Below, piece after piece: positions 1 through 64,000 of a stretch of DNA of 64,000 nt (the first letter of the stretch is position 1; every line of letters begins with the position of its first letter). Both the position numbers and the translations under genes were made by a program. The stretch is from Chitinophagaceae bacterium (GTDB taxonomy: Bacteria; Bacteroidota; Bacteroidia; Chitinophagales; Chitinophagaceae): positions 1-64,000 of the forward strand of contig JALHNJ010000011.1 in assembly GCA_022843585.1 (NCBI GenBank). The letters are read 5' to 3'. The notes beneath the pieces are model-generated. The model did not search any database and was not told where the DNA came from. It saw only the letters and a program-made list of their open reading frames with translations.

Positions 1-3000
1 TAAAAAACGAGCCTTTATCATATACAAAAGGCAGGTATTTTGTCATATTGGGGTAAATGATTTTCGGTTTTACAAATTCAGCATAATAAGAAATTGAATC
101 CTGTGTTTCAAACCATTTATAAGCACCTGGTTTCCGACCCAACCATTTGCCTTCAAAACCTTTCGGTTTAGGCGCAATGCGTTCTTTAAAGTTTAGTAGG
201 TATTTCTTAATAGAAGGATAGTCATCAATATTGAGTTTAAGTGATGGAAAAGTGCCTATAATCCATTTGCCAGCCCATTCGGGTACATAAGCTTTTACAT
301 CTTCCCCTCTCAGTATTGGCTTAATAATTTTATCGCTTTTAGGGTCTTCTTTTACGAGTCTGTCTCTTGTTTCAGTATCAATTATAAAAGCCTCGTTATA
401 GCCGGTTTTAATTCCATAGTTTATTTCAATATCCCAATCTTTTAATGCAATACCCTGTGCTTCAACTTTTTTAATTAATCCATATTCCTTTTTATCATAC
501 GCCACCCAACTATTCCCTTTTGGATTCTCAACTTCAACAAGGTTATTTTCTACATACTCTTCTAAAGGGATTTGCAACTTATAATCATTTTTTACCCGAC
601 ACAGTAAGAGATTGGCTGTTGAAGCTCTCTTTGTAAGCAATAAGATATTGGTATAGGTGGTAGCACTGTCAAACATTTGCCCCATTCCAAAATCTACCAC
701 AAACTGTACATTGCATTTGGTTCCAAAATATTCCCTGGTTACTTTACCATAGTCGGTACGCATCCATTTATTACTGGTAATGTAACATAGCTGGCCGCTC
801 TGAAGCAAAAGATTTACGCCAAGTTCATAAAACAATTGATAAATGTCACCCGTTTTAGCAAAAGTTTCAAAGCCTTGTTTTTCCAAAGCATCTGATTCTG
901 TGCCTAACTTTTGTAATTGTATATATGGGGGATTACCAATTATCACATCAAACCCAAGATAGTCACCACCGTCATCCAATACTTCAGGAAACTCAAACCG
1001 CCATTCAAAAGCTGTTTCATAAATCTTGTTATTTTTAATTTCTTCAATCTCAGCTTCCAGCTTTGTTATTTCATTGCTTAATTTGTCAATATTTTTTTTG
1101 GTATCTTTTGTTTTTTTATTCCCTTCATATGCAAATAATTCTTTTGTCTGACTCAGGTTAAATAATTCCCCTCTTAGCTTTGAAAGCTTTTTATACTTTG
1201 AATCGTTAGGGCTTATATGGCTCTTGAAATCCTTCTTTATGGTGTCAATTAACTCTTCCATTTCTCTTTTCTGCTCCTTTGTATCAGCATCCCGATATGT
1301 TTGCACTGCCACTTTATAACTATCAATACTCCATTTGTTGTTGCGTAATGCATTCTTTATATCAGCATCTAAAGCAAAGCGGCTAATAAGGCTGTTGCCG
1401 CATTTAATATTTATATCAATATTGGGTAAGGTTTCTAACTCTATGTAATTACTTGCCAGGGTGTAGTACGCATTTTTCAGCAATTCAACCCATAAACGAA
1501 GGCGGCAAATCTTTACAGAGTTGGGGTTTATATCAACACCAAACAAGCAGTTTTCAATAATGATTTCTTTTTCGTGAAATAAGGTTTCCTGTATGCGCTG
1601 GCTTTCTTTGTTTTGTGGATTGTAATCAAATAACTTACCGTCTTCATCCGTAATAATCAATTCATCATTCACGACTTCCACATGATAATCCCTTAATGAT
1701 TTACCTGCTGCATCTTGCAAAATTTTCAATTCACTTTTAATGGCAATCATTTCATTTAAAGCACTCACTAAAAAATGGCCGCTACCCACAGCAGGATCGC
1801 AAATGTGCAGGCTATTGATAATTTTATTGGCTTCTTTTTTGTCGTCAATTTTATTATACAGACTATCAATGGTATCACAGTTCCATCCTTTGGTATCGTT
1901 AAATTTTTGCAGTACAGCCCGGCGAATGGTCTCTTTACACATATACATGGTCACAAAACCAGGAGTAAAGAAGGAACCGTCTTTATAGCCATTTATCTTT
2001 TCAAAAATTAATCCTAATACCGAAGCGTTGATAAGATTTTTATTTTCTTCCTGTATTTCTTCGCCGCCTTCGCTAGTAAAATCATAAGCATCTAAAAACT
2101 CAAACAGGTATTGCAGGGTTGGTAATGTGCCGGCTTTGCGTTTGCCATTATCGTCTTTTAAAACAGAACTATTTGATAAGGGTAGTTGTAAGCGGTTATC
2201 TAATTCGCTTATGTTAATGGTTTGTCTTTCCAGTTCAATACGTTCGAACAAAGAGCTGTTGAGGTAAGGTACTTTACTAAATTTTTCCTGTATGTGGTTG
2301 CGCCTGCTTTCCGTTTTTTCTGCCAATACCTGAAAGAAGAGATTACTCAATTCATCAAAATCAAAAACAAGTTTACTGTTTAGAAAAAGATAGTCTTTGT
2401 TTCCCTTGTGATATTTATATAGCTGTGCTTCCAGCAACTTAATAAACAACACCCGATTTACCCAGGTAATACATAACTCCAGTGCTACATTAAATAATTG
2501 TTCTTCTTTGTTTGCGCCAAAAGTGGAAAGGTTACTGATATTTCTTAATGCATCTTTATCTTCTAATTTGATGATGGTATTTTCCAGCAAAGAAGCTTCA
2601 TCTGGTTTTGCTTTTCGTTTTATTAGTTTTTTGCTGCCGTCTTTTATTTCTTCCAGTCCAATAATGTGCAATAGCTCAGTATAAAATTTTGTATCGAGGC
2701 TGTTGCTGTCGTTTACAAACGGCTGCTTTAGTAAATGCGCAGGCGATAATATTTTATACAAGCCTATCAGCTTAGTGTCATCTTCTTTGTTTGTATTGTT
2801 TAAATACTTTTCATAACTACGAATGTCAAAATAAGTAACCGGCATTTCTTCTGCCACTTCATCCAGAAAAGATTTGGCAATGCTGTCATAAAAGAACTTA
2901 GTGTCTTTGCCACTCAGTTTCCAATTCTCATAATCTTTTTTTAGTTTGCTATTTCTAAAAACATTCTTTTCAAACCAAACTTCATCTATTACAAACCATT

Positions 3001-3427
3001 CATAAATATTGGTAACAACCAGGTATTTTATATCGGTATTGTTATGGTCAATCCTTTCCCTTAAATAATATAAAATCAGTTCCTGCAAAGCCTTTGTATT
3101 CGGCTTGGTTGCTGTAATCATCTCTGCCTTATTGGAAGGCTTTTTTACTTCAAGGATAACACCTACAGCTTCCTTTGTTGTTTTGCCAGTATGTATTACT
3201 AAATCATTCCTGTCTTTGGTATTTATTTCAAATTGGTCTTTGTACCAGGTGTCTTTTAAAAAATCGGCAATTACATTTTTCAGGTGCTCTTCGCTTTCCT
3301 GTTCGTTAATACGGCTAAGTAATTGTTGCAAGTTCTTTTTAAATAACTCGATGTGATAACGGCTCACCTTCTCCTTCAGATAGGCTTTATTAAGTGCTTT
3401 TATGGGCTTGAGTAGTTCAAGTTTCAT
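1..3427 (-). CDS. Type IIG (Eco57I-like) restriction endonuclease/N6-adenine methylase, C-terminus cut by window edge
   Basis: The minus strand is open from an ATG at 3427 to the window edge, giving about 1,140 residues. The order fits the fused Eco57I/type IIG class: an N-terminal nuclease-like part with ILEVKKPSNKAEM near residue 75 (a plausible PD-(D/E)xK core), a helical middle, methylase motif I as CDPAVGSGHFL near residue 540, the catalytic NPPY as IGNPPYIQL near 830, then a TaqI-type target-recognition segment with IKPILRGEDVKAY. Such enzymes methylate adenine and cut unmodified foreign DNA. A second in-frame ATG lies three codons upstream at 3436; AGGA sits at better spacing before 3427. 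No separate methylase or specificity gene is seen, consistent with a single-chain enzyme. It adjoins the SMC/TOPRIM operon. The motif reading is firm; the nuclease assignment is family inference. Confidence 0.9.
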   Translation of the reverse strand, partial: MKLELLKPIKALNKAYLKEKVSRYHIELFKKNLQQLLSRINEQESEEHLKNVIADFLKDTWYKDQFEINTKDRNDLVIHTGKTTKEAVGVILEVKKPSNKAEMITATKPNTKALQELILYYLRERIDHNNTDIKYLVVTNIYEWFVIDEVWFEKNVFRNSKLKKDYENWKLSGKDTKFFYDSIAKSFLDEVAEEMPVTYFDIRSYEKYLNNTNKEDDTKLIGLYKILSPAHLLKQPFVNDSNSLDTKFYTELLHIIGLEEIKDGSKKLIKRKAKPDEASLLENTIIKLEDKDALRNISNLSTFGANKEEQLFNVALELCITWVNRVLFIKLLEAQLYKYHKGNKDYLFLNSKLVFDFDELSNLFFQVLAEKTESRRNHIQEKFSKVPYLNSSLFERIELERQTINISELDNRLQLPLSNSSVLKDDNGKRKAGTLPTLQYLFEFLDAYDFTSEGGEEIQEENKNLINASVLGLIFEKINGYKDGSFFTPGFVTMYMCKETIRRAVLQKFNDTKGWNCDTIDSLYNKIDDKKEANKIINSLHICDPAVGSGHFLVSALNEMIAIKSELKILQDAAGKSLRDYHVEVVNDELIITDEDGKLFDYNPQNKESQRIQETLFHEKEIIIENCLFGVDINPNSVKICRLRLWVELLKNAYYTLASNYIELETLPNIDINIKCGNSLISRFALDADIKNALRNNKWSIDSYKVAVQTYRDADTKEQKREMEELIDTIKKDFKSHISPNDSKYKKLSKLRGELFNLSQTKELFAYEGNKKTKDTKKNIDKLSNEITKLEAEIEEIKNNKIYETAFEWRFEFPEVLDDGGDYLGFDVIIGNPPYIQLQKLGTESDALEKQGFETFAKTGDIYQLFYELGVNLLLQSGQLCYITSNKWMRTDYGKVTREYFGTKCNVQFVVDFGMGQMFDSATTYTNILLLTKRASTANLLLCRVKNDYKLQIPLEEYVENNLVEVENPKGNSWVAYDKKEYGLIKKVEAQGIALKDWDIEINYGIKTGYNEAFIIDTETRDRLVKEDPKSDKIIKPILRGEDVKAYVPEWAGKWIIGTFPSLKLNIDDYPSIKKYLLNFKERIAPKPKGFEGKWLGRKPGAYKWFETQDSISYYAEFVKPKIIYPNMTKYLPFVYDKGSFF

Positions 3428-3625
3428 GTAGTTCATTCCTATCTTAAGTAGTGAAGTTCAATGATTTAGCGAAAGTTCCAAGACCCAGCCTATTCTCCTT
3501 CCAGTAGCTTTGGGCATTTATCCCGTCAATTGTCACTTTAACTGCGTTTTGCTAAAATAATTAGCTGTAAATTTAGCAGTTTCGGTGGACATTCAAATAT
3601 CTTAAATAAATTAAACATAATAACC

Positions 3626-4456
3626 ATGAGTGAGGTAATATTCCAACATCCGGATATTGTAAGGCCCTGCGGCAGTTTGGTTGATATTGTAGCTCATCCC
3701 AATCTCCAAAAGAATCAGGCAATTGAGATAGCTGCTTTTAACGAACACAGATACGCTTTTTTCTTTTGGAACAAATGGCTACTAAACCTAAGAAAGAAAG
3801 ATAGTGAAATCAAGTCACCAGCTTTAGTAAGTCTTGACTGGCACCAGGATTTGATTTACCCAAATAAGTCGGAGAAAGAATGGCTGCAACAACTCAATCT
3901 AAATAGCAAAGGAGATGTCTCGCTGTTCTGCTGGGCAAAACTAAATCCACTTAATGATGGACATATTATGGCAGCCGCCTATCTGAACCTGATAGGTGAC
4001 GTATATATTAATTGCAGACAGGGCAGATTTGCTGATGACTGGAAAAATGAGACAATTGTTGATATTAATGGCAATACACATCTTATTAAAAAATTCAAAG
4101 ATTATTCAGCATTAGAATCAACGCTCCTGAAAAGTAACGAAGAGACTGTTTTCTTCGACATTGATCTCGACTATTTTACTGTCAAAAATGGATTAAGCGA
4201 CGGTAAATTCAAGTTCACTTATTTATCAGACAAAGAAATAGTAGCTCTGTTATCCTCAGACCGTCCTTTAATTAATTGGATTTTTGAACGTATGGAAGGA
4301 TTTACTATTGCACTTGAACCCCAGCATACCGGCGGACTTTTAAAGTCAAATAAATATCTTGGTTTACTCGATAAAATTTATTTCAAGCCCGGTTTATTTG
4401 CATACCGGTCTAACTGGAAACACGTTACTGATTTCAGATCAAAAAGAAATAAATAA
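3626..4456 (+). CDS. UPF0489/peptide-arginase-like protein
   Basis: This 276-residue protein has the metal-binding pattern of the ureohydrolase (arginase) fold as it appears in UPF0489: NEH around residue 41, DWHQD at 71-75, FDIDLDYF at 177-184 and EPQH at 231-234. In arginases the equivalent His, DxHxD, DxDxD and Glu hold two Mn(II) ions and polarise water to hydrolyse a guanidino group. Some UPF0489 members are peptide arginases that turn arginine in ribosomal peptides into ornithine, but no peptide precursor is visible here. It has no signal peptide, so it should be cytosolic. It is convergent with the KITE gene: its TAA ends at 4456 and the other stop begins at 4457. The substrate is unknown; the fold assignment rests on motif spacing. 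Confidence 0.7.
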   Translation: MSEVIFQHPDIVRPCGSLVDIVAHPNLQKNQAIEIAAFNEHRYAFFFWNKWLLNLRKKDSEIKSPALVSLDWHQDLIYPNKSEKEWLQQLNLNSKGDVSLFCWAKLNPLNDGHIMAAAYLNLIGDVYINCRQGRFADDWKNETIVDINGNTHLIKKFKDYSALESTLLKSNEETVFFDIDLDYFTVKNGLSDGKFKFTYLSDKEIVALLSSDRPLINWIFERMEGFTIALEPQHTGGLLKSNKYLGLLDKIYFKPGLFAYRSNWKHVTDFRSKRNK

Positions 4457-4993
4457 TTAATTTGAAGTGGATTCACCCTTGATTTTATTGGTCGCTAATT
4501 CTTTCGCAAAATCAATAAAGACTTTATAAGCAGGTGTGATCGTAAATGTATCATCACTCTCTTTTGCTATAATATTTCTGCGGTTCATTTCATTAAAAAG
4601 ATTTTTTCGGGCACTGCTATCTTTTAGCTTGTTATTAGTTGCAATTAAATCAGTATAAGAGGAGTTGGCAAACAAATCGTCGATCTGGGAATATTCAAAG
4701 TAACCATACTCCAGCTCTTCCAGGAAGTTCTTCCCATTCTTGTCCAACTCATAACAGAGTATCGCAAAGAAGACACTGATATCCCGGGATAAATTTTCAT
4801 TTGACTCATCTGAAATAACATAAGCAAAGTCTGCTGTGACTTCAAACTGATATCCGAAAGAGCGTTTGAAGAATGAGATATAAAAATTCTCATTCGTTTT
4901 AACTTCATCAAATAACTTATCATCGTGAAGAATAAACCTCCCGTTTAAGAACTGTTCAACTATTTCCTGATGGTTGGCTGGATACTCAAGCAT
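4457..4993 (-). CDS. jetB-like: KITE/MukE/JetB-like subunit of SMC defence complex
   Basis: This 178-residue protein is the last gene of the four-gene operon and starts inside the kleisin gene (8-base overlap, 4986-4993). It looks like tandem winged-helix folds, with a small acidic N-terminal part followed by a helix-rich half ending in a short wing-like segment. No catalytic motif is present. Position and size match the MukE/KITE subunit that binds the kleisin and helps close the SMC ring. The assignment comes mainly from context (SMC, TOPRIM and kleisin-like neighbours), since sequence alone gives only a weak call. It would act in the cytoplasm on DNA. Confidence 0.6.
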   Translation of the reverse strand: MLEYPANHQEIVEQFLNGRFILHDDKLFDEVKTNENFYISFFKRSFGYQFEVTADFAYVISDESNENLSRDISVFFAILCYELDKNGKNFLEELEYGYFEYSQIDDLFANSSYTDLIATNNKLKDSSARKNLFNEMNRRNIIAKESDDTFTITPAYKVFIDFAKELATNKIKGESTSN

Positions 4994-6161
4994 GTTTATT
5001 AATAGTTATTTTTGGAAATCGAATTGTTGATTTATCTGTTTTAATTTCCTGCAATTCTACTTCACCCGTGAATTGCGGATCTATATCTTTTTCAAATACT
5101 AAACCGACCAGCTCAAAAAACTTCGCCAGTTCAATAGTTTTGTATTCTTCTGCCAGTGTTTGCGCACACCAAACAAAAAAATCGTTAACTGGTAAATCGC
5201 TTTGTAATTTATTCTTGTAAAACTTTTTATTAAAAATCCATTTGTCTTTTTCTGCCCGCTCATCATCCAGGTAAACGGCATCTTCTTTTGTAAACTGCTC
5301 AAAGAACTCCTTTGTATTCAGAAAAATGTTATCGGAATAGGCGAAGTCCCTTACAGGTCGCAACAGAGCGGGAGTTGCATACTTTTCAGGGTTGTCTAAA
5401 AACTCAATCCATCCCGTCAAAATCATTGATTCCGTTCTTATCCTGTCAATAAGGGGCAACAGTTCGGTTGTAATAATTTTAGATTGTTTTAAAAGACCAT
5501 CATTGATACTGATGATTAAGTGGTACAACTGCTCAAACTGTAATCGTAATTGCTCGTCTGCAAAGCTTAACCTTTTGGTATTGACAAACTGGCCGATAGC
5601 ATGAAGTTTATTGGCGACCGATTCGGAATGATTAACATCAAGTATACGGTTCAGCGGAACAATATATTCTTCAATCCATCTTGATGCCCTGATAATCTTC
5701 TCCCGGTATTCGATCTTTTCAACATTCGCCTTAATTACGCGTGTCTCTTTTAATAAGCCAATCGTATTTCTCTCGACCAATTCAAAGAAAGCTTTTATCT
5801 CTGTACCTAACTCAGTAACCCGGAGTTTTAAAATCTGGGTATCCCCGTCAATTCCTTCAACAATCTTCTGGTATAACTTTGATATCGAAGAATTATATTT
5901 CTCAATAGTTTCAGGAAGCAGGGGTTTGAATTCGCTTATTATAAATTCGATCAGGTTCTGATACACAGAATGGAATTCAAAGTCATCATCAATTGTGCGC
6001 AGAATTTTATATTCGAGTAACTGGCTTTGAATATTTCCGCAAATTGTTTTGAGTATCTCTTTTTTTACAATACCATCGGATAACTGAATCTCATATAAAT
6101 CCCGGAGCGACTCAAAATTCTCCAGCAGAAAACGCAATATGGTTCTTGGTTCAGCCCGCAT
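4986..6161 (-). CDS. jetA-like: Kleisin/MukF/JetA-like subunit of SMC defence complex
   Basis: The product has 391 residues. The first 80 residues look like a winged helix (helices around ILRFLLENFESLRDL and KKEILKTICGNIQ, then a short strand pair at ILRTIDDDFEFHS). A long, mostly helical middle at residues 100-260 has heptad-like spacing. The C-terminal third is compact and includes the aromatic segment PVNDFFVWCAQTLAEEY. This is the layout of MukF/MksF/JetA kleisins, which bridge SMC heads. It starts 11 bases inside the TOPRIM gene and overlaps the KITE gene by 8 bases, so the subunits are translationally coupled. There is no enzyme motif. The call depends strongly on the operon. Confidence 0.6.
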   Translation of the reverse strand: MRAEPRTILRFLLENFESLRDLYEIQLSDGIVKKEILKTICGNIQSQLLEYKILRTIDDDFEFHSVYQNLIEFIISEFKPLLPETIEKYNSSISKLYQKIVEGIDGDTQILKLRVTELGTEIKAFFELVERNTIGLLKETRVIKANVEKIEYREKIIRASRWIEEYIVPLNRILDVNHSESVANKLHAIGQFVNTKRLSFADEQLRLQFEQLYHLIISINDGLLKQSKIITTELLPLIDRIRTESMILTGWIEFLDNPEKYATPALLRPVRDFAYSDNIFLNTKEFFEQFTKEDAVYLDDERAEKDKWIFNKKFYKNKLQSDLPVNDFFVWCAQTLAEEYKTIELAKFFELVGLVFEKDIDPQFTGEVELQEIKTDKSTIRFPKITINKHA

Positions 6162-6948
6162 TGGTAAGTAGTAAAATTTCTTGCTCTAAAAAACGGTTCG
6201 ATTTTAATACCATCTCTCTTATTTTCCTAACGATTGGATCAGTGCTTGATCTGACCAATGCTGATGCCAGTTGCTTATCAGGCAATACAGCTGAATATCT
6301 CTCAAAAAGAATGTCGAAATTAGCCGGAACAAACAGTGTTGCTCCAGGAAATACTTCTTTCACTTTCAGATATTCATTAAGACCTATCAAATCAAAATCC
6401 GAGAACACCATGACCTCATTTGTCTGTATTCGTTTCAAAAATTCAGTACCAACCCGTCCATACTTATGTAAATAAGTGTACGGTGTATTAAACAATTTTT
6501 CTGCATTAAGAAACGACTCAAGATTTTCAACCAAACAAAGCTTTTCTATGGTAAGGGTAGGATTATAGGCGGAAAAGAGTCCGTATTTTCTTGTGTATTC
6601 TTCTAACGCAACAGTAAACCCGTTCACGGTAATCTGACCTGAGCCTCTTAAAAAAGATATATTGGAACTTTCTCTTTTACCCGCCTTTGAGTTCCGGAGC
6701 CTGGATATATTGGCGGCCCTGCTATTTCCAATTACGTCATCCGGGAAATGTGTTGCCAGAAATTTAGCATAGGCCACTTCATTTATAATCTTTACTAATT
6801 TCCCCCTTCCCGCTTTGGTAATGGAGATAATATTGGCATCGCACAAACTCTTAAAGGCATCAGACCTTGCAATAGTTACAGGAATTTTGCTGAATGAAGT
6901 ATCTCCTGCACTCAATTCATGGTAATATTTAAAATCAGTTTCTTTCAT
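6151..6948 (-). CDS. jetD-like: TOPRIM-domain (JetD/MksG-like) nuclease subunit
   Basis: This 265-residue protein has TOPRIM signatures in the right order: the strand LCLVENLESFL with the catalytic-type Glu141, then VMVFSDFDLIGLNEYL with Asp184 and Asp186. In Wadjet, JetD is the nuclease that cleaves circular plasmid DNA after loop extrusion by the SMC motor. The N-terminal half has a basic linker-like stretch (SRLRNSKAGKR, residues 82-92) and perhaps a winged-helix arm. At 265 residues it is clearly shorter than the JetD proteins I know (near 400), so the arm region is reduced. Its ATG lies 14 bases inside the SMC gene. TOPRIM is well supported; plasmid cleavage is inference. Confidence 0.75.
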   Translation of the reverse strand: MKETDFKYYHELSAGDTSFSKIPVTIARSDAFKSLCDANIISITKAGRGKLVKIINEVAYAKFLATHFPDDVIGNSRAANISRLRNSKAGKRESSNISFLRGSGQITVNGFTVALEEYTRKYGLFSAYNPTLTIEKLCLVENLESFLNAEKLFNTPYTYLHKYGRVGTEFLKRIQTNEVMVFSDFDLIGLNEYLKVKEVFPGATLFVPANFDILFERYSAVLPDKQLASALVRSSTDPIVRKIREMVLKSNRFLEQEILLLTNAG

Positions 6949-9577
6949 TCCACAGTACGTTATGCTGGTCGCTGATATTTATTTTGTTTTTTGAAGGATA
7001 GATAAAATAATACTTATTGAATTCAGGATATGGTCCTGGTGCTGCGAAGATGGGTATGAAAAGATGTTCATTACAGAATCTTACTAATTCAGGCCGGTTC
7101 TGTTCATCAATGGTAGCAATCTCGTCGATGAATATAGTGATCCGGTTGTCTTCACTTTTAACAATCATCCGGTGAATGATCGACATAATGATTATTAACC
7201 TGATCATCCTGTCAGTTCCATCGGACTCCACTTGTTTTGCCAGATCAACTTTCTTTTCTATTCCTTTAACGGTCAGATGCAGTTCGATATCAAACAAATC
7301 TTCGAATCCAATTTTTTTACCATTATCAAGGTAGCTGTTCAACAAGGTGAGGCCATCTGACTGGCTGAGGTCAGCAAAGAGCTGCCCGGAAAAATCCTGA
7401 ATCTCACTAATCTTCTTCAGGTCATTGATCACACGTTTGGAATCATTGATTACAATTTTCAAGGATTCTATATCTGAAATTTTGGTTTTAGAAAGTTTTG
7501 TATTGATTTTATTATTGACAAACTGTTTAAAATCTTCATAGCGCCCAAGTAATGTATGAGCCGGATTGGAAAAATGGGTAGATATACTTTTTAACAAGCC
7601 TTCAATACTCGCCTCCTTGTCAGAAAGACAGGCAATTTCATCCTCAACAAATCTTATGAATGCGTCCTCATCTGCTTCAGGATGATTCAATTTATTTCGC
7701 AGGTTATCAAAGTATTTATCTTTTTGTACTTTAATATCTGTTCTGTCCTTGTCATGAATTTTTATTTTCCGGTAAATCGTCTCTAGGCCATCAGTGGATT
7801 CAAATTCAAGTTGTTCGATAGCGATCAGGTCTATCTCTGATTTCTGCGTCCTTAATTCACCTGCCCTGTTATCAATCTTTCTTTTCTCTTCTGACATTAC
7901 AATCAAACTTTCCTCTTTTCGTGCTATTAATTCTTCAATAATTTTTAAGTCTTTTTCTCTTTTCTCCTTATTCTTTTTGAGGGAGTCCAGTTGTTTAACA
8001 ATCTCAGCCAACAACTCTTCCAACTGTGGCCGGGATTCAATTTTTCTAACTTTTGTTTCTATTTCCCTTATTTTTCCCACTGCGACATTCAGCTTTTTCT
8101 GAAATTCTTCATGATTAAGTGCTACCGGAAGCAGGGCTTCCAAATCTGTCAATGCTGATTTGTACTCCAGCAAGGTTTTCTCTAATTCTTCCACTGAATC
8201 AATTTCTTTAAGTGCGAGACCAGCAATATTTATCTCTCCGTCAAAAAGTTTCATCAGGTCAGCTGTAATTGTTACCTGTTTCTTTATTTGTTTGCTTGAA
8301 AGATTTAAAACTTCAGAAGAGAGTAATGTATTAACAAGTTTCTTTTGCTCTGAATTTTTAGAGATTTTATGAACAAGCAGGTTATTGTAATTACTGATTT
8401 GCTGACCGGTCTTTTCAATATTTACTTTTAATTGTTGAATTTTTGATTCAATCTGCTGGCTGGATAGTTTTTGATTTTCAATAGTAGTTAACCTTAATTC
8501 AATCTGTTTGCGCTCCGTATTTAAATTATCCAGTGCCTGATTCAGAAATTCAATAGATTCATAACCCGCAATTTCATTGAGTTCATTTTGACGGGCTTGC
8601 TGATTATTGCTTTCGTTAGTGATATTAGCCTTTATCTCACCAAGTTCGGTCAGAATTCCATTGCGTTTCGGTTTGAGTTCTTCATTTAATTCAATCCTGG
8701 CTTGATCAATTTCATTTTTTTTCTCTATACTCCGGACTTCCAACCCCGTAAGTGTCGGCATATATTGCTCAGTAAAAACATAGATCCATTCGCCCAACAG
8801 TTTTGTTTTCCCTTGATACTGATTTACCAATTCCCGGAAATAAGTGAAGTCTTTACTTACTGCTTTTACATTTTTTATCTCCTCGTTTATTCTCAGCAGG
8901 TCATTAATGTCCTTCTTATTTTTTTGTGAGAAATTTACTGCATCATTTTCCCTGTTGTCTGAAATGATCAATGCGTCCTTCAGTGCCTTATTATCTATCA
9001 GTTTAGAATTGATCAGGTACTTATACACTTTTGAAAAGTTGTTACTCAGGCCATCTGTTTTAACGGTGTCTTCAAGCCATACGACTCCGTTATTGCGCCT
9101 GCCACGCTGGTAGACATCAGCAAAAATTTCTGTTTTATTTTTATAGGCAGTAATTGGAATAGCAGAGGTTATTAATTTCTCTTTGACCCTTTCAAAAGAA
9201 AGCAAAACCTGTTTACCGGATACTGTTTCAAAAAAGAATTCGTCTTTATATTCGCTATTAAACTTATAATATTCAAGGTCGCCGTCAACGTCTCTTTTTA
9301 AGAGTATACAGTAATAACCATTTTTCCTGATTTCAAAAACGATAAAACTCTGATTGGGAGATGGAAAATAGTGATGGATAGTATCTTTATCTCCTTTACG
9401 ATGCCCGCTAAAAGTCATTTTGTGTCCATCCACTATGAACAGGAAATTAAGCGTATAAATAAGGGTACTCTTTCCAATATTGTTGGGACCCACCAATTGA
9501 AGGGAATCGCAATCATCCAGCTTGATTTGTGCTCGTCCGTAGCCGTGAGAATTCAGCACAGTTATTTGAGTCAGCAT
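6935..9577 (-). CDS. jetC-like: SMC/MukB/JetC-like ATPase
   Basis: This 880-residue protein is the first gene of the minus-strand operon. A Walker A (GPNNIGKST, residues 30-38) begins an N-terminal ATPase half. Long charged heptad-rich coiled coils run from about 230 to 700, with a likely hinge near the middle. The C-terminal half ends with a Walker B, ITIFIDEIATID (Asp818-Glu819). This is the head-coil-hinge-coil-head order of SMC-like proteins that extrude DNA loops. It is shorter than typical MukB or JetC (above 1,000 residues), mostly in the coils. A MukBEF-like condensin is the alternative, but the TOPRIM partner favours a Wadjet/MksBEFG-type anti-plasmid complex. No clear promoter was found in the 60 bases upstream. 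Confidence 0.85.
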   Translation of the reverse strand: MLTQITVLNSHGYGRAQIKLDDCDSLQLVGPNNIGKSTLIYTLNFLFIVDGHKMTFSGHRKGDKDTIHHYFPSPNQSFIVFEIRKNGYYCILLKRDVDGDLEYYKFNSEYKDEFFFETVSGKQVLLSFERVKEKLITSAIPITAYKNKTEIFADVYQRGRRNNGVVWLEDTVKTDGLSNNFSKVYKYLINSKLIDNKALKDALIISDNRENDAVNFSQKNKKDINDLLRINEEIKNVKAVSKDFTYFRELVNQYQGKTKLLGEWIYVFTEQYMPTLTGLEVRSIEKKNEIDQARIELNEELKPKRNGILTELGEIKANITNESNNQQARQNELNEIAGYESIEFLNQALDNLNTERKQIELRLTTIENQKLSSQQIESKIQQLKVNIEKTGQQISNYNNLLVHKISKNSEQKKLVNTLLSSEVLNLSSKQIKKQVTITADLMKLFDGEINIAGLALKEIDSVEELEKTLLEYKSALTDLEALLPVALNHEEFQKKLNVAVGKIREIETKVRKIESRPQLEELLAEIVKQLDSLKKNKEKREKDLKIIEELIARKEESLIVMSEEKRKIDNRAGELRTQKSEIDLIAIEQLEFESTDGLETIYRKIKIHDKDRTDIKVQKDKYFDNLRNKLNHPEADEDAFIRFVEDEIACLSDKEASIEGLLKSISTHFSNPAHTLLGRYEDFKQFVNNKINTKLSKTKISDIESLKIVINDSKRVINDLKKISEIQDFSGQLFADLSQSDGLTLLNSYLDNGKKIGFEDLFDIELHLTVKGIEKKVDLAKQVESDGTDRMIRLIIIMSIIHRMIVKSEDNRITIFIDEIATIDEQNRPELVRFCNEHLFIPIFAAPGPYPEFNKYYFIYPSKNKINISDQHNVLWNERN

Positions 9578-9637
9578 TGGTGAACTTGAATTTCGTATGA
9601 TAAGGTATTAGTAAGAAATAAATTTAAGAAAAATGAC

Positions 9638-10408
9638 TTACAAATAATTGACAGAAATTTTGATTAGTTTTTTTAATATCCTTTCGTCCTGGTGTGTAAT
9701 GATACCTTTTGAATTGTTATTCTTAAAATAGTTCCTTCCCCTGTCTTTTTGAACATTACTGATCATTTTTTGAACGGAAGGGTATTTTATGTTTGTGGGC
9801 ATTGTTGCAGTAGCAAGCAAAAAGTCAAATTCATTGAGTCGTTTATCGTCTTTTGTATTTAAGGGTGTTACCCAAGGGAAGTTTAAGTTCCCATTTTGCA
9901 GGATACAGGGCGATTCTGTTCCTAACCTGAAATCTTTGAAATGAAAATCAGCGAAAAGAGGTTCGGCCCTCAACTTAGTTTCCCACCAGGAAAGTATAGC
10001 AGTTTTCTTTTCCTTTTCGACACGTTTATCGTTGAACAATATGCCTAAGACTCCCCATATTCCGCCGCCGCCTGCTTCGATGAATTTTCTCCCCATCCCT
10101 TCCGCTCCTGACAATGCTTTAGCTTCCCTTAATAAATCATCGAAAGTTTTAATCGGACTCCGGAATGCCGCCACAAAAGCATTGCCTGGCTTTTTCCTGC
10201 ATGTATTGGAAAAGGTCATTGTGTAAACGCCACCACCGGATTGCCGTCCGTACCTGATTGGTGCATTGACTGCAATTTTAGAGGGCATTTTCAGGTGGTT
10301 GCTGCGCCAATCTTTGCGGATTGTATTATCTGCATTACCAAGGTTTGGTTGCCAGAGAAGTGAGCCAATTATAAGTACTCCGCCATTTACATTCAGTTTA
10401 TCCGGCAT
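9638..10408 (-). CDS. Hypothetical protein, possibly gamma-glutamylcyclotransferase-like
   Basis: The product has 256 residues from ATG 10408; a TTG two codons upstream is the alternative start. The N-terminus GGVLIIGSLLW followed by IRKDWRSNHL and APIRYGRQSGG loosely resembles the YGSLL-type start of gamma-glutamylcyclotransferase/AIG2-like folds, but I cannot place the catalytic Glu with confidence. There is no signal peptide or membrane segment. The gene lies upstream of the SMC operon on the same strand, 60 bases away, and could be co-transcribed with it. It could equally be an unrelated accessory gene. The coding call rests on length and protein-like composition. Confidence 0.6.
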   Translation of the reverse strand: MPDKLNVNGGVLIIGSLLWQPNLGNADNTIRKDWRSNHLKMPSKIAVNAPIRYGRQSGGGVYTMTFSNTCRKKPGNAFVAAFRSPIKTFDDLLREAKALSGAEGMGRKFIEAGGGGIWGVLGILFNDKRVEKEKKTAILSWWETKLRAEPLFADFHFKDFRLGTESPCILQNGNLNFPWVTPLNTKDDKRLNEFDFLLATATMPTNIKYPSVQKMISNVQKDRGRNYFKNNNSKGIITHQDERILKKLIKISVNYL

Positions 10409-10839
10409 AGGCAATAGTTAGTGCTGAAAAGATAGTTGCATTTCGCAATATTTTTACATTTTTTGCCTAAAATCACTCTCTTACAGTGTCTCAATAGCCT
10501 ATCGAGTTTAAGGAATTTTATCCGGCGTCTAGTTGGAAATAATAACATAAACCAGTTTATAAATAAGGCCTGAAAGGCTGGTATTTGATTTCGTCTGGGC
10601 TGTGGGGCTAACGTCAATCTATGTATTCACCAGCCCGGGACGAATTGAAATACCCAATGGCCTTACCTGCCGCCGTTGTCATGACTTGTTTTGCCGGAGG
10701 CCGCAAAAAAAACAAGTCTTGTCTACGGCGGCGGCTCTGCGTGTTATTAATACATAAAAGATCGGTAAAAATATGCTATGAAGTTTTAAGTATTTTGTGT
10801 AGATATTCATTGAAACTAACTATTAGAAACAGGATAGAA
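10409..10839. other. 431-base intergenic region between the defence segment and the metal island
   Basis: No convincing gene is visible. The stretch contains a long GC-rich imperfect inverted repeat (10669-10735) and, nearer 10840, AT-rich DNA that should carry the promoter of the HMA-AraC gene. The plus-strand frame open from 10621 into the regulator reads through the inverted repeat and gives a low-complexity peptide unlike the family, so I do not count it as coding. This is the natural boundary between the two functional blocks. Confidence 0.6.
10669..10735. repeat. Long imperfect hairpin with GC-rich ends
   Basis: The outer arms GCCGCCG (10669-10675) and CGGCGGC pair. The inner arms GACTTGTTTT (10683-10692) and AAAACAAGTC (10709-10718) pair perfectly around a small GC loop. 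The GC content is unlike the surrounding AT-rich DNA, which suggests an imported or mobile palindrome (REP- or MITE-like) or a terminator-type structure. No flanking direct repeat was found. Confidence 0.6.
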
Positions 10840-11415
10840 ATGAAACTCTATATAAAAAACATGGTCTGCAACCGTTGTGTAATGGTCGTAAAACAAGAAC
10901 TTGAAAAATTAAAACTACTCCCCGCACTGGTAAGCATGGGCGAGGTAGAGTTAGTAAAACCTGCGACAGAAAAACAATTGCACAACCTGAATGAAAGACT
11001 GAAAGAATTGGGCTTTGAATTATTAGACAACCAGAAACAAAAACAAATAGAAAAGATAAAAAACCTGTTGATTAAAAAAGTACAGTCTGGTGAAGTGGAA
11101 GAGCATTTCAGTATCACCAATTTTTTAAGCAAAGCATTGAACAAAGATTATAGTTATATCTCCCGTTTATTTTCCGAAGTGGAAGGTATTACTGTTGAAC
11201 AGTTCTTTATTCTGCAAAAAATTGAGAAAGTAAAAGAGCTGCTGGTATATGGAGAATTAAACCTCAGTGAAATTTCATATCAATTAGGATATAGCAGTGT
11301 AGCACATCTTTCTGCGCAGTTTAAAAAAGTAACCGGCTTAACACCCAGCCATTTCAAGAAAATAGGCAGCTCTCACCGCCATTCATTGGATAATGTCAAT
11401 CACAAACAGGCATAA
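10840..11415 (+). CDS. HMA-AraC one-component metal-responsive regulator
   Basis: The product has 191 residues. Residues 1-60 look like a degenerate heavy-metal-associated ferredoxin fold with MVCNRC (Cys10, Cys13) in place of the usual GMxCxxC. Residues 95-180 are an AraC/XylS double helix-turn-helix, with the typical end ISYQLGYSSVAHLSAQFKKVTGLTPSHFK. The start is chosen at 10840 because MKLYIKNMVC opens the domain directly and an AGGATAG purine stretch precedes it; the longer frame from 10621 crosses a hairpin. The fusion suggests that Cu(I)/Ag(I) binding at Cys10/13 alters DNA binding. It is the only regulator near the copper operons and sits just before a gene carrying the repeated promoter motif, so it is the best candidate to read that motif. 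Metal identity is inference. Confidence 0.85.
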   Translation: MKLYIKNMVCNRCVMVVKQELEKLKLLPALVSMGEVELVKPATEKQLHNLNERLKELGFELLDNQKQKQIEKIKNLLIKKVQSGEVEEHFSITNFLSKALNKDYSYISRLFSEVEGITVEQFFILQKIEKVKELLVYGELNLSEISYQLGYSSVAHLSAQFKKVTGLTPSHFKKIGSSHRHSLDNVNHKQA

Positions 11416-11418
11416 CTA

Positions 11419-11466
11419 TTTCCCATAATTCTATAACATTTTCGCTGCCTTGTTGGCGGAACTTTG
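11419..11466 (+). promoter_or_regulatory. Copper-block promoter with 23-bp motif, copy 1
   Basis: The block 11419-11441 has the core CCATAATTCTATAAC (11423-11437) and matches 25387-25409 at 20 of 23 positions. A -7-like element, GAACTTTG, lies at 11459-11466. The core starts exactly 36 bases before the -7 element, the same distance as in the second copy. The motif replaces a normal -33 TTTG, as expected where an activator helps polymerase. Confidence 0.65.
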
Positions 11467-11483
11467 TGTTAGAAAAAATTACT

Positions 11484-12224
11484 ATGACACATAAATACAA
11501 TATAAGCGGAATGACATGCGGCGGATGCCAGGCAAAAGTGCAGGGGTTGTTATCGAAAGTTAGTGGAGTTAAAAATGTAAGCATTGATTTATCAAAAGGC
11601 GAAGCAACGATTGATATGGTCAAGCATATTGCAACGGATACTTTGAAAGCTGCATTGATGAATTATCCAAAGTATCAAATATCAGAAACCAATCACCAGC
11701 AACATGCTGCTGTTCCGGCAGCGGATGAAGAAATAAAAAAATCGTGGATAGCTACCTATAAACCCATCCTGCTGATATTCGGCTACATTACCGGTATTTC
11801 CTTACTGGTAGAATGGATGCATGGAGACTTTATCTGGATGCGGTGGATGAACCATTTTATGGCGGGCTTCTTTTTAGTGTTCTCTTTTTTTAAGCTGCTA
11901 AATCTAAAAGGCTTTGCAGAAAGCTATAGCATGTATGATATTGTGGCAAAGCAATGGAACGGCTGGGGCTATGTTTATGCCTTTATTGAACTTGGGTTAG
12001 GTATCGCTTTTCTCACAGGCTTTAATCCTATCCTTACCAATTCTGTTACCTTTGTGGTAATGACCATTAGTATTATTGGTGTTTTGCAAAGTGTGTTTAA
12101 CAAACGAAAAATAAAATGTGCCTGCCTGGGCGATGTGTTTAATTTACCAATGAGTACCATTACGATTATTGAGGATGCTCTGATGATTGGTATGAGTGGT
12201 ATTATGTTATTAACTATGTTATAA
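11484..12224 (+). CDS. HMA domain fused to MauE/DoxX-like membrane protein
   Basis: The product has 246 residues from the ATG at 11484; a GTG at 11466 falls in the promoter and is rejected. Residues 1-70 are an HMA domain with GMTCGGC (Cys12, Cys15). After a linker there are four hydrophobic segments between about 85 and 246, resembling the MauE-type membrane family, with a KCACLGD motif near residue 215. A Cu(I) handling or membrane redox role is plausible, with the HMA domain as cytosolic metal donor or acceptor. It is preceded by the repeated promoter motif and followed without a gap by a 27-codon reading frame ending in Cys-Cys-Lys. Function beyond metal binding is unknown. Confidence 0.8.
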   Translation: MTHKYNISGMTCGGCQAKVQGLLSKVSGVKNVSIDLSKGEATIDMVKHIATDTLKAALMNYPKYQISETNHQQHAAVPAADEEIKKSWIATYKPILLIFGYITGISLLVEWMHGDFIWMRWMNHFMAGFFLVFSFFKLLNLKGFAESYSMYDIVAKQWNGWGYVYAFIELGLGIAFLTGFNPILTNSVTFVVMTISIIGVLQSVFNKRKIKCACLGDVFNLPMSTITIIEDALMIGMSGIMLLTML

Positions 12225-12308
12225 ATGACAGTTGTAAAATCAATAGGACAGTTTTTCTGGAAGCTACTCAAAGCCATTTTTGTAAGGAAAAAGGATTGCT
12301 GTAAGTGA
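12225..12308 (+). CDS. Possible 27-residue amphipathic peptide ending CCK
   Basis: An ATG directly abuts the TAA of the HMA-MauE gene (12222-12224) and opens 27 codons: basic/aromatic, then hydrophobic (FFWKLLKAIFV), then KKDCCK. The zero-base junction is suited to coupled translation, and the Cys pair at the end could bind a soft metal. It is short, so chance is possible. Confidence 0.4.
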   Translation: MTVVKSIGQFFWKLLKAIFVRKKDCCK

Positions 12309-12359
12309 GTAAAATTTCCGGTTGCAGCTAATAAGGCTCATGCCCATAGCTGATATTCG

Positions 12360-12393
12360 TCATAGTTCTTTTAACGACAATTTTATCTATTTG
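12360..12393 (+). promoter_or_regulatory. Weaker variant of the copper promoter motif
   Basis: TCATAGTTCTTTTAAC (12360-12375) resembles the CCATAATTCTRTAAC core with one inserted base, and TCTATTTG (12386-12393) resembles a -7 element. The spacing is about 10 bases shorter than in the two strong copies, so the role is uncertain. Confidence 0.3.
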
Positions 12394-12453
12394 TATGCTG
12401 CCAAAAGCCTGGCGGCAAACCATTTAAAAAACATTTTATACCTTTAACCGGTA

Positions 12454-12852
12454 ATGAAAAAGTTTGCAGCAGTAATATTAGCCTTTTTGTACCTCAGTTC
12501 CTCAACAGGGGCTATGGTACACATGCATTACTGCATGGGCAAACTTGCTGACTGGGGTTTGGGACAAAACAAGTCAAAAACCTGTGGTAGCTGCGGTATG
12601 AAAACCTCTGAGGCTAAAGATAAAGGCTGCTGCAAAGATGAACATAAGTTTGTAAAAAACGATACCGCCCAAAAGACCGCTGAAGCAGGAATTCAGCTAA
12701 TTCAGTTACTGGCAGTTGATTTGCCTTCTGCTTTTTTTGAAATTACTACTCAGGATATTTCTACAGTAACAGAAGAATATCCTATCAGCCATGCTCCTCC
12801 CCGAAATGGCGGTGTTGCGGTGTACATCCGCAATTGTGTTTTCCTGATATAA
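12454..12852 (+). CDS. HYC/CC/PP-type small secreted metal-associated protein
   Basis: This 132-residue protein has an N-terminal signal peptide (about residues 1-20). The mature part has MHMHYCMGKL, then CGSCGMK, then GCCKDEHKF and finally HAPPR near the C-terminus. This HYC...CC...PP pattern defines a small Bacteroidota family found beside metal genes. The Cys, Met and His residues suit Cu(I) binding in the periplasm, but the family has no proven activity that I know. It is followed by a weak hairpin (12872-12895). A second protein of this style is at 25488. Confidence 0.7.
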   Translation: MKKFAAVILAFLYLSSSTGAMVHMHYCMGKLADWGLGQNKSKTCGSCGMKTSEAKDKGCCKDEHKFVKNDTAQKTAEAGIQLIQLLAVDLPSAFFEITTQDISTVTEEYPISHAPPRNGGVAVYIRNCVFLI

Positions 12853-12871
12853 ATTTTACTCCTTTTGCAAT

Positions 12872-12895
12872 GCCGGACAATTCTTTTTGTCGGGC
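12872..12895 (+). terminator. Weak hairpin after the HYC/CC/PP gene
   Basis: GCCGGACAA (12872-12880) pairs with TTGTCGGGC (12887-12895) with one mismatch around a 6-base loop. No T-run follows, so it may be an mRNA 3' structure rather than a full terminator. Confidence 0.35.
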
Positions 12896-12952
12896 TATAG
12901 GCATTTCCATGTGCCATAAAAAGAAATTTCACAAACATCTAAAATTAAAAAA

Positions 12953-13324
12953 ATGAAAACGTTTAAAATGCTTTTTACTGTCGCTATTTTATTAGTTACA
13001 GTATCATTTGCCAATGCACAAAGCGACAAAACTGAAAGAACCATTGGCATCAAAACAGAGAAGATAAAAGTATCCGGTACATGCGGCATGGATAAAAGAC
13101 GAATTGAAACTGCGGCATACACAGTGGATGGTGTAAAGTCCGCTGTATGGAATGAGTACACACAAATGCTGGTTTTGAAATACAGCGTATTTAAAAAAGA
13201 GGCTGGAGATAAAGTTCAAAGAAGTATAGCATCTGCCGGTAATGATACCGAAAAGTACAAAGCAGAAGATTCGATTTACAACAAACTGCCCGATTGCTGT
13301 CATTATAGAACAATGCAATTGTAA
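12953..13324 (+). CDS. Secreted HMA-like protein with one metal Cys lost
   Basis: The product has 123 residues: a signal peptide to about residue 22 (ending SFANAQ), then an HMA-like beta-alpha-beta domain. The usual CxxC reads CGMD (Cys44, Asp47), so the second ligand is missing; the paralogue at 29449 keeps CGMC. Both end with a conserved LPxCC segment, which could supply alternative thiols. It is likely periplasmic. It lies between the HYC gene and the five-HMBD gene and is followed by a hairpin. Reduced or altered metal binding is inferred from the substitution. Confidence 0.75.
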   Translation: MKTFKMLFTVAILLVTVSFANAQSDKTERTIGIKTEKIKVSGTCGMDKRRIETAAYTVDGVKSAVWNEYTQMLVLKYSVFKKEAGDKVQRSIASAGNDTEKYKAEDSIYNKLPDCCHYRTMQL

Positions 13325-13331
13325 AACTCGC

Positions 13332-13366
13332 AAGGTGCTGTTAAACAAAAGTGTTTAACGCACCTT
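13332..13366 (+). terminator. Stem-loop after the secreted HMA gene
   Basis: AAGGTGCTGTTAAAC (13332-13346) pairs with GTTTAACGCACCTT (13353-13366) except for one bulged T, with a short A-rich loop. It lies 8 bases after the stop, so it can end or attenuate transcription before the five-HMBD gene. Confidence 0.6.
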
Positions 13367-13410
13367 TAGATTACTTAAAAATAAATAGTAAAACAAAAAG
13401 ATAAAATAAA

Positions 13411-14073
13411 ATGAAATCAATTAAGATGCTGATGATGGCCGCCTTAACCATCCTTTCTGTTTCCGTTTTTGCACAGGACAGTTTGAAACAAAAAACAAAA
13501 GTTCAAAAGCAAAAAACAGAAAAAGCAAAATACACCTGTTCTATGCACCCGGAGGTTACAAGTGATAAGCCCGGTACCTGCACAAAATGTGGAATGTCAC
13601 TTACACTTTCCCCTAAAGAAAAGATGAAAATGGAGGTAATGAAAAAGTACTCCTGTCCAATGCATCCGGAAGAAACAAGCGATAAAGCCGGTAAATGTCC
13701 CCAATGCGGCAGCATAATGAATCGTTCACCAAAAGAAAAGATGAAAATGGAGGTGATGAAAACATACACCTGCCCGATGCACCCCGATGAAACAAGTGAT
13801 AAATCTGGTAAATGTCCTAAATGTGGAATGGATTTGCAAAAAAAGGAAGCTGTTACCAAGGCCTATTCATGCCCTATGCACGCCGACGTAACGAGTAATA
13901 AACCGGGCAAATGTTCCAAATGCGGGATGAATTTGAATCTTTCTCCAAAAGAGAAGATGAAAATGGAAGTGATGAAAATCTATACTTGCCCGATGCATCC
14001 CGGTGTAACAAGTGATAAGCCCGGCAAATGCTCTCAGTGCGGCATGGATTTAAAAGAGAAAAAACAGGAATAA
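13411..14073 (+). CDS. Secreted protein with five tandem heavy-metal-binding domains
   Basis: The product has 220 residues: a signal peptide to about residue 21 (SVFAQ), a basic linker, then five copies of the [22 protein letters not shown] unit at residues 41-62, 80-102, 119-142, 152-174 and 191-213. Each copy has Cys-x-Met-His plus CxxC-type ligands (copy 2 ends CGSIM; copy 4 has CPMHA). Three of the four linkers carry SPKEKMKMEVMK. This domain usually occurs as one or two copies at the N-termini of CusB or CopB proteins, as in the neighbours, so a protein made only of this domain should be a periplasmic Cu(I)/Ag(I) buffer or a chaperone for the pump encoded just downstream. No enzyme domain is present. 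Confidence 0.85.
   Translation: MKSIKMLMMAALTILSVSVFAQDSLKQKTKVQKQKTEKAKYTCSMHPEVTSDKPGTCTKCGMSLTLSPKEKMKMEVMKKYSCPMHPEETSDKAGKCPQCGSIMNRSPKEKMKMEVMKTYTCPMHPDETSDKSGKCPKCGMDLQKKEAVTKAYSCPMHADVTSNKPGKCSKCGMNLNLSPKEKMKMEVMKIYTCPMHPGVTSDKPGKCSQCGMDLKEKKQE
13531..14049 (+). repeat. Five-fold coding repeat (HMBD units)
   Basis: There are five units of roughly 115 bases. The linker encoding KEKMKMEVMK is almost identical at the DNA level in three places, which suggests recent tandem duplication and a locus prone to copy-number change. Confidence 0.8.
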
Positions 14074-14114
14074 CGAAAACGTAATGGCTGTTTGATGAAA
14101 CCTAAAATCAGTAT

Positions 14115-15404
14115 ATGGTTCAAAAATTAATAGAACTGGCTTTACGCAACAGACTTATCGTTCTGCTCCTTGCAGGAGGCCTTTTTGCGTATGGCCTATA
14201 CTCCGTAAAACAAAATCCTATTGATGCCATTCCTGATTTAAGTGAGAACCAGGTTATCGTTTTTACGGAATGGATGGGTCGCAGCCCACAGGTAATGGAA
14301 GACCAGGTTACTTATCCTCTTGTGAGCAATCTGCAGGGCATCCCTAAAATCAAGAATATCCGTGGCACTTCAATGTTCGGGATGAGTTTTGTATATGTGA
14401 TTTTCGAAGATAACGTTGACATCTATTGGGCAAGAACGAGGGTATTGGAACGCTTGAACTTTGCTCAACGATTATTGCCGCAGGGTGTAACACCTTCCCT
14501 TGGTCCCGATGGAACAGGTGTTGGTCATATTTTCTGGTATCACCTGGATGCACCTAAAATGGATTTGGGTGAACAAAGAGCATTGCAGGACTGGTATATA
14601 AAGTTTGCATTGCAAACAGTACCCGGTGTGGCAGAGGTTGCATCATTTGGTGGTTTTGAAAAACAGTACCAGTTAGTGGTTGACCCGGTGAAGTTGCAGT
14701 ATTACAATGTCTCCCTGATGGATGTGATGAATAAAGTAAAAGCAAATAACAATGATGTGGGTGGAAGAAAATTTGAAATGGCGGATATGGCTTATATCAT
14801 TCGTGGTTTAGGATATATCAAAAGCAAGGAAGATATTGAAAACATTGCACTAAGTAATTACAATGGTATACCGGTACGGGTAAAAGATATAGGAACTGTA
14901 CAAATGGGTGGTGATTTACGCCTCGGCATTTTTGATATGGATGGAAAAGGTGAAGTAGTGGGCGGAATTGTAGTAATGCGGTATGGTGAAAATGCCAATA
15001 AAGTAATTGAGGCTGTAAAAACAAAAATGAAAGAAGTGGAAAAAGGATTGCCAGATGGGGTAACGTTTAAAACTTCGTATGACCGGAGTACACTTATACA
15101 GGAAGCCGTTCAATCGGTGAAAGGAACTTTAATAGAAGAAATGATAGTCGTATCGCTGGTAGTATTAATATTTCTGTTTCATTGGCGAAGTGCAGTTATC
15201 ATTCTGATACAACTACCAATCTCCGTAGCAGCAGGTTTTATCTTCCTTGAAATGTTTGGCATTTCATCCAACATCATGTCGTTAACAGGTATTGCCCTTG
15301 CCATAGGTGTGGTGGTGGATGACGGTATTGTGATGGTGGAAAATGCGTACCGCCATATCAGCGAAGCACAAACAGAAAAATTAAAGTCACTTAATAAAGA
15401 ATAA
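14115..15404 (+). CDS. cusA (N-terminal part): CusA-type heavy-metal RND permease, N-terminal part (split gene)
   Basis: The 429 residues match the first 40% of a Cus/Czc RND pump: TM1 (residues 10-30), the first periplasmic porter region and TM2-TM4, ending with GIALAIGVVVDDGIVMVENAY, the proton-relay helix in a form like Cu/Ag pumps. The frame stops at TAA 15402-15404 and a second ATG opens at 15407 in another frame, so together 429+641 residues make a normal-length pump. The break falls in the cytosolic TM4-TM5 loop, where two chains could still assemble. It may be a frameshift, a sequencing error or a natural split with translational reinitiation. The genes for the channel and two adaptors follow. 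Confidence 0.85.
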   Translation: MVQKLIELALRNRLIVLLLAGGLFAYGLYSVKQNPIDAIPDLSENQVIVFTEWMGRSPQVMEDQVTYPLVSNLQGIPKIKNIRGTSMFGMSFVYVIFEDNVDIYWARTRVLERLNFAQRLLPQGVTPSLGPDGTGVGHIFWYHLDAPKMDLGEQRALQDWYIKFALQTVPGVAEVASFGGFEKQYQLVVDPVKLQYYNVSLMDVMNKVKANNNDVGGRKFEMADMAYIIRGLGYIKSKEDIENIALSNYNGIPVRVKDIGTVQMGGDLRLGIFDMDGKGEVVGGIVVMRYGENANKVIEAVKTKMKEVEKGLPDGVTFKTSYDRSTLIQEAVQSVKGTLIEEMIVVSLVVLIFLFHWRSAVIILIQLPISVAAGFIFLEMFGISSNIMSLTGIALAIGVVVDDGIVMVENAYRHISEAQTEKLKSLNKE

Positions 15405-15406
15405 AC

Positions 15407-17332
15407 ATGGCAAAGTGGATTAAACGAAATAAAGACCCGTTGACACCGGATGAAAGAATGGATATCATTGAAAAGTCGTCCAAACAGGTAGGCCCCAGTG
15501 TATTCTATTCAACCATCATCGTAGTAACTTCTTTTCTGCCAGTCTTTTTATTAACTGGTATGGAAGGAAAACTATTCAGCCCTTTAGCCTGGACAAAAAC
15601 ATTTATCCTGCTGATTGATGCAGCATTGGCTATTACATTAACCCCTGTACTGATTTCTTTTTTCCTGAAAGGAAGATTGAAACCGGAAAGTGCAAATCCC
15701 ATCACCAGAACATTAGAAAGGATTTATACACCCATTTTAAAATGGTGTTTACGGTGGAGAAAAACAACAATAGGTATCAACCTTATTGCATTGACGGTTG
15801 GCATCATCATGATGACCCGTTTGGGTTCTGAATTTATGCCTCCGCTTGATGAAGGTTCATTACTGTTCATGCCGGTTACATTACCTGATGTTTCCAACTC
15901 GGAGGTAAAACGCTTATTACAGGTACAGGATAAAATCATTCGTACCGTTCCGGAAGTATCTCATGTATTAGGAAAAGCTGGCAGGGCAAATACAGCAACG
16001 GATAATTCACCTATCAGCATGATTGAAACCATCATTCTGCTAAAACCTAAATCTGAATGGCGTAAGGGTATGACAAAAGACGGTATCATCAATGAACTTA
16101 ATTCAAAATTACAGATACCCGGTGTAACTAATGGCTGGACACAGCCAATCATCAACCGTATTAATATGCTGTCAACCGGTATCCGTACAGATGTGGGATT
16201 GAAAGTGTATGGCCAAAACCTGGACAGTATTTATTCTTTTGCTCAAACCATTAAGAAGCAACTTGAAGGTATTGATGGTGTAAAAGATTTGTATGTAGAA
16301 CCCATCACCGGCGGTAAATACATTGATATTGTTATTAAAAGGGAAGAAATCGGTCGCTATGGTTTAAGTGTGGATGATGTAAATACTGTAATAGAAAGTG
16401 CATTGGGAGGAATGAAGCTGACTACTACCATCGAAGGTCGTCAACGATTCTCTGTAAATGCAAGATATGGGCAGGATTTTCGTAACAATCTTGAAGCATT
16501 GAAAAGATTGCAGGTACAGACAATGAATTTCGGACCTGTTCCTTTAGGCGCAGTAGCCGATATAAAACTGAGTGATGGCCCCCCGATGATTAATTCCGAA
16601 AATGCGATGCTGAGAGGAACTGTTTTGTTCAATGTGAGAGAAAGAGATTTGGGCAGCACGGTTAAAGAAGCACAGAAAAAACTGAACCAGATGATAACCA
16701 AATTGCCCAAAGGCTATTTTTTGGAATGGAGTGGTCAATGGGAAAACCAGATAAGGGCAAATCAAACATTAAAGATGATACTACCGATAGTACTCATCAT
16801 CATCTTCATGGTACTATACTTTACCTATCATTCATTTAAGGAAGCCTTTGTAACCATGTTAACCGTTCCTTTTGCTTTGATTGGCGGTGTGTTTATGGTT
16901 TATTTCTATGGCATTAACTTATCTGTTGCGGTTGCAGTAGGTTTTATTGCCTTATTTGGAATGGCAATAGAAACGGCCATGCTGATGACCATTTACCTGA
17001 ATGAAGCGATGCAAAACATGGTAGCCAAACATGGCAACAGTAAAGCAACACTTACACCCGCCATTATCCGTCAGTTTGTAATTGAAGGTTCAGCAAAAAG
17101 ATTAAGACCAAAACTAATGACGGTGTCAGTGGGCCTCTTTGGGTTAATCCCAATTTTATGGGCAACCGGTGTTGGCAGTGATATTATGCGGCCAATTACC
17201 ATTCCATTAATCGGCGGAACGATTACTTCAACCATTTATGTATTACTGATAACGCCGGTAATATTTGAAATGATAAAGGAAAGAGAATTAAAACGTAAAG
17301 GCAAAATTGAATTAATAGATGTTAAAAACTAA
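15407..17332 (+). CDS. cusA (C-terminal part): CusA-type heavy-metal RND permease, C-terminal part (split gene)
   Basis: The 641 residues begin MAKWIKRNKDPLTPDERMD, a cytosolic-loop sequence. They continue with TM5 (FYSTIIVVTSFLPVFLLTG), TM6, the second porter/docking region rich in metal-pump signatures (GSEFMPPLDEGSLLFMPVTLPD) and TM7-TM12. The start lies 2 bases after the upstream stop in a frame shifted by two. The reading frame is intact with no further lesions, which argues against old decay. It overlaps the channel gene by 14 bases. Together with the preceding part it should export Cu(I)/Ag(I) from the periplasm, driven by protons. Confidence 0.85.
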   Translation: MAKWIKRNKDPLTPDERMDIIEKSSKQVGPSVFYSTIIVVTSFLPVFLLTGMEGKLFSPLAWTKTFILLIDAALAITLTPVLISFFLKGRLKPESANPITRTLERIYTPILKWCLRWRKTTIGINLIALTVGIIMMTRLGSEFMPPLDEGSLLFMPVTLPDVSNSEVKRLLQVQDKIIRTVPEVSHVLGKAGRANTATDNSPISMIETIILLKPKSEWRKGMTKDGIINELNSKLQIPGVTNGWTQPIINRINMLSTGIRTDVGLKVYGQNLDSIYSFAQTIKKQLEGIDGVKDLYVEPITGGKYIDIVIKREEIGRYGLSVDDVNTVIESALGGMKLTTTIEGRQRFSVNARYGQDFRNNLEALKRLQVQTMNFGPVPLGAVADIKLSDGPPMINSENAMLRGTVLFNVRERDLGSTVKEAQKKLNQMITKLPKGYFLEWSGQWENQIRANQTLKMILPIVLIIIFMVLYFTYHSFKEAFVTMLTVPFALIGGVFMVYFYGINLSVAVAVGFIALFGMAIETAMLMTIYLNEAMQNMVAKHGNSKATLTPAIIRQFVIEGSAKRLRPKLMTVSVGLFGLIPILWATGVGSDIMRPITIPLIGGTITSTIYVLLITPVIFEMIKERELKRKGKIELIDVKN

Positions 17333-18575
17333 ACTACTTCCGCTAATAGTTACGCTGGCTGTTGCTTTCAGCAGTAAAGCGCAAACAATGAAGCTGGATG
17401 CTATCATTGACAGCATTACAGCATCACATCCTGTTGTAAAAATGTACAACAACGAAATCCGCTCAATGGATGAAGCGGCAAAAGGAGCCAAAAGCTGGAT
17501 GCCGCCGGAATTCAGTTCTGGCTTCTGGATGGTTCCCTACAATCCCAGCCTATGGAAGAAAGGTGATATGGGGGCAACAGGAATGGGACAGTATATGATT
17601 GGCGGGCAACAGATGTTTCCCAATAAAAAGAAGCAAAATGCAGATGCGGCCTATATGCTGGCTATGTCATCAGTAGAAAAAGAAAATAAGAATGCTTCAT
17701 TAAATGAGCTTGTCAGTGATGCTAAACAGTTTTATTATGAATGGCTGATTCTGAAAAAGAAGTTGGTAATTCTTGAACAAAATGAAAAATTGCTTGACTT
17801 CATGATTAAGAATGCTGAAATACGATATAAAAACGGGTTGGAAAAAATCAGTGCCTATTATAAAGCTAAAGCGGCGCTGGGTAATGTGCAGAATATGAGA
17901 TTGATGTTTGAAAATGACATCCGGGAAAAACGCATCCGCATAAATGCGCTGATGGGTAGAAATGCAATGACAGACTTTGATATTGATACTGCCTATCAAA
18001 TAAAAGAATATGCCGTAGTTGTATTTGACAGCACCCTGTTTTATAATAGCCGTAGCGACTTAAAAGCAATTGATAAAGACATTAACCTTACCTGGTTAAA
18101 ACTGGAAACCGAAAGACAAAGCCTGAAACCGCAATTTGGCATCCGATATGAGCACATGTTTGGCTATGGTGGTTTTCCCATGCAATACACCTTAATGGGT
18201 ATGATGAAGCTGCCACTTGCCAAATGGTCTTCAAAGATGAACAAAGCAAATATAGAAAGCTTGAAATGGAAAGCCAGTGCGCTGCAATCACAAAAAGAAA
18301 TGATGGTGAATGAATACAGCGGCATGGCTTATGGTATGCGAAATGAACTGGACTTAAAGAAAAAACAGTTAAAACTGTATGATGATAATATTATACCTGC
18401 TCTGAAAAATAATTATAAAACCATGCAATTGGGTTATGAGCAAAATACAGAAGAGCTGTTTATGTTATTTGATGCGTGGGAAACTTTGTATATGGCGCAG
18501 TTGGAATACACAGTGTTACTAAACCAGGCACTTAAAATACAAGTGTCAATAGACAGATTAATAGAAAAAAAATGA
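17319..18575 (+). CDS. cusC-like: CusC/TolC-type outer-membrane efflux channel
   Basis: The product has 418 residues: a signal peptide to about residue 21, then two long helical repeats typical of outer-membrane efflux proteins. The N-terminal third is unusually Met-rich ([18 protein letters not shown]), as found in copper-linked channels. It should form the trimeric exit duct for the split RND pump. It starts 14 bases inside the permease gene and overlaps the adaptor gene by four bases (ATGA), a compact efflux operon. Substrate is inferred from the neighbours. Confidence 0.85.
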
Positions 18576-19936
18576 AAGCAATAGAACAAATAGCATTCGT
18601 AATACTTATTGTTGCAGCAGTAGCCTGCAACAACAATAAAGACCCTCATATCAACCACAATACAGAAGCAGCAAAACAAATGTACACCTGCCCTATGCCT
18701 GAAGATTCTGTCTTAAGTGATAAGCCCGGCAAATGCCCCAAGTGTGGAATGGATTTAATAAAAATGGAACAAGATAACCATGAACAGGGTAAAGTGGAAT
18801 ATACCTGTCCGATGCACCCTGAAATCATCCGGGATAAACCCGGCGCTTGTCCAATCTGTGGAATGGATTTAGTGAAAAAGGAAACCGGCAGTAAAAAAGT
18901 GGGTGATGTGGAACTGGAGGCATTATTAAAACCAACAAATGAATTTGTTGTTTCCTCCGTTCCAGTTACAACTATTATAAAAAAAGAAGAACAGATAGAA
19001 ATTGAAGCATTGGGAAATATTGCTTATGATACAAGACAAACGGGCAGTATTTCTTCAAGGGTGGCTGGAAGAATTGAAAAACTCTATGTACGATACCGCT
19101 ATCAAAAAATAAAAAAAGGGCAACATATACTGGATATTTACAGCCCCGAATTATTGACAGCGCAACAAAACCTTTTATTCCTTTTAAAGAATGACCCCAC
19201 TAATGCTACTTTCATACAGGCAGCCAAAGAAAAATTATTATTGTTGGGCATAAGCAATCAGCAACTTCAATCGGTTATTCAATCGGGCAAGCCATCATTA
19301 ACCATTGCTGTTTATAGTAATTACAGTGGTCATATACATGAAGCTGCAAGTGGAGGTAAAATGAATACAGAACCCGGCGCTATGAATGACATATCACTTA
19401 TTACTGAAGAACTTTCCTTAAAAGAAGGGATGTACTTACAAAAAGGGCAGTCCATTTTCGTTGTGTACAATCCTGACCGTGCCTGGGCAATCCTGAATAT
19501 TTATGGAGATAATCAGGGTTTAATAAAAATTGGTAACGCCGTAAGGGTTTTACCTGAAACAGCACCCGGTAAAGATTTCAGTGCTTCCATTGATTTTATT
19601 GAACCCTTCTATCGAAAAGAAAGTAAAACACTTTCTGCAAGGGTTTACTTCAATAACAGTAGCCTGAAAATTCCAATAGGTAGCCAGGTGAGAGCAACCA
19701 TATTTGGTAATGCCAAAGATGCTTACTGGCTACCTAAAGATGCAGTAGTCTCTTTAGGTTTGGATAAAGTAGTGTTTAAAAAAATCAATGACGGTTTCAA
19801 AGCACACAAGGTCAATACGGGAATTATATATAAAAAAAATATTCAGATACTGAATGGCATTACTGAAATGGATTCAGTTGCAATAAACGGCCAATATTTA
19901 ATGGACAGCGAAAGCTTCATTAAAGTAAAAAATTAA
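18572..19936 (+). CDS. cusB-like: CusB-type adaptor lipoprotein with two HMBDs
   Basis: The 454 residues carry a lipobox ending at Cys19 (VAAVAC). Two heavy-metal-binding domains follow (about 37-61 and 76-98); the first is stretched to [18 protein letters not shown]. Then comes the membrane-fusion part with a barrel-sandwich ([19 protein letters not shown]) and a helical hairpin. It should link permease and channel and hand Cu(I) to the pump. It overlaps the channel gene by ATGA and is followed 3 bases later by a second adaptor. Two adaptors in a row suggest a hetero-oligomeric ring or divided duties. Confidence 0.85.
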
Positions 19937-19939
19937 TTC

Positions 19940-21253
19940 ATGAGAAAAGATATTTATGTACCGGGCTGCAACAACACTCAACTTCCGTTGCAATCTCTGA
20001 TTTGTTCTATTTTTTCTTTCAGTGAAAGAAAAAATAGAATCACTCTTGTACGCTTTGTCCTCTATTCGGCATTAGCAGCAATCACTATTTTGTTATTAAC
20101 GTCCTGCAATAGCAAAAAACAAGCCCCCAAAGACCCAGACACCTATTACACCTGTTCAATGGACCCGCAGGTGGTAGAATATAAGCCAGGTAAATGCCCT
20201 ATCTGCAAAATGGATTTAACAGCAGTGAAAAAAAAGAACGGAGAAAAAAAAGATGAGATAGAGTTAAGTGAGCAGCAAATTCAGTTAGGTAATATACAAA
20301 CCGATACTATCCGTGACGGAACTATCGGTGACCAGTTGGTATTAACTGCTACCTTGAATTTCGACCAGATGAAATCATCATCCATAAGTTCAAGGGTGAT
20401 GGGGAGGATTGAAAAGCTCTATTATAAAAACTTAGGTGACTATGTTAAGAAAGGTGTACCGCTCTATAATTTATACAGCGAGGAATTGAACAATGCCAAA
20501 CAGGAATACCTGCTTACTCTGGAGAAGAAAAAAGTATTTGCTGCTGAAACGACTATTGACTTTGACCAGCTTTTACAAAGTGCAGAAAACAAATTGCTGT
20601 TGTGGGGTATGTTGGACTCGCAGATAAAAGAACTGGCAAAGACCAGGAAAGCAACACCGACTACAACATTCTACAGCACCGCTGCCGGTTATATCACAAC
20701 ATTAGATATCAGGGAAGGTGATTATGTAATGGAAGGCGGTACCATAGTTAAGCTGGCCGACTTATCAAGTCTTTGGGCCGAGGCGCAGGTTTACACTTCG
20801 CAATTAGCTGAAATTAATACCAACAGCATAGCTACTGTAAAGCTACCTGAATTTGATGGCAAAGAAATCAAGGGTAGGATTGAATTTGTAAATCCGGAAA
20901 TTAATCCTGACACAAGAATCAATCTTATCCGTGTTTCCATCCCTAATCCCGGTAATCAATTGAAGCCTGGTATGCCAGCTTATGTGTTACTGAAAAGTCC
21001 GCTACGGAACACCCTGACGTTACCTATTAATGCTGTTATCCGTGATGGAAAAGGTGCAACAGTCTGGATACAGACAGCTAACAAAACATACAAAAATGTG
21101 ATGGTGCAAGCAGGTTTGGAAAGTGATGACAGGATAGAAATAAAATCAGGATTAAATGTTGGCGATATAGTAGTAATTACAGGAGCCTATCTGTTGCAAA
21201 GCGAATATATTTTTAAGAAAGGAGCCAACCCGATGGAAGGCATGAAGATGTAA
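19940..21253 (+). CDS. cusB-like: Second CusB-type adaptor with one HMBD and odd N-terminus
   Basis: The product has 437 residues. The only ATG gives a 35-residue polar lead (MRKDIYVPGCNNTQLPLQSL...) before a hydrophobic helix ending in a lipobox-like LLTSC (Cys56). One HMBD follows at about 69-91 (YTCSMDPQ...CPICKMDL, where MDP replaces MHP), then a full membrane-fusion protein. The lead is encoded across a perfect 16-bp inverted repeat, so it may be a recent insertion that extended the N-terminus, or the true start may be a non-ATG codon. It ends the pump operon; the next gene is 63 bases away and unrelated. Confidence 0.8.
   Translation: MRKDIYVPGCNNTQLPLQSLICSIFSFSERKNRITLVRFVLYSALAAITILLLTSCNSKKQAPKDPDTYYTCSMDPQVVEYKPGKCPICKMDLTAVKKKNGEKKDEIELSEQQIQLGNIQTDTIRDGTIGDQLVLTATLNFDQMKSSSISSRVMGRIEKLYYKNLGDYVKKGVPLYNLYSEELNNAKQEYLLTLEKKKVFAAETTIDFDQLLQSAENKLLLWGMLDSQIKELAKTRKATPTTTFYSTAAGYITTLDIREGDYVMEGGTIVKLADLSSLWAEAQVYTSQLAEINTNSIATVKLPEFDGKEIKGRIEFVNPEINPDTRINLIRVSIPNPGNQLKPGMPAYVLLKSPLRNTLTLPINAVIRDGKGATVWIQTANKTYKNVMVQAGLESDDRIEIKSGLNVGDIVVITGAYLLQSEYIFKKGANPMEGMKM
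20005..20039. repeat. Perfect 16-bp inverted repeat, 3-base loop, inside adaptor gene
   Basis: TTCTATTTTTTCTTTC (20005-20020), loop AGT, then the exact reverse complement (20024-20039). It resembles a terminator stem but lies within the 5' coding part of the second adaptor. Confidence 0.8.
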
Positions 21254-21316
21254 AACTACTGCGTAAGCGAAGCTTAAAATGCTGTAAATAATGTATTTTG
21301 GTGTCTTATCAGATAT

Positions 21317-22564
21317 ATGAATAGCAACCTGGCCCAAATAATTCGCCAATACAAAGAAGACAAACAATCGGTTTTCAATACCTGGTTTATCAACAATGAA
21401 GAACGCCTCAAAGCATTTCGTTCCATCCGCCGGGGTGTGATGCAGGTAGTTGATGATATAAAAAACAAAAAATTCCCGAATGATTTTAAAGGCTCTTCGT
21501 TAGAATTTGTACTCAATTGTATCACGGAGCAAAAGCAGGTGTTTGAAGGAGCTTCACATCCTTTTTACTGGAAGCCTAAATTAAGGATACCGGATATTTA
21601 TGAGAATGAAAGCAATAAACAGGCTTTTGGGCAATTCTTAGAGAACTGTCTTAATGCAAAAACGGAAGAGCAGATAATTAAGGAAATCATCCGGCTCGAT
21701 AGTTTAAAAATTAAAGGACTTGGTCCGTCAGTAGCAAGCATCTTGTATTTTCTTCATCCTACTATTATTCCTCCTTTCAATACTGCCATTATCAATGGCT
21801 TTAATGCTCTGTTTAAAGACAAAAAGAAACTTGGTAGCTGGAGTGAATACTTAAAGTTGAGAGAAGTAATGATAGACACAAATAGCCAGAACCGTTCCGA
21901 ATTATCATCCGACCTGGGAGCCATAGCAGGGTTATTTTTTGAAATAGGAACACAAAAACTGATTTTAGGTAGTGATGTATATTTATCAGAACCGGAACGA
22001 AAAAAGTTAGAAAAATTAATAGAAAAAAGACAGGCAGATGTACAACAGGAAAAGGAAGAAGAAAACCTGCATACGGAAATGCAATATCATTTATTGAAGA
22101 TAGGAAGTGCTTTAGGCTATGATGTAATTGCTGCATCCAACGACCGTTCCCGGTCACATTCCGGTAACAGCTTTTCATTTATGAGTTTGCAGCAATTCCC
22201 CGAAATAAATCTGGATAAAGAAACATTGAATACTGTGAAATTAATTGACGTGTTATGGTTTCAGAAAAATACTAACAATGTTATTGCCGCTTTTGAAGTA
22301 GAAAAAAGTACCAGCATTTATTCTGGCATTTTACGTTTAACCGATTTAAGCTATACCATTGCTGACGGAGATGAAGTATTTTATTTGATAGTACCAGATA
22401 AAAGAGAAAAAGATGTTTGTCTACAATTATGTCGTCCCGCAATTAAGCAAAACAATGTATTGATTAAATACATTCTGTTCTCAGAACTCCGCAGCCATTG
22501 CGATGCCTTATGCAAGTTTGGAGAAAGTCATCATATTATGGAGAAAATAGCCAAGTCAGTGTAA
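21317..22564 (+). CDS. Putative nuclease: HhH-like N-terminal half, PD-(D/E)xK-like C-terminal half
   Basis: The product has 415 residues and no signal peptide. Around residues 130-165, [19 protein letters not shown] has the GLGPxxA pattern of a helix-hairpin-helix DNA-binding motif. The C-terminal half has [10 protein letters not shown] followed by [23 protein letters not shown], giving the D...ExE/K arrangement of PD-(D/E)xK nucleases seen in restriction-type enzymes. No methylase or metal motif is present. It sits between copper efflux and copper storage genes, so it is probably a separate cargo gene. Activity is inferred only from motif shape. Confidence 0.6.
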
Positions 22565-22687
22565 TTATACTACCCTGACTGGGTTAATGATTCCACACTT
22601 TTTATTTCCCCTTGTTGAATCATGCAGGTTCCTGCCGTGGCATAATTTATGTGTCTGGTTTATTATTTAATCATTAAAATAATAACT

Positions 22688-23023
22688 ATGAGTCATAAGC
22701 AAAACCAATCAATGATAAATGCACTTTTAAATTGTGCCACAGAATGTCATCATTGTGCAGCAGCTTGTCTTGAGGAACAGGATGTAAAAATGCTTGCTGA
22801 TTGTATAAAGCTGGATATTGATTGTGCAGAAATCTGCAGCATGACGGCAGGGTTTGTTGCAAGAGGTTCTGCCCATGCCGGGCATCTACTTGCCGAATGT
22901 GCTGAAATTTGTAATGCCTGTGCTGAAGAATGTGAAAAACATTCACATATGCAGCATTGTAAAGATTGTGCTGAGGCATGCAGAAAATGTGCAGAAGCCT
23001 GTACGCAAATGGAACATGCTTAA
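22688..23023 (+). CDS. csp-like: Cytosolic four-helix-bundle copper-storage protein (Csp3-like)
   Basis: The 111 residues contain 16 Cys, spaced along four helices mostly as CxxxC or CxxC (CATECHHCAAAC, CAEICNACAEEC, CKDCAEACRKCAEAC). In Csp proteins these Cys line the core of a helix bundle and hold many Cu(I) ions. There is no signal peptide, so it matches the cytosolic Csp3 branch. The start at 22688 (MSHKQNQ) is preferred over the hydrophobic 13-codon extension from 22649. The gene ends just before a bidirectional terminator shared with the TonB receptor gene. Confidence 0.85.
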   Translation: MSHKQNQSMINALLNCATECHHCAAACLEEQDVKMLADCIKLDIDCAEICSMTAGFVARGSAHAGHLLAECAEICNACAEECEKHSHMQHCKDCAEACRKCAEACTQMEHA

Positions 23024-23030
23024 ATTTAAA

Positions 23031-23055
23031 GTAGCGGTAAGAATCTTACCGCTAC
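23031..23055. terminator. Bidirectional terminator hairpin
   Basis: GTAGCGGTAAG (23031-23041), loop AAT, CTTACCGCTAC (23045-23055): a perfect 11-bp stem between the convergent csp-like and TonB receptor genes, flanked by AT-rich DNA on both sides. Confidence 0.8.
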
Positions 23056-23082
23056 TATCAAAATATTATGGACGGGAGTTAT

Positions 23083-25287
23083 TTAGAACTTTGCGCCAAC
23101 GGATATAAAAACGGTTCTGCCATCGGCAGGTAATGCGCCGGGACCGGGATAGCCACCTGCACGGCGGGTGAAGTATCTCTCGTCAAAGAGGTTGTTTATC
23201 CCTGCTTTCAGGTTAAGTCCTTTTTTAAACTTATATGTAGCAGTTAAATCTGTTACACTATAAGATGGTATCAGGCCGGTATTGCCATTTGAAGATGCTG
23301 CAACAGTATTATTTGCATCACTGAATGTTTCACCCACACTGCTTATTTGTGCCGTTAACAGAAAGTCTCTATAGCCTGCTGTAATACCACCACGAATAAT
23401 ATTCGCAGGTGCATTTTCTACTTTCTTTCCCTTTGTATTTGCATCTTTATGGTCGCCACTGTATTTAGCATCGGTATATCCATAAGAAGCAAAAACTATC
23501 ACATCAGTATGTTGGCTTTTCGTGAATGCCCGTATTGGATTAAATTCAACATATCCTTCAAAGCCCTTGCTGGTACTTGCTCCTACATTTGTTATTAAAC
23601 GATAAGTGGCTCCGGTTGGTGTGATAGTACCCACCCGGTTATCATATTGTAAATAAAAACCACTTACATCAAACTGAAGAAAGTTCTTCACTTTACCCCG
23701 ATAGCCTAAGTCAATATTATATCCTTTGGCATCTTTCAAATCAGGGTCAACCACATCTGTTGTTGGTGGAGCCTGTAGATTGGCAAATTGAATGGGGCGA
23801 TAAGCCTGTGAAATATTTCCATATACTTCCGTACCTTTTGTAACATGATATTCTGTACCGACTCCCGCTAATATGAAACTGCGGCTTCGGGTAATGTTTT
23901 GTAAAATTATTTCTGCCCCGCCGGAAGTATATCCATTGCGCCCAGAGGATGTGCCTTGCAGCCACTCATACCGTATACCGGGAATAATTAATAGTTTATC
24001 TGTAATACGAAATATGTTTTCTGCAAAAGCAGCTGCATTCTTAGAATTAAATTCTATATCTCTTGGATAGTTTCCTGTAACGGTTACATCATATCCTGTA
24101 CCTGTAGTTCCTTTTCCGTCAGCTTGCCTTGTAGTGGTGCCGGTGTACAAACGGATACCACCTGCAAAAGTATTTACCATTTTGCCAAGATGATACTCAG
24201 TGATGATACGGCTTTCTAAGCCATAATTTCTGTATTGGTCAAGGTTCACAACCCTGTTATTATAATTAAGGGTCGTTGCATTGATGCTGTCTTTTGTTGT
24301 AATAGATTGTAAAAAGCCTACGCTGTTTCTGTTGCCAATAGTGCCAAACAGTTTTGTATTCCACCGGGTCTTTTCATTGAATTGATAATTGGCAATTAAA
24401 GCAGGTGTTGTCCAGGTTATGTCAAACCAGTTGCGGCTGCGGAAACTTTGTTGAGCATCCTGCGTTATTTGTGCATCAGTTAATCCACCAGGTTGCTGGC
24501 TCCTGATATGCGAACGCATTACTTCTGCAGTTAGCGAAAATTTATCGGTGAAATTGTATGTTACAGTTCCGTAAGCTGCGTTGGTATAATATCGGCTGTT
24601 TTGTCTCCAGCCATCTCCATTGCGATGGTCGAAAAAAGTATAGTAATGAATTTTTCCTTTTTTACCGCCGATGGCATTGTAACTGTTGAACAGCCCGTTA
24701 CTGCCAACAGTCTGTTGTGTTTCAAATTCAATAGGTTTATTAATCTCACTGCCATTGCGTAAAATATAATTTATCAAACCGCCAAACTGAGGTCCATATT
24801 GCAGAGAGCCTTGACCTCTTACAATCTCTATCCGTTGCACAGCCTGTAGTTGTGGGTTATAATATGCTTCGGGGTAACCAAAAGGGTCTGCAGCAATATC
24901 ATAACCATTTTGACGAACGTTAAATTCCCAACTGCGATTGGGGCTTAGCCCTCTTGCTGCAATACCAATCTGTATGCCGCTAGGGTCGCTTTCCCAGATA
25001 TGAATGCCCGGCACTTTTGCCAATACCTGCCGCATATTATTGGTAACTACATTTCCCTGCACATTATCCAATACAATCAACGCATTTTTCTTTCCTGCAT
25101 AAATAGATGTGCCAACTATTTCCGGCATTTGCTGATAATCACTTTTGCTGTTTCTACCTACAACAGTTACATCAGGCAAATACTTTATGTGATTTGTATC
25201 GGAACCCTGTTTCTTTTCCTTTGTTTGTGCCTTTATTCCGCTAAAAATTGATAGAGCAATAACTATTACAAACCATTTCTTTCTCAT
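23083..25287 (-). CDS. TonB-dependent outer-membrane receptor
   Basis: The product has 734 residues from ATG 25287 (MRKKWFVIVIALSIFSGIKAQ, a good signal peptide); a longer frame from 25416 would place 43 odd residues before it. The plug domain is clear (LPDVTVVGR, then VLAKVPGIHIWESDPSG, then IEIVRGQGSLQYGPQFGGLINYI). A 22-strand-type barrel follows, ending in a terminal Phe (ISVGAKF). It is closest in style to FecA-like receptors. It imports a ligand across the outer membrane using TonB; the ligand is unknown. It is divergent from a small secreted metal protein and shares a 200-base control region with the repeated motif. Confidence 0.85.
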   Translation of the reverse strand: MRKKWFVIVIALSIFSGIKAQTKEKKQGSDTNHIKYLPDVTVVGRNSKSDYQQMPEIVGTSIYAGKKNALIVLDNVQGNVVTNNMRQVLAKVPGIHIWESDPSGIQIGIAARGLSPNRSWEFNVRQNGYDIAADPFGYPEAYYNPQLQAVQRIEIVRGQGSLQYGPQFGGLINYILRNGSEINKPIEFETQQTVGSNGLFNSYNAIGGKKGKIHYYTFFDHRNGDGWRQNSRYYTNAAYGTVTYNFTDKFSLTAEVMRSHIRSQQPGGLTDAQITQDAQQSFRSRNWFDITWTTPALIANYQFNEKTRWNTKLFGTIGNRNSVGFLQSITTKDSINATTLNYNNRVVNLDQYRNYGLESRIITEYHLGKMVNTFAGGIRLYTGTTTRQADGKGTTGTGYDVTVTGNYPRDIEFNSKNAAAFAENIFRITDKLLIIPGIRYEWLQGTSSGRNGYTSGGAEIILQNITRSRSFILAGVGTEYHVTKGTEVYGNISQAYRPIQFANLQAPPTTDVVDPDLKDAKGYNIDLGYRGKVKNFLQFDVSGFYLQYDNRVGTITPTGATYRLITNVGASTSKGFEGYVEFNPIRAFTKSQHTDVIVFASYGYTDAKYSGDHKDANTKGKKVENAPANIIRGGITAGYRDFLLTAQISSVGETFSDANNTVAASSNGNTGLIPSYSVTDLTATYKFKKGLNLKAGINNLFDERYFTRRAGGYPGPGALPADGRTVFISVGAKF

Positions 25288-25386
25288 AGACCGTTTTTTA
25301 GACTGCAATTTGCTGTATACCAGAATATTAGCACTTACATAATAGGGAAAAGTATTTACGCAGTCGGGAAAACAATTTTGCAAGTT

Positions 25387-25434
25387 TTTTCCATAATTCT
25401 GTAACTTTTTGAACAAAACCCGCCATTATCTTTA
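25387..25434 (+). promoter_or_regulatory. Copper-block promoter with 23-bp motif, copy 2
   Basis: The core CCATAATTCTGTAAC (25391-25405) lies within the 23-base match to 11419-11441. A -7-like TATCTTTA sits at 25427-25434, again exactly 36 bases after the start of the core. It lies in the divergent region between the TonB receptor and the 25488 gene, so it could serve either, but the spacing fits the plus-strand gene. Confidence 0.65.
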
Positions 25435-25487
25435 CACTTCGGCAAGCGTTGTAATTCAAAGAATTGCCCTATTTTTGCAGCAGCTAA

Positions 25488-26012
25488 ATGAAAAGAAACT
25501 CATCCATAAAACTAAAAGCAGCCCTTTTGCTAACAGTGTTCGGCTTGAATACTATTGTGGGTTTTGCCTGTGCAATGGGCATGGATATGAGTTTTAATGC
25601 TTCTCACCATGACAGTGAAGCTAATGAGGCTTCAGTTCATATTCATGCAGATGGTAAAAAACATCATCACACTGCTGAACCAGTAAAAGTTGCTATTCAT
25701 CTACAAGACGATGTTAAAAAACATGAACATCAGGCTGAGCCGGTAACAAAGCATCAGGAAGAAAAAGAAGCTCCAAAAAAAGATAAAGATGATTGTTGCA
25801 CTGACGAGTTGCTCAAATTTCAACAGTTAGACAAAAATCTTAATCAAAATGCAAAAACAGTAATTGATGTTCCAGCCCTGGTAGCTATCATCAGTATTTT
25901 TGTTGACGTTGACATTCTGAAAATATCCTCTGAACCCCGATTGAATACCCACAGGTATTTGTTTCCCCCTCCCCCCAACATACTTACTGCTATACAGAAA
26001 TTCCAGATTTGA
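25488..26012 (+). CDS. His-rich secreted CC/PP-type protein
   Basis: The 174 residues begin with a signal-type N-terminus (about 1-30, LLLTVFGLNTIVGFAC). A His-rich linker follows (SHHDSEANEASVHIHADGKKHHH, KKHEHQAEP), then DDCCTDELLKFQQLDKN and the C-terminal RYLFPPPPN. The CC and PP elements echo the 12454 protein. A periplasmic or outer-membrane-facing metal-binding role is likely; no enzyme motif is present. It is the first gene after the repeated promoter motif and precedes the second efflux operon. Confidence 0.7.
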   Translation: MKRNSSIKLKAALLLTVFGLNTIVGFACAMGMDMSFNASHHDSEANEASVHIHADGKKHHHTAEPVKVAIHLQDDVKKHEHQAEPVTKHQEEKEAPKKDKDDCCTDELLKFQQLDKNLNQNAKTVIDVPALVAIISIFVDVDILKISSEPRLNTHRYLFPPPPNILTAIQKFQI

Positions 26013-26026
26013 TTTATTGTAAACCC

Positions 26027-26048
26027 GGTAAAGTCTTTCGACTTTGCC
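26027..26048 (+). terminator. Short hairpin after the CC/PP gene
   Basis: GGTAAAGTC (26027-26035), loop TTTC, GACTTTGCC (26040-26048): nine pairs including one G-T. It is likely an mRNA 3' structure. Confidence 0.45.
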
Positions 26049-26056
26049 TGTACTCA

Positions 26057-26072
26057 TTTGCCTATAGGCAAA
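26057..26072. promoter_or_regulatory. Perfect 16-bp palindrome upstream of the TolC-type gene
   Basis: TTTGCCTATAGGCAAA is its own reverse complement and lies 33 bases before the ATG of the second efflux operon. It is suitable as a dimeric repressor or activator site; no other copy was noticed. Confidence 0.45.
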
Positions 26073-26105
26073 CTGTAGTTATTTGTTTTACAATAATCAT
26101 TTTTT

Positions 26106-27296
26106 ATGTTCAGAATTTATATTGTTGGTATTCTTACAGGGCTTGTTTCTTTTACGGCAACTGCACAGCAAGTACTTACAGAAGCTGATGCAATAACCAA
26201 GGCGTTAGCCAATAATAAAAATATCCAGTCAGCTTCATTACAGGTGAAGCAACAACAGCAATTGCTGAAGTCGGCTATAAACCTGCCCAACCCGGAGTTC
26301 TTTTGGGAAAGCCCTACAGGGAATTTTTATACGGGAAGTATTACTCAGTCATTTGAGTTTCCTACCGTTTACAGTAATCAATACCGCTTGCAAAAGCAGC
26401 AAATTGGTGTGGCCCAAAAAGAGAAACTGCTTACTGAAGCAGAATTGAAATATCGGGTAAAACTATTGTATCTTGAAGCTCAGTTTACCGACTCTCTGGT
26501 AAAGCAATTATATATTCAGGATACACTTTATGAAAAAATAAAGTTCTCAGCCATCCGCCAGTTCAATGCCGGACAGATAGATTACCTGCAACAAACATTT
26601 GCTGAAACACAATACGGCGAAATTCATAATTTATATCTGCAATCCATTACAAGAGCAAAAGCATTAAAAGCACAGTTGCAATGGTTAACAGGCGTAAAAG
26701 ATGCTATTACAGTGACGCCCTTGGTAGTTAATGCTTCGCAACTACAATTCTCATTCATTCCAGATTCAACTGCCTTACTTTTCAATCCCACAGTGCAGCT
26801 ATTGCAGCAGCAACAGGCAGTAGCCAAACAAAATATTGCTTTGCAAAAAAGCAAAGCTTTACCGGGTTTGGCATTCGGTTATTTTAACCAGGGCGAAAGA
26901 GATACTAAATGGAACAACCGTTTTCGTTTTGGCATTACCATCCCTTTATGGTTTGGTCAGTATAAAAGCAATATCAGTGCTGCCAAAACTGAGCAACAGG
27001 TTATTCAAAGTAAACAGGAAGGTTTGCAGCAGGAATTATCAGCACAGGTTATTAATGCAAACAGTGAAATGCAAGCCAACTGGCAATCCGTACAATATTA
27101 CCAGCAAACAGGTTTACAAAAAGCACAGGAAGTAATTACCACTTCACAACGTTTTTTTGTAAGTGGGGAAATAGACTATATCAGTTTGATGCGGAACAAT
27201 AACGATGCCTACAGCATTTATCAGAAATACCTCGAAGCAGTAAGAAACTATAATCTAAGTGTCATCAATTATCAATACTTAATGGGTCAGTTATGA
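26106..27296 (+). CDS. czcC-like: TolC/CzcC-type outer-membrane efflux channel
   Basis: The product has 396 residues: a signal peptide ending near residue 20 (FTATAQ), then Gln-rich helical repeats (QVKQQQQLLKSAINLPNPEFFWESPTG is typical of outer-membrane efflux proteins) and a second repeat near the C-terminus. It overlaps the adaptor gene at 27293 by four bases (ATGA), so the two form one efflux unit; the matching permease is the 32155 gene further on. It is less Met-rich than the 17319 channel, so metal preference is uncertain. Confidence 0.85.
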   Translation: MFRIYIVGILTGLVSFTATAQQVLTEADAITKALANNKNIQSASLQVKQQQQLLKSAINLPNPEFFWESPTGNFYTGSITQSFEFPTVYSNQYRLQKQQIGVAQKEKLLTEAELKYRVKLLYLEAQFTDSLVKQLYIQDTLYEKIKFSAIRQFNAGQIDYLQQTFAETQYGEIHNLYLQSITRAKALKAQLQWLTGVKDAITVTPLVVNASQLQFSFIPDSTALLFNPTVQLLQQQQAVAKQNIALQKSKALPGLAFGYFNQGERDTKWNNRFRFGITIPLWFGQYKSNISAAKTEQQVIQSKQEGLQQELSAQVINANSEMQANWQSVQYYQQTGLQKAQEVITTSQRFFVSGEIDYISLMRNNNDAYSIYQKYLEAVRNYNLSVINYQYLMGQL

Positions 27297-28960
27297 AAAG
27301 AATAATCATTCAATTTTTATTATGGTTGCCAATGATGGCATTTGCTCACGATGGTGAAGACCATGGTGATGCAAAGAAAACTGCTACAGGAAGCATGAAT
27401 TATTTCTCAGCAGAGGCGGTTTCGGATAAGTATGAATTGCTGCTCAGGTACAACCCGATTGTTCCGGGAAAAGAAACAACGATGAAATTATTCATCAGTG
27501 AATATAATAGCAACATACCGTTGGATAGTGCCACATTGAAAATAACTGTTACGGGAAACCCCAATATTAAAGTAACCATTACCAGGCTTGATAAGGGGGT
27601 GTATGAATTGAAAACAAATTTCCCGGAAAAGAAAGCTTTCAATCTTATCGTGGACATAAACAGCTATGCAGGAGTAGATTTAATTCAATTGAGTAATATC
27701 GAAGCAGGAAAAGAACTTCCTGTAACCACAGCAGAAACGGCTTCACATGCTCACTGGTACAGCAGCAATTGGTTTTTTGGTTTGGTAGGTTTGTTAATAG
27801 GATTAATTGCAATGTTTTTCATTAATAAGAAAAGAAGCAGAAGAATTACAACCTCTGTTATTGTTTTACTTTGCCTGTTGCCTACTGCAACATATAACCC
27901 AGCCTCTGCACATGATGGGCATGATGAAGCAGGTGCTAAAAAAAGCGGCGGTTCTTCTACCACCTTCTTAGTGGAAAAAGAAACACAGTTCCTTTTTAAT
28001 ATTCAAACACAGAAAATAGGAACAGGAGATTTTACAGAATCATCTGTTTTGCTGGGAACTGTTACTGCAGCTCCTCAGGGTAGAGCAGTCATACAATCAC
28101 CACAGGCTGGTAAAATAGTTTCGCTGCGGGTAGCACCGGGTCAGCGGGTTGGGAAAGGGCAGGTGGTGGCAGTAATAGAACAACAGGTAGACGCCGGAAC
28201 AGAAATAAGTATCATTTCTCAAAGCAACACTGTTAATGCTGAATATGAAGCCGCCAAAGCTCAGTATGAGCGGCTGAAAGCTATTGAAGATATTGCTGCA
28301 AAAAAAGATGTAACGGAAGCAAAGGCCCGGTATGAAAGTGCAAAGAAAAATAAAGCACTTTTTGATGCCAACACCGGTAAGAATACAGGCAATACAAAAG
28401 CGATAACACTCACATCTCCCGTAAGCGGTGTGGTAGGCACATTTAATTATGCCATTGGTGCAGTAGTAAGTGGCGGTGAAACATTGTTTGAAGTAACCAA
28501 TCTTGACCAGGTATTTGTAGAGGCGCAGGTATTTACAGCAGATGTTGAAAAAATGAAATCGGCAACCTCTTTTACCACTACTTCCAGTACTGATACCACC
28601 ATCTATAAATTGAAATTGGTAAGCACAGCACAATCTGTAAATACCGGTAATCAATCTCACAAAGTAGTATTTGAACTTATCAATCCTAAAGGCCAGTTTA
28701 AGATTGGTGAAAATGTAAATGTTCGCATGACAGGAAATAATGTTATACGACAAGTTGTAATACCGAATGAAGCGATAACAGATGTGAACGGTAAGTCAGC
28801 CATTTTTATAAAAGATAAAGCTGAGGAGTACAGTATCAGCTTCGTAGTAAAAGGGCAAAGCAATGACAAGTTTACTGTTATCAGCAAAGGAACAGAGGAC
28901 GGTGAAAGAGTGGTAACGGATAATGTTTATCAGATGAAAATGATGTATTTAAACCAATAA
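27293..28960 (+). CDS. czcB-like: YtkA/CopC-like domain fused to HlyD-type adaptor
   Basis: The 555 residues are longer than usual adaptors. After a signal peptide (to about 18) comes an immunoglobulin-like domain (about 30-145; AHDGEDHGDA at its start), then a membrane helix (about 160-180, WFFGLVGLLIGLIAMFFI), a basic stretch, a second hydrophobic segment with another AHDGHDE, and finally a full membrane-fusion protein (barrel-sandwich at GKIVSLRVAPGQRVGKGQ). The internal second signal-like segment suggests fusion of two once-separate exported proteins. It should connect the neighbouring channel to an RND pump, with His/Asp motifs for metal capture. Confidence 0.8.
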   Translation: MKRIIIQFLLWLPMMAFAHDGEDHGDAKKTATGSMNYFSAEAVSDKYELLLRYNPIVPGKETTMKLFISEYNSNIPLDSATLKITVTGNPNIKVTITRLDKGVYELKTNFPEKKAFNLIVDINSYAGVDLIQLSNIEAGKELPVTTAETASHAHWYSSNWFFGLVGLLIGLIAMFFINKKRSRRITTSVIVLLCLLPTATYNPASAHDGHDEAGAKKSGGSSTTFLVEKETQFLFNIQTQKIGTGDFTESSVLLGTVTAAPQGRAVIQSPQAGKIVSLRVAPGQRVGKGQVVAVIEQQVDAGTEISIISQSNTVNAEYEAAKAQYERLKAIEDIAAKKDVTEAKARYESAKKNKALFDANTGKNTGNTKAITLTSPVSGVVGTFNYAIGAVVSGGETLFEVTNLDQVFVEAQVFTADVEKMKSATSFTTTSSTDTTIYKLKLVSTAQSVNTGNQSHKVVFELINPKGQFKIGENVNVRMTGNNVIRQVVIPNEAITDVNGKSAIFIKDKAEEYSISFVVKGQSNDKFTVISKGTEDGERVVTDNVYQMKMMYLNQ

Positions 28961-28975
28961 TTAAAAATAAACAAC

Positions 28976-29425
28976 ATGCGAAAACTAATAATGATGTTTC
29001 TGCTGCTTATACCAGGTATTGCAGCATTTTCACAGGCCGGAGATAAAGAAACCGTAAAACAGGTTTTGAACAATTATAAAAAAGCAATTGAAAAACTCGA
29101 TACCGCCGGTGTCGTAACCCTGTTTGTAAAAGATTCAAAAGTATTTGAACAGGCGAAAGATGAGGGCACTATAGGGCATTACCTGGAGCACCATCTTGGG
29201 CCTGAACTGAGAGAATTTAAGTCATTCACTTTTAGCGATTATAAAGTGGATGTAACCATAGTTGGCGAGTATGCTTTTTCAACCGAAACTTATATCTACA
29301 CTATTATCCTTGCAAAAGATGGGAAAGAAATCAAAAGCCAGGGTGTAGCAACTTCTGTGCTGAAGAAAACTAAAGAAGGCTGGAAGATTGTTCAAACTCA
29401 TTCATCATTCAGGAAAGCGAAATAA
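28976..29425 (+). CDS. Secreted NTF2-like (DUF4440/SnoaL-type) protein
   Basis: The product has 149 residues: a signal peptide to about residue 21, then a cone-shaped NTF2-like fold with the common ending VLKKTKEGWKIVQTHSSF. A central HYLEHHLG segment has three His that could line the pocket. Family members often bind small ligands; no catalytic set is certain here. It lies 15 bases after the fusion adaptor and 23 before a secreted HMA gene, so it is an operon member of unknown task. Confidence 0.75.
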   Translation: MRKLIMMFLLLIPGIAAFSQAGDKETVKQVLNNYKKAIEKLDTAGVVTLFVKDSKVFEQAKDEGTIGHYLEHHLGPELREFKSFTFSDYKVDVTIVGEYAFSTETYIYTIILAKDGKEIKSQGVATSVLKKTKEGWKIVQTHSSFRKAK

Positions 29426-29448
29426 TTACTTAAAATAAAAACAAGACA

Positions 29449-29820
29449 ATGAAACAAATCAAATCAATCATGCTGTTGCTGATAGCAACCATTGCTTTCA
29501 CCGCAACAAAGGCACAGGACACAAAGACGGACAGCTTTAAAGTATGGGGTAATTGTGGTATGTGTAAAAAGACTATTGAAAAGGCAGCAAAAAAAGATGG
29601 CGTTCAGCAAGCAGAATGGAACAGGGAAACAAAGGTTTTCACATTAGTTTATAATCCTGTGAAAATAAACAATGAAAAAATTCAAAAAGCAATAGCTGCT
29701 TCAGGGTACGATACAGAGAAATTTACGGGCGATGATAAGGCCTATGAAAAACTGCCCGGCTGCTGTCAGTACGATAGAAAGAAAAAAGACGATACCAATC
29801 ACTCAAATCATCAGCATTAA
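29449..29820 (+). CDS. Secreted HMA metal-binding protein
   Basis: The product has 123 residues: a signal peptide to about residue 22, then an HMA fold with intact NCGMCKKTIEKA (Cys36, Cys39), the conserved KLPGCCQY tail and a His-containing end (TNHSNHQH). It is the intact paralogue of the 12953 protein. A periplasmic Cu(I) chaperone that loads the adjoining HMBD and RND proteins is plausible. Confidence 0.8.
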   Translation: MKQIKSIMLLLIATIAFTATKAQDTKTDSFKVWGNCGMCKKTIEKAAKKDGVQQAEWNRETKVFTLVYNPVKINNEKIQKAIAASGYDTEKFTGDDKAYEKLPGCCQYDRKKKDDTNHSNHQH

Positions 29821-29841
29821 TAATTATTAAAAGATACAAAC

Positions 29842-30276
29842 ATGAAAAAGATAATTTCAATATCCCTGCTATTCGCTGCGATATTAATTTCTTCGCAAAC
29901 ATTTGCTCAGCACAATGCAAAAGGTCATGCCCATGCTACCGGCCCTCATGGCGGAGCAGTAGAATCAGCTACAGAGGGTTACCACAGTGAAATCGTAACT
30001 AAAAATGCAAAACTCTATTTCTATCTGCTTGATGCTACCGGGAAAACTTCAATCAGTAAAGGTGTTACAGGCGAAGTGTTATTGCAATTTTCCGATGGAA
30101 CAACAAAAACCGTATCGCTTACATCCAGTGCTGACGGCTTTTTGGCAAACGACCCCAGGGCCATATCTTTTGCTAACGCAATAGTTACATTTCAGGCCAA
30201 CGGAAAATCTGTATCAGTGAAATTCAAGCCTCAAGCACCTGCAAAAGCAGCAGATAATCATAATCATCAACACTAA
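29842..30276 (+). CDS. His-rich secreted protein with GPHGG motif
   Basis: The product has 144 residues: a signal peptide to about residue 22, then HNAKGHAHATGPHGGAVESATEGYHSEIV, a small beta domain, and a C-terminal NHNHQH. The GPHGG/HSE start resembles the extra N-terminal module found in some CzcB-type adaptors, suggesting a stand-alone metal sensor or delivery domain. There is no known enzyme domain. It is an operon member between HMA and HMBD genes. Confidence 0.7.
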   Translation: MKKIISISLLFAAILISSQTFAQHNAKGHAHATGPHGGAVESATEGYHSEIVTKNAKLYFYLLDATGKTSISKGVTGEVLLQFSDGTTKTVSLTSSADGFLANDPRAISFANAIVTFQANGKSVSVKFKPQAPAKAADNHNHQH

Positions 30277-30291
30277 AAACAAGAGATAACA

Positions 30292-31290
30292 ATGAAAAAA
30301 ATAGTTTTCACTTTCAGTGCAATTATCGCCGTTGCTATAATGGCGGTAAGCTGCAACAACAACACATCAACCTCAAAAGAAACTGCATCAACCGGGACAG
30401 ACACAGCAGCTCATGCCCACAAGTATCGCTGTCCTATGAATTGCGAAAAAGGAAAAACCTATGACAAGGAAGGTAACTGCCCGATATGCGGTATGAAGCT
30501 GGAACATTTTGACGGTGTAGATAATGGTCTTACTTATAAAATGGAGTATGCTTCAACTCCAGCGCAGTTGGAAATGGGTAAATCAGCTACAATTTTATTT
30601 ACCCCAAAAGTAATAGGCAAGGAAAGTGAAGCGGTAGCGTTGGATGTACAGCATGAAAAGAAAATACACCTGATAGTAGTAAGCAATGACCTCAGCTATT
30701 TTGAACATATCCATCCGCACTTCCAGGCTGATGGCTCTTATAAAATTGATGTATTAGAAAATGGAAAGTCTTATACCAACGGACCCGGCAAAAATGAAAC
30801 CCGTTTTGACAATGGCGGCGATTACACCATGTTTGCTGATTACCTTCCAAGCGGCGGCAGCCACCAGGTAGAAAAAGTTTCAGTAAATGTGAAAGGCACG
30901 CCAAGGCCCGCTGTTACATACAGTGCAGATAAACTCACCGGTAAGTCAGACAATTTTACTGTCATGCTGAACGCAACCGGAGGCAAATTAATTACCGGCA
31001 CACAAATGCACATTTCCGGATTGCTAATGAAAGACGGCAAAGAGATTGATGTAAATACTTTAGAAAATTACCTGGGTGCTAAAGCACATATGGTTGTAGT
31101 TAGTCTTAATGATAAAGAGTATTTGCATGTACACCCTGATGTAAGCGGCGCCAAGTTCGATTTAAACACAACATTTAAGAACCCCGGTATTTATCGTGGA
31201 TGGATTCAGTTTCAGAGCAGCGGTAAAGTACACACAGTTGACTTTACCATGAATGTTAAAGAAGGTACTGCTGATAATTCGTCAAAGTAA
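30292..31290 (+). CDS. HMBD lipoprotein with two YtkA/CopC-like domains
   Basis: The 332 residues have a lipobox ending in Cys21 (MAVSC). One heavy-metal-binding domain follows (HKYRCPMNCEKGKTYDKEGNCPICGM, about 42-68; MNC replaces MHP). Then come two beta-sandwich units, each carrying a His cluster: YFEHIHPHF in the first and YLHVHPDV in the second. The paired HxHP motifs look like Cu sites of CopC/YtkA-type folds. It is probably an outer- or inner-membrane-anchored periplasmic copper carrier. Confidence 0.75.
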   Translation: MKKIVFTFSAIIAVAIMAVSCNNNTSTSKETASTGTDTAAHAHKYRCPMNCEKGKTYDKEGNCPICGMKLEHFDGVDNGLTYKMEYASTPAQLEMGKSATILFTPKVIGKESEAVALDVQHEKKIHLIVVSNDLSYFEHIHPHFQADGSYKIDVLENGKSYTNGPGKNETRFDNGGDYTMFADYLPSGGSHQVEKVSVNVKGTPRPAVTYSADKLTGKSDNFTVMLNATGGKLITGTQMHISGLLMKDGKEIDVNTLENYLGAKAHMVVVSLNDKEYLHVHPDVSGAKFDLNTTFKNPGIYRGWIQFQSSGKVHTVDFTMNVKEGTADNSSK

Positions 31291-31351
31291 AAGAACCCTA
31301 GTTCTCATTAAAAACAAGTAACATCTTTATTAATCAATTAAAAAAGAAAAC

Positions 31352-32029
31352 ATGAAAAAATTAATTCTGGCCGCACTAGCTGGCTTCGTTGTTTTGCAAG
31401 CTTGTAACAATGATAAAGCATCTACAAACGAATCAACGACAGACAAAGATACTACCACTGGTACGACGGCTACTACAGACCATTCAAAAATGAATGACAT
31501 GAACATGAACAATGATTTAATGAATGCCATGAAGCCATCAATGGAGCAGGCCGAGGCTATGAAAATGACTGGAGATTTTGATTATGATTTTGCCAGTATG
31601 ATGATTCATCATCATCAGGGGGCTATAGATATGTCGCAAGTGGAACTATCAAAAGGAAGCGATGCCCTTGTAAAAGGCTGGGCACAAAAAATTATAGATG
31701 CCCAAAAAGCAGAGATTAGCCAGTTTCAAAAATTTACTACCGGTAATAAACCTGCTGAAATGAAACATGAAGGTGGCGAACAACATAATGAAATGCACGA
31801 AATTCATGAAAAGACTGCCAAGGATATGAATAGTATGACGATGACCGGAAATGTAGATAAGGATTTTGTAATGATGATGAAAACACATCACGAAGGAGCC
31901 GTGGAGATGGCCCAAAACGAGTTATCTCATGGAAAAAATTATGAAATGAAGAAGATGGCTCAAAAGATAATAGAAGACCAGAATAAAGAAATCAAAGAAT
32001 TCAACGACTGGTTGTCTAAAAACAAATAA
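31352..32029 (+). CDS. DUF305 lipoprotein, duplicated domain
   Basis: The 225 residues have a lipobox ending in Cys18 (LQAC). A Met-rich linker (MNDMNMNNDLMNAMKP) is followed by two DUF305 helical units: FASMMIHHHQGAIDMSQ and FVMMMKTHHEGAVEMAQ, each with an MxHH metal-type motif. Both are separated by a His/Glu-rich linker. DUF305 proteins belong to the ferritin-like superfamily and often occur in copper loci, but the reaction is not established. A one-unit membrane relative is at 40062. Confidence 0.8.
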   Translation: MKKLILAALAGFVVLQACNNDKASTNESTTDKDTTTGTTATTDHSKMNDMNMNNDLMNAMKPSMEQAEAMKMTGDFDYDFASMMIHHHQGAIDMSQVELSKGSDALVKGWAQKIIDAQKAEISQFQKFTTGNKPAEMKHEGGEQHNEMHEIHEKTAKDMNSMTMTGNVDKDFVMMMKTHHEGAVEMAQNELSHGKNYEMKKMAQKIIEDQNKEIKEFNDWLSKNK

Positions 32030-32154
32030 GGATTTCCGTATTGAAGATTTACTACTGCATCTTTTGTATGACAATACTTGCTGTATGCGGCAGGCTCCTT
32101 CACTCTTTAAAATGAAAGCTATAGATAGCGGTAGAAAGACTTAAAAGGACAACA

Positions 32155-35100
32155 ATGCTGAACAAACTCATTCTATTCTCACTGAAAAACCGGATGCTGG
32201 TAGTATCACTGGCTGCCCTGCTGATGGTCTATGGTGTTTTTACACTCGTAAGCCTGCCGGTAGATGTATTACCTGATTTGAACAGGCCCCGAGTAACTAT
32301 TTTTTTAGAAGCCAATGGCATGGCTCCTGAAGAAGTTGAAAGCCAGGTAAACCTTCCGGTGGAAACACAACTGAATGGTGCGCCGGGTGTGGAAGTGGTG
32401 CGTTCTGTAGCATCACCGGGTTTAGGGATGGTGTTTGTAGAATTTGACTGGAATACAGATGTGTATCGGGCAAGGCAATTAACAGCGGAGAAATTGCAGA
32501 ACATTCAATTGCCTAAAGGCATTTCACCGGTGATGGGGCCTATCAGTTCCATCATGGGACAGATTATGATGGTGGCGGTAACCAGCGATACAACATCCCC
32601 TGCTGATTTAAGAACATTGGCTGACTTTACCATCCGCAGAAGATTAATGAGTGTAAAAGGAGTTAGCCAGGTAATACCCATCGGAGGGGAAAAAATGCAA
32701 TACCAGGTTTTGATTTCAAGTGAAAAACTGCGGCAATATAATTTGTCCATTGATGATATTGATAACGCCTTACAGTTAACCAATCAAAACACCACCGGTG
32801 GTTTTGTTGATAATAAAGGTTCAGAAACACTTATCCGGAATATTGGCCGGGCAAACACCTTAGAAGATTTAGCCAATACTGTTGTCAGCAACCGGAATGC
32901 AGCCCCCATTCTGTTGAAACAGGTAGCGGATGTAAAATTTGGTGGGCCCATTAAAAGAGGCGATGGCTCTTTTAATGGAAAGCCTGCTGTAATTCTCAGT
33001 ATTGAAAAACAACCGGGCTCAAGTACACTCACAGTAACAGATGAAGCCTTAAAAGCAATTGAAGAAATCAAATCGTCCCTTCCAAAGAATATTCATATCA
33101 ATACAGATGTTTTTCAGCAAAAGAATTTTATTGTTAACTCCATTACGAATGTGGAAGAAGCATTGAGAGATGGGTTTATACTTATAATCATCATTCTTTT
33201 TTTGTTCCTGCTCAATTTCCGCACCACTATCATTACACTTACAGCAATTCCGCTATCACTTATCATCACTGCTATTGTTTTTAAATTCTTTGATATTTCT
33301 ATTAATACACTTACACTTGGAGGTTTAGCTATTGCCATTGGTGAATTGGTGGATGATGCGATTGTTGATGTTGAAAATGTTTATCGGCGGTTAAAGGAGA
33401 ATTGGGTTAGTGATAATCCCAAGCCCTTACTGAAAGTAATCTATGATGCCAGCAGTGAGGTTAGAAATTCAATTGTGTATGCCACCATTATTGTAGTGCT
33501 GGTTTTCATCCCCTTGTTCTATTTGCAGGGGATTGAAGGAAGAATATTTGCCCCATTGGGTATCGCCTATATTACCTCCATTGTAGCCTCGTTAGTAGTG
33601 TCTTTAACAGTTACCCCGGCATTGTGCAGTTATTTGCTGGAGAAAAAAAATCATCTGAAGCATATTAACCTTGCATTCTGGAAAAAGAAAAAAAGAGATG
33701 GTTCTGTTGATGCAGCACATGAGCCAGACAGTGGGCTCGTTCGCTGGTTGAAAAAACAAGACCTTAAATTATTGCGTTGGGGACTGAAACGTACAAAACT
33801 GGTAGCAGGCGTTGCAATCGCTTTAATAATCGCAGCCATAAGTATTGTACCATTTTTCGGTACTGAATTTTTACCACCATTTAATGAAGGGAGCTTTACA
33901 GTAAATATGGTGGCTCCCGCAGGTACGTCGCTTGAAGAGAGTAATAAACTTGGGACAGTTGTTGAGCAACAAATTCTTAAAGTACCCGAAGTTGCCCTTA
34001 CTGCCCGTCGCACTGGAAGAGCTGAACTTGATGAACATGCAGAACCTCCAAGCTCATCAGAAATTGAAGTTGCCCTCAAGCCGGGCGGCAGAAGCAGGGA
34101 GAAAGTACTGGAAGAAATCCGGAATAATTTATCAGTAGTAAAAGGGGTCTCCATAAATATTGGCCAGCCCATTTCTCACCGGCTTGACCATTTACTTTCT
34201 GGTGTAAGGGCACAGGTTGCGGTAAAGATATTTGGCAATGATTTATTAACGCTGCGTTCCAATGCAGAACAATTAAAATCCATTATCAGTAATGTACCGG
34301 GTGTTGTAGATGTGCAGATAGAAAATCAGGTAATGGTGCCTCAGCTTATGATTAAGCTTGACCGTATGGCTGTGCAGCGATATGGTTTGCAGGTGGGCAA
34401 TGTAGCGGATGAACTGGAAATTTTTTACAATGGTAAAGTGGTAAGTCAAATCCTGGATGGCCAAAAAAGTTTTGATATTGTTTTACGAACCGACGACAGC
34501 ACAAGAAAAAACATAGATGCCATCCGCAATACACAAATTGCAGCATCGGATGGTTCGTTAATTCCATTGAGCCAGATTGCAAAAATAGAATTAGAGAACA
34601 GCATCAATGCCGTAAACCACGAGAACACTCAGCGCCGGATTGTTGTTTCTGCCAATGTGCAGGGTCGTGACCTTGGCAGCACTGTGAAAGAAATGCAGGA
34701 AGTTGTTAAAAAAGATTTGCCACTACAGGAAGGATATTACCTGCAATGGGGTGGTCAGTTTGAAAGCCAGCAATCTGCTTCAAAATTAATCACCATACTC
34801 AGCATATTTTCAGTAGCGGGTATATTCCTTGTATTGTATAGCCATTTTAAAAGCAGCCGGATTGCTTTGCAAATCATGCTGAATATTCCTTTGGCATTAA
34901 TAGGTAGTGTAATTGCAGTAATGCTTACAGGTGGAGTTTTCTCCATTGCAACAATGGTTGGTTTTATTACCCTCACAGGTATTGCATCCAGAAACGGGAT
35001 AATGATGATAAGTCACTATATACACCTGGTGCAACATGAAGGAGAAGTCTTTGGAGATAAAATGATAATCCGTGGTTCATTGGAAAGAATGGTGCCAGTA

Positions 35101-35322
35101 TTAATGACAGCATTGGTAGCGGCTTTTGCACTGATACCTTTAACGATGGATGCTACGGCTCCGGGAAAAGAGATTTTATACCCCGTTGCAACCGTTATTT
35201 TAGGCGGATTGGTAAGTTCTACTTTGTTGGACATGATAGTAACACCAGTAGTATTTAAGCTATTTGGTGAAAAAGCATTAAAAAGGTATTTGAATGAGCA
35301 AGGAAAAAAAGAGGTTATTTAA
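32155..35322 (+). CDS. cusA/czcA-like: CusA/CzcA-family heavy-metal RND permease (intact)
   Basis: The 1,055 residues have a full 12-TM RND layout with two large porter loops. TM4 reads GGLAIAIGELVDDAIVDVENVYRRL, with the acidic proton relay of the heavy-metal group; this version is common in Bacteroidota copper loci and differs from the DFG form at 57655. No lesions are seen. The likely partners are the channel at 26106 and the fusion adaptor at 27293; the genes between encode periplasmic metal carriers. It exports metal from periplasm or cytosol to the outside using the proton gradient. Exact metal unknown; Cu/Ag favoured by context. Confidence 0.9.
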   Translation: MLNKLILFSLKNRMLVVSLAALLMVYGVFTLVSLPVDVLPDLNRPRVTIFLEANGMAPEEVESQVNLPVETQLNGAPGVEVVRSVASPGLGMVFVEFDWNTDVYRARQLTAEKLQNIQLPKGISPVMGPISSIMGQIMMVAVTSDTTSPADLRTLADFTIRRRLMSVKGVSQVIPIGGEKMQYQVLISSEKLRQYNLSIDDIDNALQLTNQNTTGGFVDNKGSETLIRNIGRANTLEDLANTVVSNRNAAPILLKQVADVKFGGPIKRGDGSFNGKPAVILSIEKQPGSSTLTVTDEALKAIEEIKSSLPKNIHINTDVFQQKNFIVNSITNVEEALRDGFILIIIILFLFLLNFRTTIITLTAIPLSLIITAIVFKFFDISINTLTLGGLAIAIGELVDDAIVDVENVYRRLKENWVSDNPKPLLKVIYDASSEVRNSIVYATIIVVLVFIPLFYLQGIEGRIFAPLGIAYITSIVASLVVSLTVTPALCSYLLEKKNHLKHINLAFWKKKKRDGSVDAAHEPDSGLVRWLKKQDLKLLRWGLKRTKLVAGVAIALIIAAISIVPFFGTEFLPPFNEGSFTVNMVAPAGTSLEESNKLGTVVEQQILKVPEVALTARRTGRAELDEHAEPPSSSEIEVALKPGGRSREKVLEEIRNNLSVVKGVSINIGQPISHRLDHLLSGVRAQVAVKIFGNDLLTLRSNAEQLKSIISNVPGVVDVQIENQVMVPQLMIKLDRMAVQRYGLQVGNVADELEIFYNGKVVSQILDGQKSFDIVLRTDDSTRKNIDAIRNTQIAASDGSLIPLSQIAKIELENSINAVNHENTQRRIVVSANVQGRDLGSTVKEMQEVVKKDLPLQEGYYLQWGGQFESQQSASKLITILSIFSVAGIFLVLYSHFKSSRIALQIMLNIPLALIGSVIAVMLTGGVFSIATMVGFITLTGIASRNGIMMISHYIHLVQHEGEVFGDKMIIRGSLERMVPVLMTALVAAFALIPLTMDATAPGKEILYPVATVILGGLVSSTLLDMIVTPVVFKLFGEKALKRYLNEQGKKEVI

Positions 35323-35368
35323 AAACCCTGTTATTAGAATGGAGAATATTCAGTAAGAATAAATCACA

Positions 35369-35438
35369 TGGGTCGGAGCCCTGCTTTTGTTTCCTTATTT
35401 ATAGTGAAACGCTTTACGGAGCAGGGTTTCCGCACCCA
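35369..35438. repeat. Long imperfect hairpin with inner stem
   Basis: TGGGTCGGAGCCCTGCT (35369-35385) pairs with AGCAGGGTTTCCGCACCCA (35420-35438) with small bulges. The loop holds a second stem, GTTTC/GAAAC. It lies between the RND gene and a GTG-started methyltransferase gene and could be a terminator-like or REP-like element. Confidence 0.6.
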
Positions 35439-35502
35439 CCAATTGATGAATAAAGTTTAAACCCGGTTTAGTTGAAAGTTATTTTATAAATAAATATTTG
35501 TA

Positions 35503-36153
35503 GTGAGCAAAAATAAATTCATACCGGCTCTTCGCTTCAAATGGTTAACACCATTGTATGATTTTCTTATCGGTGCTACTATGCCTGAAATAAATATAAA
35601 ACAATCGCTGATAAAATTTTCTTATTTAACTGACGGAGCTACGGTTTTGGATTTTGGTTGTGGTACAGGTACGCTTACTATAATGGCGAAAGAAACTGCT
35701 CCGGGTGCAAACGTAACCGGCATTGATATAGATGTGGAGATATTGAATAAAGCAATTGATAAAGCCAGGGAAAAAGAAATAGAACTTTTATTACTCAATT
35801 ATGATGGAACGAAACTTCCATTTCAAAATTATTCTTTTAACAGGGTTATTTCCTGTCTTGTATTTCATCACCTTGATACGGACACAAAGCAAAGAGTGCT
35901 GGCAGAAATCTTCAGAGTTTTAAATAAGACCGGACAATTACATATCGCTGATTTTGGTCGCTCAAATTCATGGATACAAAGAACTCTTTTCAATATAATA
36001 AGAGGGCTTGATGGGTTTAAGCCAACTGATGCTAATGCCAAAGGATTATTGCCTGAGTTGATTTCAGATGCAGGGTTTGAAAATGTAGAAATTAAAAAGC
36101 GTTTCAAAACCATGTTTGGCGAAGTGCAGATAATCAGTGCTGAAAAGATATAA
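35503..36153 (+). CDS. Class I SAM-dependent methyltransferase
   Basis: The product has 216 residues, starting with GTG (35503). The SAM-binding motif VLDFGCGTGTLTI (about residues 47-59) and the acidic strand-2 end GIDID are clear, followed by the post-I motif YDGTKLPF and VLNKTGQLHIADFG, as in UbiE/menaquinone-type and small-molecule methyltransferases. In metal islands such enzymes sometimes methylate metalloids, but the Cys set of arsenite methyltransferases is absent. It is soluble and cytosolic. Substrate unknown. Confidence 0.75.
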   Translation: MSKNKFIPALRFKWLTPLYDFLIGATMPEINIKQSLIKFSYLTDGATVLDFGCGTGTLTIMAKETAPGANVTGIDIDVEILNKAIDKAREKEIELLLLNYDGTKLPFQNYSFNRVISCLVFHHLDTDTKQRVLAEIFRVLNKTGQLHIADFGRSNSWIQRTLFNIIRGLDGFKPTDANAKGLLPELISDAGFENVEIKKRFKTMFGEVQIISAEKI

Positions 36154-36171
36154 ACTAAAAAATATTAAACA

Positions 36172-36750
36172 ATGAATATTTACTTCAAACTTTTCGTTTT
36201 AACTCTTGCAATATCAGCTTCCGCTTTATCAGTAAAAGCACAACAGCAAAAAACGGAAGAAGTGTGCTACAACCCCAACCTGGTAAAAGACACCAGCAAA
36301 AAGAGCATCAAATCAATGGCTGTTGCCGTAATCAATGGCGACAGTGTAAAAATCAATTATCATTCTCCAGGTGTTCGCAAAAGAATTATCTGGGGCGGCT
36401 TGGTTCCTTATGATGAAGTATGGGTAACCGGTGCACACGATGCCACTACATTAGAAATTCCCAAAGCATTTATCGTAAATGGTAAAGAAATTCCTGCAGG
36501 TAAATATGCCCTTTTTACTATACCCGGAAAGAATGAATGGACAATTATCATCAATAAGCATTGGCAGCAACATCTGGCAACAGAATACGATGAAAAAGAT
36601 GATATAGTGCGGCTTCAAGTGAAACCAAAGAAAAATGCCCATACAGAAAGGTTACAATATTTTATCGAAGAAAATAAGAACGGAAAAATTACTATCACTG
36701 TAGCATGGGAAAAACTGAAAATTAGTTTTGATTCACTTGTCAGGCTTTGA
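36172..36750 (+). CDS. DUF2911 secreted protein
   Basis: The product has 192 residues: a signal peptide to about residue 23, then the DUF2911 core with INYHSPGVRKRIIWGGLVPYDEVWVTGAHDATTLEI and GKYALFTIPGKNEWTIIINK. The family is common in Bacteroidota and has no proven function. It lies 18 bases after the methyltransferase gene on the same strand. Confidence 0.8.
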   Translation: MNIYFKLFVLTLAISASALSVKAQQQKTEEVCYNPNLVKDTSKKSIKSMAVAVINGDSVKINYHSPGVRKRIIWGGLVPYDEVWVTGAHDATTLEIPKAFIVNGKEIPAGKYALFTIPGKNEWTIIINKHWQQHLATEYDEKDDIVRLQVKPKKNAHTERLQYFIEENKNGKITITVAWEKLKISFDSLVRL

Positions 36751-36831
36751 TAAATAGTCTGACAAACAGGTTTTTTGGTACGGAAGTTTCTTCACTTATT
36801 TGGTTGGGTATCACATAAACAGTAACGCATT

Positions 36832-37743
36832 ATGTTTAAAGACTTTCCTTCCCTGCATCCGTTAGTAGTGCACTTTCCTATAGTGCTTATACTTCTGGCG
36901 GCAGCTTTCCAGGCCGTTGTGTTCTGGAAACCTCAATGGCAGCAAATCAGGTGGGCCACATTAATTATAATGGGATTAGCTTTTATTTCTGCTTTGGCGG
37001 CAAGCACATTGTTTCATGCAATGATTACTCCGAATGCACCTAAAGAAGCCTTAGCCATATTTGAAGAACATGAAAAGTATGCACAATATACTTTATGGAT
37101 GTCGGGCATAACCTTTCTGGTGAAAGGCATTGGTGATTTTTATAAGTTATTCCGCCGTTCTTATCAGCTCATCGTGTTATTATTTGCAATTGTTACCGCT
37201 GTTTTCCTGTCTATTGCAGGCCATCATGGGGCAAAACTTACACATGTTGCCGGAGTAGGGCCTATGGGAAAATACCTTATGAAAGACCACGACGGCGACC
37301 ACGATGAAAAAGATATGGAGGGAATGGACATGCATGGTGACAGTACGATGCAGATGAATGATTCAATGCCAGGTATGAAAAATATGCCAGGAATGGATAG
37401 CATGAAGAGTATGGACATGAAGAATATGCCAGGGATGGATACGATGAAGAACATGAAAGGTATGAAGGGAATGGACGACATGAAAAACATGAAGGGCATG
37501 GACAAAATGAAAGGCATGAACAACATGAAGAATATGCCAGGGATGGATACAATGAAGAATATGAAAAGCATGGACAATATGAAAGATATGAAAGACATGA
37601 AAGATATGCCGGGAATGGACAGCAGTATGAACATGGGTGACATGAAAAACATGAGCATGCCAATGAAAAGTGCAATGGATACATTCCGTTTCCCGGACAA
37701 TAACCCTGCCCGTAAAAAATCAAGGAAACCGAATAAACAATAA
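36832..37743 (+). CDS. DUF2231 membrane protein with very Met-rich periodic tail
   Basis: The 303 residues begin with a DUF2231 module of four TM helices (about 10-30, 42-62, 88-104 and 112-130; FKDFPSLHPLVVHFPIVL is the family start). An acidic/His link (HDGDHDEK) leads to a tail (160-282) with 41 Met, from residue 196 to 262 exactly one every third residue (MKNMPGMDTMKNMKGMKGMD style). The tail ends with a basic RKKSRKPNKQ. Met thioethers bind Cu(I)/Ag(I), so the tail could be a large copper sponge. The side of the membrane is not certain. The multicopper oxidase gene follows 13 bases later. Confidence 0.8.
   Translation: MFKDFPSLHPLVVHFPIVLILLAAAFQAVVFWKPQWQQIRWATLIIMGLAFISALAASTLFHAMITPNAPKEALAIFEEHEKYAQYTLWMSGITFLVKGIGDFYKLFRRSYQLIVLLFAIVTAVFLSIAGHHGAKLTHVAGVGPMGKYLMKDHDGDHDEKDMEGMDMHGDSTMQMNDSMPGMKNMPGMDSMKSMDMKNMPGMDTMKNMKGMKGMDDMKNMKGMDKMKGMNNMKNMPGMDTMKNMKSMDNMKDMKDMKDMPGMDSSMNMGDMKNMSMPMKSAMDTFRFPDNNPARKKSRKPNKQ
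37309..37677 (+). repeat. Met-codon tandem repeat region
   Basis: This low-complexity coding repeat of ATGAAR/ATGGAY-type units with nine-base periodicity encodes MxxMxxMxx. It is likely to expand and contract by slippage. Confidence 0.75.
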
Positions 37744-37756
37744 TAAATCATTGTAC

Positions 37757-40003
37757 ATGAAAAAACTTCTTTTCTTTTTACTGTTTATTCCTTTTTATAG
37801 CCTGGCACAGCACAACGAATCCATGAAAATGGATATGGGTAAAGCTTCGGCGATGCAAAAAAAAACTTCATATAATTATGCTTTACTACCGAGGCAGATA
37901 AATACAGGAATAGCTTACACGGGAAAAAAAGTGGAGTACGACCTGTATGTAACCGACACTATGGTGAACTTTACAGGTAAACACCGCCATGCCATTGCCA
38001 TCAATGGACAAATACCGGCGCCCATTCTTGAATTTACGGAAGGTGATACTGCCATCATCCGTGTACATAATCTCATGAAGATGGAAACCTCTATTCACTG
38101 GCATGGGATACTGTTGCCCAATAAAGAAGATGGCGTTCCTTACTTAACTACTGTCTCCATCGAAGGCGGGAAAACGCTTACTTTCACTTTTCCGCTTATT
38201 CAAAGCGGAACGTACTGGTATCACTCACATACCATGTTGCAGGAGCAAAGCGGTTTGTATGGTTCAATTGTAATACATCCGGCGCAACCTGAACCAAAGT
38301 TGAAAGAATATGTATTGTTGCTGTCTGACTGGACGGATGAAAATCCCCACCAGGTATTGCGATACCTGAAACGTGGCGGCGAATGGTATGCTATAAAAAA
38401 AGGCGCATTGCAAAGTTATGGCGAAGCCATTGCTGCCGGTTATTTTAAGGATAAACTAAAACAGGAATGGCAGCGTATGCCTGCCATGGATGTGTCGGAT
38501 GTGTATTACAATAAATTCCTGATGAACGGGCAGGAAAAAAATTATTTTAAAGATGCAAAGCCCGGCGAAGTGATAAGGTTGCGCATCATCAACGGTTCAG
38601 CCTCCTCTTATTTTACACTGCAGTATGGAATGAGCTACATGCGGCTGATAGCAGCAGATGGAATTAATGTTACTCCTATTTCAGTAAGCAAATTAGAAAT
38701 TGCAACTGCAGAAACATACGATGTACTAATTACCGTTCCCGAAACCGGTGCTGCAGAATTAAGAGCTACCTCCTGGGATGTAGTGGGATTTTCATCCGGG
38801 TATTTTGGAAACGGCTCGGTAATGAATGCCCCCGAGATTCCCAGGCTCAACTATTTTAAAATGATGCGGGAAATGGGCAGCATGAATATGAGTGGTATGA
38901 ACATGGGCAGCATGGATATGAAAGGAATGGACACGAATCAAGATACTGTTCCTAAAAAAATGGATATGAATAATCTGGATGGAATGGACATGGGCAATAT
39001 GCAGGGAATGGATATGGGCATGCCCGGAGAATTTAATTATAATATGCTGCGGTCACTGCATCCCACTACATTGGATTCAACTTTACTACCAAGAGAAGTT
39101 AAATTAACCCTTACGGGCAATATGCTGCGTTATGTATGGTCTTTTGATTTTAAGACTTTATCTGTTGCCGATAAAATTATCATCCGCAAAGGTGAAAGGG
39201 TAAGGTTTGTTTTAACAAACAATACCATGATGCGGCATCCCCTGCACCTGCATGGTCATTTCTTCCGCTTCATCAACAGCCAGGGTGATTATTCACCTCT
39301 GAAACATACGTTTGATATTAAGCCCATGGAAACAGTTACCATTGAGTTTGAAGCAAACGAAGAGAAGGATTGGTTTTTCCATTGCCATATCTTATACCAC
39401 ATGATGGCGGGTATGGCCCGCATTGTAAGCTATGAAGGAAGTGAACAAAATGAATTTGCAAAAACAGGGTACAAAACATTAAAAAAAGAAGACAATATAC
39501 TTTATCCCTGGTTCGACCTTTCAGTACATTCCCAGGGTGCATGGTTATCAGGCAATATATCCAATAATAAAAATGCACTGGAGTTTGAAGGAAGGGTAAG
39601 CTGGAAAGGTGATTATGAAACAGAAACACATTTGCTCCGTTACTTAGATAAAAAACAATACTTAGCTTTTTATATCGGCTTTGATTATCGGAAAAACAAA
39701 ACACTTGCTTTAGCCAATGAGCCCAATTCCAAAGATAATCGCCGTGTATTCGATGCAGGCTTTTACTATTTGTTGCCCTTGCTTATTCGTTCTGAATGGC
39801 GAATAGACCATACAGGCAAACTGCGGCTGCAATTGGAAAGAAGGGACATACCACTAAGCAATAATTTCTTTTTCGACTTTCGGGCAAATACCGATAAAGA
39901 ATACGCTGTTGGATTCCGGTATATGATTGCAAAACCTTTTTCCATCAGCACAAATTATGACAGCGATTATAAATGGGGAATTGGGTTGACCTGGCATTAT
40001 TGA
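37757..40003 (+). CDS. copA/pcoA-like: Multicopper oxidase fused to a C-terminal barrel-like domain
   Basis: The 748 residues start at the ATG before MKKLLFFLLFIPFYSLAQ (signal peptide). Copper motifs: HWHG (114-117), HSH (156-158), HPLHLHGHF (about 494) and HCHILYHMMAGM (about 541), giving the type 1 site and the trinuclear cluster. A Met-rich insert (about 373-425, MNMSGMNMGSMDM) lies before the last cupredoxin domain, as in CopA/CueO-type Cu(I) oxidases. Residues from about 560 on are not cupredoxin: alternating beta strands such as YLAFYIGFDYRKNKT and YAVGFRYMIAKPFSIS, ending in WHY, look like an outer-membrane CopB/PcoB-type half-barrel. The fusion would tether the oxidase at the outer membrane. 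Confidence 0.85.
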   Translation: MKKLLFFLLFIPFYSLAQHNESMKMDMGKASAMQKKTSYNYALLPRQINTGIAYTGKKVEYDLYVTDTMVNFTGKHRHAIAINGQIPAPILEFTEGDTAIIRVHNLMKMETSIHWHGILLPNKEDGVPYLTTVSIEGGKTLTFTFPLIQSGTYWYHSHTMLQEQSGLYGSIVIHPAQPEPKLKEYVLLLSDWTDENPHQVLRYLKRGGEWYAIKKGALQSYGEAIAAGYFKDKLKQEWQRMPAMDVSDVYYNKFLMNGQEKNYFKDAKPGEVIRLRIINGSASSYFTLQYGMSYMRLIAADGINVTPISVSKLEIATAETYDVLITVPETGAAELRATSWDVVGFSSGYFGNGSVMNAPEIPRLNYFKMMREMGSMNMSGMNMGSMDMKGMDTNQDTVPKKMDMNNLDGMDMGNMQGMDMGMPGEFNYNMLRSLHPTTLDSTLLPREVKLTLTGNMLRYVWSFDFKTLSVADKIIIRKGERVRFVLTNNTMMRHPLHLHGHFFRFINSQGDYSPLKHTFDIKPMETVTIEFEANEEKDWFFHCHILYHMMAGMARIVSYEGSEQNEFAKTGYKTLKKEDNILYPWFDLSVHSQGAWLSGNISNNKNALEFEGRVSWKGDYETETHLLRYLDKKQYLAFYIGFDYRKNKTLALANEPNSKDNRRVFDAGFYYLLPLLIRSEWRIDHTGKLRLQLERRDIPLSNNFFFDFRANTDKEYAVGFRYMIAKPFSISTNYDSDYKWGIGLTWHY

Positions 40004-40024
40004 TTGTATTATTTGAACCGAAAT

Positions 40025-40041
40025 AAAATAGAATCTATTTT
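40025..40041 (+). terminator. Small stem-loop with T-run after the multicopper oxidase
   Basis: AAAATAG, loop AAT, CTATTTT (40025-40041), followed by further T residues. It is a weak intrinsic terminator. Confidence 0.45.
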
Positions 40042-40061
40042 TTCACCTAAAAAATAATAAT

Positions 40062-40547
40062 ATGGAAATGCATAAAATGGAAAACATGCCAATGGCACAC
40101 AAATCTCAATATTCAAAATTAATCTGGATGACAGTTATCTCCTATATCGCCATGTTTATATTGATGTATTCGATGGTTGATAAGTTTGCCAATGTTATTA
40201 TCAATGTTAATCAATTTTACATGGCAGCGCTTATGACGGCTCCTATGATAATAATTGAAATGATAATTATGGGTGGCATGTACATGAATAAAAAACTAAA
40301 CCTGATTATTATTTCAATAAGCGCTGTGGTGCTTGTAGCCTGCTTCTTTTTTATAAGGGTGCAAACGGCAGTATCTGACAGGCAATTTTTAAAATCAATG
40401 ATACCACACCATGCTGCGGCTTTGTTAATGGTGAATGGTGCAAAAATTAACGACCCAGAAATAAGGAAACTTGCTGATGATATTATTTCATCACAGCAAA
40501 AGGAAATTGATTTTATGAAGGCCAAACTAAAAGAGATGGAAAAATAG
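40062..40547 (+). CDS. DUF305 protein with three N-terminal TM helices
   Basis: The product has 161 residues: a Met/His-rich start (MEMHKMENMPMAHK), three TM helices (about 20-40, 50-72 and 80-100), then one DUF305 unit with FLKSMIPHHAAALLMV. The metal-type MxPHH motif faces the solvent after the last helix, probably the periplasm. It is probably related in role to the duplicated lipoprotein at 31352. Confidence 0.8.
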   Translation: MEMHKMENMPMAHKSQYSKLIWMTVISYIAMFILMYSMVDKFANVIINVNQFYMAALMTAPMIIIEMIIMGGMYMNKKLNLIIISISAVVLVACFFFIRVQTAVSDRQFLKSMIPHHAAALLMVNGAKINDPEIRKLADDIISSQQKEIDFMKAKLKEMEK

Positions 40548-40609
40548 AAACGGGATAGTAAAGAGTATTAAAATCAGAACTGCTGTAAGTTTTTAAAAAA
40601 AAATATACA

Positions 40610-41677
40610 ATGAAACATTCTCTTTTAAATCAGGCATTGCAGTTTGTAATAGTACTGCTGTTAGCATGCGCTATGATGATAAGTTGCAATAACAATAAAA
40701 AATCGTCTCCAACTCAAACGGCTAAGGTTTATGTAGCTAATGAAGAAGACGGCACCATATCTGTTATTGATCTTCAGAATAACAGCACTGCCACAATAGA
40801 TCTCACAGATAGCACGGGTGTAAAATATGATCCGCACAATGTGCAGGTAGCACCCGACGGAAAAACTGTATGGGCTTCAGGTGTGCCTGAAGACAGTACT
40901 CAACAGGAACAATTGATTGTAATTGACCAAAAGACAGGCGCCATAAAAAATCGCATTTCCCTGGGTAAAAATCTGGACCTTGTGCATGTAGTGCTGGACA
41001 ATGAGTCTAAATACGCATTTGTATCCGCCAATAAAGGCAACAGTGTGATACAGGTAGATGCCACTACCTACAAAGTGGTGCGGACATTCCCATTAGGAAA
41101 AGAAAACGGACCTCATGGCATGCGTTATGCCCACGGTAAATTGTATGTAGCTAACATGGGCTCAAAGAGCATGTCTGTTGTGACGGTAGCCGATGGCCAG
41201 GTAACAAACGTTCCAATGGGAAGTATGGCTGCACAGGTAGCAGTTACCCGTGATGATAAATATATTTTTGTGTCGCTGATTGATAACAAAGAGGTAGTTC
41301 GCTACGATGTAAAAACAAAGCAGATCACCCGGATACCCTTGCCAGAAGGCGCTCAGGGGCCTATTCAATTATATGCTACTCCCGACACCAAATTGCTATA
41401 TGTGGCCGACCAGGGCGGAGTGATGGAAAGGCCCGTGTCTGACAAAGTGTACGTGATAGATATAGCCACTTCTAAAGTCATTAACACTATCACCACGGGA
41501 CAAAAAGCTCACGGTGTAGTAGTTAGCAAAGACGGTACAACAGTTTATGTTACTAATAGTATAGACAATACTGTTTCTGTGATAGATGTGGCCACTCAAA
41601 AAGTAACAGCCACAATACCCGTTGGCAAAGGCCCCAATGGTATAAGCTATTGGTTTGAAACGGGTGGGATGCCGTAA
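40610..41677 (+). CDS. YVTN-type beta-propeller lipoprotein
   Basis: The product has 355 residues with a lipobox near Cys26 (MMISC). Repeats carry the YNCE/YVTN signature: KVYVANEEDGTISVIDL, HNVQVAPDGKTVWASG, GMRYAHGKLYVANMGSKSMSVV and TVYVTNSIDNTVSVIDVA. A seven-bladed propeller is expected, a scaffold for binding rather than an evident enzyme. Such proteins are frequent in envelope metal loci; ligand unknown. Confidence 0.8.
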   Translation: MKHSLLNQALQFVIVLLLACAMMISCNNNKKSSPTQTAKVYVANEEDGTISVIDLQNNSTATIDLTDSTGVKYDPHNVQVAPDGKTVWASGVPEDSTQQEQLIVIDQKTGAIKNRISLGKNLDLVHVVLDNESKYAFVSANKGNSVIQVDATTYKVVRTFPLGKENGPHGMRYAHGKLYVANMGSKSMSVVTVADGQVTNVPMGSMAAQVAVTRDDKYIFVSLIDNKEVVRYDVKTKQITRIPLPEGAQGPIQLYATPDTKLLYVADQGGVMERPVSDKVYVIDIATSKVINTITTGQKAHGVVVSKDGTTVYVTNSIDNTVSVIDVATQKVTATIPVGKGPNGISYWFETGGMP

Positions 41678-41748
41678 ATAAAATAATACCTACACATATA
41701 ATAACGTATTCAAAATAAATAGAATTTCGATGACTTTACAAAAGTAAA

Positions 41749-42543
41749 ATGAAAAAAAATATAAGTTCAATTCGCAGGGTCATAAAATTTTCTTTGTCTT
41801 CATTTATCATTTTTGGTGTTAGCATATTTTCCGCATACAGCCAACAAATGCCAAAAATGAATATGGATACAGCAAAAGTTAAAAATATCAATGATAAAAA
41901 AAGCCAAATGAGCGATGATGAAGAAATAGCTCATCCATTCTTTACACACATGGGCATGCCTGAAGCCGTGGGCACCTACAGCTTACGGCTTGCTGCATTA
42001 GCAACCCGTATAGATGGTAAGACAAAAGCTGATTTTGCTTTCCACTTTGAAACCGGTCTTTCAAAATTTGTTGGGCTGCATATCCGGAACGATAGATTTT
42101 TAGATAATACCCATACGGAAGTAATGTTTCAGTTTGCCGTAATAAGAAGTAAAGATGGCATGAGTGGTTTTTCTCCCATCATAGAGTTTGAAATTCCTAC
42201 AAAGAAAGGTGCAAGTCGTATCAATACCCTGGTAGGTTTTTCCACTGCTCTTGTCAGGTCCCGTTTTGCATTTAACCAGGTAGTCCATTATAACCCACGG
42301 GAAGACATGGTAGATGGTAGCGCTGCATTGGTTTATAAGCTGCGCAAAAAAGTGTTTGTTGTAGTTGAAATTTTAGCTAATAAGATGCCCGATAATCAAG
42401 CCATTATTAACCTGCTTGGCGGTGTGAAGATAAAGCTTAATAAATATTTCATACTCGGAATAGGCTATCAACAACCGGTTACAACGAACAAAGACTTTTC
42501 ATCACAATACATTTTTCAGCCAGATATGGAATGGAAAAGGTAA
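41749..42543 (+). CDS. Hypothetical exported beta-rich protein
   Basis: The product has 264 residues: a basic lead, then a signal-type hydrophobic segment (about 14-32), a Met/Lys-rich link (QMPKMNMDTAKV), and a beta-rich body with alternating strands ending in FQPDMEWKR. HPFFTHMGMPEAVG is a His/Met cluster. It is probably an outer-membrane or periplasmic component of the copper block; I do not recognise a named family. Confidence 0.65.
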   Translation: MKKNISSIRRVIKFSLSSFIIFGVSIFSAYSQQMPKMNMDTAKVKNINDKKSQMSDDEEIAHPFFTHMGMPEAVGTYSLRLAALATRIDGKTKADFAFHFETGLSKFVGLHIRNDRFLDNTHTEVMFQFAVIRSKDGMSGFSPIIEFEIPTKKGASRINTLVGFSTALVRSRFAFNQVVHYNPREDMVDGSAALVYKLRKKVFVVVEILANKMPDNQAIINLLGGVKIKLNKYFILGIGYQQPVTTNKDFSSQYIFQPDMEWKR

Positions 42544-42601
42544 TACTCAAAATAATAAACCGGGTAATATTTTACCGACTTTCTAATTAAAAAATACAAA
42601 A

Positions 42602-44905
42602 ATGGAACATCAACATCATAGCAAGACCAGTGAGTCAGGTACAAAGTACACCTGTCCAATGCATCCGGAAATAGTGCAGGATAAGCCGGGCAATTGTCCT
42701 AAGTGCGGAATGAACTTAGTTCCGCTAACCAGTAAGCAAAGTGAGGGTCATTCAAATCATCATGAAAATACTAAAGTTGATAAACATACAGGACAAGAGG
42801 AACAACCTGCTCAGGTAATAAACATTAAAGAAGCAAAAGGCTTTCAGAAATATACCTGCCCCATGCACCCGCAGATTGTGCAGGATGGACCCGGCAAATG
42901 CCCATTATGCGGTATGACGTTGGTGTCGCTTTCAAAAGGCGCATCGCAAGACGGGCATAAATCTCATTCGTCGGGAATAGCTGATTTCAAAAAAAGGTTT
43001 TATGTCGTTTTGGTGCTTACCATTCCCATCATGCTGCTATCAGAAATGATACAGCATTGGTTAAATATCCATATCAGTTTTCCCGGTTCAAAATATATCT
43101 TGCTGGGGCTTTCATCCATTGTTTTCTTTTATGGCGGCTGGCCTTTTCTGAAAGGTCTGGTGGGTGAAATAAGGGTGAAGAACCCCGGCATGATGACGCT
43201 GATTGGTTTTGCCATTTCAGTAGCATATATCTATAGTGCTGCAACTGTGTTTGGATTAGAGGGCATGGATTTTTTTTGGGAACTGGCAACACTTATTCTA
43301 ATAATGCTGTTAGGGCATTGGATTGAAATGAAATCTGTGGCAGGTGCATCGAGGGAATTGGAATTACTGGTTCAGTTAATGCCAGATGATGCTCACTTAG
43401 TAGATGGTGAAAAAGTGACTGATGTAAAAACTGAAACCCTGAAAGAAGGTAATATTATACTTATCAAACCTGGGGAAAAAGTTGCAGCCGATGGCATAAT
43501 CACAGAAGGAGAAAGTTATCTGAATGAATCAATGCTTACGGGTGAATCAAAGCCGGTGGAGAAGGGAAAAGGAGATAAAGTAATTGCGGGTTCTATTAAT
43601 GGAAACGGTTCTATTAAAGTTACCGTATCTCATGGGACGAAAGATTCTTATCTCTCACAGGTAATAAAGTTGGTTGATGATGCTCAAAAATCTAAATCTA
43701 AAACCCAGTTGGTAGCAGACAAGGCTGCAAAATGGCTAACAGCGATTGCGATTATTGCAGGCATTGGTACATTTTTATATTGGTATTTAACAGGTCAAAC
43801 TTTGGCTTTTGCAATGGAAAGAATGGTGACCGTAATTGTTATTTGTTGTCCCCATGCTTTAGGATTGGCAGTGCCTTTGGTCGTTGCAAAATCAACAGCC
43901 TTATCAGCGAAAAATGGGTTGCTGATTAAAAACAGAACAGCATTTGAAAACGCCAGAAAAATAACCACCATTGTATTTGACAAAACAGGCACACTTACAG
44001 TAGGGAAATTTGAAGTATCAAAAATCGTTTCACTGCAAAAAGACTTGAACGAAAATGAAATCATTCGCTTGGCCTCTGCATTGGAGCAAAAATCAGAACA
44101 TCCCATTGCAACAGGTATCCTGCAAAAAGTTAAAGACTTGTCTATCACAATTCCGGCAACGGAGAATTTTAATGCCATTACAGGTAAAGGCGTTGAAGCC
44201 ACAGTAGAAGGTAAAAAGATATTGGTTGTTAGTCCGGGCTACTTAAAAGAAAATAATATTACAGTTCCCGATGGTTTTACAGCCAATGATACGGAAACGG
44301 TTGTGTTTGTAATTATCAATAATGAATTGGCAGGATACATCGCTTTGTCGGATGAGATACGACCTGAATCAGCAGAAGCCATTAAGACGTTGAAACAAAA
44401 TAATATCAAATCAATATTGCTTACAGGTGACAATAACAAAGTAGCAGCGAGTGTAAGCAAATCATTAGGCATGGATAGTTTCTTCGCTGAGGTATTACCA
44501 CACCAGAAATTAGAGAAAATAAAGGAATTGCAAAGCAAAGGTGAGTTTGTGGCTATGACAGGTGATGGAGTAAACGATGCGCCAGCTTTAGCAATTGCAG
44601 ATATTGGCATTGCTGTTGGCAGTGGTAGTGATATAGCAGCAGAAACAGCAGGAATAGTTTTAGTAAATAGTAACCCGAAAGATGTGGTGAACCTCATTTT
44701 ATTTGGCAAAGCGACTTACCGGAAGATGATTCAGAATTTGATATGGGCAACTGGTTACAATGTAGTGGCTTTGCCATTGGCGGCTGGGGTATTATACAAA
44801 ATGGGAATTCTGCTTAGTCCTGCAGCCGGGGCGGTGTTGATGAGTGTAAGTACTGTGGTTGTAGCTATTAATGCAAGCATGCTTAAAGTAAAAAACAAAT
44901 CTTAG
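42602..44905 (+). CDS. copB: CopB-type P1B copper ATPase with two HMBDs
   Basis: The product has 767 residues. Two heavy-metal-binding domains (about 15-37 and 80-103) replace the HMA domains of CopA-type pumps. Motifs in order: LTGES (about 312), the membrane metal-site CPH (about 415, ICCPHALGLA), DKTGTLT (about 460), SEHPIA and GDGVNDAP, plus C-terminal helices. CPH marks the P1B-3 group that exports Cu (or Ag) from the cytosol. Loading via HMBDs suits handover from the other HMBD proteins encoded here. It should feed the periplasm, where the oxidase and RND pumps act. The Lgt gene follows after 9 bases. Confidence 0.92.
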   Translation: MEHQHHSKTSESGTKYTCPMHPEIVQDKPGNCPKCGMNLVPLTSKQSEGHSNHHENTKVDKHTGQEEQPAQVINIKEAKGFQKYTCPMHPQIVQDGPGKCPLCGMTLVSLSKGASQDGHKSHSSGIADFKKRFYVVLVLTIPIMLLSEMIQHWLNIHISFPGSKYILLGLSSIVFFYGGWPFLKGLVGEIRVKNPGMMTLIGFAISVAYIYSAATVFGLEGMDFFWELATLILIMLLGHWIEMKSVAGASRELELLVQLMPDDAHLVDGEKVTDVKTETLKEGNIILIKPGEKVAADGIITEGESYLNESMLTGESKPVEKGKGDKVIAGSINGNGSIKVTVSHGTKDSYLSQVIKLVDDAQKSKSKTQLVADKAAKWLTAIAIIAGIGTFLYWYLTGQTLAFAMERMVTVIVICCPHALGLAVPLVVAKSTALSAKNGLLIKNRTAFENARKITTIVFDKTGTLTVGKFEVSKIVSLQKDLNENEIIRLASALEQKSEHPIATGILQKVKDLSITIPATENFNAITGKGVEATVEGKKILVVSPGYLKENNITVPDGFTANDTETVVFVIINNELAGYIALSDEIRPESAEAIKTLKQNNIKSILLTGDNNKVAASVSKSLGMDSFFAEVLPHQKLEKIKELQSKGEFVAMTGDGVNDAPALAIADIGIAVGSGSDIAAETAGIVLVNSNPKDVVNLILFGKATYRKMIQNLIWATGYNVVALPLAAGVLYKMGILLSPAAGAVLMSVSTVVVAINASMLKVKNKS

Positions 44906-44914
44906 AGTAAAGCT

Positions 44915-45733
44915 ATGCTCCTTTATATTAATTGGAATATTGACCCTGAAATTTTTAGAATTGGTGGCTTTGCATTAAGGTATTATTCTTTAATGTTTGC
45001 TTTGGCATTTATCGGCAGCTATATTATCCTCTCAAAAATTTATGTAAAAGAAAATGTTTCTGTACATCTGCTGAATAAGCTTGCTATTTTTATTTTCATC
45101 GGAACGTTGATTGGAGCCAGGCTTGGTCATACACTTTTCTATGAGTTTGGTTATTACAAGAACCATTTATTGGAAATCATTCTTCCTTTTAAGATTACTA
45201 ACGGAAAATTTGAACTGACAGGATACCAGGGATTGGCAAGTCATGGCGCTGCAATTGGGATAATTGCTGCTGTTGTCTGGTATTGCCGGAAATATAAACA
45301 GTCATTTTTATGGATAATGGACAGGCTCGTAATTGTGGTAGCACTTTCTGCATTTTTTATCCGGATGGGCAATCTTTTTAATTCAGAAATTATTGGTAAG
45401 CCTTCCGATGCCTCATGGGCTTTTGTTTTTCAAAGAGTGGATAGTGTTCCCAGGCATCCTGCACAATTATATGAGGCAATACTATACCTTGTCATTTTCG
45501 GTATTCTTTGGTTTTTATACAAAGACAATATACAAAAGCGCAGAGACGGCTTTCTTTTTGGATGCTTTTTGACAATGCTGTTTACTGTCAGGTTCCTGGT
45601 GGAGTTTGTAAAAGAGAATCAGGAATCTTTTGAAAAGATGATGGCAATAAATATGGGACAAATACTAAGTATCCCTTTTATAATTATCGGGGTATATCTA
45701 ACAGCTTCAAAATCAAGTCATAATAACGATTAA
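44915..45733 (+). CDS. lgt: Prolipoprotein diacylglyceryl transferase
   Basis: The product has 272 residues with seven hydrophobic segments. Signature residues are present: RLGHTLFYEF, a HGAAIGI segment (His-Gly), the family motif RMGNLFNSEIIGKPS, and VPRHPAQLYEA with the catalytic-type Arg/His. It attaches diacylglycerol to the lipobox Cys of prelipoproteins in the inner membrane. Housekeeping lgt is normally elsewhere on the chromosome; here it lies directly after the copper ATPase and among genes for about ten lipoproteins, so it may be a dedicated second copy. Confidence 0.9.
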   Translation: MLLYINWNIDPEIFRIGGFALRYYSLMFALAFIGSYIILSKIYVKENVSVHLLNKLAIFIFIGTLIGARLGHTLFYEFGYYKNHLLEIILPFKITNGKFELTGYQGLASHGAAIGIIAAVVWYCRKYKQSFLWIMDRLVIVVALSAFFIRMGNLFNSEIIGKPSDASWAFVFQRVDSVPRHPAQLYEAILYLVIFGILWFLYKDNIQKRRDGFLFGCFLTMLFTVRFLVEFVKENQESFEKMMAINMGQILSIPFIIIGVYLTASKSSHNND

Positions 45734-45847
45734 AAGAGAATGGTTGATGCTAAAGAAATCAATAAAAAATTCTATCTTACATTGCCAATTTTCTTTAACC
45801 CATATATCCAAGCCATTGAAATTCTTTTACATTAAAAGTCAAAAATT

Positions 45848-46327
45848 ATGAAAACAATTTGTATTTTATTTATAGCGGGTTTATTTATCGTAGCCTGCGA
45901 TAAAAAAAATGAACCCGCAGAAACTCTTCAGCAAGTTGATATTTCTGCTTCTGCTGGAATAACAAGTGAATTATCTGCGATGCGGCAATCTACAAATAAC
46001 CTTATTGCTGCTTCAAATTTAACGCAACGGCTCTATTGGGATAGTGCATACCATCATCATGATTCTTTGTTCTGGCATCATCATAATATATACCATCACA
46101 ATACTTACTCACATGATGACCACAGCCACCATTGGGTGCCTTACGACCCCACCGTTAACCATCATGGTCATCATCATCCCCAATATCCCGGACACCTGAA
46201 TGACTCACTGGTTACAACAACTAATAATCATCATCACACTAATTGTGAGCATCATCCGGGGCACCATATCTGTCACCATCACACAATGGATTCTTTGCAT
46301 CATGTACATAACTTGCATCACCCCTAA
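45848..46327 (+). CDS. His-rich lipoprotein
   Basis: The 159 residues have a lipobox ending in Cys17 (IVAC). From residue 69 on the protein is dominated by His pairs and triplets (SAYHHHDSLFWHHHNIYHHN, SHDDHSHHW, NHHGHHHPQYPGH, HHICHHH): 33 His in all, with two late Cys. No fold is evident. It should act as a periplasmic buffer for Cu(II), Ni(II) or Zn(II). It lies 14 codons or so upstream of the TlpA-like gene on the same strand. Confidence 0.75.
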   Translation: MKTICILFIAGLFIVACDKKNEPAETLQQVDISASAGITSELSAMRQSTNNLIAASNLTQRLYWDSAYHHHDSLFWHHHNIYHHNTYSHDDHSHHWVPYDPTVNHHGHHHPQYPGHLNDSLVTTTNNHHHTNCEHHPGHHICHHHTMDSLHHVHNLHHP

Positions 46328-46354
46328 TTTTGCTGATATTTGGGAAAAAAGCAA

Positions 46355-46864
46355 ATGGTTCTAATACATAAAATTAGTGTGGCTTTACTATTTGGATTAT
46401 TAAGCTGCAACGAAGGGAATAAAGATAAAGTTGTTAGCATTATTGAGAAAGACAGGCCAATTGACAAAATCCGGCTAAAAGATTTAGATGGAACACCTAT
46501 CAACCTTGAAAAATACCAAGGGAAAACGGTTTTTGTTAATTTTTGGGCTACCTGGTGTAAACCTTGTCTTAAAGAAATGCCTTCTATTGAAAAGGCCCAG
46601 CATATTCTACAGAATGAAAATGTGGTATTCCTATTAGCTTCTGCCGAAACTATTGAAGAGATTGACGCATTCAGAAAACTGCATTCTTACCCATTCAATT
46701 ATGTTCAAATACAAAACAGCGAAGAATTAGGTATTGAAGGCCTTCCAACAACTTTTATCTTTAATAAAGAAGGCAAACTGGTTTTTTCTGAATCAGGATA
46801 CCGCAAATGGGACGAGAAAAGTAATATTGATACCATCCTTAAAATCATAAATACAAATGAATAA
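46355..46864 (+). CDS. TlpA/ResA-like thioredoxin lipoprotein
   Basis: The product has 169 residues from the ATG at 46355; a TTG five codons upstream is less likely. It has a lipobox ending in Cys18 (GLLSC) and a thioredoxin fold with VNFWATWCKPCLKEMP (Cys68, Cys71), followed by the cis-Pro region GLPTTFIF. It should reduce disulfides or handle Cu thiols in the periplasm. It overlaps the next gene by 8 bases. Given the Cys-rich partners (HMBDs), keeping metal-binding Cys reduced is a plausible job. Confidence 0.85.
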   Translation: MVLIHKISVALLFGLLSCNEGNKDKVVSIIEKDRPIDKIRLKDLDGTPINLEKYQGKTVFVNFWATWCKPCLKEMPSIEKAQHILQNENVVFLLASAETIEEIDAFRKLHSYPFNYVQIQNSEELGIEGLPTTFIFNKEGKLVFSESGYRKWDEKSNIDTILKIINTNE

Positions 46865-48086
46865 ATTAGTAACTGTTTTATTATTTGCTCTTGCAATATC
46901 TTCTTGCAAAAACTCTTCAAAAGATTCTGGCAAAGAAAAAACTGACCCCATCCAAACTATTAATTTAAAGGAATTAAAATCACCTGCCGATACAGCCAGT
47001 GCCGAACCTTACCTTTTTACAGACAAAAATGGATTGGTGTACTTGTCATGGATTGAAAAAACAAAAGGAATTAGTTTCTTGAAAATTTCTAAGTTCAATA
47101 ATGAGCAGTGGTCAGAACCAATGGTTATCAGTTCTGGTGATAATTGGTTTGTTAATTGGGCAGACTATCCACTGGTAGCGGCGGATGGAGCAAAAAATAT
47201 GATAGCACATTATTTAGAAAAAAGCGAAAAGGGCACTTATACATACGATGTAAAAATTACTACCTCTGCTGATGAGGGAAAAAACTGGAGCGCTGCGAAA
47301 CTTTTACATGATGATGGTAAGAAAGCGGAGCATGGTTTTGTTTCAATGATACCATACGGAGAAAACTATTTCGTTTCATGGCTGGATGGAAGAAACTCAG
47401 TTATGGAAAGTGGCAAAGGACATAGTGAAGGTCATCATGGTCAAATGACAATTAGAGGTGCAGTAGTGGATAAGGAGGGAAATAAATCCAATGAGTGGGA
47501 ACTTGACAACCGTGTATGTGATTGCTGCCAGACCAGCGCTGCTATTACAGCAAATGGACCAGTTGTAGTTTATAGGGACAGGTCAGAAGAAGAAATACGG
47601 GACATATCAATTGTAAGATTTGTTGACGGCAAATGGACAGTTCCCAAACCAATATTTGCTGATAAATGGAAAATTGAAGGATGCCCCGTAAATGGCCCCA
47701 GGATTGATGCCATAGGCAATAATCTTGCGATTGCATGGTTTACATCACCGGATAAGAATGCACAGGTAAATATTGTTTTTTCGAATGATGGCGGCGCCAC
47801 ATTCAACAGCCCTATCCGGATTGATGAAGGAAAAGGAATTGGCCGGGTGGATGTGGTAATGCTGGATAAGAATACTGCTGTTGTAAGCTGGATGGAGGGT
47901 TCTGTAATTAAGGCTGTAAAGGCTTATAGTAATGGTAAAAAGGAAGCTTCGTTTACCGTGGCCGCTTCAGCAGAATCCAGGTCAAGTGGATTTCCACAAA
48001 TGACAAAATCCGGCAGTAATCTATTTTTTGCCTGGACGGATGAAAAGGATAAAACAATTAAGGTGGCAAGTATTTCTTTGTTATAG
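46857..48086 (+). CDS. BNR/sialidase-like propeller lipoprotein with CDCC motif
   Basis: The product has 409 residues with a lipobox ending in Cys17 (ISSC). Asp-box-like repeats such as TTSADEGKNWSAAK and VFSNDGGATFNSP indicate a six-bladed sialidase-type propeller, but the arginine triad of true sialidases is not evident. VCDCCQTSAA near residue 220 adds three Cys in four positions, a possible Cu(I) site, near a His-rich loop (SGKGHSEGHHGQ). It is coupled to the thioredoxin gene, which could reduce this site. Confidence 0.7.
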   Translation: MNKLVTVLLFALAISSCKNSSKDSGKEKTDPIQTINLKELKSPADTASAEPYLFTDKNGLVYLSWIEKTKGISFLKISKFNNEQWSEPMVISSGDNWFVNWADYPLVAADGAKNMIAHYLEKSEKGTYTYDVKITTSADEGKNWSAAKLLHDDGKKAEHGFVSMIPYGENYFVSWLDGRNSVMESGKGHSEGHHGQMTIRGAVVDKEGNKSNEWELDNRVCDCCQTSAAITANGPVVVYRDRSEEEIRDISIVRFVDGKWTVPKPIFADKWKIEGCPVNGPRIDAIGNNLAIAWFTSPDKNAQVNIVFSNDGGATFNSPIRIDEGKGIGRVDVVMLDKNTAVVSWMEGSVIKAVKAYSNGKKEASFTVAASAESRSSGFPQMTKSGSNLFFAWTDEKDKTIKVASISLL

Positions 48087-48120
48087 AAAAGACAATTCAA
48101 GACTTTCACAAACCCTTCTA

Positions 48121-48161
48121 TATTTAAGCATTTGCTTAAATAGTTATTTTCCCTATCTTTG
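48121..48161 (+). promoter_or_regulatory. ArsR promoter: perfect operator palindrome over -33, leaderless start
   Basis: TATTTAAGCA (48121-48130), TT, TGCTTAAATA (48133-48142) is a perfect 10-2-10 palindrome of the ArsR/SmtB operator type. The -33 TTTG (48131-48134) lies inside it. TATCTTTG (48154-48161) is a perfect -7 element after 19 bases. The ATG at 48166 comes four bases later, so the transcript should begin at or very near the start codon. Confidence 0.85.
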
Positions 48162-48165
48162 CGGC

Positions 48166-48543
48166 ATGGATAATAATACTTGTATCAGACTGTTTGCCGA
48201 CCATGAGCAAATAAAAAATTGTAAATACAAATTAAAGACCGCTCAAAAATCTTTTGCAAGCCTGTCAAGTATATTGGCATTAGCAGGTAATGAAGTAAGG
48301 TTGAAAATTATCTATTTATTGGAAGAGGAAAAAGAGTTATGCCCCTGCGACCTTGCAGATATTTTAGGCATGAGTATTCCGGCCGTATCACAACATCTAA
48401 GAAAATTGAAGGATGGAAATATTGTAGAAACCCGGAAAGATGGGCAAACAATTTATTATTCACTAACGCAGGATAATCTAAAGATTTTAAAGCCGTTCTT
48501 CAAACATATTAATGTGCAAACTCAAAAACTGGAAGCAGTATGA
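48166..48543 (+). CDS. arsR-like: ArsR/SmtB-family metal(loid) repressor
   Basis: The product has 125 residues. The winged helix contains ELCPCDLADILGMSIPAVSQHLRKLKDGNIV with Cys59 and Cys61, the classic alpha-3 thiolate sensor (ELCxCDL); extra Cys6 and Cys19 near the N-terminus could add ligands as in CadC. The start at 48166 matches the leaderless promoter; a longer frame upstream would cross the operator. It overlaps the MerTP gene by four bases. It should repress its own operon and release on binding a soft metal or metalloid. Confidence 0.9.
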   Translation: MDNNTCIRLFADHEQIKNCKYKLKTAQKSFASLSSILALAGNEVRLKIIYLLEEEKELCPCDLADILGMSIPAVSQHLRKLKDGNIVETRKDGQTIYYSLTQDNLKILKPFFKHINVQTQKLEAV

Positions 48544-49814
48544 TAAGTATAAAATCAACAGGTTCATTTACAAGTGCTGGCATTCTTTCTGCCGTTGCAG
48601 CTTCGCTTTGTTGTATAACCCCTGTTATCGCATTGCTTGCCGGGAGCAGCAGCATTGCCGCTAACTTTTCATGGATAGAACCGGCAAGACCTTATTTGAT
48701 AGGATTATCAATTGCTGTATTAGCCTTTGCATGGTATATGAAACTAAAACCAGTTAAAACAAAAGATATGGATTGTAATTGCGAAACAACTAAGAAGGCT
48801 TCGTTTCTTCAGTCTAAAACTTTTTTAGGTATAGTTACTGTTTTTGCTATTCTGATGATGGCTTTTCCATCGTATGCAAAAATATTTTATCCCAAATCAA
48901 AAGTACAGTCGGCAATAGCTGAAGTAGTTGACAACACACAACAGGTAAAGTTCACCATACAAGGTATGACCTGTGCCGGTTGTGAAGAGCATGTAAACAA
49001 CGAATTGTCTAAAGTAGCTGGTGTATTAGCTTATAAAACTTCTTACGCCACCCGGAGTAGCTTAGTCACTTTTGATAAATCAAAAGTTGATGTGAAGACA
49101 ATAGAAGCTGCCATTAATAAAACAGGTTACAAAGTAAAAAGTTATGATTATATGAGTGCAAATAAAACTGGAGTTTCATTTTATGAAGCTCCATTGGTTT
49201 GTCATGCTGCACCATCAATAGGCTGCGGTAGTAAAGCAAAGTTTATGTTAGTGGATTTGGAAAAGTATAACGATGCAGTGGAAGGGGCATGGCTAAATAA
49301 GACCGGAACAGTTGTAGCCGTTAAGTGGAACACTAAAACAGATGAAAATAAAAAGGCTGAAATTATTAATACGGTTAGCACTAACCACAATATTGAACTT
49401 AGCACATTAGCAGAGACCGAAGCAGTCAGTTATGCTAAATCATTTCCAAATAGCAATGAATGGTTCAAAGGTAAAGAAGTTGATAAATTAAGTAAAGAAG
49501 AAGCCGCTATTATTGCACAGACTACGATTGCGAGTTATAAAGCAAAGAAATTAATAAAGCCATCATTTGAAAAGCAGTTCCAGGCAGATATTGAGAAGAT
49601 TTATGCTGACCTGTTTCTTTCCATTTCATCTTACAAGGACTTAACAACAGAAGCCTATAACAAAGTAGAGAACCAAATACAACAAGCCGGTGAAAAGTAT
49701 GTTGGCAAAGGCAAAATGCCTCATGTAGAACTTTGTATTGCATCGGAAGAAAGTTGTGAAAAGGATAAATCATGTTCACCCGGCAGTGGTAAATCTTGCT
49801 GCGATAAAAACTAA
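48540..49814 (+). CDS. merTP-like: MerTP-type transporter with long extra C-terminal domain
   Basis: The product has 424 residues. Residues 1-115 match MerT: TM helices with SLCCITP (Cys24-Cys25) and a later CNC (79-81). Residues 136-200 are a MerP-like HMA domain with GMTCAGC. MerTP fusions are usually about 200 residues, but here another 220 follow: a segment with VCHAAPSIGCGSKAK, a helical middle, and a Cys-rich end (CIASEESCEKDKSC...CC). I do not recognise this extension. Known MerT/MerTP proteins import Hg(II) for MerA, yet no merA or merB is in the window. Confidence 0.85.
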   Translation: MISIKSTGSFTSAGILSAVAASLCCITPVIALLAGSSSIAANFSWIEPARPYLIGLSIAVLAFAWYMKLKPVKTKDMDCNCETTKKASFLQSKTFLGIVTVFAILMMAFPSYAKIFYPKSKVQSAIAEVVDNTQQVKFTIQGMTCAGCEEHVNNELSKVAGVLAYKTSYATRSSLVTFDKSKVDVKTIEAAINKTGYKVKSYDYMSANKTGVSFYEAPLVCHAAPSIGCGSKAKFMLVDLEKYNDAVEGAWLNKTGTVVAVKWNTKTDENKKAEIINTVSTNHNIELSTLAETEAVSYAKSFPNSNEWFKGKEVDKLSKEEAAIIAQTTIASYKAKKLIKPSFEKQFQADIEKIYADLFLSISSYKDLTTEAYNKVENQIQQAGEKYVGKGKMPHVELCIASEESCEKDKSCSPGSGKSCCDKN

Positions 49815-49817
49815 AGA

Positions 49818-50033
49818 ATGGAAAAGACATTAACACTACAATCTACTATCACTTGCCCAAATTGCGGATTTCAGAAAGAGGAAGCAATGCCTACGGATGC
49901 TTGTCAATATTTCTATAAGTGTACAAATTGCGAAACAACATTAAAGCCAAAGCAGGGAGATTGTTGTGTTTTTTGCAGCTATGGCACTGTAGCTTGTCCG
50001 CCAATTCAGATGAATAAATCTTGTTGTGCATAG
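49818..50033 (+). CDS. GDCCVxC-domain small protein
   Basis: The 71 residues begin with a CPNCGF knuckle, continue with CTNCETTLKPKQ and then GDCCVFCSYGTVACPPIQ, the signature of the GDCCVxC family whose other members include selenoproteins beside mercury genes. With twelve Cys and no signal peptide, it should be a cytosolic thiol metal handler or donor. It starts 3 bases after the MerTP gene. Confidence 0.85.
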   Translation: MEKTLTLQSTITCPNCGFQKEEAMPTDACQYFYKCTNCETTLKPKQGDCCVFCSYGTVACPPIQMNKSCCA

Positions 50034-50370
50034 CATTATTAAAATAGTTTCTTACATCATTATTCTTCTCGGAATAGTGCATATTAGTTTTGCTTTCCCT
50101 TTACACATGAACACCGATACGCTTTGGTTTGTAGGTGCAGGAATGGCAATAATATTTGCAGGATTACTTAACCTTGTAGCAATTCATAATGGTGGCTCCA
50201 AATTCACAAAAGCAATAGCAGTAATAATAAATGCACTTAATTGTGCAATGTTTTGTTTTGCTTTACCTATTCTGAATGAACCACAGGTATATGCAGGCAT
50301 CGCTATTTTTCTGATAACTACTGTAGCTTTTATAGTTGTATTGATTAAGCATAAAAATATAAAGCAATAA
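50026..50370 (+). CDS. Small four-TM membrane protein
   Basis: The 114 residues start from a GTG (50026) inside the previous gene (8-base overlap). Four hydrophobic helices are about 6-24, 33-52, 60-82 and 88-108. There are no Cys pairs or known motifs beyond FAGLLNLVAIHNGG. As the last gene of the ArsR-MerTP unit it may be a membrane partner; function unknown. Confidence 0.75.
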   Translation: MHSIIKIVSYIIILLGIVHISFAFPLHMNTDTLWFVGAGMAIIFAGLLNLVAIHNGGSKFTKAIAVIINALNCAMFCFALPILNEPQVYAGIAIFLITTVAFIVVLIKHKNIKQ

Positions 50371-50453
50371 GAATATGAAAATGAAAAAAACTATTCTTGC
50401 CCTGCCAATTCAGAACTCCTTGGTAAGGGGCTTGTTTATTGTATAAAATTTAT

Positions 50454-50490
50454 TTTGCCAAATTCAACTATCTATCGTAATATTGCGATA
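50454..50490 (+). promoter_or_regulatory. Second ArsR promoter with operator over -7
   Basis: TTTG (50454-50457), 20 bases, TAATATTG (50478-50485) as -7. The near-perfect palindrome TATCGTAATATTGCGATA (50473-50490) covers the -7 element. The ATG follows at 50493, again almost leaderless. Confidence 0.75.
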
Positions 50491-50492
50491 CA

Positions 50493-50822
50493 ATGGGCTT
50501 AACAAAATCAGAAATATTTACTCCAAAGCAAAATAAACTGGCTTTAGTGCTAAAAGCACTGGCACATCCTGCACGGATTGCTATTATTCAGCATTTGGTG
50601 AAAGCTCAAGCCTGTATTTGTGGCGACTTGGTAGAAGAATTAGGATTAGCACAGGCCACCATTTCACAACATTTGAAAGAGTTAAAGAACATTGGCATTA
50701 TAAAAGGATGTGTTGAAGGCACAAGTGTAAGCTACTGTATTGACGAAAAGGTTTGGCAGCAGGTGAAGAAAGAATTTGAAATATTCTTTGTTGCCTATAG
50801 CATAAAGGAAGGGTGTTGTTGA
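50493..50822 (+). CDS. arsR: ArsR-family repressor, CICGDL type
   Basis: The product has 109 residues: an ArsR winged helix with ALAHPARIAIIQHLVKAQACICGDLVEELGLAQATISQHLKEL. Cys41 and Cys43 form the sensor pair, and the C-terminus ends GCC, which could add thiolates for As(III)/Sb(III). Its own promoter and that of the next operon carry matching palindromes, so it probably controls both. The closest analogy is arsenite-sensing ArsR. Confidence 0.9.
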   Translation: MGLTKSEIFTPKQNKLALVLKALAHPARIAIIQHLVKAQACICGDLVEELGLAQATISQHLKELKNIGIIKGCVEGTSVSYCIDEKVWQQVKKEFEIFFVAYSIKEGCC

Positions 50823-50840
50823 TTTTTTTTATCAATAATC

Positions 50841-50856
50841 ATCGGTATATTACGAT
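50841..50856 (+). promoter_or_regulatory. Operator copy before the DUF6428 operon
   Basis: ATCGGTATATTACGAT; its reverse complement matches the core of the 50473-50490 operator at 14 of 16 positions. It lies 60 bases before the next gene. Confidence 0.65.
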
Positions 50857-50915
50857 TGAGTTGTTAGAAAAATAATGTATAAGCAATTACATCAAGTATA
50901 ATAAATAAACACAAA

Positions 50916-51386
50916 ATGAAATTATCAGAAATCAAGAGACATCTTGCAACAGCCGAGACAATAAATTTTAGATTACCATCAGGGGCTTATGTTCCCGAGA
51001 ATTTTCACGTTACAGAAATTGGACTTGTTACAAGACACTTTATTGATTGCGGTGGTACAGAACGTCTTGAAAAAGTTGTAAACTTTCAGCTTTTCGATGC
51101 CAATGATTTTGAGCATCGTTTAAAACCACAAAAGCTAATAAAAATTATTACTCTTTCTGAGGATAAATTAGGTATAGGTGATTTCGAAATTGAAGTAGAA
51201 TATCAATCAGAAACAATCAGTAAATACGGTTTGCATTTTAGCGGGAAAGATTTCCAGCTTGTTCCTAAACATACCGCTTGCCTGGCAAGCGATGCCTGCG
51301 GCATTCCAACAGTAAAACAAAAAGTTCAATTAATAGAGTTACAAAAAACAAAGGAAAGATGCACTCCGGGTGCAGGCTGTTGCTAA
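50916..51386 (+). CDS. DUF6428-like protein of the arsenic-type regulon
   Basis: The 156 residues begin MKLSEIKRHLATAETINFRLPSGAYVPENFHVTEIGLVTRHFIDCGGT, the usual start of this family, and end with Cys-bearing segments (CLASDACG and CTPGAGCC). There is no known activity. Two C-terminal Cys groups suggest metalloid binding. It is the first gene of the operon downstream of ArsR and is followed 11 bases later by a channel gene. Confidence 0.7.
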   Translation: MKLSEIKRHLATAETINFRLPSGAYVPENFHVTEIGLVTRHFIDCGGTERLEKVVNFQLFDANDFEHRLKPQKLIKIITLSEDKLGIGDFEIEVEYQSETISKYGLHFSGKDFQLVPKHTACLASDACGIPTVKQKVQLIELQKTKERCTPGAGCC

Positions 51387-51397
51387 ATCGAACAGAG

Positions 51398-52048
51398 ATG
51401 AAAAAATATATCGCAGAAGTCATCGGCACATTTGCCTTAGTTTTTTGCGGAACCGGCGCAATAATTATTAACCAGGAAACTGGGGGCACTATTACTCATG
51501 TAGGAATAGCTATAACTTTTGGTTTAATAGTTATGGTAATGATTTATTCATTAGGTGGGATTTCAGGAGCACATCTTAATCCTGCCGTAAGTATTGCTTT
51601 TACAATTGCAAAACGGTTTCCTTTAAAAGAATTATTGCCATATATAATTAGTCAAAGCATTGGAGCAATACTTGCAAGTATTATTCTGAAGTATTTGTTT
51701 CCGGCAAACCAATTTTTGGGTGCCACCATCCCGCATGGCAGTGTATCACAATCTTTCATTTTAGAATTTCTGCTAACCTTCTTTCTGATGTTGGTTATTA
51801 TCAATGTAGCTACAGGCAGTAAAGAACAGGGAATGTTTGCTGGTTTGGCAATTGGTTCAACTGTTTTGTTGGAAGCAATGTTTGCAGGCCCAATTAGTGG
51901 AGCATCAATGAATCCTGCCCGTTCACTTGCCCCGGCAATCATTTCTGGTCACATAGAACATTTGTGGGTTTACTTAACGGCAACAATTATCGGGGCGGCG
52001 GCGGCAATACCACTTTGGAAATATTTATCAAATAATTCAACCAAATAA
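51398..52048 (+). CDS. Aquaporin/aquaglyceroporin (MIP family)
   Basis: The 216 residues from MKKYIAEVIGTFALVFCGTGA have six TM helices and both half-helix NPA motifs: GAHLNPAVSIAF and GASMNPARSLAP. The longer frame upstream overlaps the previous gene and lacks family character. In ArsR regulons, channels such as AqpS pass As(OH)3 downhill out of the cell. Whether this one passes water, glycerol or arsenite cannot be read safely, but the ArsR operator upstream favours arsenite or a similar neutral metalloid. Confidence 0.9.
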   Translation: MKKYIAEVIGTFALVFCGTGAIIINQETGGTITHVGIAITFGLIVMVMIYSLGGISGAHLNPAVSIAFTIAKRFPLKELLPYIISQSIGAILASIILKYLFPANQFLGATIPHGSVSQSFILEFLLTFFLMLVIINVATGSKEQGMFAGLAIGSTVLLEAMFAGPISGASMNPARSLAPAIISGHIEHLWVYLTATIIGAAAAIPLWKYLSNNSTK

Positions 52049-52053
52049 TAAAA

Positions 52054-52827
52054 ATGAGAATCGCATTATTTTCCGACATCCATGCTAATCTTCCTGCACT
52101 GGACGCCTGTTTAAAAAGTATAGAAGAACAAAAAACCGATGCCATTTATTGCCTCGGCGATTTGGTAGGTTACAATATCTGGCCAAATGAAGTAATTAAT
52201 GAAATAAGAAAAAGAGGAATACCAACCATTGCAGGTAATTATGACCAGGGTATTGGCTTAATGAGTGATGAATGTGGATGTGCTTACAAAACAGAACCGG
52301 AAAAAGATATGGGTAAAATCTCCATATCATTTACAAATTCAATTGTGAAGCCAGAAGAAAGAAAATACCTGAGAACATTACCTGCACATATCAAAGTAGA
52401 GTTTCAGTTAAACAATGATAAGCTGAACTTATTATTAGTACATGGCAGCCCAAGAAAGATAAATGAGTATTTATTTGAAGATAGGGAAGAAAAAAGTCTT
52501 TACCGGATTATGGAGCAGGCCGATGCCGATATAATGTGCTTTGGTCATACACATAAACCTTACTACAGGATATTGCCAACAGAGCAAACAGAAAATCCAC
52601 ACTACCGTCATGCAATAAACATTGGTTCAGTGGGTAAACCAAAAGATAATAACCCTAAAGGCTGTTATGTAATACTCACAATCAATCCTGAAAGTTCAAT
52701 CACTAACAAGGACGCAGTACAGGTTGAATTTATAAGATTTGATTATGATGTAGAAAAAGCCGCTAAAGCAGTTGAAGATAGCCCGCTTCCGAATGAATAT
52801 GCTGATATGTTGAGAAAAGGATATTAA
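52054..52827 (+). CDS. Calcineurin-like metallophosphoesterase
   Basis: The 257 residues contain the five family motifs in order: SDIHANLPAL, CLGDLVGYNIWP, GNYDQ, VHGSPR and GHTHKPY; together they bind two metal ions and cleave phosphoesters. It resembles YfcE-type phosphodiesterases. It lies 5 bases after the aquaporin gene, so it is co-transcribed with it. The link to metalloid defence is unknown; arsenate or arsenylated metabolites are a possible but untested target. Confidence 0.85.
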   Translation: MRIALFSDIHANLPALDACLKSIEEQKTDAIYCLGDLVGYNIWPNEVINEIRKRGIPTIAGNYDQGIGLMSDECGCAYKTEPEKDMGKISISFTNSIVKPEERKYLRTLPAHIKVEFQLNNDKLNLLLVHGSPRKINEYLFEDREEKSLYRIMEQADADIMCFGHTHKPYYRILPTEQTENPHYRHAINIGSVGKPKDNNPKGCYVILTINPESSITNKDAVQVEFIRFDYDVEKAAKAVEDSPLPNEYADMLRKGY

Positions 52828-52845
52828 TACACTAAAATTTTAATC

Positions 52846-53226
52846 ATGAATTTTCCTCAAAATCTCAAATACTCAAAGGAACACACCTGGTTATTGGTTG
52901 AAGGCGATACAGGTACAATCGGCATTACTGAATTTGCTCAAAGTGAATTAGGAGAAATTGTATATGTTGACTTACCAAACACTGGAAAGTCATTTAAACA
53001 GGATGAAGTTTTTGGTTCAGTAGAGGCGATTAAAACTGTCAGTGATTTATTTATGCCAGTCTCTGGCAATGTAATTGAAATTAATAAAGATGTAGTGCAG
53101 CAACCTGCATTGGTAAATGAATCTCCATTTGAAAAGGGATGGATGCTGAAAATTAAAATCACCCATGCAGATGAAATAAACAACCTGCTTACGTCAGAAC
53201 AATACCAGCAATTATCCGGTCAATAA
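52846..53226 (+). CDS. gcvH: Glycine cleavage system H protein
   Basis: The product has 126 residues with a typical start (YSKEHTWLLVEGDTGTIGITEFAQSELGEIVYVDLP). GSVEAIKTVSDLFMPVSG carries the lipoyl-Lys site. In glycine breakdown it shuttles the aminomethyl group between P and T proteins; no gcvP, gcvT or lipoate gene is nearby. Its place as the last gene of an ArsR-type operon is odd: a lipoyl dithiol is a known As(III) target, so a spare or special H protein may matter there. Confidence 0.9.
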   Translation: MNFPQNLKYSKEHTWLLVEGDTGTIGITEFAQSELGEIVYVDLPNTGKSFKQDEVFGSVEAIKTVSDLFMPVSGNVIEINKDVVQQPALVNESPFEKGWMLKIKITHADEINNLLTSEQYQQLSGQ

Positions 53227-53235
53227 TACATTGTA

Positions 53236-53370
53236 TCAGATTTTAAAACCATCAGATACTAATATCGGGCAATTATCTTCCGGCAATTCAGGGTCACAAT
53301 CATCTGCACATTTATTTACTCCATTCGGCAGCAGAGTTCTGTCATCCAGAAAGTCAGTTTGTGATGCCAT
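53236..53370 (-). CDS. Possible 44-residue acidic Cys protein downstream of mntR-like gene
   Basis: An ATG at 53370 lies 9 bases after the regulator's stop on the same strand and opens 44 codons: acidic overall, with NKCADDCDPELPEDNC (three Cys, several Asp/Glu), a plausible metal-binding layout. It lacks a clear Shine-Dalgarno, as is usual here. It would be co-transcribed with the repressor. Confidence 0.45.
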   Translation of the reverse strand: MASQTDFLDDRTLLPNGVNKCADDCDPELPEDNCPILVSDGFKI

Positions 53371-53379
53371 TTAACAAGC

Positions 53380-54036
53380 TTATAGTTTTTCTACTAAAAG
53401 TCTGTCACAAACAATATGGCTTAATGTATCACTACCTTTTTTATTATGGCTAACTGTCATACTGCCATCAAATTTTTCAACAGTTTTTATTTTTAATTTT
53501 ACCCCAAGGGAAAGTTCACGAAGATTTAGGAATTTTAAAAAATCGTCTGTTGTATGAATAACTGCCGCCAATCTTACAGTGTCCCCCTCTTTGCAACTAC
53601 TTAACTTTTCATATTTTATCCATTCCATTTTACCGGTCTTATCCGGAATGGGTGAACCGTGTGGGTCTATTTTAGGATAACCCAAAAGAGCATCCATCCT
53701 TTCAAAGAAGTTTGGTGAATGAAGATGTTCTATCTGTTCTGCTATTTCATGTACTTCTTCCCAACCGAATCCCATTTTTTGAACCAGGAACATTTCAGTA
53801 AGACGATGTTTACGAATAATTAAACCTGCTTCTCTTTTGCCTTTCTCAGTTAGCCGGAGTGGTTTATAACTTTCATAATGAACCAACTTCTTTTCAGACA
53901 ACTTTTTCATCATACTATTGACAGTCGGCATTTTTATACCTAATTGCTTGCTGAGTTCATTAGCACTTACCTCACCTTTATCAGCAGATAGATTAAAAAG
54001 TGCCTTTAAATAATTTTCTTCTGTGTAAGAGTGCAT
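53380..54036 (-). CDS. mntR-like: MntR/DtxR-family metal-dependent repressor
   Basis: The 218 residues have an N-terminal winged helix (MPTVNSMMKKLSEKKLVHYESY), a dimer and metal domain (HRLTEMFLVQKMGFGWEEVHEIAEQIEHLHS) and a C-terminal FeoA/SH3-like domain. The metal-site position that is Cys102 in DtxR reads Glu100 here, as in Mn-sensing MntR, with Glu103 and His104 following; the position of MntR Asp8 is Asn8. This points to Mn(II), perhaps also Fe(II). Its promoter and the divergent one each carry an operator. It should block both when metal is ample. Confidence 0.9.
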   Translation of the reverse strand: MHSYTEENYLKALFNLSADKGEVSANELSKQLGIKMPTVNSMMKKLSEKKLVHYESYKPLRLTEKGKREAGLIIRKHRLTEMFLVQKMGFGWEEVHEIAEQIEHLHSPNFFERMDALLGYPKIDPHGSPIPDKTGKMEWIKYEKLSSCKEGDTVRLAAVIHTTDDFLKFLNLRELSLGVKLKIKTVEKFDGSMTVSHNKKGSDTLSHIVCDRLLVEKL

Positions 54037-54040
54037 TTGG

Positions 54041-54127
54041 CAAAGGTAAATAATAGCTTAGAGTCTTCAAAGTAAGATTAAATAGATAATAATAAATTTG
54101 TTAGATGACTCTAAGTTATTACTTTTG
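54041..54127. promoter_or_regulatory. Divergent promoters with two MntR/DtxR operators
   Basis: Minus strand: TTTG (54071-54068), 19 bases, TACCTTTG (54048-54041), then ATG 54036. Plus strand: TTTG (54097-54100), 19 bases, TACTTTTG (54120-54127), then ATG 54153. Operator TTAGATGACTCTAA (54101-54114) sits directly after the plus -33; the related TTAGAGTCTTCAAA (54058-54071) covers the minus -33. Thus both promoters place one operator between the -33 and -7 elements. Confidence 0.85.
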
Positions 54128-54152
54128 TGGATATCACTTAATTATTTAGGCA

Positions 54153-55352
54153 ATGAAAAAAATATATATTGTGATTGCTTGTATAGTGGGGGCGGTAATG
54201 CTGATACAAGCCTGTTCAAAGTTACATCCCGGTGCCCCGACTGATGATGAGCTTTTGGATGGGCCTGTAACAGGGCTTTCATACGAACAAAACAGGCAAT
54301 TTTTAGCGGGCGATGTTGCTTTTAATGATGAGATATTTACCGCTCAAACGGGGCTGGGTTCCATTTTTGTAGCCTCAAGTTGTGGGAGTTGCCATGCTGG
54401 GGATGGCAAAGGACATCCATTCACAACCCTTACAAGATTTGGCCAGGTAGATAGCACAGGTAACAACTTTCTTCACTTAGGCGGACCGCAACTGCAAAAC
54501 AAGGCCTTACCCGGTTTTACTCCGGAGCAAATACCAGCAGGTGCAACTTTTTCAAAATTTACACCACCTGCAAATACGGGGTTAGGTTTTTTAGAGTTTG
54601 TAACAGATGCCTCAATCCTCGCAATGGCAGACCCCACAGATGCTAATGGTGATGGGATTTCAGGTGTACCAAATTGGAATTATCCACCCAATTTTGTTAC
54701 AATCCCTTCCAATTCTATTTCACTAAATGGTAAATACATTCACCGGTTTGGTAAGAAGGCGGCAGCTTTTAATTTATTACATCAAACTGTTAACGCTTAT
54801 AATCAGGATATGGGTATTACCTCATCTTTTTTTCTGAAAGATGTTTATTCAGGATTAGATATAGACCCGGAAGTTTCCAATCAAACTGTGCAGAACGTTG
54901 TATTTTATTTGCAAACACTAAAAACACCTGTTCAGCGTAATCCGGAAGATGCAGAAGTGATACAAGGAAAGAACATTTTTATACAAGCTGGTTGCGAAAG
55001 CTGTCATAAGCAAACTTTACAAACAGGCTTTTCTCCTATTGCTGCATTATCAAACAAATCATTTCATCCATACACAGATATGCTTTTGCATGATATGGGT
55101 TCCGCCTTAGATGATGGCTATACAGAGGGGAGTGCAAAAACATTTGAATGGCGTACACCGCCATTGTGGGGTTTAGGATTGTCGCCTAATTCACAAGGAG
55201 GACAGTATTTCCTATTGCATGACGGCAGAGCAAGAACCATAGAAGATGCAATACAATTGCATGGTGGAGAAGCTTCACAAAGTAAAAATAAATTCAACCA
55301 ATTATCAAACGCAGATAGAAAAGCTCTGCTTAAATTTTTAAAATCTTTATAG
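54153..55352 (+). CDS. Di-haem c-type lipoprotein oxidoreductase (DHOR/DUF1111 family)
   Basis: The product has 399 residues with a lipobox ending in Cys21 (LIQAC). Two haem c motifs: CGSCH (77-81) and CESCH (281-285), in an arrangement related to di-haem peroxidases. The family ending YFLLHDGRARTIEDAIQLHGGEA is clear. It is periplasm- or surface-exposed and could move electrons to or from a metal. DUF1111 proteins are known neighbours of imelysin genes in iron-related operons; here the partners are a Rieske protein and a porin instead. MntR-type operator control implies expression under metal shortage. Confidence 0.85.
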   Translation: MKKIYIVIACIVGAVMLIQACSKLHPGAPTDDELLDGPVTGLSYEQNRQFLAGDVAFNDEIFTAQTGLGSIFVASSCGSCHAGDGKGHPFTTLTRFGQVDSTGNNFLHLGGPQLQNKALPGFTPEQIPAGATFSKFTPPANTGLGFLEFVTDASILAMADPTDANGDGISGVPNWNYPPNFVTIPSNSISLNGKYIHRFGKKAAAFNLLHQTVNAYNQDMGITSSFFLKDVYSGLDIDPEVSNQTVQNVVFYLQTLKTPVQRNPEDAEVIQGKNIFIQAGCESCHKQTLQTGFSPIAALSNKSFHPYTDMLLHDMGSALDDGYTEGSAKTFEWRTPPLWGLGLSPNSQGGQYFLLHDGRARTIEDAIQLHGGEASQSKNKFNQLSNADRKALLKFLKSL

Positions 55353-55354
55353 GA

Positions 55355-55801
55355 GTGGATAGAAAGAACTTTATCAAAAGCTGCGGGTTTGCCTGTATTG
55401 GAGGCACGGCAATGGCTGCTGTATTTCAAAGTTGCACAACTGTTAAAATTTTGAGTGGTCAGATTACCGGAGATGATTTGATTGTGCCTGTTACAGATTT
55501 TGAAACAAGAGCAGGAAATGAAAAATATTTTAAAAAATATATAGTAGTGCAAAATGACCTTTTACAGTATCCCATTTGTGTGTACCGATTTAATGAAAAT
55601 GAATACGCAGCCTTGTGGATGCGGTGCACTCACCAGGGAGCAGAACTGCAGGTATTTGGAGATAAACTGCAATGCCCTGCACATGGAAGTGAGTTTAGCA
55701 ACAAGGGGGTGGTACAAAATGGTCCGGCTGATAATACACTAAGAACCTTCCCTGTTACTATTGAAAAAAACCAGCTTAAAATTTCCCTGAAAGCGATATG
55801 A
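55355..55801 (+). CDS. Rieske [2Fe-2S] protein
   Basis: The product has 148 residues from a GTG (55355) with AGGA just before it, 2 bases after the haem gene. The cluster ligands are CTHQGAEL (Cys91, His93) and CPAHGSEF (Cys107, His110). The N-terminus (IKSCGFACIGGTAMAAVFQSC) is a signal or lipoprotein-type segment. No oxygenase partner is present, so electron transfer with the di-haem protein is likely. It overlaps the porin gene by four bases. Confidence 0.85.
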   Translation: MDRKNFIKSCGFACIGGTAMAAVFQSCTTVKILSGQITGDDLIVPVTDFETRAGNEKYFKKYIVVQNDLLQYPICVYRFNENEYAALWMRCTHQGAELQVFGDKLQCPAHGSEFSNKGVVQNGPADNTLRTFPVTIEKNQLKISLKAI

Positions 55802-57027
55802 CAAGAACATTTGTTATTACAACTATCATTCTATTTTCCTGTATTAGATTGCAGGCACAAATAGACCCTGCATTATTAAGACGTATTCCGAAAGACACAG
55901 TTAAACAAACGATGAATATGGATGCAGTTTATAACAGGCCCTTTGTGTCAGTGGGAAAACTGCCGGTTTCATTAGGCGGGTACATGGAAGCAAACTGGCA
56001 GCATTTAGGAACGGATGGCGTTTCAGAAGGACACCAGTTTCAATTCAGAAGGATGACTCTATTCGTTTCTTCTACTATCGGTAAACGGTTAAAATTTTTA
56101 AGTGAAATAGAATTTGAAGAGGGTGGTAAGGAAATAGCCATAGAATTTGCTGCACTTGATATCGAATTGCACCCATTACTTAATCTTAGAGGCGGTGTGA
56201 TATTAAATCCTATTGGTGCTTTTAATCAAAATCACGATGGCCCTAAATGGGAATTTACTGACAGGCCAATTTCAGCTACACAAATGTTACCGGCTACATG
56301 GAGTAATGCAGGTTTTGGACTATACGGTAAACATTATAGTAAGGATTGGATGTTTGGCTATGAAGCCTACCTTTCGGGAAGCTTTGATAATTCTATCATT
56401 GATAATTCTGAAAACAAAACCTTTCTGCCGGCTGCAAAAAAAAATCCTGAGCGATTTGAGGAAATAAATAGTGGCCTTCCTTTGTTTACTGGAAAAGTAG
56501 CGGTCCGAAATAATAAAATTGGTGAGTTAGGTTTATCATATATGGGTGGTGTGTACAACAAATTTCAGGATGATGGTTTACAGATAGATGATAAAAGGCG
56601 GGTGAATGTTTTTGCAATTGATTTCAATAGCACATTGCCCAGGCTTAATACATTTATAACAGGTGAATGGGCATGGATAAAAGTAAATGTGCCATCAACC
56701 TTTACTCAGCAGTATGGTAATAAACAGCAAGGAGGTTTTGTGGATATTGTTCAACCATTAGTAAAGAAGCGAATTTTAGGATGGGATAAAGCAACCGTAA
56801 ACCTCGCCTGCCGAATAGAATATGTTGATTGGAATGTAGGCAAATTCACAAGTACCGGAACTAATATCGGCGAAAATATTTGGAGTATCATGCCTGCTAT
56901 TAGTTTCAGGCCAACGGCGCAAACGGTATTAAGGTTAAACTATCGCCACCAACAACAAAAAGATATTTTGGGCAATCCACCGGCAAAAACAGGCGGCTTT
57001 ATTTTTGGGATTTCCACGTACTTCTAA
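55798..57027 (+). CDS. Porin of the phosphate-selective O/P type
   Basis: The product has 409 residues: a signal peptide to about residue 20 (LQAQ), then a beta-barrel with alternating strands (GYMEANWQHL, FQFRRMTLFVSSTIGKRLKFLSEIEFEEGGKEIAIEFAALDIE) and a terminal aromatic residue (ISTYF), matching the OprO/P-like porin family. It would let a small solute cross the outer membrane. Tight coupling (ATGA) with the Rieske gene makes it part of the MntR-controlled redox operon. Confidence 0.8.
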   Translation: MTRTFVITTIILFSCIRLQAQIDPALLRRIPKDTVKQTMNMDAVYNRPFVSVGKLPVSLGGYMEANWQHLGTDGVSEGHQFQFRRMTLFVSSTIGKRLKFLSEIEFEEGGKEIAIEFAALDIELHPLLNLRGGVILNPIGAFNQNHDGPKWEFTDRPISATQMLPATWSNAGFGLYGKHYSKDWMFGYEAYLSGSFDNSIIDNSENKTFLPAAKKNPERFEEINSGLPLFTGKVAVRNNKIGELGLSYMGGVYNKFQDDGLQIDDKRRVNVFAIDFNSTLPRLNTFITGEWAWIKVNVPSTFTQQYGNKQQGGFVDIVQPLVKKRILGWDKATVNLACRIEYVDWNVGKFTSTGTNIGENIWSIMPAISFRPTAQTVLRLNYRHQQQKDILGNPPAKTGGFIFGISTYF

Positions 57028-57092
57028 TTGACCCTTAAAGTATTGTATTCTTTGCAACCATGTGGCAAGATTCTTCTTTTCCACAATTGTAC

Positions 57093-57100
57093 TATATTTG
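57093..57100 (+). promoter_or_regulatory. -7 element, nearly leaderless DUF6660 transcript
   Basis: TATATTTG is a perfect TAnnTTTG element six bases before the ATG at 57107. No TTTG lies at the usual -33 distance, so an activator may be needed. Confidence 0.6.
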
Positions 57101-57106
57101 CACCTG

Positions 57107-57424
57107 ATGAAATTTATCTTCTTCATAATGGGCTTTTTCTTACTTTACCTGTCCTGCCTCCCATGCGGCGATAGCAAGGAGTGTAATGTAAAGGCTCAGA
57201 CACAAATTTCAGCTACAGATAATCATCAGCAACATCAACACGATACCGAATCCTGTACGCCATTTTGCACTTGTTCCTGCTGTGCAGCGGCTGGATTCTA
57301 TATGCCAGCCTCTAAAGCACAGGTCAATAAAATAGTATTTCAGTCAAAGAAATACGAACTCTACAACATTACCTGCAATACCGAAGCACATTCTTCTATC
57401 TGGCAGCCTCCTAAGTTGTCTTAA
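57107..57424 (+). CDS. DUF6660-type small secreted Cys/His protein
   Basis: The 105 residues have a signal-type N-terminus (FFIMGFFLLYLSCLPC). The mature part contains CGDSKEC, HQQHQHDTESC, CTPFCTCSCC and the conserved end SSIWQPPKLS. The family occurs at the head of Czc-type operons in Bacteroidota. Its nine or so Cys and His cluster suggest metal binding in the periplasm. The start is fixed by the promoter position; a longer frame from 57062 is rejected. Confidence 0.8.
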   Translation: MKFIFFIMGFFLLYLSCLPCGDSKECNVKAQTQISATDNHQQHQHDTESCTPFCTCSCCAAAGFYMPASKAQVNKIVFQSKKYELYNITCNTEAHSSIWQPPKLS

Positions 57425-57499
57425 TTACTTCTTTATTGAATTTGCTGCATAGCCCTGAAAAGGTATGTACTGCATTGTTCATTCACTTTCCATTTTATA

Positions 57500-57643
57500 A
57501 TGGCAACTATAAGAAAGCCCAAAAAGGTTACACAACCTTTGGGAATAAGAGTAATTAAATTCATTGCTATAGCCTTAATATGTATTATTCTTTTAGCAGC
57601 AATAGCGAATAGAATTTTACATTACTACAGGCATATATCTTAA
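57500..57643 (+). CDS. Small single-TM protein before the RND-TolC gene
   Basis: The 47 residues comprise a basic lead (MATIRKPKKVTQPLGIRVIK), one hydrophobic helix (FIAIALICIILLAAIA) and a short aromatic/basic end (HYYRHIS). It ends 11 bases before the RND start at 57655. Small membrane partners of RND pumps exist (AcrZ, CusF-like roles), but homology was not tested. Confidence 0.6.
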   Translation: MATIRKPKKVTQPLGIRVIKFIAIALICIILLAAIANRILHYYRHIS

Positions 57644-57654
57644 TAGACTAAGAC

Positions 57655-60600
57655 ATGCTCAATAAAATAATTCATTTCAGTATAAAACATAAACTCATCA
57701 TAGGGTTAATGACGCTGGCGCTCATCGTTTGGGGTGTATGGAGTGCTGCCAAACTGCCCCTTGATGCCGTACCGGATATTACCAATAACCAAGTGCAGAT
57801 AATTACACTTACCCCAACATTAGCAGCACAGGAAACAGAACAGTTGGTTACTTATCCTATCGAGCAAAGCCTTGCCAACCTTCCTGATTTGGAAGAAATG
57901 CGTTCAATTTCAAGATTTGGTTTGTCAGTAATTACGGTAGTATTTCATGATGACATTGACATCTATTTTGCCCGTCAGCTAATCAACGAAAAACTAAAAG
58001 AGGCAGAAGAAAAAATTCCAAAAGGAATTGGTACGCCGGAATTAGCACCCGTAAGTACCGGTTTGGGAGAAATATACCAATATGTGATTCACCCAAAGAA
58101 AGGTGCAGAAAACAAATACTCTGCAATGGACTTACGTACTATGCAGGATTGGATTGTTGCAAGGCAATTATATGGAACGGCAGGTGTAGCAGAAGTGAAC
58201 AGCTTTGGCGGTTTACTGAAACAATATGAAGTAGCGGTAAATCCTTACCGCCTGAAAGCAATGAATGTAACCATTGCTGAAATATTTTCAGCATTAGAAA
58301 AGAACAATGAAAATACCGGCGGCGCATATATTGATAAAAAGCCTAATGCCTACTTCATCCGGGGTATTGGTTTAATCAGTTCAATGGATGATATAAAAAA
58401 CACTGTCATTAAAAAGGTAAATGATATTCCTGTTTTAGTAAAAGATGTGGCAGAGGTGCAATTAGGTAATGCAGTTCGTTATGGTTCTGTTACGTTCAAC
58501 GGAGAAAAGGAAGTAGTGGGTGGAATTGTAATGATGCTGAAAGGAGCTAATAGTGCAGCCGTGGTTGAACGGGTGAAAGCAAAAATGGAAATCATTAAAA
58601 AATCAATACCCGATGATGTGGAGATAGAGGCTTATGTTGACCGTACAAGTTTGGTTAATCGTGCTGTGGGAACAGTAAAAACAAACCTCATTGAAGGAGC
58701 TTTAATTGTATTGTTAGTACTTGTATTGTTCCTCGGCAACATCAGAGCCGGTTTAATTGTTGCGTCTGCCATTCCGCTCTCTATGCTGTTTGCATTGGGT
58801 ATGATGAATGTTTTTGGCGTAAGTGCCAACCTGATGAGTTTGGGTGCAATTGATTTTGGATTGATTGTAGATGGCGCAGTAATCATTGTGGAAGCAACAC
58901 TGCACTTTCTGGTGATAAAACATGTTGCCGGTAAACTTACCCAACAACAGATGGATGAAGCAGTGGAGACCAGTGCAAAAAAGATGATGAGTTCAGCAGC
59001 CTTCGGGCAAATTATCATACTGATTGTTTACTTACCCATCCTTTCGTTACAGGGGATTGAAGGAAAAATGTTCCGGCCAATGGCACAAACAGTTGGCTTT
59101 GCGATATTGGGAGCATTGATACTTTCTCTTACCTATATTCCTATGATGTCGGCATTATTCCTGTCTAAGAAAACGACCCATAAGAAAAATATTTCCGACA
59201 AATTAATGCACTTCTTTCAACGAGGATATTCTCCGCTTATACGTTGGGCTATCAAGATGAAATATGCAGTAGTAGGGGCAGCAGTTGGTTTGTTAGCCAT
59301 TGCATTAGTTGTTTTCGGAAGAATGGGCGGTGAATTTATTCCGCAGTTGCAGGAAGGTGATTATGCCTTTCACTGCATATTGCCACAGGGAACTTCACTA
59401 ACGCAAAGTGTAGAAACGTCCATGCAGGCGAGCCGCATCATCAAATCTTTTCCTGAAGTAAAAATGGTGGTAGGTAAAACAGGAAGTGCAGAGGTGCCAA
59501 CAGACCCAATGCCACCAGAAGCCACCGACCTTATTATTACACTGAAACCAAAAAGTGAATGGACTACTACAAAGGATTATAATAAGCTGGCGGAAATGAT
59601 GATGGAAAAATTAGAAGCTATTCCCGGCGTTTTCTTTGAAGCATCGCAACCGATACAGATGAGATTTAACGAATTGATGACCGGAGTACGGCAGGATGTA
59701 GCGATTAAAATATTTGGAGAAAACATTGATACACTTGCAGCTCTTGCTCCCCAGGTTGCAAAAATTGTTCAATCAGTAAAAGGAGCAACTGAACCACAGG
59801 TGGAAAGAACCACCGGATTGCCTCAAATCACAATTCAGTATGACCGGGCAAAGATTGCTGGCTATGGGTTGAATATTGAGGACATTAATCATACCATCAG
59901 TACAGCCTTCGCAGGCGAAGCCGCCGGTGTTGTTTTTGAGAATGAAAGAAAATTTGATTTGGTGGTAAGATTAGACAGTGCCAGCCGCACTTCCATTGAT
60001 GATGTAAGTAATTTATTTGTGGCAACTACTGATGGCAACCAAATTCCATTATCACAGGTAGCAACAGTTTCTTTTAAAGAAGGTCCTGCACAGATAAGCC
60101 GTGAAGATGGGAAGCGCAGAATTGTGGTAGGTTTTAACGTAAAAGGCCGTGATGTAGCCAGTGTAGTAACTGAAATACAGGAAAAACTGAATGCCGCAAA
60201 AATTCTTCCCACCGCTTATTATTATACTTATGGTGGGACATTTGAAAATTTACAGGAAGCATCAGCAAGATTGAAGATTGCAGTACCTGTGGCGTTGGCT
60301 TTAATTTTCCTTTTACTCTACTTCGCATTCGGCTCCATGAAAGAGGCATTGCTGATTTATACAGCCATTCCAATGAGTGCTATCGGTGGTGTATTCGCTT
60401 TACTAATAAGAGGAATGCCATTCAGCATTTCTGCAGGTGTGGGTTTCATTGCTTTGTTTGGTGTAGCGGTATTAAATGGCATTGTATTAATCAGCACATT
60501 TAACCAATTGGAGAAAGATGGAGTAAAAGACATCATACAAAGAGTATTAGAAGGAACCAAAATCCGGTTACGACCAGTGTTAATGACAGCTTCTGTTGCA

Positions 60601-61974
60601 GCTTTAGGTTTTATACCAATGGCATTGTCAACCGGTGCTGGTGCCGAAGTTCAAAAACCTTTGGCAACAGTAGTTATCGGCGGATTGATAACAGCAACAT
60701 TTCTTACACTGGTAGTGCTGCCATTGCTCTACATTATTTTTTCATCAAAAAGGAAAACGAAAATGAAGCCGATAGCTACAATCATAACAGCTATCTCTTT
60801 GCTGGTTTTGACTAATAATGTAAATGCACAACAGCCAGCAACCAGGAGAGTAACTGCTAATGAAGCCATCTCATTAGCAAAAAACAACTTGCAATATGAA
60901 ATAAATAATCAACAAATCATAAAGGGAAAAGCACAAATAACTACAGCAACAGCTTTTCAAAAAACCGGGGTATTTGCAGAAAATGAAGATATGCGGCCAA
61001 GCGATAATCAAGGCATCTTAAAAGTTGGCGTATCGCAAAGCATTGCATGGCCGGGTTTGTACAAAGCACAAAAGAACCTGTATAACGAACAGTTGAAATA
61101 TTACCAGGCAAATACAAGTGTCATTGAGTTGGATATTAAAAGGAACGTGAGAACTGCTTACTACCAGCTTTGGTACTTGCAGGATAAACAGCAACTATAT
61201 CACCGTTTAGACAGTATTTATAAATCATTGAATGATGCGGCTATTCTTAAAGTAAAAACAGGTGACAGTCCCGGATTGGATAGTATTGCCGCCAATGTAC
61301 GGATGAGTGAATTACAGGCATTGTTACAACAAATCAATAATGAAATTCAGATACAGCAGCAATCCCTGATGCAGTATTTCAATTCAAGTGAAATGATACT
61401 GCCTTTAATGACGCCGTTAGAAAAATTGCTAATGCCCGGTGGTGGCAACGACAGCCTGCATCCTGTACTTGCTTTACAATCTCAAAATATCAATATTGCG
61501 AATGCCGGTATTTCAGTTATTAAAAATGAAAATAAGCCTGACTTCTCTGGCCGCTTCTTCAGCCAGCGGTTATGGGGTGCTAAAGACCCCGTAAGCGGAT
61601 TTTCTGTGTCAGCAGCTTTTCCACTATTTGGTGCAAGTGCATACAGGAGCAAAGTAAAAGTTGCACAGGCCGAAATAGCCGTACAGCAGAAACAATACGA
61701 CTACGACAAGCAGGTTTATAATACCCGGCAATTACAAATGCAGCAGGAAGTGAGCAAAAACAGGAGTATGTTATCCTTTTATGAAACAACCGGGTTAAAG
61801 CAAGCTGATGAAATCATTAAAGCAGCTTCACTGGCATACCGTGCAGGAGAAATAAGTTTTGCGGAACTGGCACAGTTTCTTACCCAGGCCATAGAGATTC
61901 AAAAAAATTATTTGGAGAACCTGAATGCTTATAACCAGTCTGTCATTCAATACAACTATTACATCAATCAATAA
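57655..61974 (+). CDS. czcA-czcC fusion-like: CzcA-type RND permease fused to a TolC-type channel
   Basis: The product has 1,439 residues. Residues 1-1036 are a complete heavy-metal RND pump; TM4 is SLGAIDFGLIVDGAVIIVEA, the DFG form of Co/Zn/Cd (or Ni) pumps. Right after TM12, residues 1037-1060 (MKPIATIITAISLLVLTNNV, then NAQ) form a clean signal peptide, followed by a TolC-like helical protein to the end. AGGA lies eight bases before the internal ATG (60763), so the channel may also be translated separately. Otherwise the signal segment would act as TM13 and be cut by signal peptidase. The adaptor gene follows 11 bases later. Confidence 0.9.
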   Translation: MLNKIIHFSIKHKLIIGLMTLALIVWGVWSAAKLPLDAVPDITNNQVQIITLTPTLAAQETEQLVTYPIEQSLANLPDLEEMRSISRFGLSVITVVFHDDIDIYFARQLINEKLKEAEEKIPKGIGTPELAPVSTGLGEIYQYVIHPKKGAENKYSAMDLRTMQDWIVARQLYGTAGVAEVNSFGGLLKQYEVAVNPYRLKAMNVTIAEIFSALEKNNENTGGAYIDKKPNAYFIRGIGLISSMDDIKNTVIKKVNDIPVLVKDVAEVQLGNAVRYGSVTFNGEKEVVGGIVMMLKGANSAAVVERVKAKMEIIKKSIPDDVEIEAYVDRTSLVNRAVGTVKTNLIEGALIVLLVLVLFLGNIRAGLIVASAIPLSMLFALGMMNVFGVSANLMSLGAIDFGLIVDGAVIIVEATLHFLVIKHVAGKLTQQQMDEAVETSAKKMMSSAAFGQIIILIVYLPILSLQGIEGKMFRPMAQTVGFAILGALILSLTYIPMMSALFLSKKTTHKKNISDKLMHFFQRGYSPLIRWAIKMKYAVVGAAVGLLAIALVVFGRMGGEFIPQLQEGDYAFHCILPQGTSLTQSVETSMQASRIIKSFPEVKMVVGKTGSAEVPTDPMPPEATDLIITLKPKSEWTTTKDYNKLAEMMMEKLEAIPGVFFEASQPIQMRFNELMTGVRQDVAIKIFGENIDTLAALAPQVAKIVQSVKGATEPQVERTTGLPQITIQYDRAKIAGYGLNIEDINHTISTAFAGEAAGVVFENERKFDLVVRLDSASRTSIDDVSNLFVATTDGNQIPLSQVATVSFKEGPAQISREDGKRRIVVGFNVKGRDVASVVTEIQEKLNAAKILPTAYYYTYGGTFENLQEASARLKIAVPVALALIFLLLYFAFGSMKEALLIYTAIPMSAIGGVFALLIRGMPFSISAGVGFIALFGVAVLNGIVLISTFNQLEKDGVKDIIQRVLEGTKIRLRPVLMTASVAALGFIPMALSTGAGAEVQKPLATVVIGGLITATFLTLVVLPLLYIIFSSKRKTKMKPIATIITAISLLVLTNNVNAQQPATRRVTANEAISLAKNNLQYEINNQQIIKGKAQITTATAFQKTGVFAENEDMRPSDNQGILKVGVSQSIAWPGLYKAQKNLYNEQLKYYQANTSVIELDIKRNVRTAYYQLWYLQDKQQLYHRLDSIYKSLNDAAILKVKTGDSPGLDSIAANVRMSELQALLQQINNEIQIQQQSLMQYFNSSEMILPLMTPLEKLLMPGGGNDSLHPVLALQSQNINIANAGISVIKNENKPDFSGRFFSQRLWGAKDPVSGFSVSAAFPLFGASAYRSKVKVAQAEIAVQQKQYDYDKQVYNTRQLQMQQEVSKNRSMLSFYETTGLKQADEIIKAASLAYRAGEISFAELAQFLTQAIEIQKNYLENLNAYNQSVIQYNYYINQ

Positions 61975-61985
61975 AAAATAAAACG

Positions 61986-63242
61986 ATGAAGAAGTTTTTA
62001 ATTATAGCAATCATTCTCACAAGTCTTGTGTCCTTTACTTCCTGCGGCAGCAAGAGCACTGCCGAAGCAGCCAAACCTGAAGAAGAGCACACAGACGAAC
62101 ATGAAAACAAGAACACCGCTACGCTGACAGAGGAACAGATTAAAAGCATCGGTGTTGAATTAGGTGTTATTGAAGACAAACAATTAACTGCGGCACTCAA
62201 AACAAATGGAGTGTTGAAAGTGCCTAATCAAAATAAAGCCACTGTAAACTCTATTTACAGCGGAGTTATAAAATCTTTATTGGTGCAGCCAGGCAATACG
62301 GTACGGAAAGGCCAGGTAATTGCCGCTATTGCCAATCCTGATTTTATACAGGCACAAAGCGAATACCTGAATATAAATGCCAAAATAGCACTCGCCGAGC
62401 TGGAAGTAAAAAGGCAGAAAGACCTGAATGCAGGCAATGCAGGGGCATTGAAAAACTTACAGTCCGCAGAAACAGAATTAAGAACATTGCGTACATTAAA
62501 ATCTACCTATGCCCAGCAAATTCAGTTAATGGGTATTAATCCAGCAAATCTTTCCAATGGCAAACTGATTTCTGTACTCGCCATTACAAGCCCTATCAGT
62601 GGTGTGGTAAGTGATGTTATGGTGAAAATGGGCGGCTATGTGGATGTAAGTACCATCGTTGCAGAGATTGTAGATAATAGCCAACTGCACCTTGATTTGT
62701 TTGTGTATGAAAAAGATTTGCCCAAACTAAAGAACAATCAACTTATACACTTTACATTGACCAATAATCCCGGCAAAGAATATGATGCACAGATTTATTC
62801 GTTGGGTTCTTCTTTTGAGGGAGCAAGCAAAGCGGTTACGGTACATGCCAAAGTGCAGGGTGATAAAACAGGATTAATAGACGGAATGAGTATTACTGCC
62901 GCTATAAGTTTGGAAAGAGCAACCGTATCCGCTGTACCTACCGAAGCAATTGTTACCATAGGAGGTCAGGATTTTATCTTTATGCTTACAGATAAACATG
63001 CAGAAGAGGAACACGGTGCAGACGGTAAAGACAGTATAAAACATGATGTGAAAGAAAAGCCCGGACATGAAAAAGAAAAAGGGTTGACTTTTGAAATAGT
63101 CCCTGTTGCCAAAGGCACAACAGATGTAGGCTACACAGAAATTACTTTGCTGAAAGAAATTCCGAAAGATGCAAAGATTGTAGTGAAAGGGGCATTCTTC
63201 GTATTGGCAAAAATGACAAATACAGGAGAACATGAACATTAA
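61986..63242 (+). CDS. czcB-like: CzcB-type adaptor lipoprotein
   Basis: The 418 residues have a lipobox ending in Cys20 (SFTSC). A Glu/His-rich lead (EEEHTDEHENKN) is followed by the barrel-sandwich (SGVIKSLLVQPGNTVRKGQ), a helical hairpin and a beta-barrel. Near the C-terminus a metal-rich loop (DKHAEEEHGADGKDSIKHD, then PGHEKEKG) and the ending GEHEH give many His/Glu ligands, fitting Zn/Co/Ni rather than Cu(I). No HMBD is present, unlike the Cus adaptors at 18572 and 19940. Confidence 0.9.
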   Translation: MKKFLIIAIILTSLVSFTSCGSKSTAEAAKPEEEHTDEHENKNTATLTEEQIKSIGVELGVIEDKQLTAALKTNGVLKVPNQNKATVNSIYSGVIKSLLVQPGNTVRKGQVIAAIANPDFIQAQSEYLNINAKIALAELEVKRQKDLNAGNAGALKNLQSAETELRTLRTLKSTYAQQIQLMGINPANLSNGKLISVLAITSPISGVVSDVMVKMGGYVDVSTIVAEIVDNSQLHLDLFVYEKDLPKLKNNQLIHFTLTNNPGKEYDAQIYSLGSSFEGASKAVTVHAKVQGDKTGLIDGMSITAAISLERATVSAVPTEAIVTIGGQDFIFMLTDKHAEEEHGADGKDSIKHDVKEKPGHEKEKGLTFEIVPVAKGTTDVGYTEITLLKEIPKDAKIVVKGAFFVLAKMTNTGEHEH

Positions 63243-63253
63243 AATATAGCGGT

Positions 63254-63625
63254 ATGAGATATTACACAGTAATGCCAAAAGAATTAAAACCGTTTTATAA
63301 AGGTGAACTGATAAAGGCACCAATTTTATTACAGGAAGGTAAATTACAGGAGTGCTGGCGACATTATGAAAGAGCCCACATATTAGGGCAACGATACCCA
63401 CTTCAGCATTCACATGTGCACTGGCAAATGCTGAAGTTTGGCATTAAAATAAAAAGTACGAAAGAAGTGCTGGGACAAATAACCCGGTTGGTTTTTGGTG
63501 GTATAAAATCCTTTGTGGGTACAGTGTCAATTGGTAATTCAGGTGGCGCAAATGTGCCCCCATTAAAGCGAATGGAAATACCGGAAGACCTGGCAACAAT
63601 AATTAACAATACTAAAGCTAAGTAG
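63254..63625 (+). CDS. DUF3703 protein
   Basis: The product has 123 residues with family features ECWRHYERAHILGQRYPLQHSHVHWQMLKFGIK, in which several His could bind metal. It is commonly found next to Czc-type genes. There is no signal peptide, so it should be cytosolic. Function unknown. It lies 11 bases after the adaptor gene, in the same operon. Confidence 0.8.
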   Translation: MRYYTVMPKELKPFYKGELIKAPILLQEGKLQECWRHYERAHILGQRYPLQHSHVHWQMLKFGIKIKSTKEVLGQITRLVFGGIKSFVGTVSIGNSGGANVPPLKRMEIPEDLATIINNTKAK

Positions 63626-63657
63626 AATGTATTTTTACAACTATAAAACTGATAAAA

Positions 63658-63741
63658 ATGAAACTCAACAGAACATATTGCTGGAAATGCGTTGTGATGC
63701 TTGCATCCATTTTGGGAATGGCTGGGGCATTTATGGCTTAG
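63658..63741 (+). CDS. Possible 27-residue Cys-bearing membrane peptide
   Basis: The ATG at 63658 opens MKLNRTYCWKCVVMLASILG, then a short hydrophobic end. The CWKC pair leads directly into a TM-like segment. It lies after DUF3703 and before the strong terminator, the correct place for a last operon gene. Confidence 0.45.
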   Translation: MKLNRTYCWKCVVMLASILGMAGAFMA

Positions 63742-63763
63742 ACAAATACACAGATTGAATTTG

Positions 63764-63805
63764 AAAGTTGCGGGGCGAATTGCTTCCGCAACTTTTTTAT
63801 TTTAT
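63764..63805 (+). terminator. Strong intrinsic terminator of the Czc-type operon
   Basis: AAAGTTGCGG (63764-63773) pairs perfectly with CCGCAACTTT (63786-63795) around a 12-base loop and is followed by TTTATTTTAT. It ends the 57107/57655 operon. Confidence 0.85.
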
Positions 63806-63819
63806 ATATCACACTTACT

Positions 63820-64000
63820 ATGTACAGTATCATTATAGGTAGTCTCTTAATCAGTTTATTACATGCGGTGATTCCCAATCACTGGCTGCCTGTTTTGGCT
63901 ATTGGTAAAAAAGAAGGTTGGAGTCTGGCTGAAACAAGCCGTATTACTTTCATAGCAGGGATAGCCCATGTTATCAGTACTATCATAATTGGCTTACTGC
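63820..64000 (+). CDS. NicO/HupE-like metal transporter, N-terminal part only
   Basis: The first 60 codons are visible before the window ends: two hydrophobic segments with HAVIPNHWLPVLAIGKKEGW and ETSRITFIAGIAHVISTIIIG. The HxxxPxHW start and the GxAHxxS segment resemble NicO/RcnA/HupE-type nickel-cobalt permeases and related proteins common next to Czc loci. The rest is outside the window. Confidence 0.6.
   Translation, partial: MYSIIIGSLLISLLHAVIPNHWLPVLAIGKKEGWSLAETSRITFIAGIAHVISTIIIGLL

Follow-up and report, generated by a model that had tools for sequence, protein, structure and literature searches.

A DHOR/DUF1111 di-haem oxidoreductase lipoprotein (DHOR), a Rieske lipoprotein and a putative outer-membrane beta-barrel are encoded by three adjoining genes that, judged by their sequences, are one conserved operon, which belongs as a module to an MntR/DtxR regulon of the Bacteroidota. 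We consider it probable (about 0.68) that this trio serves as an outer-membrane and periplasmic front end for acquisition of Mn(II) and/or Fe(II), repressed by a metal-loaded MntR/DtxR-type repressor and turned on when metal is scarce. In the window, the whole 64,000-nt stretch of DNA that was analysed, the mntR-like gene on the minus strand is followed by the DHOR, Rieske and barrel genes, in that order, on the plus strand; the -33 and -7 elements at both promoters were assigned by the Bacteroidota promoter consensus. The features are as follows.

53380-54036, minus strand: mntR-like gene, open reading frame of 218 aa
54041-54048, minus strand: -7 element (TAnnTTTG) of the mntR promoter
54058-54071, minus strand: degenerate second operator, TTAGAGTCTTCAAA, with one good half-site
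54068-54071, minus strand: TTTG-like -33 element of the mntR promoter, at a spacing of 19 from its -7 element
54097-54100, plus strand: -33 element (TTTG) of the DHOR promoter, 19 bases from its -7 element
54101-54114, plus strand: MntR-type operator, TTAGATGACTCTAA, inside the DHOR promoter and flanked by its -33 and -7 elements
54120-54127, plus strand: -7 element (TAnnTTTG; TACTTTTG) of the DHOR promoter, 5 bases past the operator
54153-55352, plus strand: DHOR gene, open reading frame of 399 aa
55355-55801, plus strand: Rieske gene, open reading frame of 148 aa with a GTG start
55798-57027, plus strand: barrel gene, open reading frame of 409 aa

An earlier note on this DNA had begun the system at 53236; the trio starts at 54153, and positions 53236-53379, between mntR and gcvH, lie outside it. 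The tight junctions that the note described are real, with the DHOR stop ending at 55352 and the Rieske start following at 55355, 2 bases on, and with an ATGA overlap of the Rieske and barrel genes at 55798-55801. Both spacings recur in relatives: a 2-base gap separates the DHOR and Rieske genes in 25 of 77 pairs, more often than any other spacing, and most Rieske and barrel genes (63 of 73) overlap by 4 bases.

Conservation was assessed in a close set of 80 loci, the best 80 of 394 and kin by descent, and in a phylum-wide sample of 296 genomes. In the latter, DHOR matches at E up to 1e-60 picked out 34 genomes, 5 of which matched only over approximately residues 125-399 and were treated separately as a different DUF1111 type; trio-type DHORs were found in 29 of the 296 genomes, about a tenth. 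The phylum trio counts cover all 29 loci in 28 other genomes, the first 17 loci having been picked partly for a nearby MntR and the remaining 12 added later. A survey for the trio together with its regulator, as had been proposed, was run in silico and upheld the association: the Rieske gene was present at 29/29 phylum loci, the barrel gene at 28/29 and a TTAG-N6-CTAA box at the operon start at 23/29, the exact box being missing in 6. The close loci carried the Rieske gene in 80/80 cases and the barrel gene in 76/80, with three of the four loci lacking the barrel at contig ends and the fourth (L025) not. An MntR-like gene lay within the same locus in 11 of the 29 phylum loci, with none alongside in 18. 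A DtxR-family gene, with positions taken phylum-wide from among the matches listed, was found in 28 of 29 trio genomes compared to 179 of 267 others (Fisher p = 0.0004, uncorrected for kinship). Two plasmid records annotate the trio genes only as di-heme oxidoredictase, Rieske and hypothetical protein, and no report of a Rieske/di-haem/porin operon as a member of an MntR/DtxR regulon was found in the portions of the open-licence PMC literature available to us.

The operator TTAGATGACTCTAA sits within the DHOR promoter, at the position claimed for it. An exact TTAGN6CTAA box was detected no more than 120 bp from DHOR in 74 of the 80 close loci, as against 0.5 expected from shuffles, and near DHORs with or without an adjacent mntR. 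The TAnnTTTG element also follows within 28 bp of the box in 26 of these 74 loci compared to 2.9 by shuffles, and the conserved palindromic box overlaps the promoter core of the trio operon. The second operator proposed at the divergent mntR promoter stood in part: the inverted-repeat arms 54048-54071 and 54101-54124 are paired at 20 of 24 positions, a value reached by 0 of 300 dinucleotide shuffles, but the site is degenerate, with only one good half. Twelve close relatives were compared at this place, and three of them have a half-site there. Altogether, the conserved box at the close and phylum loci supports the proposed control of the trio by an MntR/DtxR-type repressor.

The same class of box was found elsewhere. 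Within the order, the ideal box TTTAGACTWGTCTAAA occurred in 9 of 198 genomes, compared to 2 for the reversed control, and 6 of the 9 boxes precede MntR, ZnuA/TroA-type ABC importers or TonB receptors, i.e., MntR with a ZnuA-type binding protein (L114 and L118), a binding protein with an ABC ATPase (L117), MntR (L116) and TonB receptors (L111 and L113). The rest are L110 and L112, whose settings are ambiguous, and L115, which lies between Nramp, 204 bp away, and a chromate-transporter gene, 43 bp away. The window's own genome has a box 14 bp 5' of a second MntR gene that is followed by a ZIP transporter, and another 5' of a TonB receptor. No enrichment was detected in this genome for TTAGANNNNTCTAA with one mismatch (139 places, 164 in the reversed control), and no overall enrichment for the palindromic box TTAGNYNNRNCTAA (6 places, 28 in the reversed control); two of these 6 places are at metal-gene promoters, and a third (C4, L109) falls inside a coding region. 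This stricter pattern does not match the window's own box. In Bizionia, according to the available part of PMC9478572, ferric citrate raises both mliR and a TonB receptor belonging to the same regulon, which differs from a simple response to starvation.

The mntR-like product belongs to the DtxR superfamily (PF01325, 4.7e-13; PF02742, 1.7e-29), with HTH and metal-binding/dimerisation domains, a weak FeoA-like C-terminal domain that scored below the FeoA cut-off, and PDB kin among metal-dependent regulators including ScaR and SloR. A Mn-specific MntR name was rejected, since the NCBIfam equivalogs scored below their cut-offs (142.6 vs 350, 63.2 vs 138 and 52.1 vs 153 bits). The metal ligands of B. 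subtilis MntR are D8, E11, H77, E99, E102 and H103. In the repressor studied here, H77, E100, E103 and H104 are invariant, while N8 and K11 replace D8 and E11, which makes it uncertain which metal is sensed. Either Mn or Fe may be the metal concerned, as trio genes adjoin FeoB as well as Nramp.

This linkage to importers and the box class shared with importer genes both support the metal-acquisition role that the earlier note had suggested. FeoB, Nramp or Mn/Zn-type ABC importers were found in 7 of the 29 phylum trio loci (FeoB in 6, one of them also with an ABC importer, and Nramp in 1) compared to 0 of 17 control windows, a one-sided chance of approximately 0.03; the controls were hand-placed and confined to the first 17 genomes, with 16 sharing the contig of the trio locus and 1 lying on another. 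The other 22 phylum loci lack an importer, and in the close set just 3 of 80 have one (Nramp in L043 and L068, ZIP in L072). DHORs group in a single clade whether or not an importer is linked (support 100/99), and the deepest DHOR branches are found in DtxR-FeoB operons. The own-genome Nramp family has one member (C1:206410, 78 bits), which is not near the trio.

DHOR matches the C-terminal part of the PF06537 model (7.3e-67), and a profile search against the PDB returned only short cytochrome-c matches. Its two CxxCH sites, at residues 77-81 and 281-285, were noted before and are present in 80/80 relatives; the lipobox cysteine C21, the Cys and His residues of both CxxCH sites, H313, H356 and H370 are invariant among 43 aligned sequences. 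Surface export of lipoproteins in Bacteroidota needs an acidic stretch right after the lipid-carrying cysteine. At least three acidic residues at +2 to +6 were present in 0 of 79 DHORs, and two in 10 of 79; therefore, the surface location proposed earlier gives way to the periplasmic face as the more likely site. The Rieske [2Fe-2S] lipoprotein (PF00355, 2.1e-13) has a Tat-like signal, and its relatives keep the cluster motif (76/77), the Tat-like motif (58/77) and the lipobox (76/77). The putative barrel protein is porin-like and ends in a C-terminal Phe; column identity averages 68% across 43 aligned sequences, and many residues are invariant. For its designation as a porin, no Pfam match exceeds its cut-off: BBP2 porin matched 25 of 43 members below threshold, Porin_O_P matched 2 of 43 members at E up to 1, and a profile search found no PDB match.

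These proteins might instead form a periplasmic peroxidase defence, in which DHOR would draw on the Rieske protein for electrons to reduce H2O2, the barrel would be a general porin and MntR control would mirror peroxide stress arising when Mn or Fe enzymes fail. Pfam describes DHOR as a putative peroxidase, the paired c-type haem motifs resemble those of CCP/MauG-like di-haem peroxidases, and the part of PMC9334652 available reports oxidative stress as a result of Mn shortage. We nevertheless regard this explanation as rather unlikely, since a peroxidase would have no need of a barrel, which all but one of the phylum operons contain, and since FeoB, Nramp or ABC importers are present at seven of the 29 phylum loci.

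Heavy-metal efflux genes, which are likewise enriched near the trio, provide a further alternative. RND, P-type ATPase, MerT-like or DUF6660 genes are carried by 54 of the 80 close loci, and a query set without P-type ATPases found RND, MerT-like or DUF6660 genes at 9 of 29 phylum loci compared to 0/17 controls; two plasmids also carry the trio next to such genes, one from Haliscomenobacter, with RND and P-type ATPase genes, and one from Hymenobacter, with a CusA-type RND gene. The trio might thus ride on resistance islands as an accessory of heavy-metal tolerance that redox-detoxifies a metal or restores Mn/Fe supply under a Zn, Cd, Co or Cu block. We find this improbable, as none of the three gene types was found in 20 of the 29 phylum loci, the operator is of the MntR, i.e., starvation, type and the deepest DHOR branches belong with FeoB. 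ArsR-type genes were observed in 15 of the 80 close loci and are taken as hitch-hiking within islands, and a link of the trio to arsenic was set aside on this reading.

In methanobactin/CorA loci, di-haem enzymes adjoining metal-acquisition proteins carry out maturation of the MauG/MbnH kind. By this precedent, and given the many invariant barrel residues, DHOR could oxidise a residue of the Rieske or barrel protein to build a metal site, but the intact Rieske cluster motif better fits an electron carrier and makes this quite improbable. The Bizionia argentinensis pair BZARG_RS03000/RS03005 is, at a guess, homologous to DHOR and Rieske. That the trio Rieske is part of respiratory complex III, as the downregulated Rieske and cytochrome c of B. 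argentinensis are read in the available text of PMC9478572, is very hard to sustain against its scores below the NCBIfam bc1/b6f subunit cut-offs (24.1 vs 97.4 bits for TIGR01416, Rieske_proteo, and 36.6 vs 154 for the other model), its lipoprotein signal, its operon with the barrel, the MntR-type box, and no cytochrome b match among the eight window proteins scanned.

The trio is related to, yet distinct from, the imelysin-DUF1111 (Efe-like) iron operons, which likewise place a DUF1111 di-haem protein in a metal-starvation context and for which the part of PMC3143127 available reports Fur control. Three of the five genomes with the other DUF1111 type were read at their loci (L136, L137 and L138); all three carry a barrel 25-31% identical to the trio barrel, and L136 and L137 also carry a Rieske gene. 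Imelysin was detected in these three loci but in 0/29 phylum and 0/80 close trio loci (tblastn, two imelysin queries, 1e-8). Unlike the imelysin operons, the trio has a DHOR of a separate clade, an MntR-type box and, in some lineages, links to FeoB, Nramp, ZIP or ABC importers. A comparison of function is offered by the Bradyrhizobium protein MnoP, a Mn(II) channel of the outer membrane that serves Mn uptake under scarcity (Hohle 2011, via PMC9334652); no redox partners are mentioned for it in the portion of PMC9334652 available. The MntR-regulated TBDR-pTFP module of Stenotrophomonas maltophilia, as the accessible part of PMC13217887 presents it, pairs a TonB receptor with a thioredoxin fold, in contrast to the porin, Rieske and di-haem proteins of the trio, and belongs to a different phylum. 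MntR/DtxR regulons with MntH, MntABC or FeoB have, in Bacteroidota, the same box class and partly the same neighbouring importers.

Since the trio is kept behind a Mn/Fe-type switch and sometimes beside importers, it is probably an overlooked redox-active metal-uptake front end. In this preferred model, the metal-loaded repressor would block the trio promoter, which the box overlaps, and metal scarcity would switch the trio on. The same box class is found before inner-membrane Mn/Fe importers, and FeoB, Nramp, ZIP or ZnuABC-type importers lie at the trio locus itself in some lineages. The barrel may pass metal or a small complex across the outer membrane, while the Rieske protein as electron carrier and DHOR as di-haem enzyme, both probably periplasmic, may hold the metal in, or bring it to, the divalent state in which these importer types accept it. 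The direction of electron flow is the least certain step, and the acceptor could be oxidised metal or peroxide. A more specific version, to which we give perhaps one chance in five, is a reductive chain, in which the Rieske protein and di-haem enzyme, docked under the barrel, would reduce Mn(III/IV) or Fe(III) species on entry and pass the divalent ion on to MntH, FeoB, ZIP or MntABC. If true, this chain would parallel, on the side of manganese, the imelysin/Efe systems for iron, and the two would share descent from one barrel-Rieske-di-haem core.

By which route Mn and ferrous iron cross the outer membrane in Bacteroidota, and with what redox change, if any, is a question that a testable box, a three-gene unit and links to four importer families make tractable. 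The finding may also alter the reading of a published Rieske/cytochrome pair that was ascribed to complex III although metal-uptake genes fell along with it.

Sequence evidence supports the reading that the DHOR (a DUF1111 di-haem lipoprotein), Rieske and beta-barrel genes form one operon with an MntR-type box over its promoter, are members of the corresponding regulon, and encode two exported redox lipoproteins and a barrel likely located in the outer membrane. The four reading frames, assigned by ORF and family searches, sit where the earlier note had placed them, with the trio divergent from the repressor gene:

53380-54036, minus strand, DtxR-family repressor
54041-54048 and 54068-54071, mntR promoter, a mirror arrangement of the DHOR one
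54101-54114, DHOR side, operator TTAGATGACTCTAA, exactly between TTTG (54097-54100) and TACTTTTG (54120-54127)
54153-55352, plus strand, DHOR/DUF1111
55355-55801, plus strand, Rieske protein
55798-57027, plus strand, beta-barrel

In the window, DHOR combines two CxxCH motifs with a lipobox cysteine; the Rieske protein keeps its cluster motif intact, starts with a Tat-like sequence and also has a lipobox. Among relatives, two CxxCH motifs were present in 80/80 DHORs and the lipobox in 70/80, using a strict expression that caught a neighbouring cysteine in a few cases; the Rieske cluster motif, lipobox and Tat-like motif were kept in 76, 76 and 58 of 77 proteins, respectively. The window barrel had no match in Pfam or NCBIfam at 0.001 and none in the PDB, and a weak BBP2-porin signal was detected in 25 of 43 barrel relatives. 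A surface location, as in the redox chemistry that the earlier note proposed, appears unlikely for the DHOR: acidic residues just after the lipid cysteine are the surface-export signal of Bacteroidota, and at positions +2 to +6 three or more were found in 0/79 DHORs and two in 10/79.

TTTG and TACTTTTG flanking the operator are spaced by 19 bases, which we take to be a Bacteroidota -33/-7 promoter. An inverted repeat of 24 nt, matched at 20 positions, joins both promoters; 0 of 300 shuffles equalled it. In the close set, i.e., the best 80 of 394 loci, whose members are not independent, an exact TTAG-N6-CTAA lay within 120 bp of DHOR in 74/80 loci compared to 0.5 expected from dinucleotide shuffles, with this box present in 37/39 loci with mntR nearby and 37/41 without; a -7 element followed within 28 bp in 26 of the 74, compared to 2.9 in shuffles. 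Good conservation was confined to the DHOR-side box, and the proposed matched operator at the mntR promoter fared poorly, a half-site being present in 3 of 12 close relatives inspected. The repressor retains H77, E100, E103 and H104 and has N8/K11 in place of D8/E11 of B. subtilis MntR, so the sensed metal may be Mn or Fe.

Rieske and barrel genes accompanied DHOR in 80/80 and 76/80 of these best-matching loci, three of the four barrel misses lying at contig ends and one (L025) being a true miss. Because these loci are not independent, we turned to a broader sample that covered the phylum evenly (296 genomes). A full-length DHOR was found in 29/296, the window's own genome included; five further genomes matching over about residues 125-399 only were set apart. 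All 29 loci from the 28 other genomes (one has two) were counted: Rieske was present in 29/29, the barrel in 28/29 (the miss, L120, at a contig end), an MntR-like gene within the locus in 11/29, and the box at either the DHOR or the MntR-like gene start in 23/29, with neither start boxed in L120, L121, L122, L126, L127 and L133. DtxR-family genes occurred in 28/29 trio genomes (exception G397) versus 179/267 others (Fisher p = 0.0004, ignoring kinship).

The ideal box TTTAGACTWGTCTAAA was found in 9 of 198 genomes of the order and its reversed control in 2. It precedes MntR and then a ZnuA/TroA-type binding protein in L114 and L118, a binding protein of this type plus an ABC ATPase in L117, MntR alone in L116, and TonB-dependent receptors in L111 and L113; L110, L112 and L115 lack such an assigned target, the L115 box being 204 bp away from an Nramp gene start and 43 bp away from a gene for a chromate transporter in divergent orientation. 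In the source genome, a second MntR (39% identity to the window's) has a box 14 bp upstream and is directly followed by a ZIP transporter (G000:C8:1000-2520, L106), probably an Mn/Fe uptake operon of this organism, and another box precedes a TonB-dependent receptor (G000:C1:1369498, L107:4499-6819). The pattern as a whole was not enriched in this genome (6 places versus 28 in the reversed control). From the genes behind the box (MntR, binding proteins, ZIP and TonB receptors), we infer that it is that of an Mn/Fe-type regulon, of which the trio is a member. The L107 receptor has a CxxC (NCSVCN) in or just before its plug region, which recalls the MntR-controlled receptor with a CQNC motif of Stenotrophomonas maltophilia (PMC13217887).

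Importers adjoin the trio in several arrangements. L123 reads DHOR-Rieske-barrel-Nramp-MntR on one strand; L129 has FeoB, MntR and the trio, then a ZnuA-type protein, ABC ATPase and ABC-3 permease; and L119-L122 and L125 share the order MntR, second DtxR-type protein, split FeoB, DHOR, Rieske, barrel, with L120 ending after Rieske. The split FeoB was assigned by Pfam in L119 and L121, by Pfam for the N-part in L120 and L125, and otherwise by BLAST. The second DtxR-type protein of L121 has a FeoA domain (Pfam); at L121:5468-9470 it comes after MntR, measures 339 aa (DtxR-C plus FeoA) and, judged by eye, probably has a membrane segment at its N-terminus; FeoB follows as separate GTPase and membrane genes. 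Altogether, importers occurred in 7/29 phylum loci versus 0/17 comparably sized control windows taken from 17 trio genomes (one-sided chance about 0.03, hand-worked). The 3/80 of the close set (Nramp adjoining MntR in L043 and L068, ZIP in L072) is by itself unremarkable.

Heavy-metal efflux was also enriched, with RND, MerT-like or DUF6660 genes in 9/29 phylum loci versus 0/17 controls and efflux genes, P-type ATPases included, in 54/80 close-set loci; this fits resistance islands in which the trio would rescue Mn/Fe supply, or the trio itself acting in tolerance. In the window, a Cys/His-rich DUF6660 protein (57062-57424; such genes recur in 24/80 close-set loci) separates the barrel from a CusA-type RND gene. 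A single frame of 1439 codons at 57655-61974 encodes a permease-channel fusion, with a complete RND permease (ACR_tran, residues 5-1029) and part of an outer-membrane efflux protein (OEP, 1269-1438). On the other side, 50493-53226 encodes in a row an ArsR-like regulator, a DUF6428 protein, a protein that by eye resembles aquaporins, a phosphoesterase and the H protein of glycine cleavage; parts of this set also adjoin the trio in L002, L011 and L029.

No description of a DUF1111-Rieske-porin set under MntR was found in searches of the open-licence PMC literature. In a Bizionia argentinensis mliR mutant, a Rieske/cytochrome c pair, BZARG_RS03005 and BZARG_RS03000 in the qPCR figure, falls together with metal-uptake genes and is read by the authors as complex III (PMC9478572); the adjacent locus tags suggest that it may be a trio-type DHOR-Rieske pair. 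Ferric citrate raises mliR and a TonB receptor there, unlike what a simple starvation response would show. As analogues, MnoP and OmpU are channels tied to Mn uptake (PMC9334652), like the proposed barrel, and a TBDR/thioredoxin pair is MntR-boxed (PMC13217887), like the trio.

Shortage of Mn or Fe would derepress the trio, metal would enter through the barrel, and DHOR and Rieske would act on its redox state. Since the linked importer types transport divalent ions, reduction of the metal, or its shielding from oxidation, is favoured. The main rival is peroxide removal by DHOR and Rieske.

Imelysins are linked with DUF1111 peroxidases and iron in PMC3143127. The other DUF1111 type (L136-L138) combines imelysin with a barrel similar to the window's, and a Rieske gene also lies in L136 (2598-7104) and L137 (5788-10017); the available part of PMC3143127 does not mention these Rieske and barrel genes. 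Imelysin was not found in trio loci (0/80 close set, 0/29 phylum loci). A tree of 46 DHORs placed the trio DHORs together with the FeoB-, Nramp- and ABC-linked forms in one clade (100/99), separate from the imelysin type and Thermus, with FeoB-linked DHORs among the deepest branches (midpoint root; the Thermus branch is long). On Thermus thermophilus HB8 pTT27 (L139:3188-8083), a compact DUF1111 protein adjoins a hemin/iron ABC transporter set, with no annotated Rieske gene beside it.

The core idea of the earlier note, a candidate metal-acquisition redox operon under MntR, holds up and gains weight from conservation, regulon membership and linkage to importers. Comparison of the imelysin-type, trio and Thermus loci suggests that one common barrel-Rieske-di-haem core comes in two settings, with imelysin (iron) or with MntR and divalent importers, and the trio should interest workers on bacterial metal uptake.
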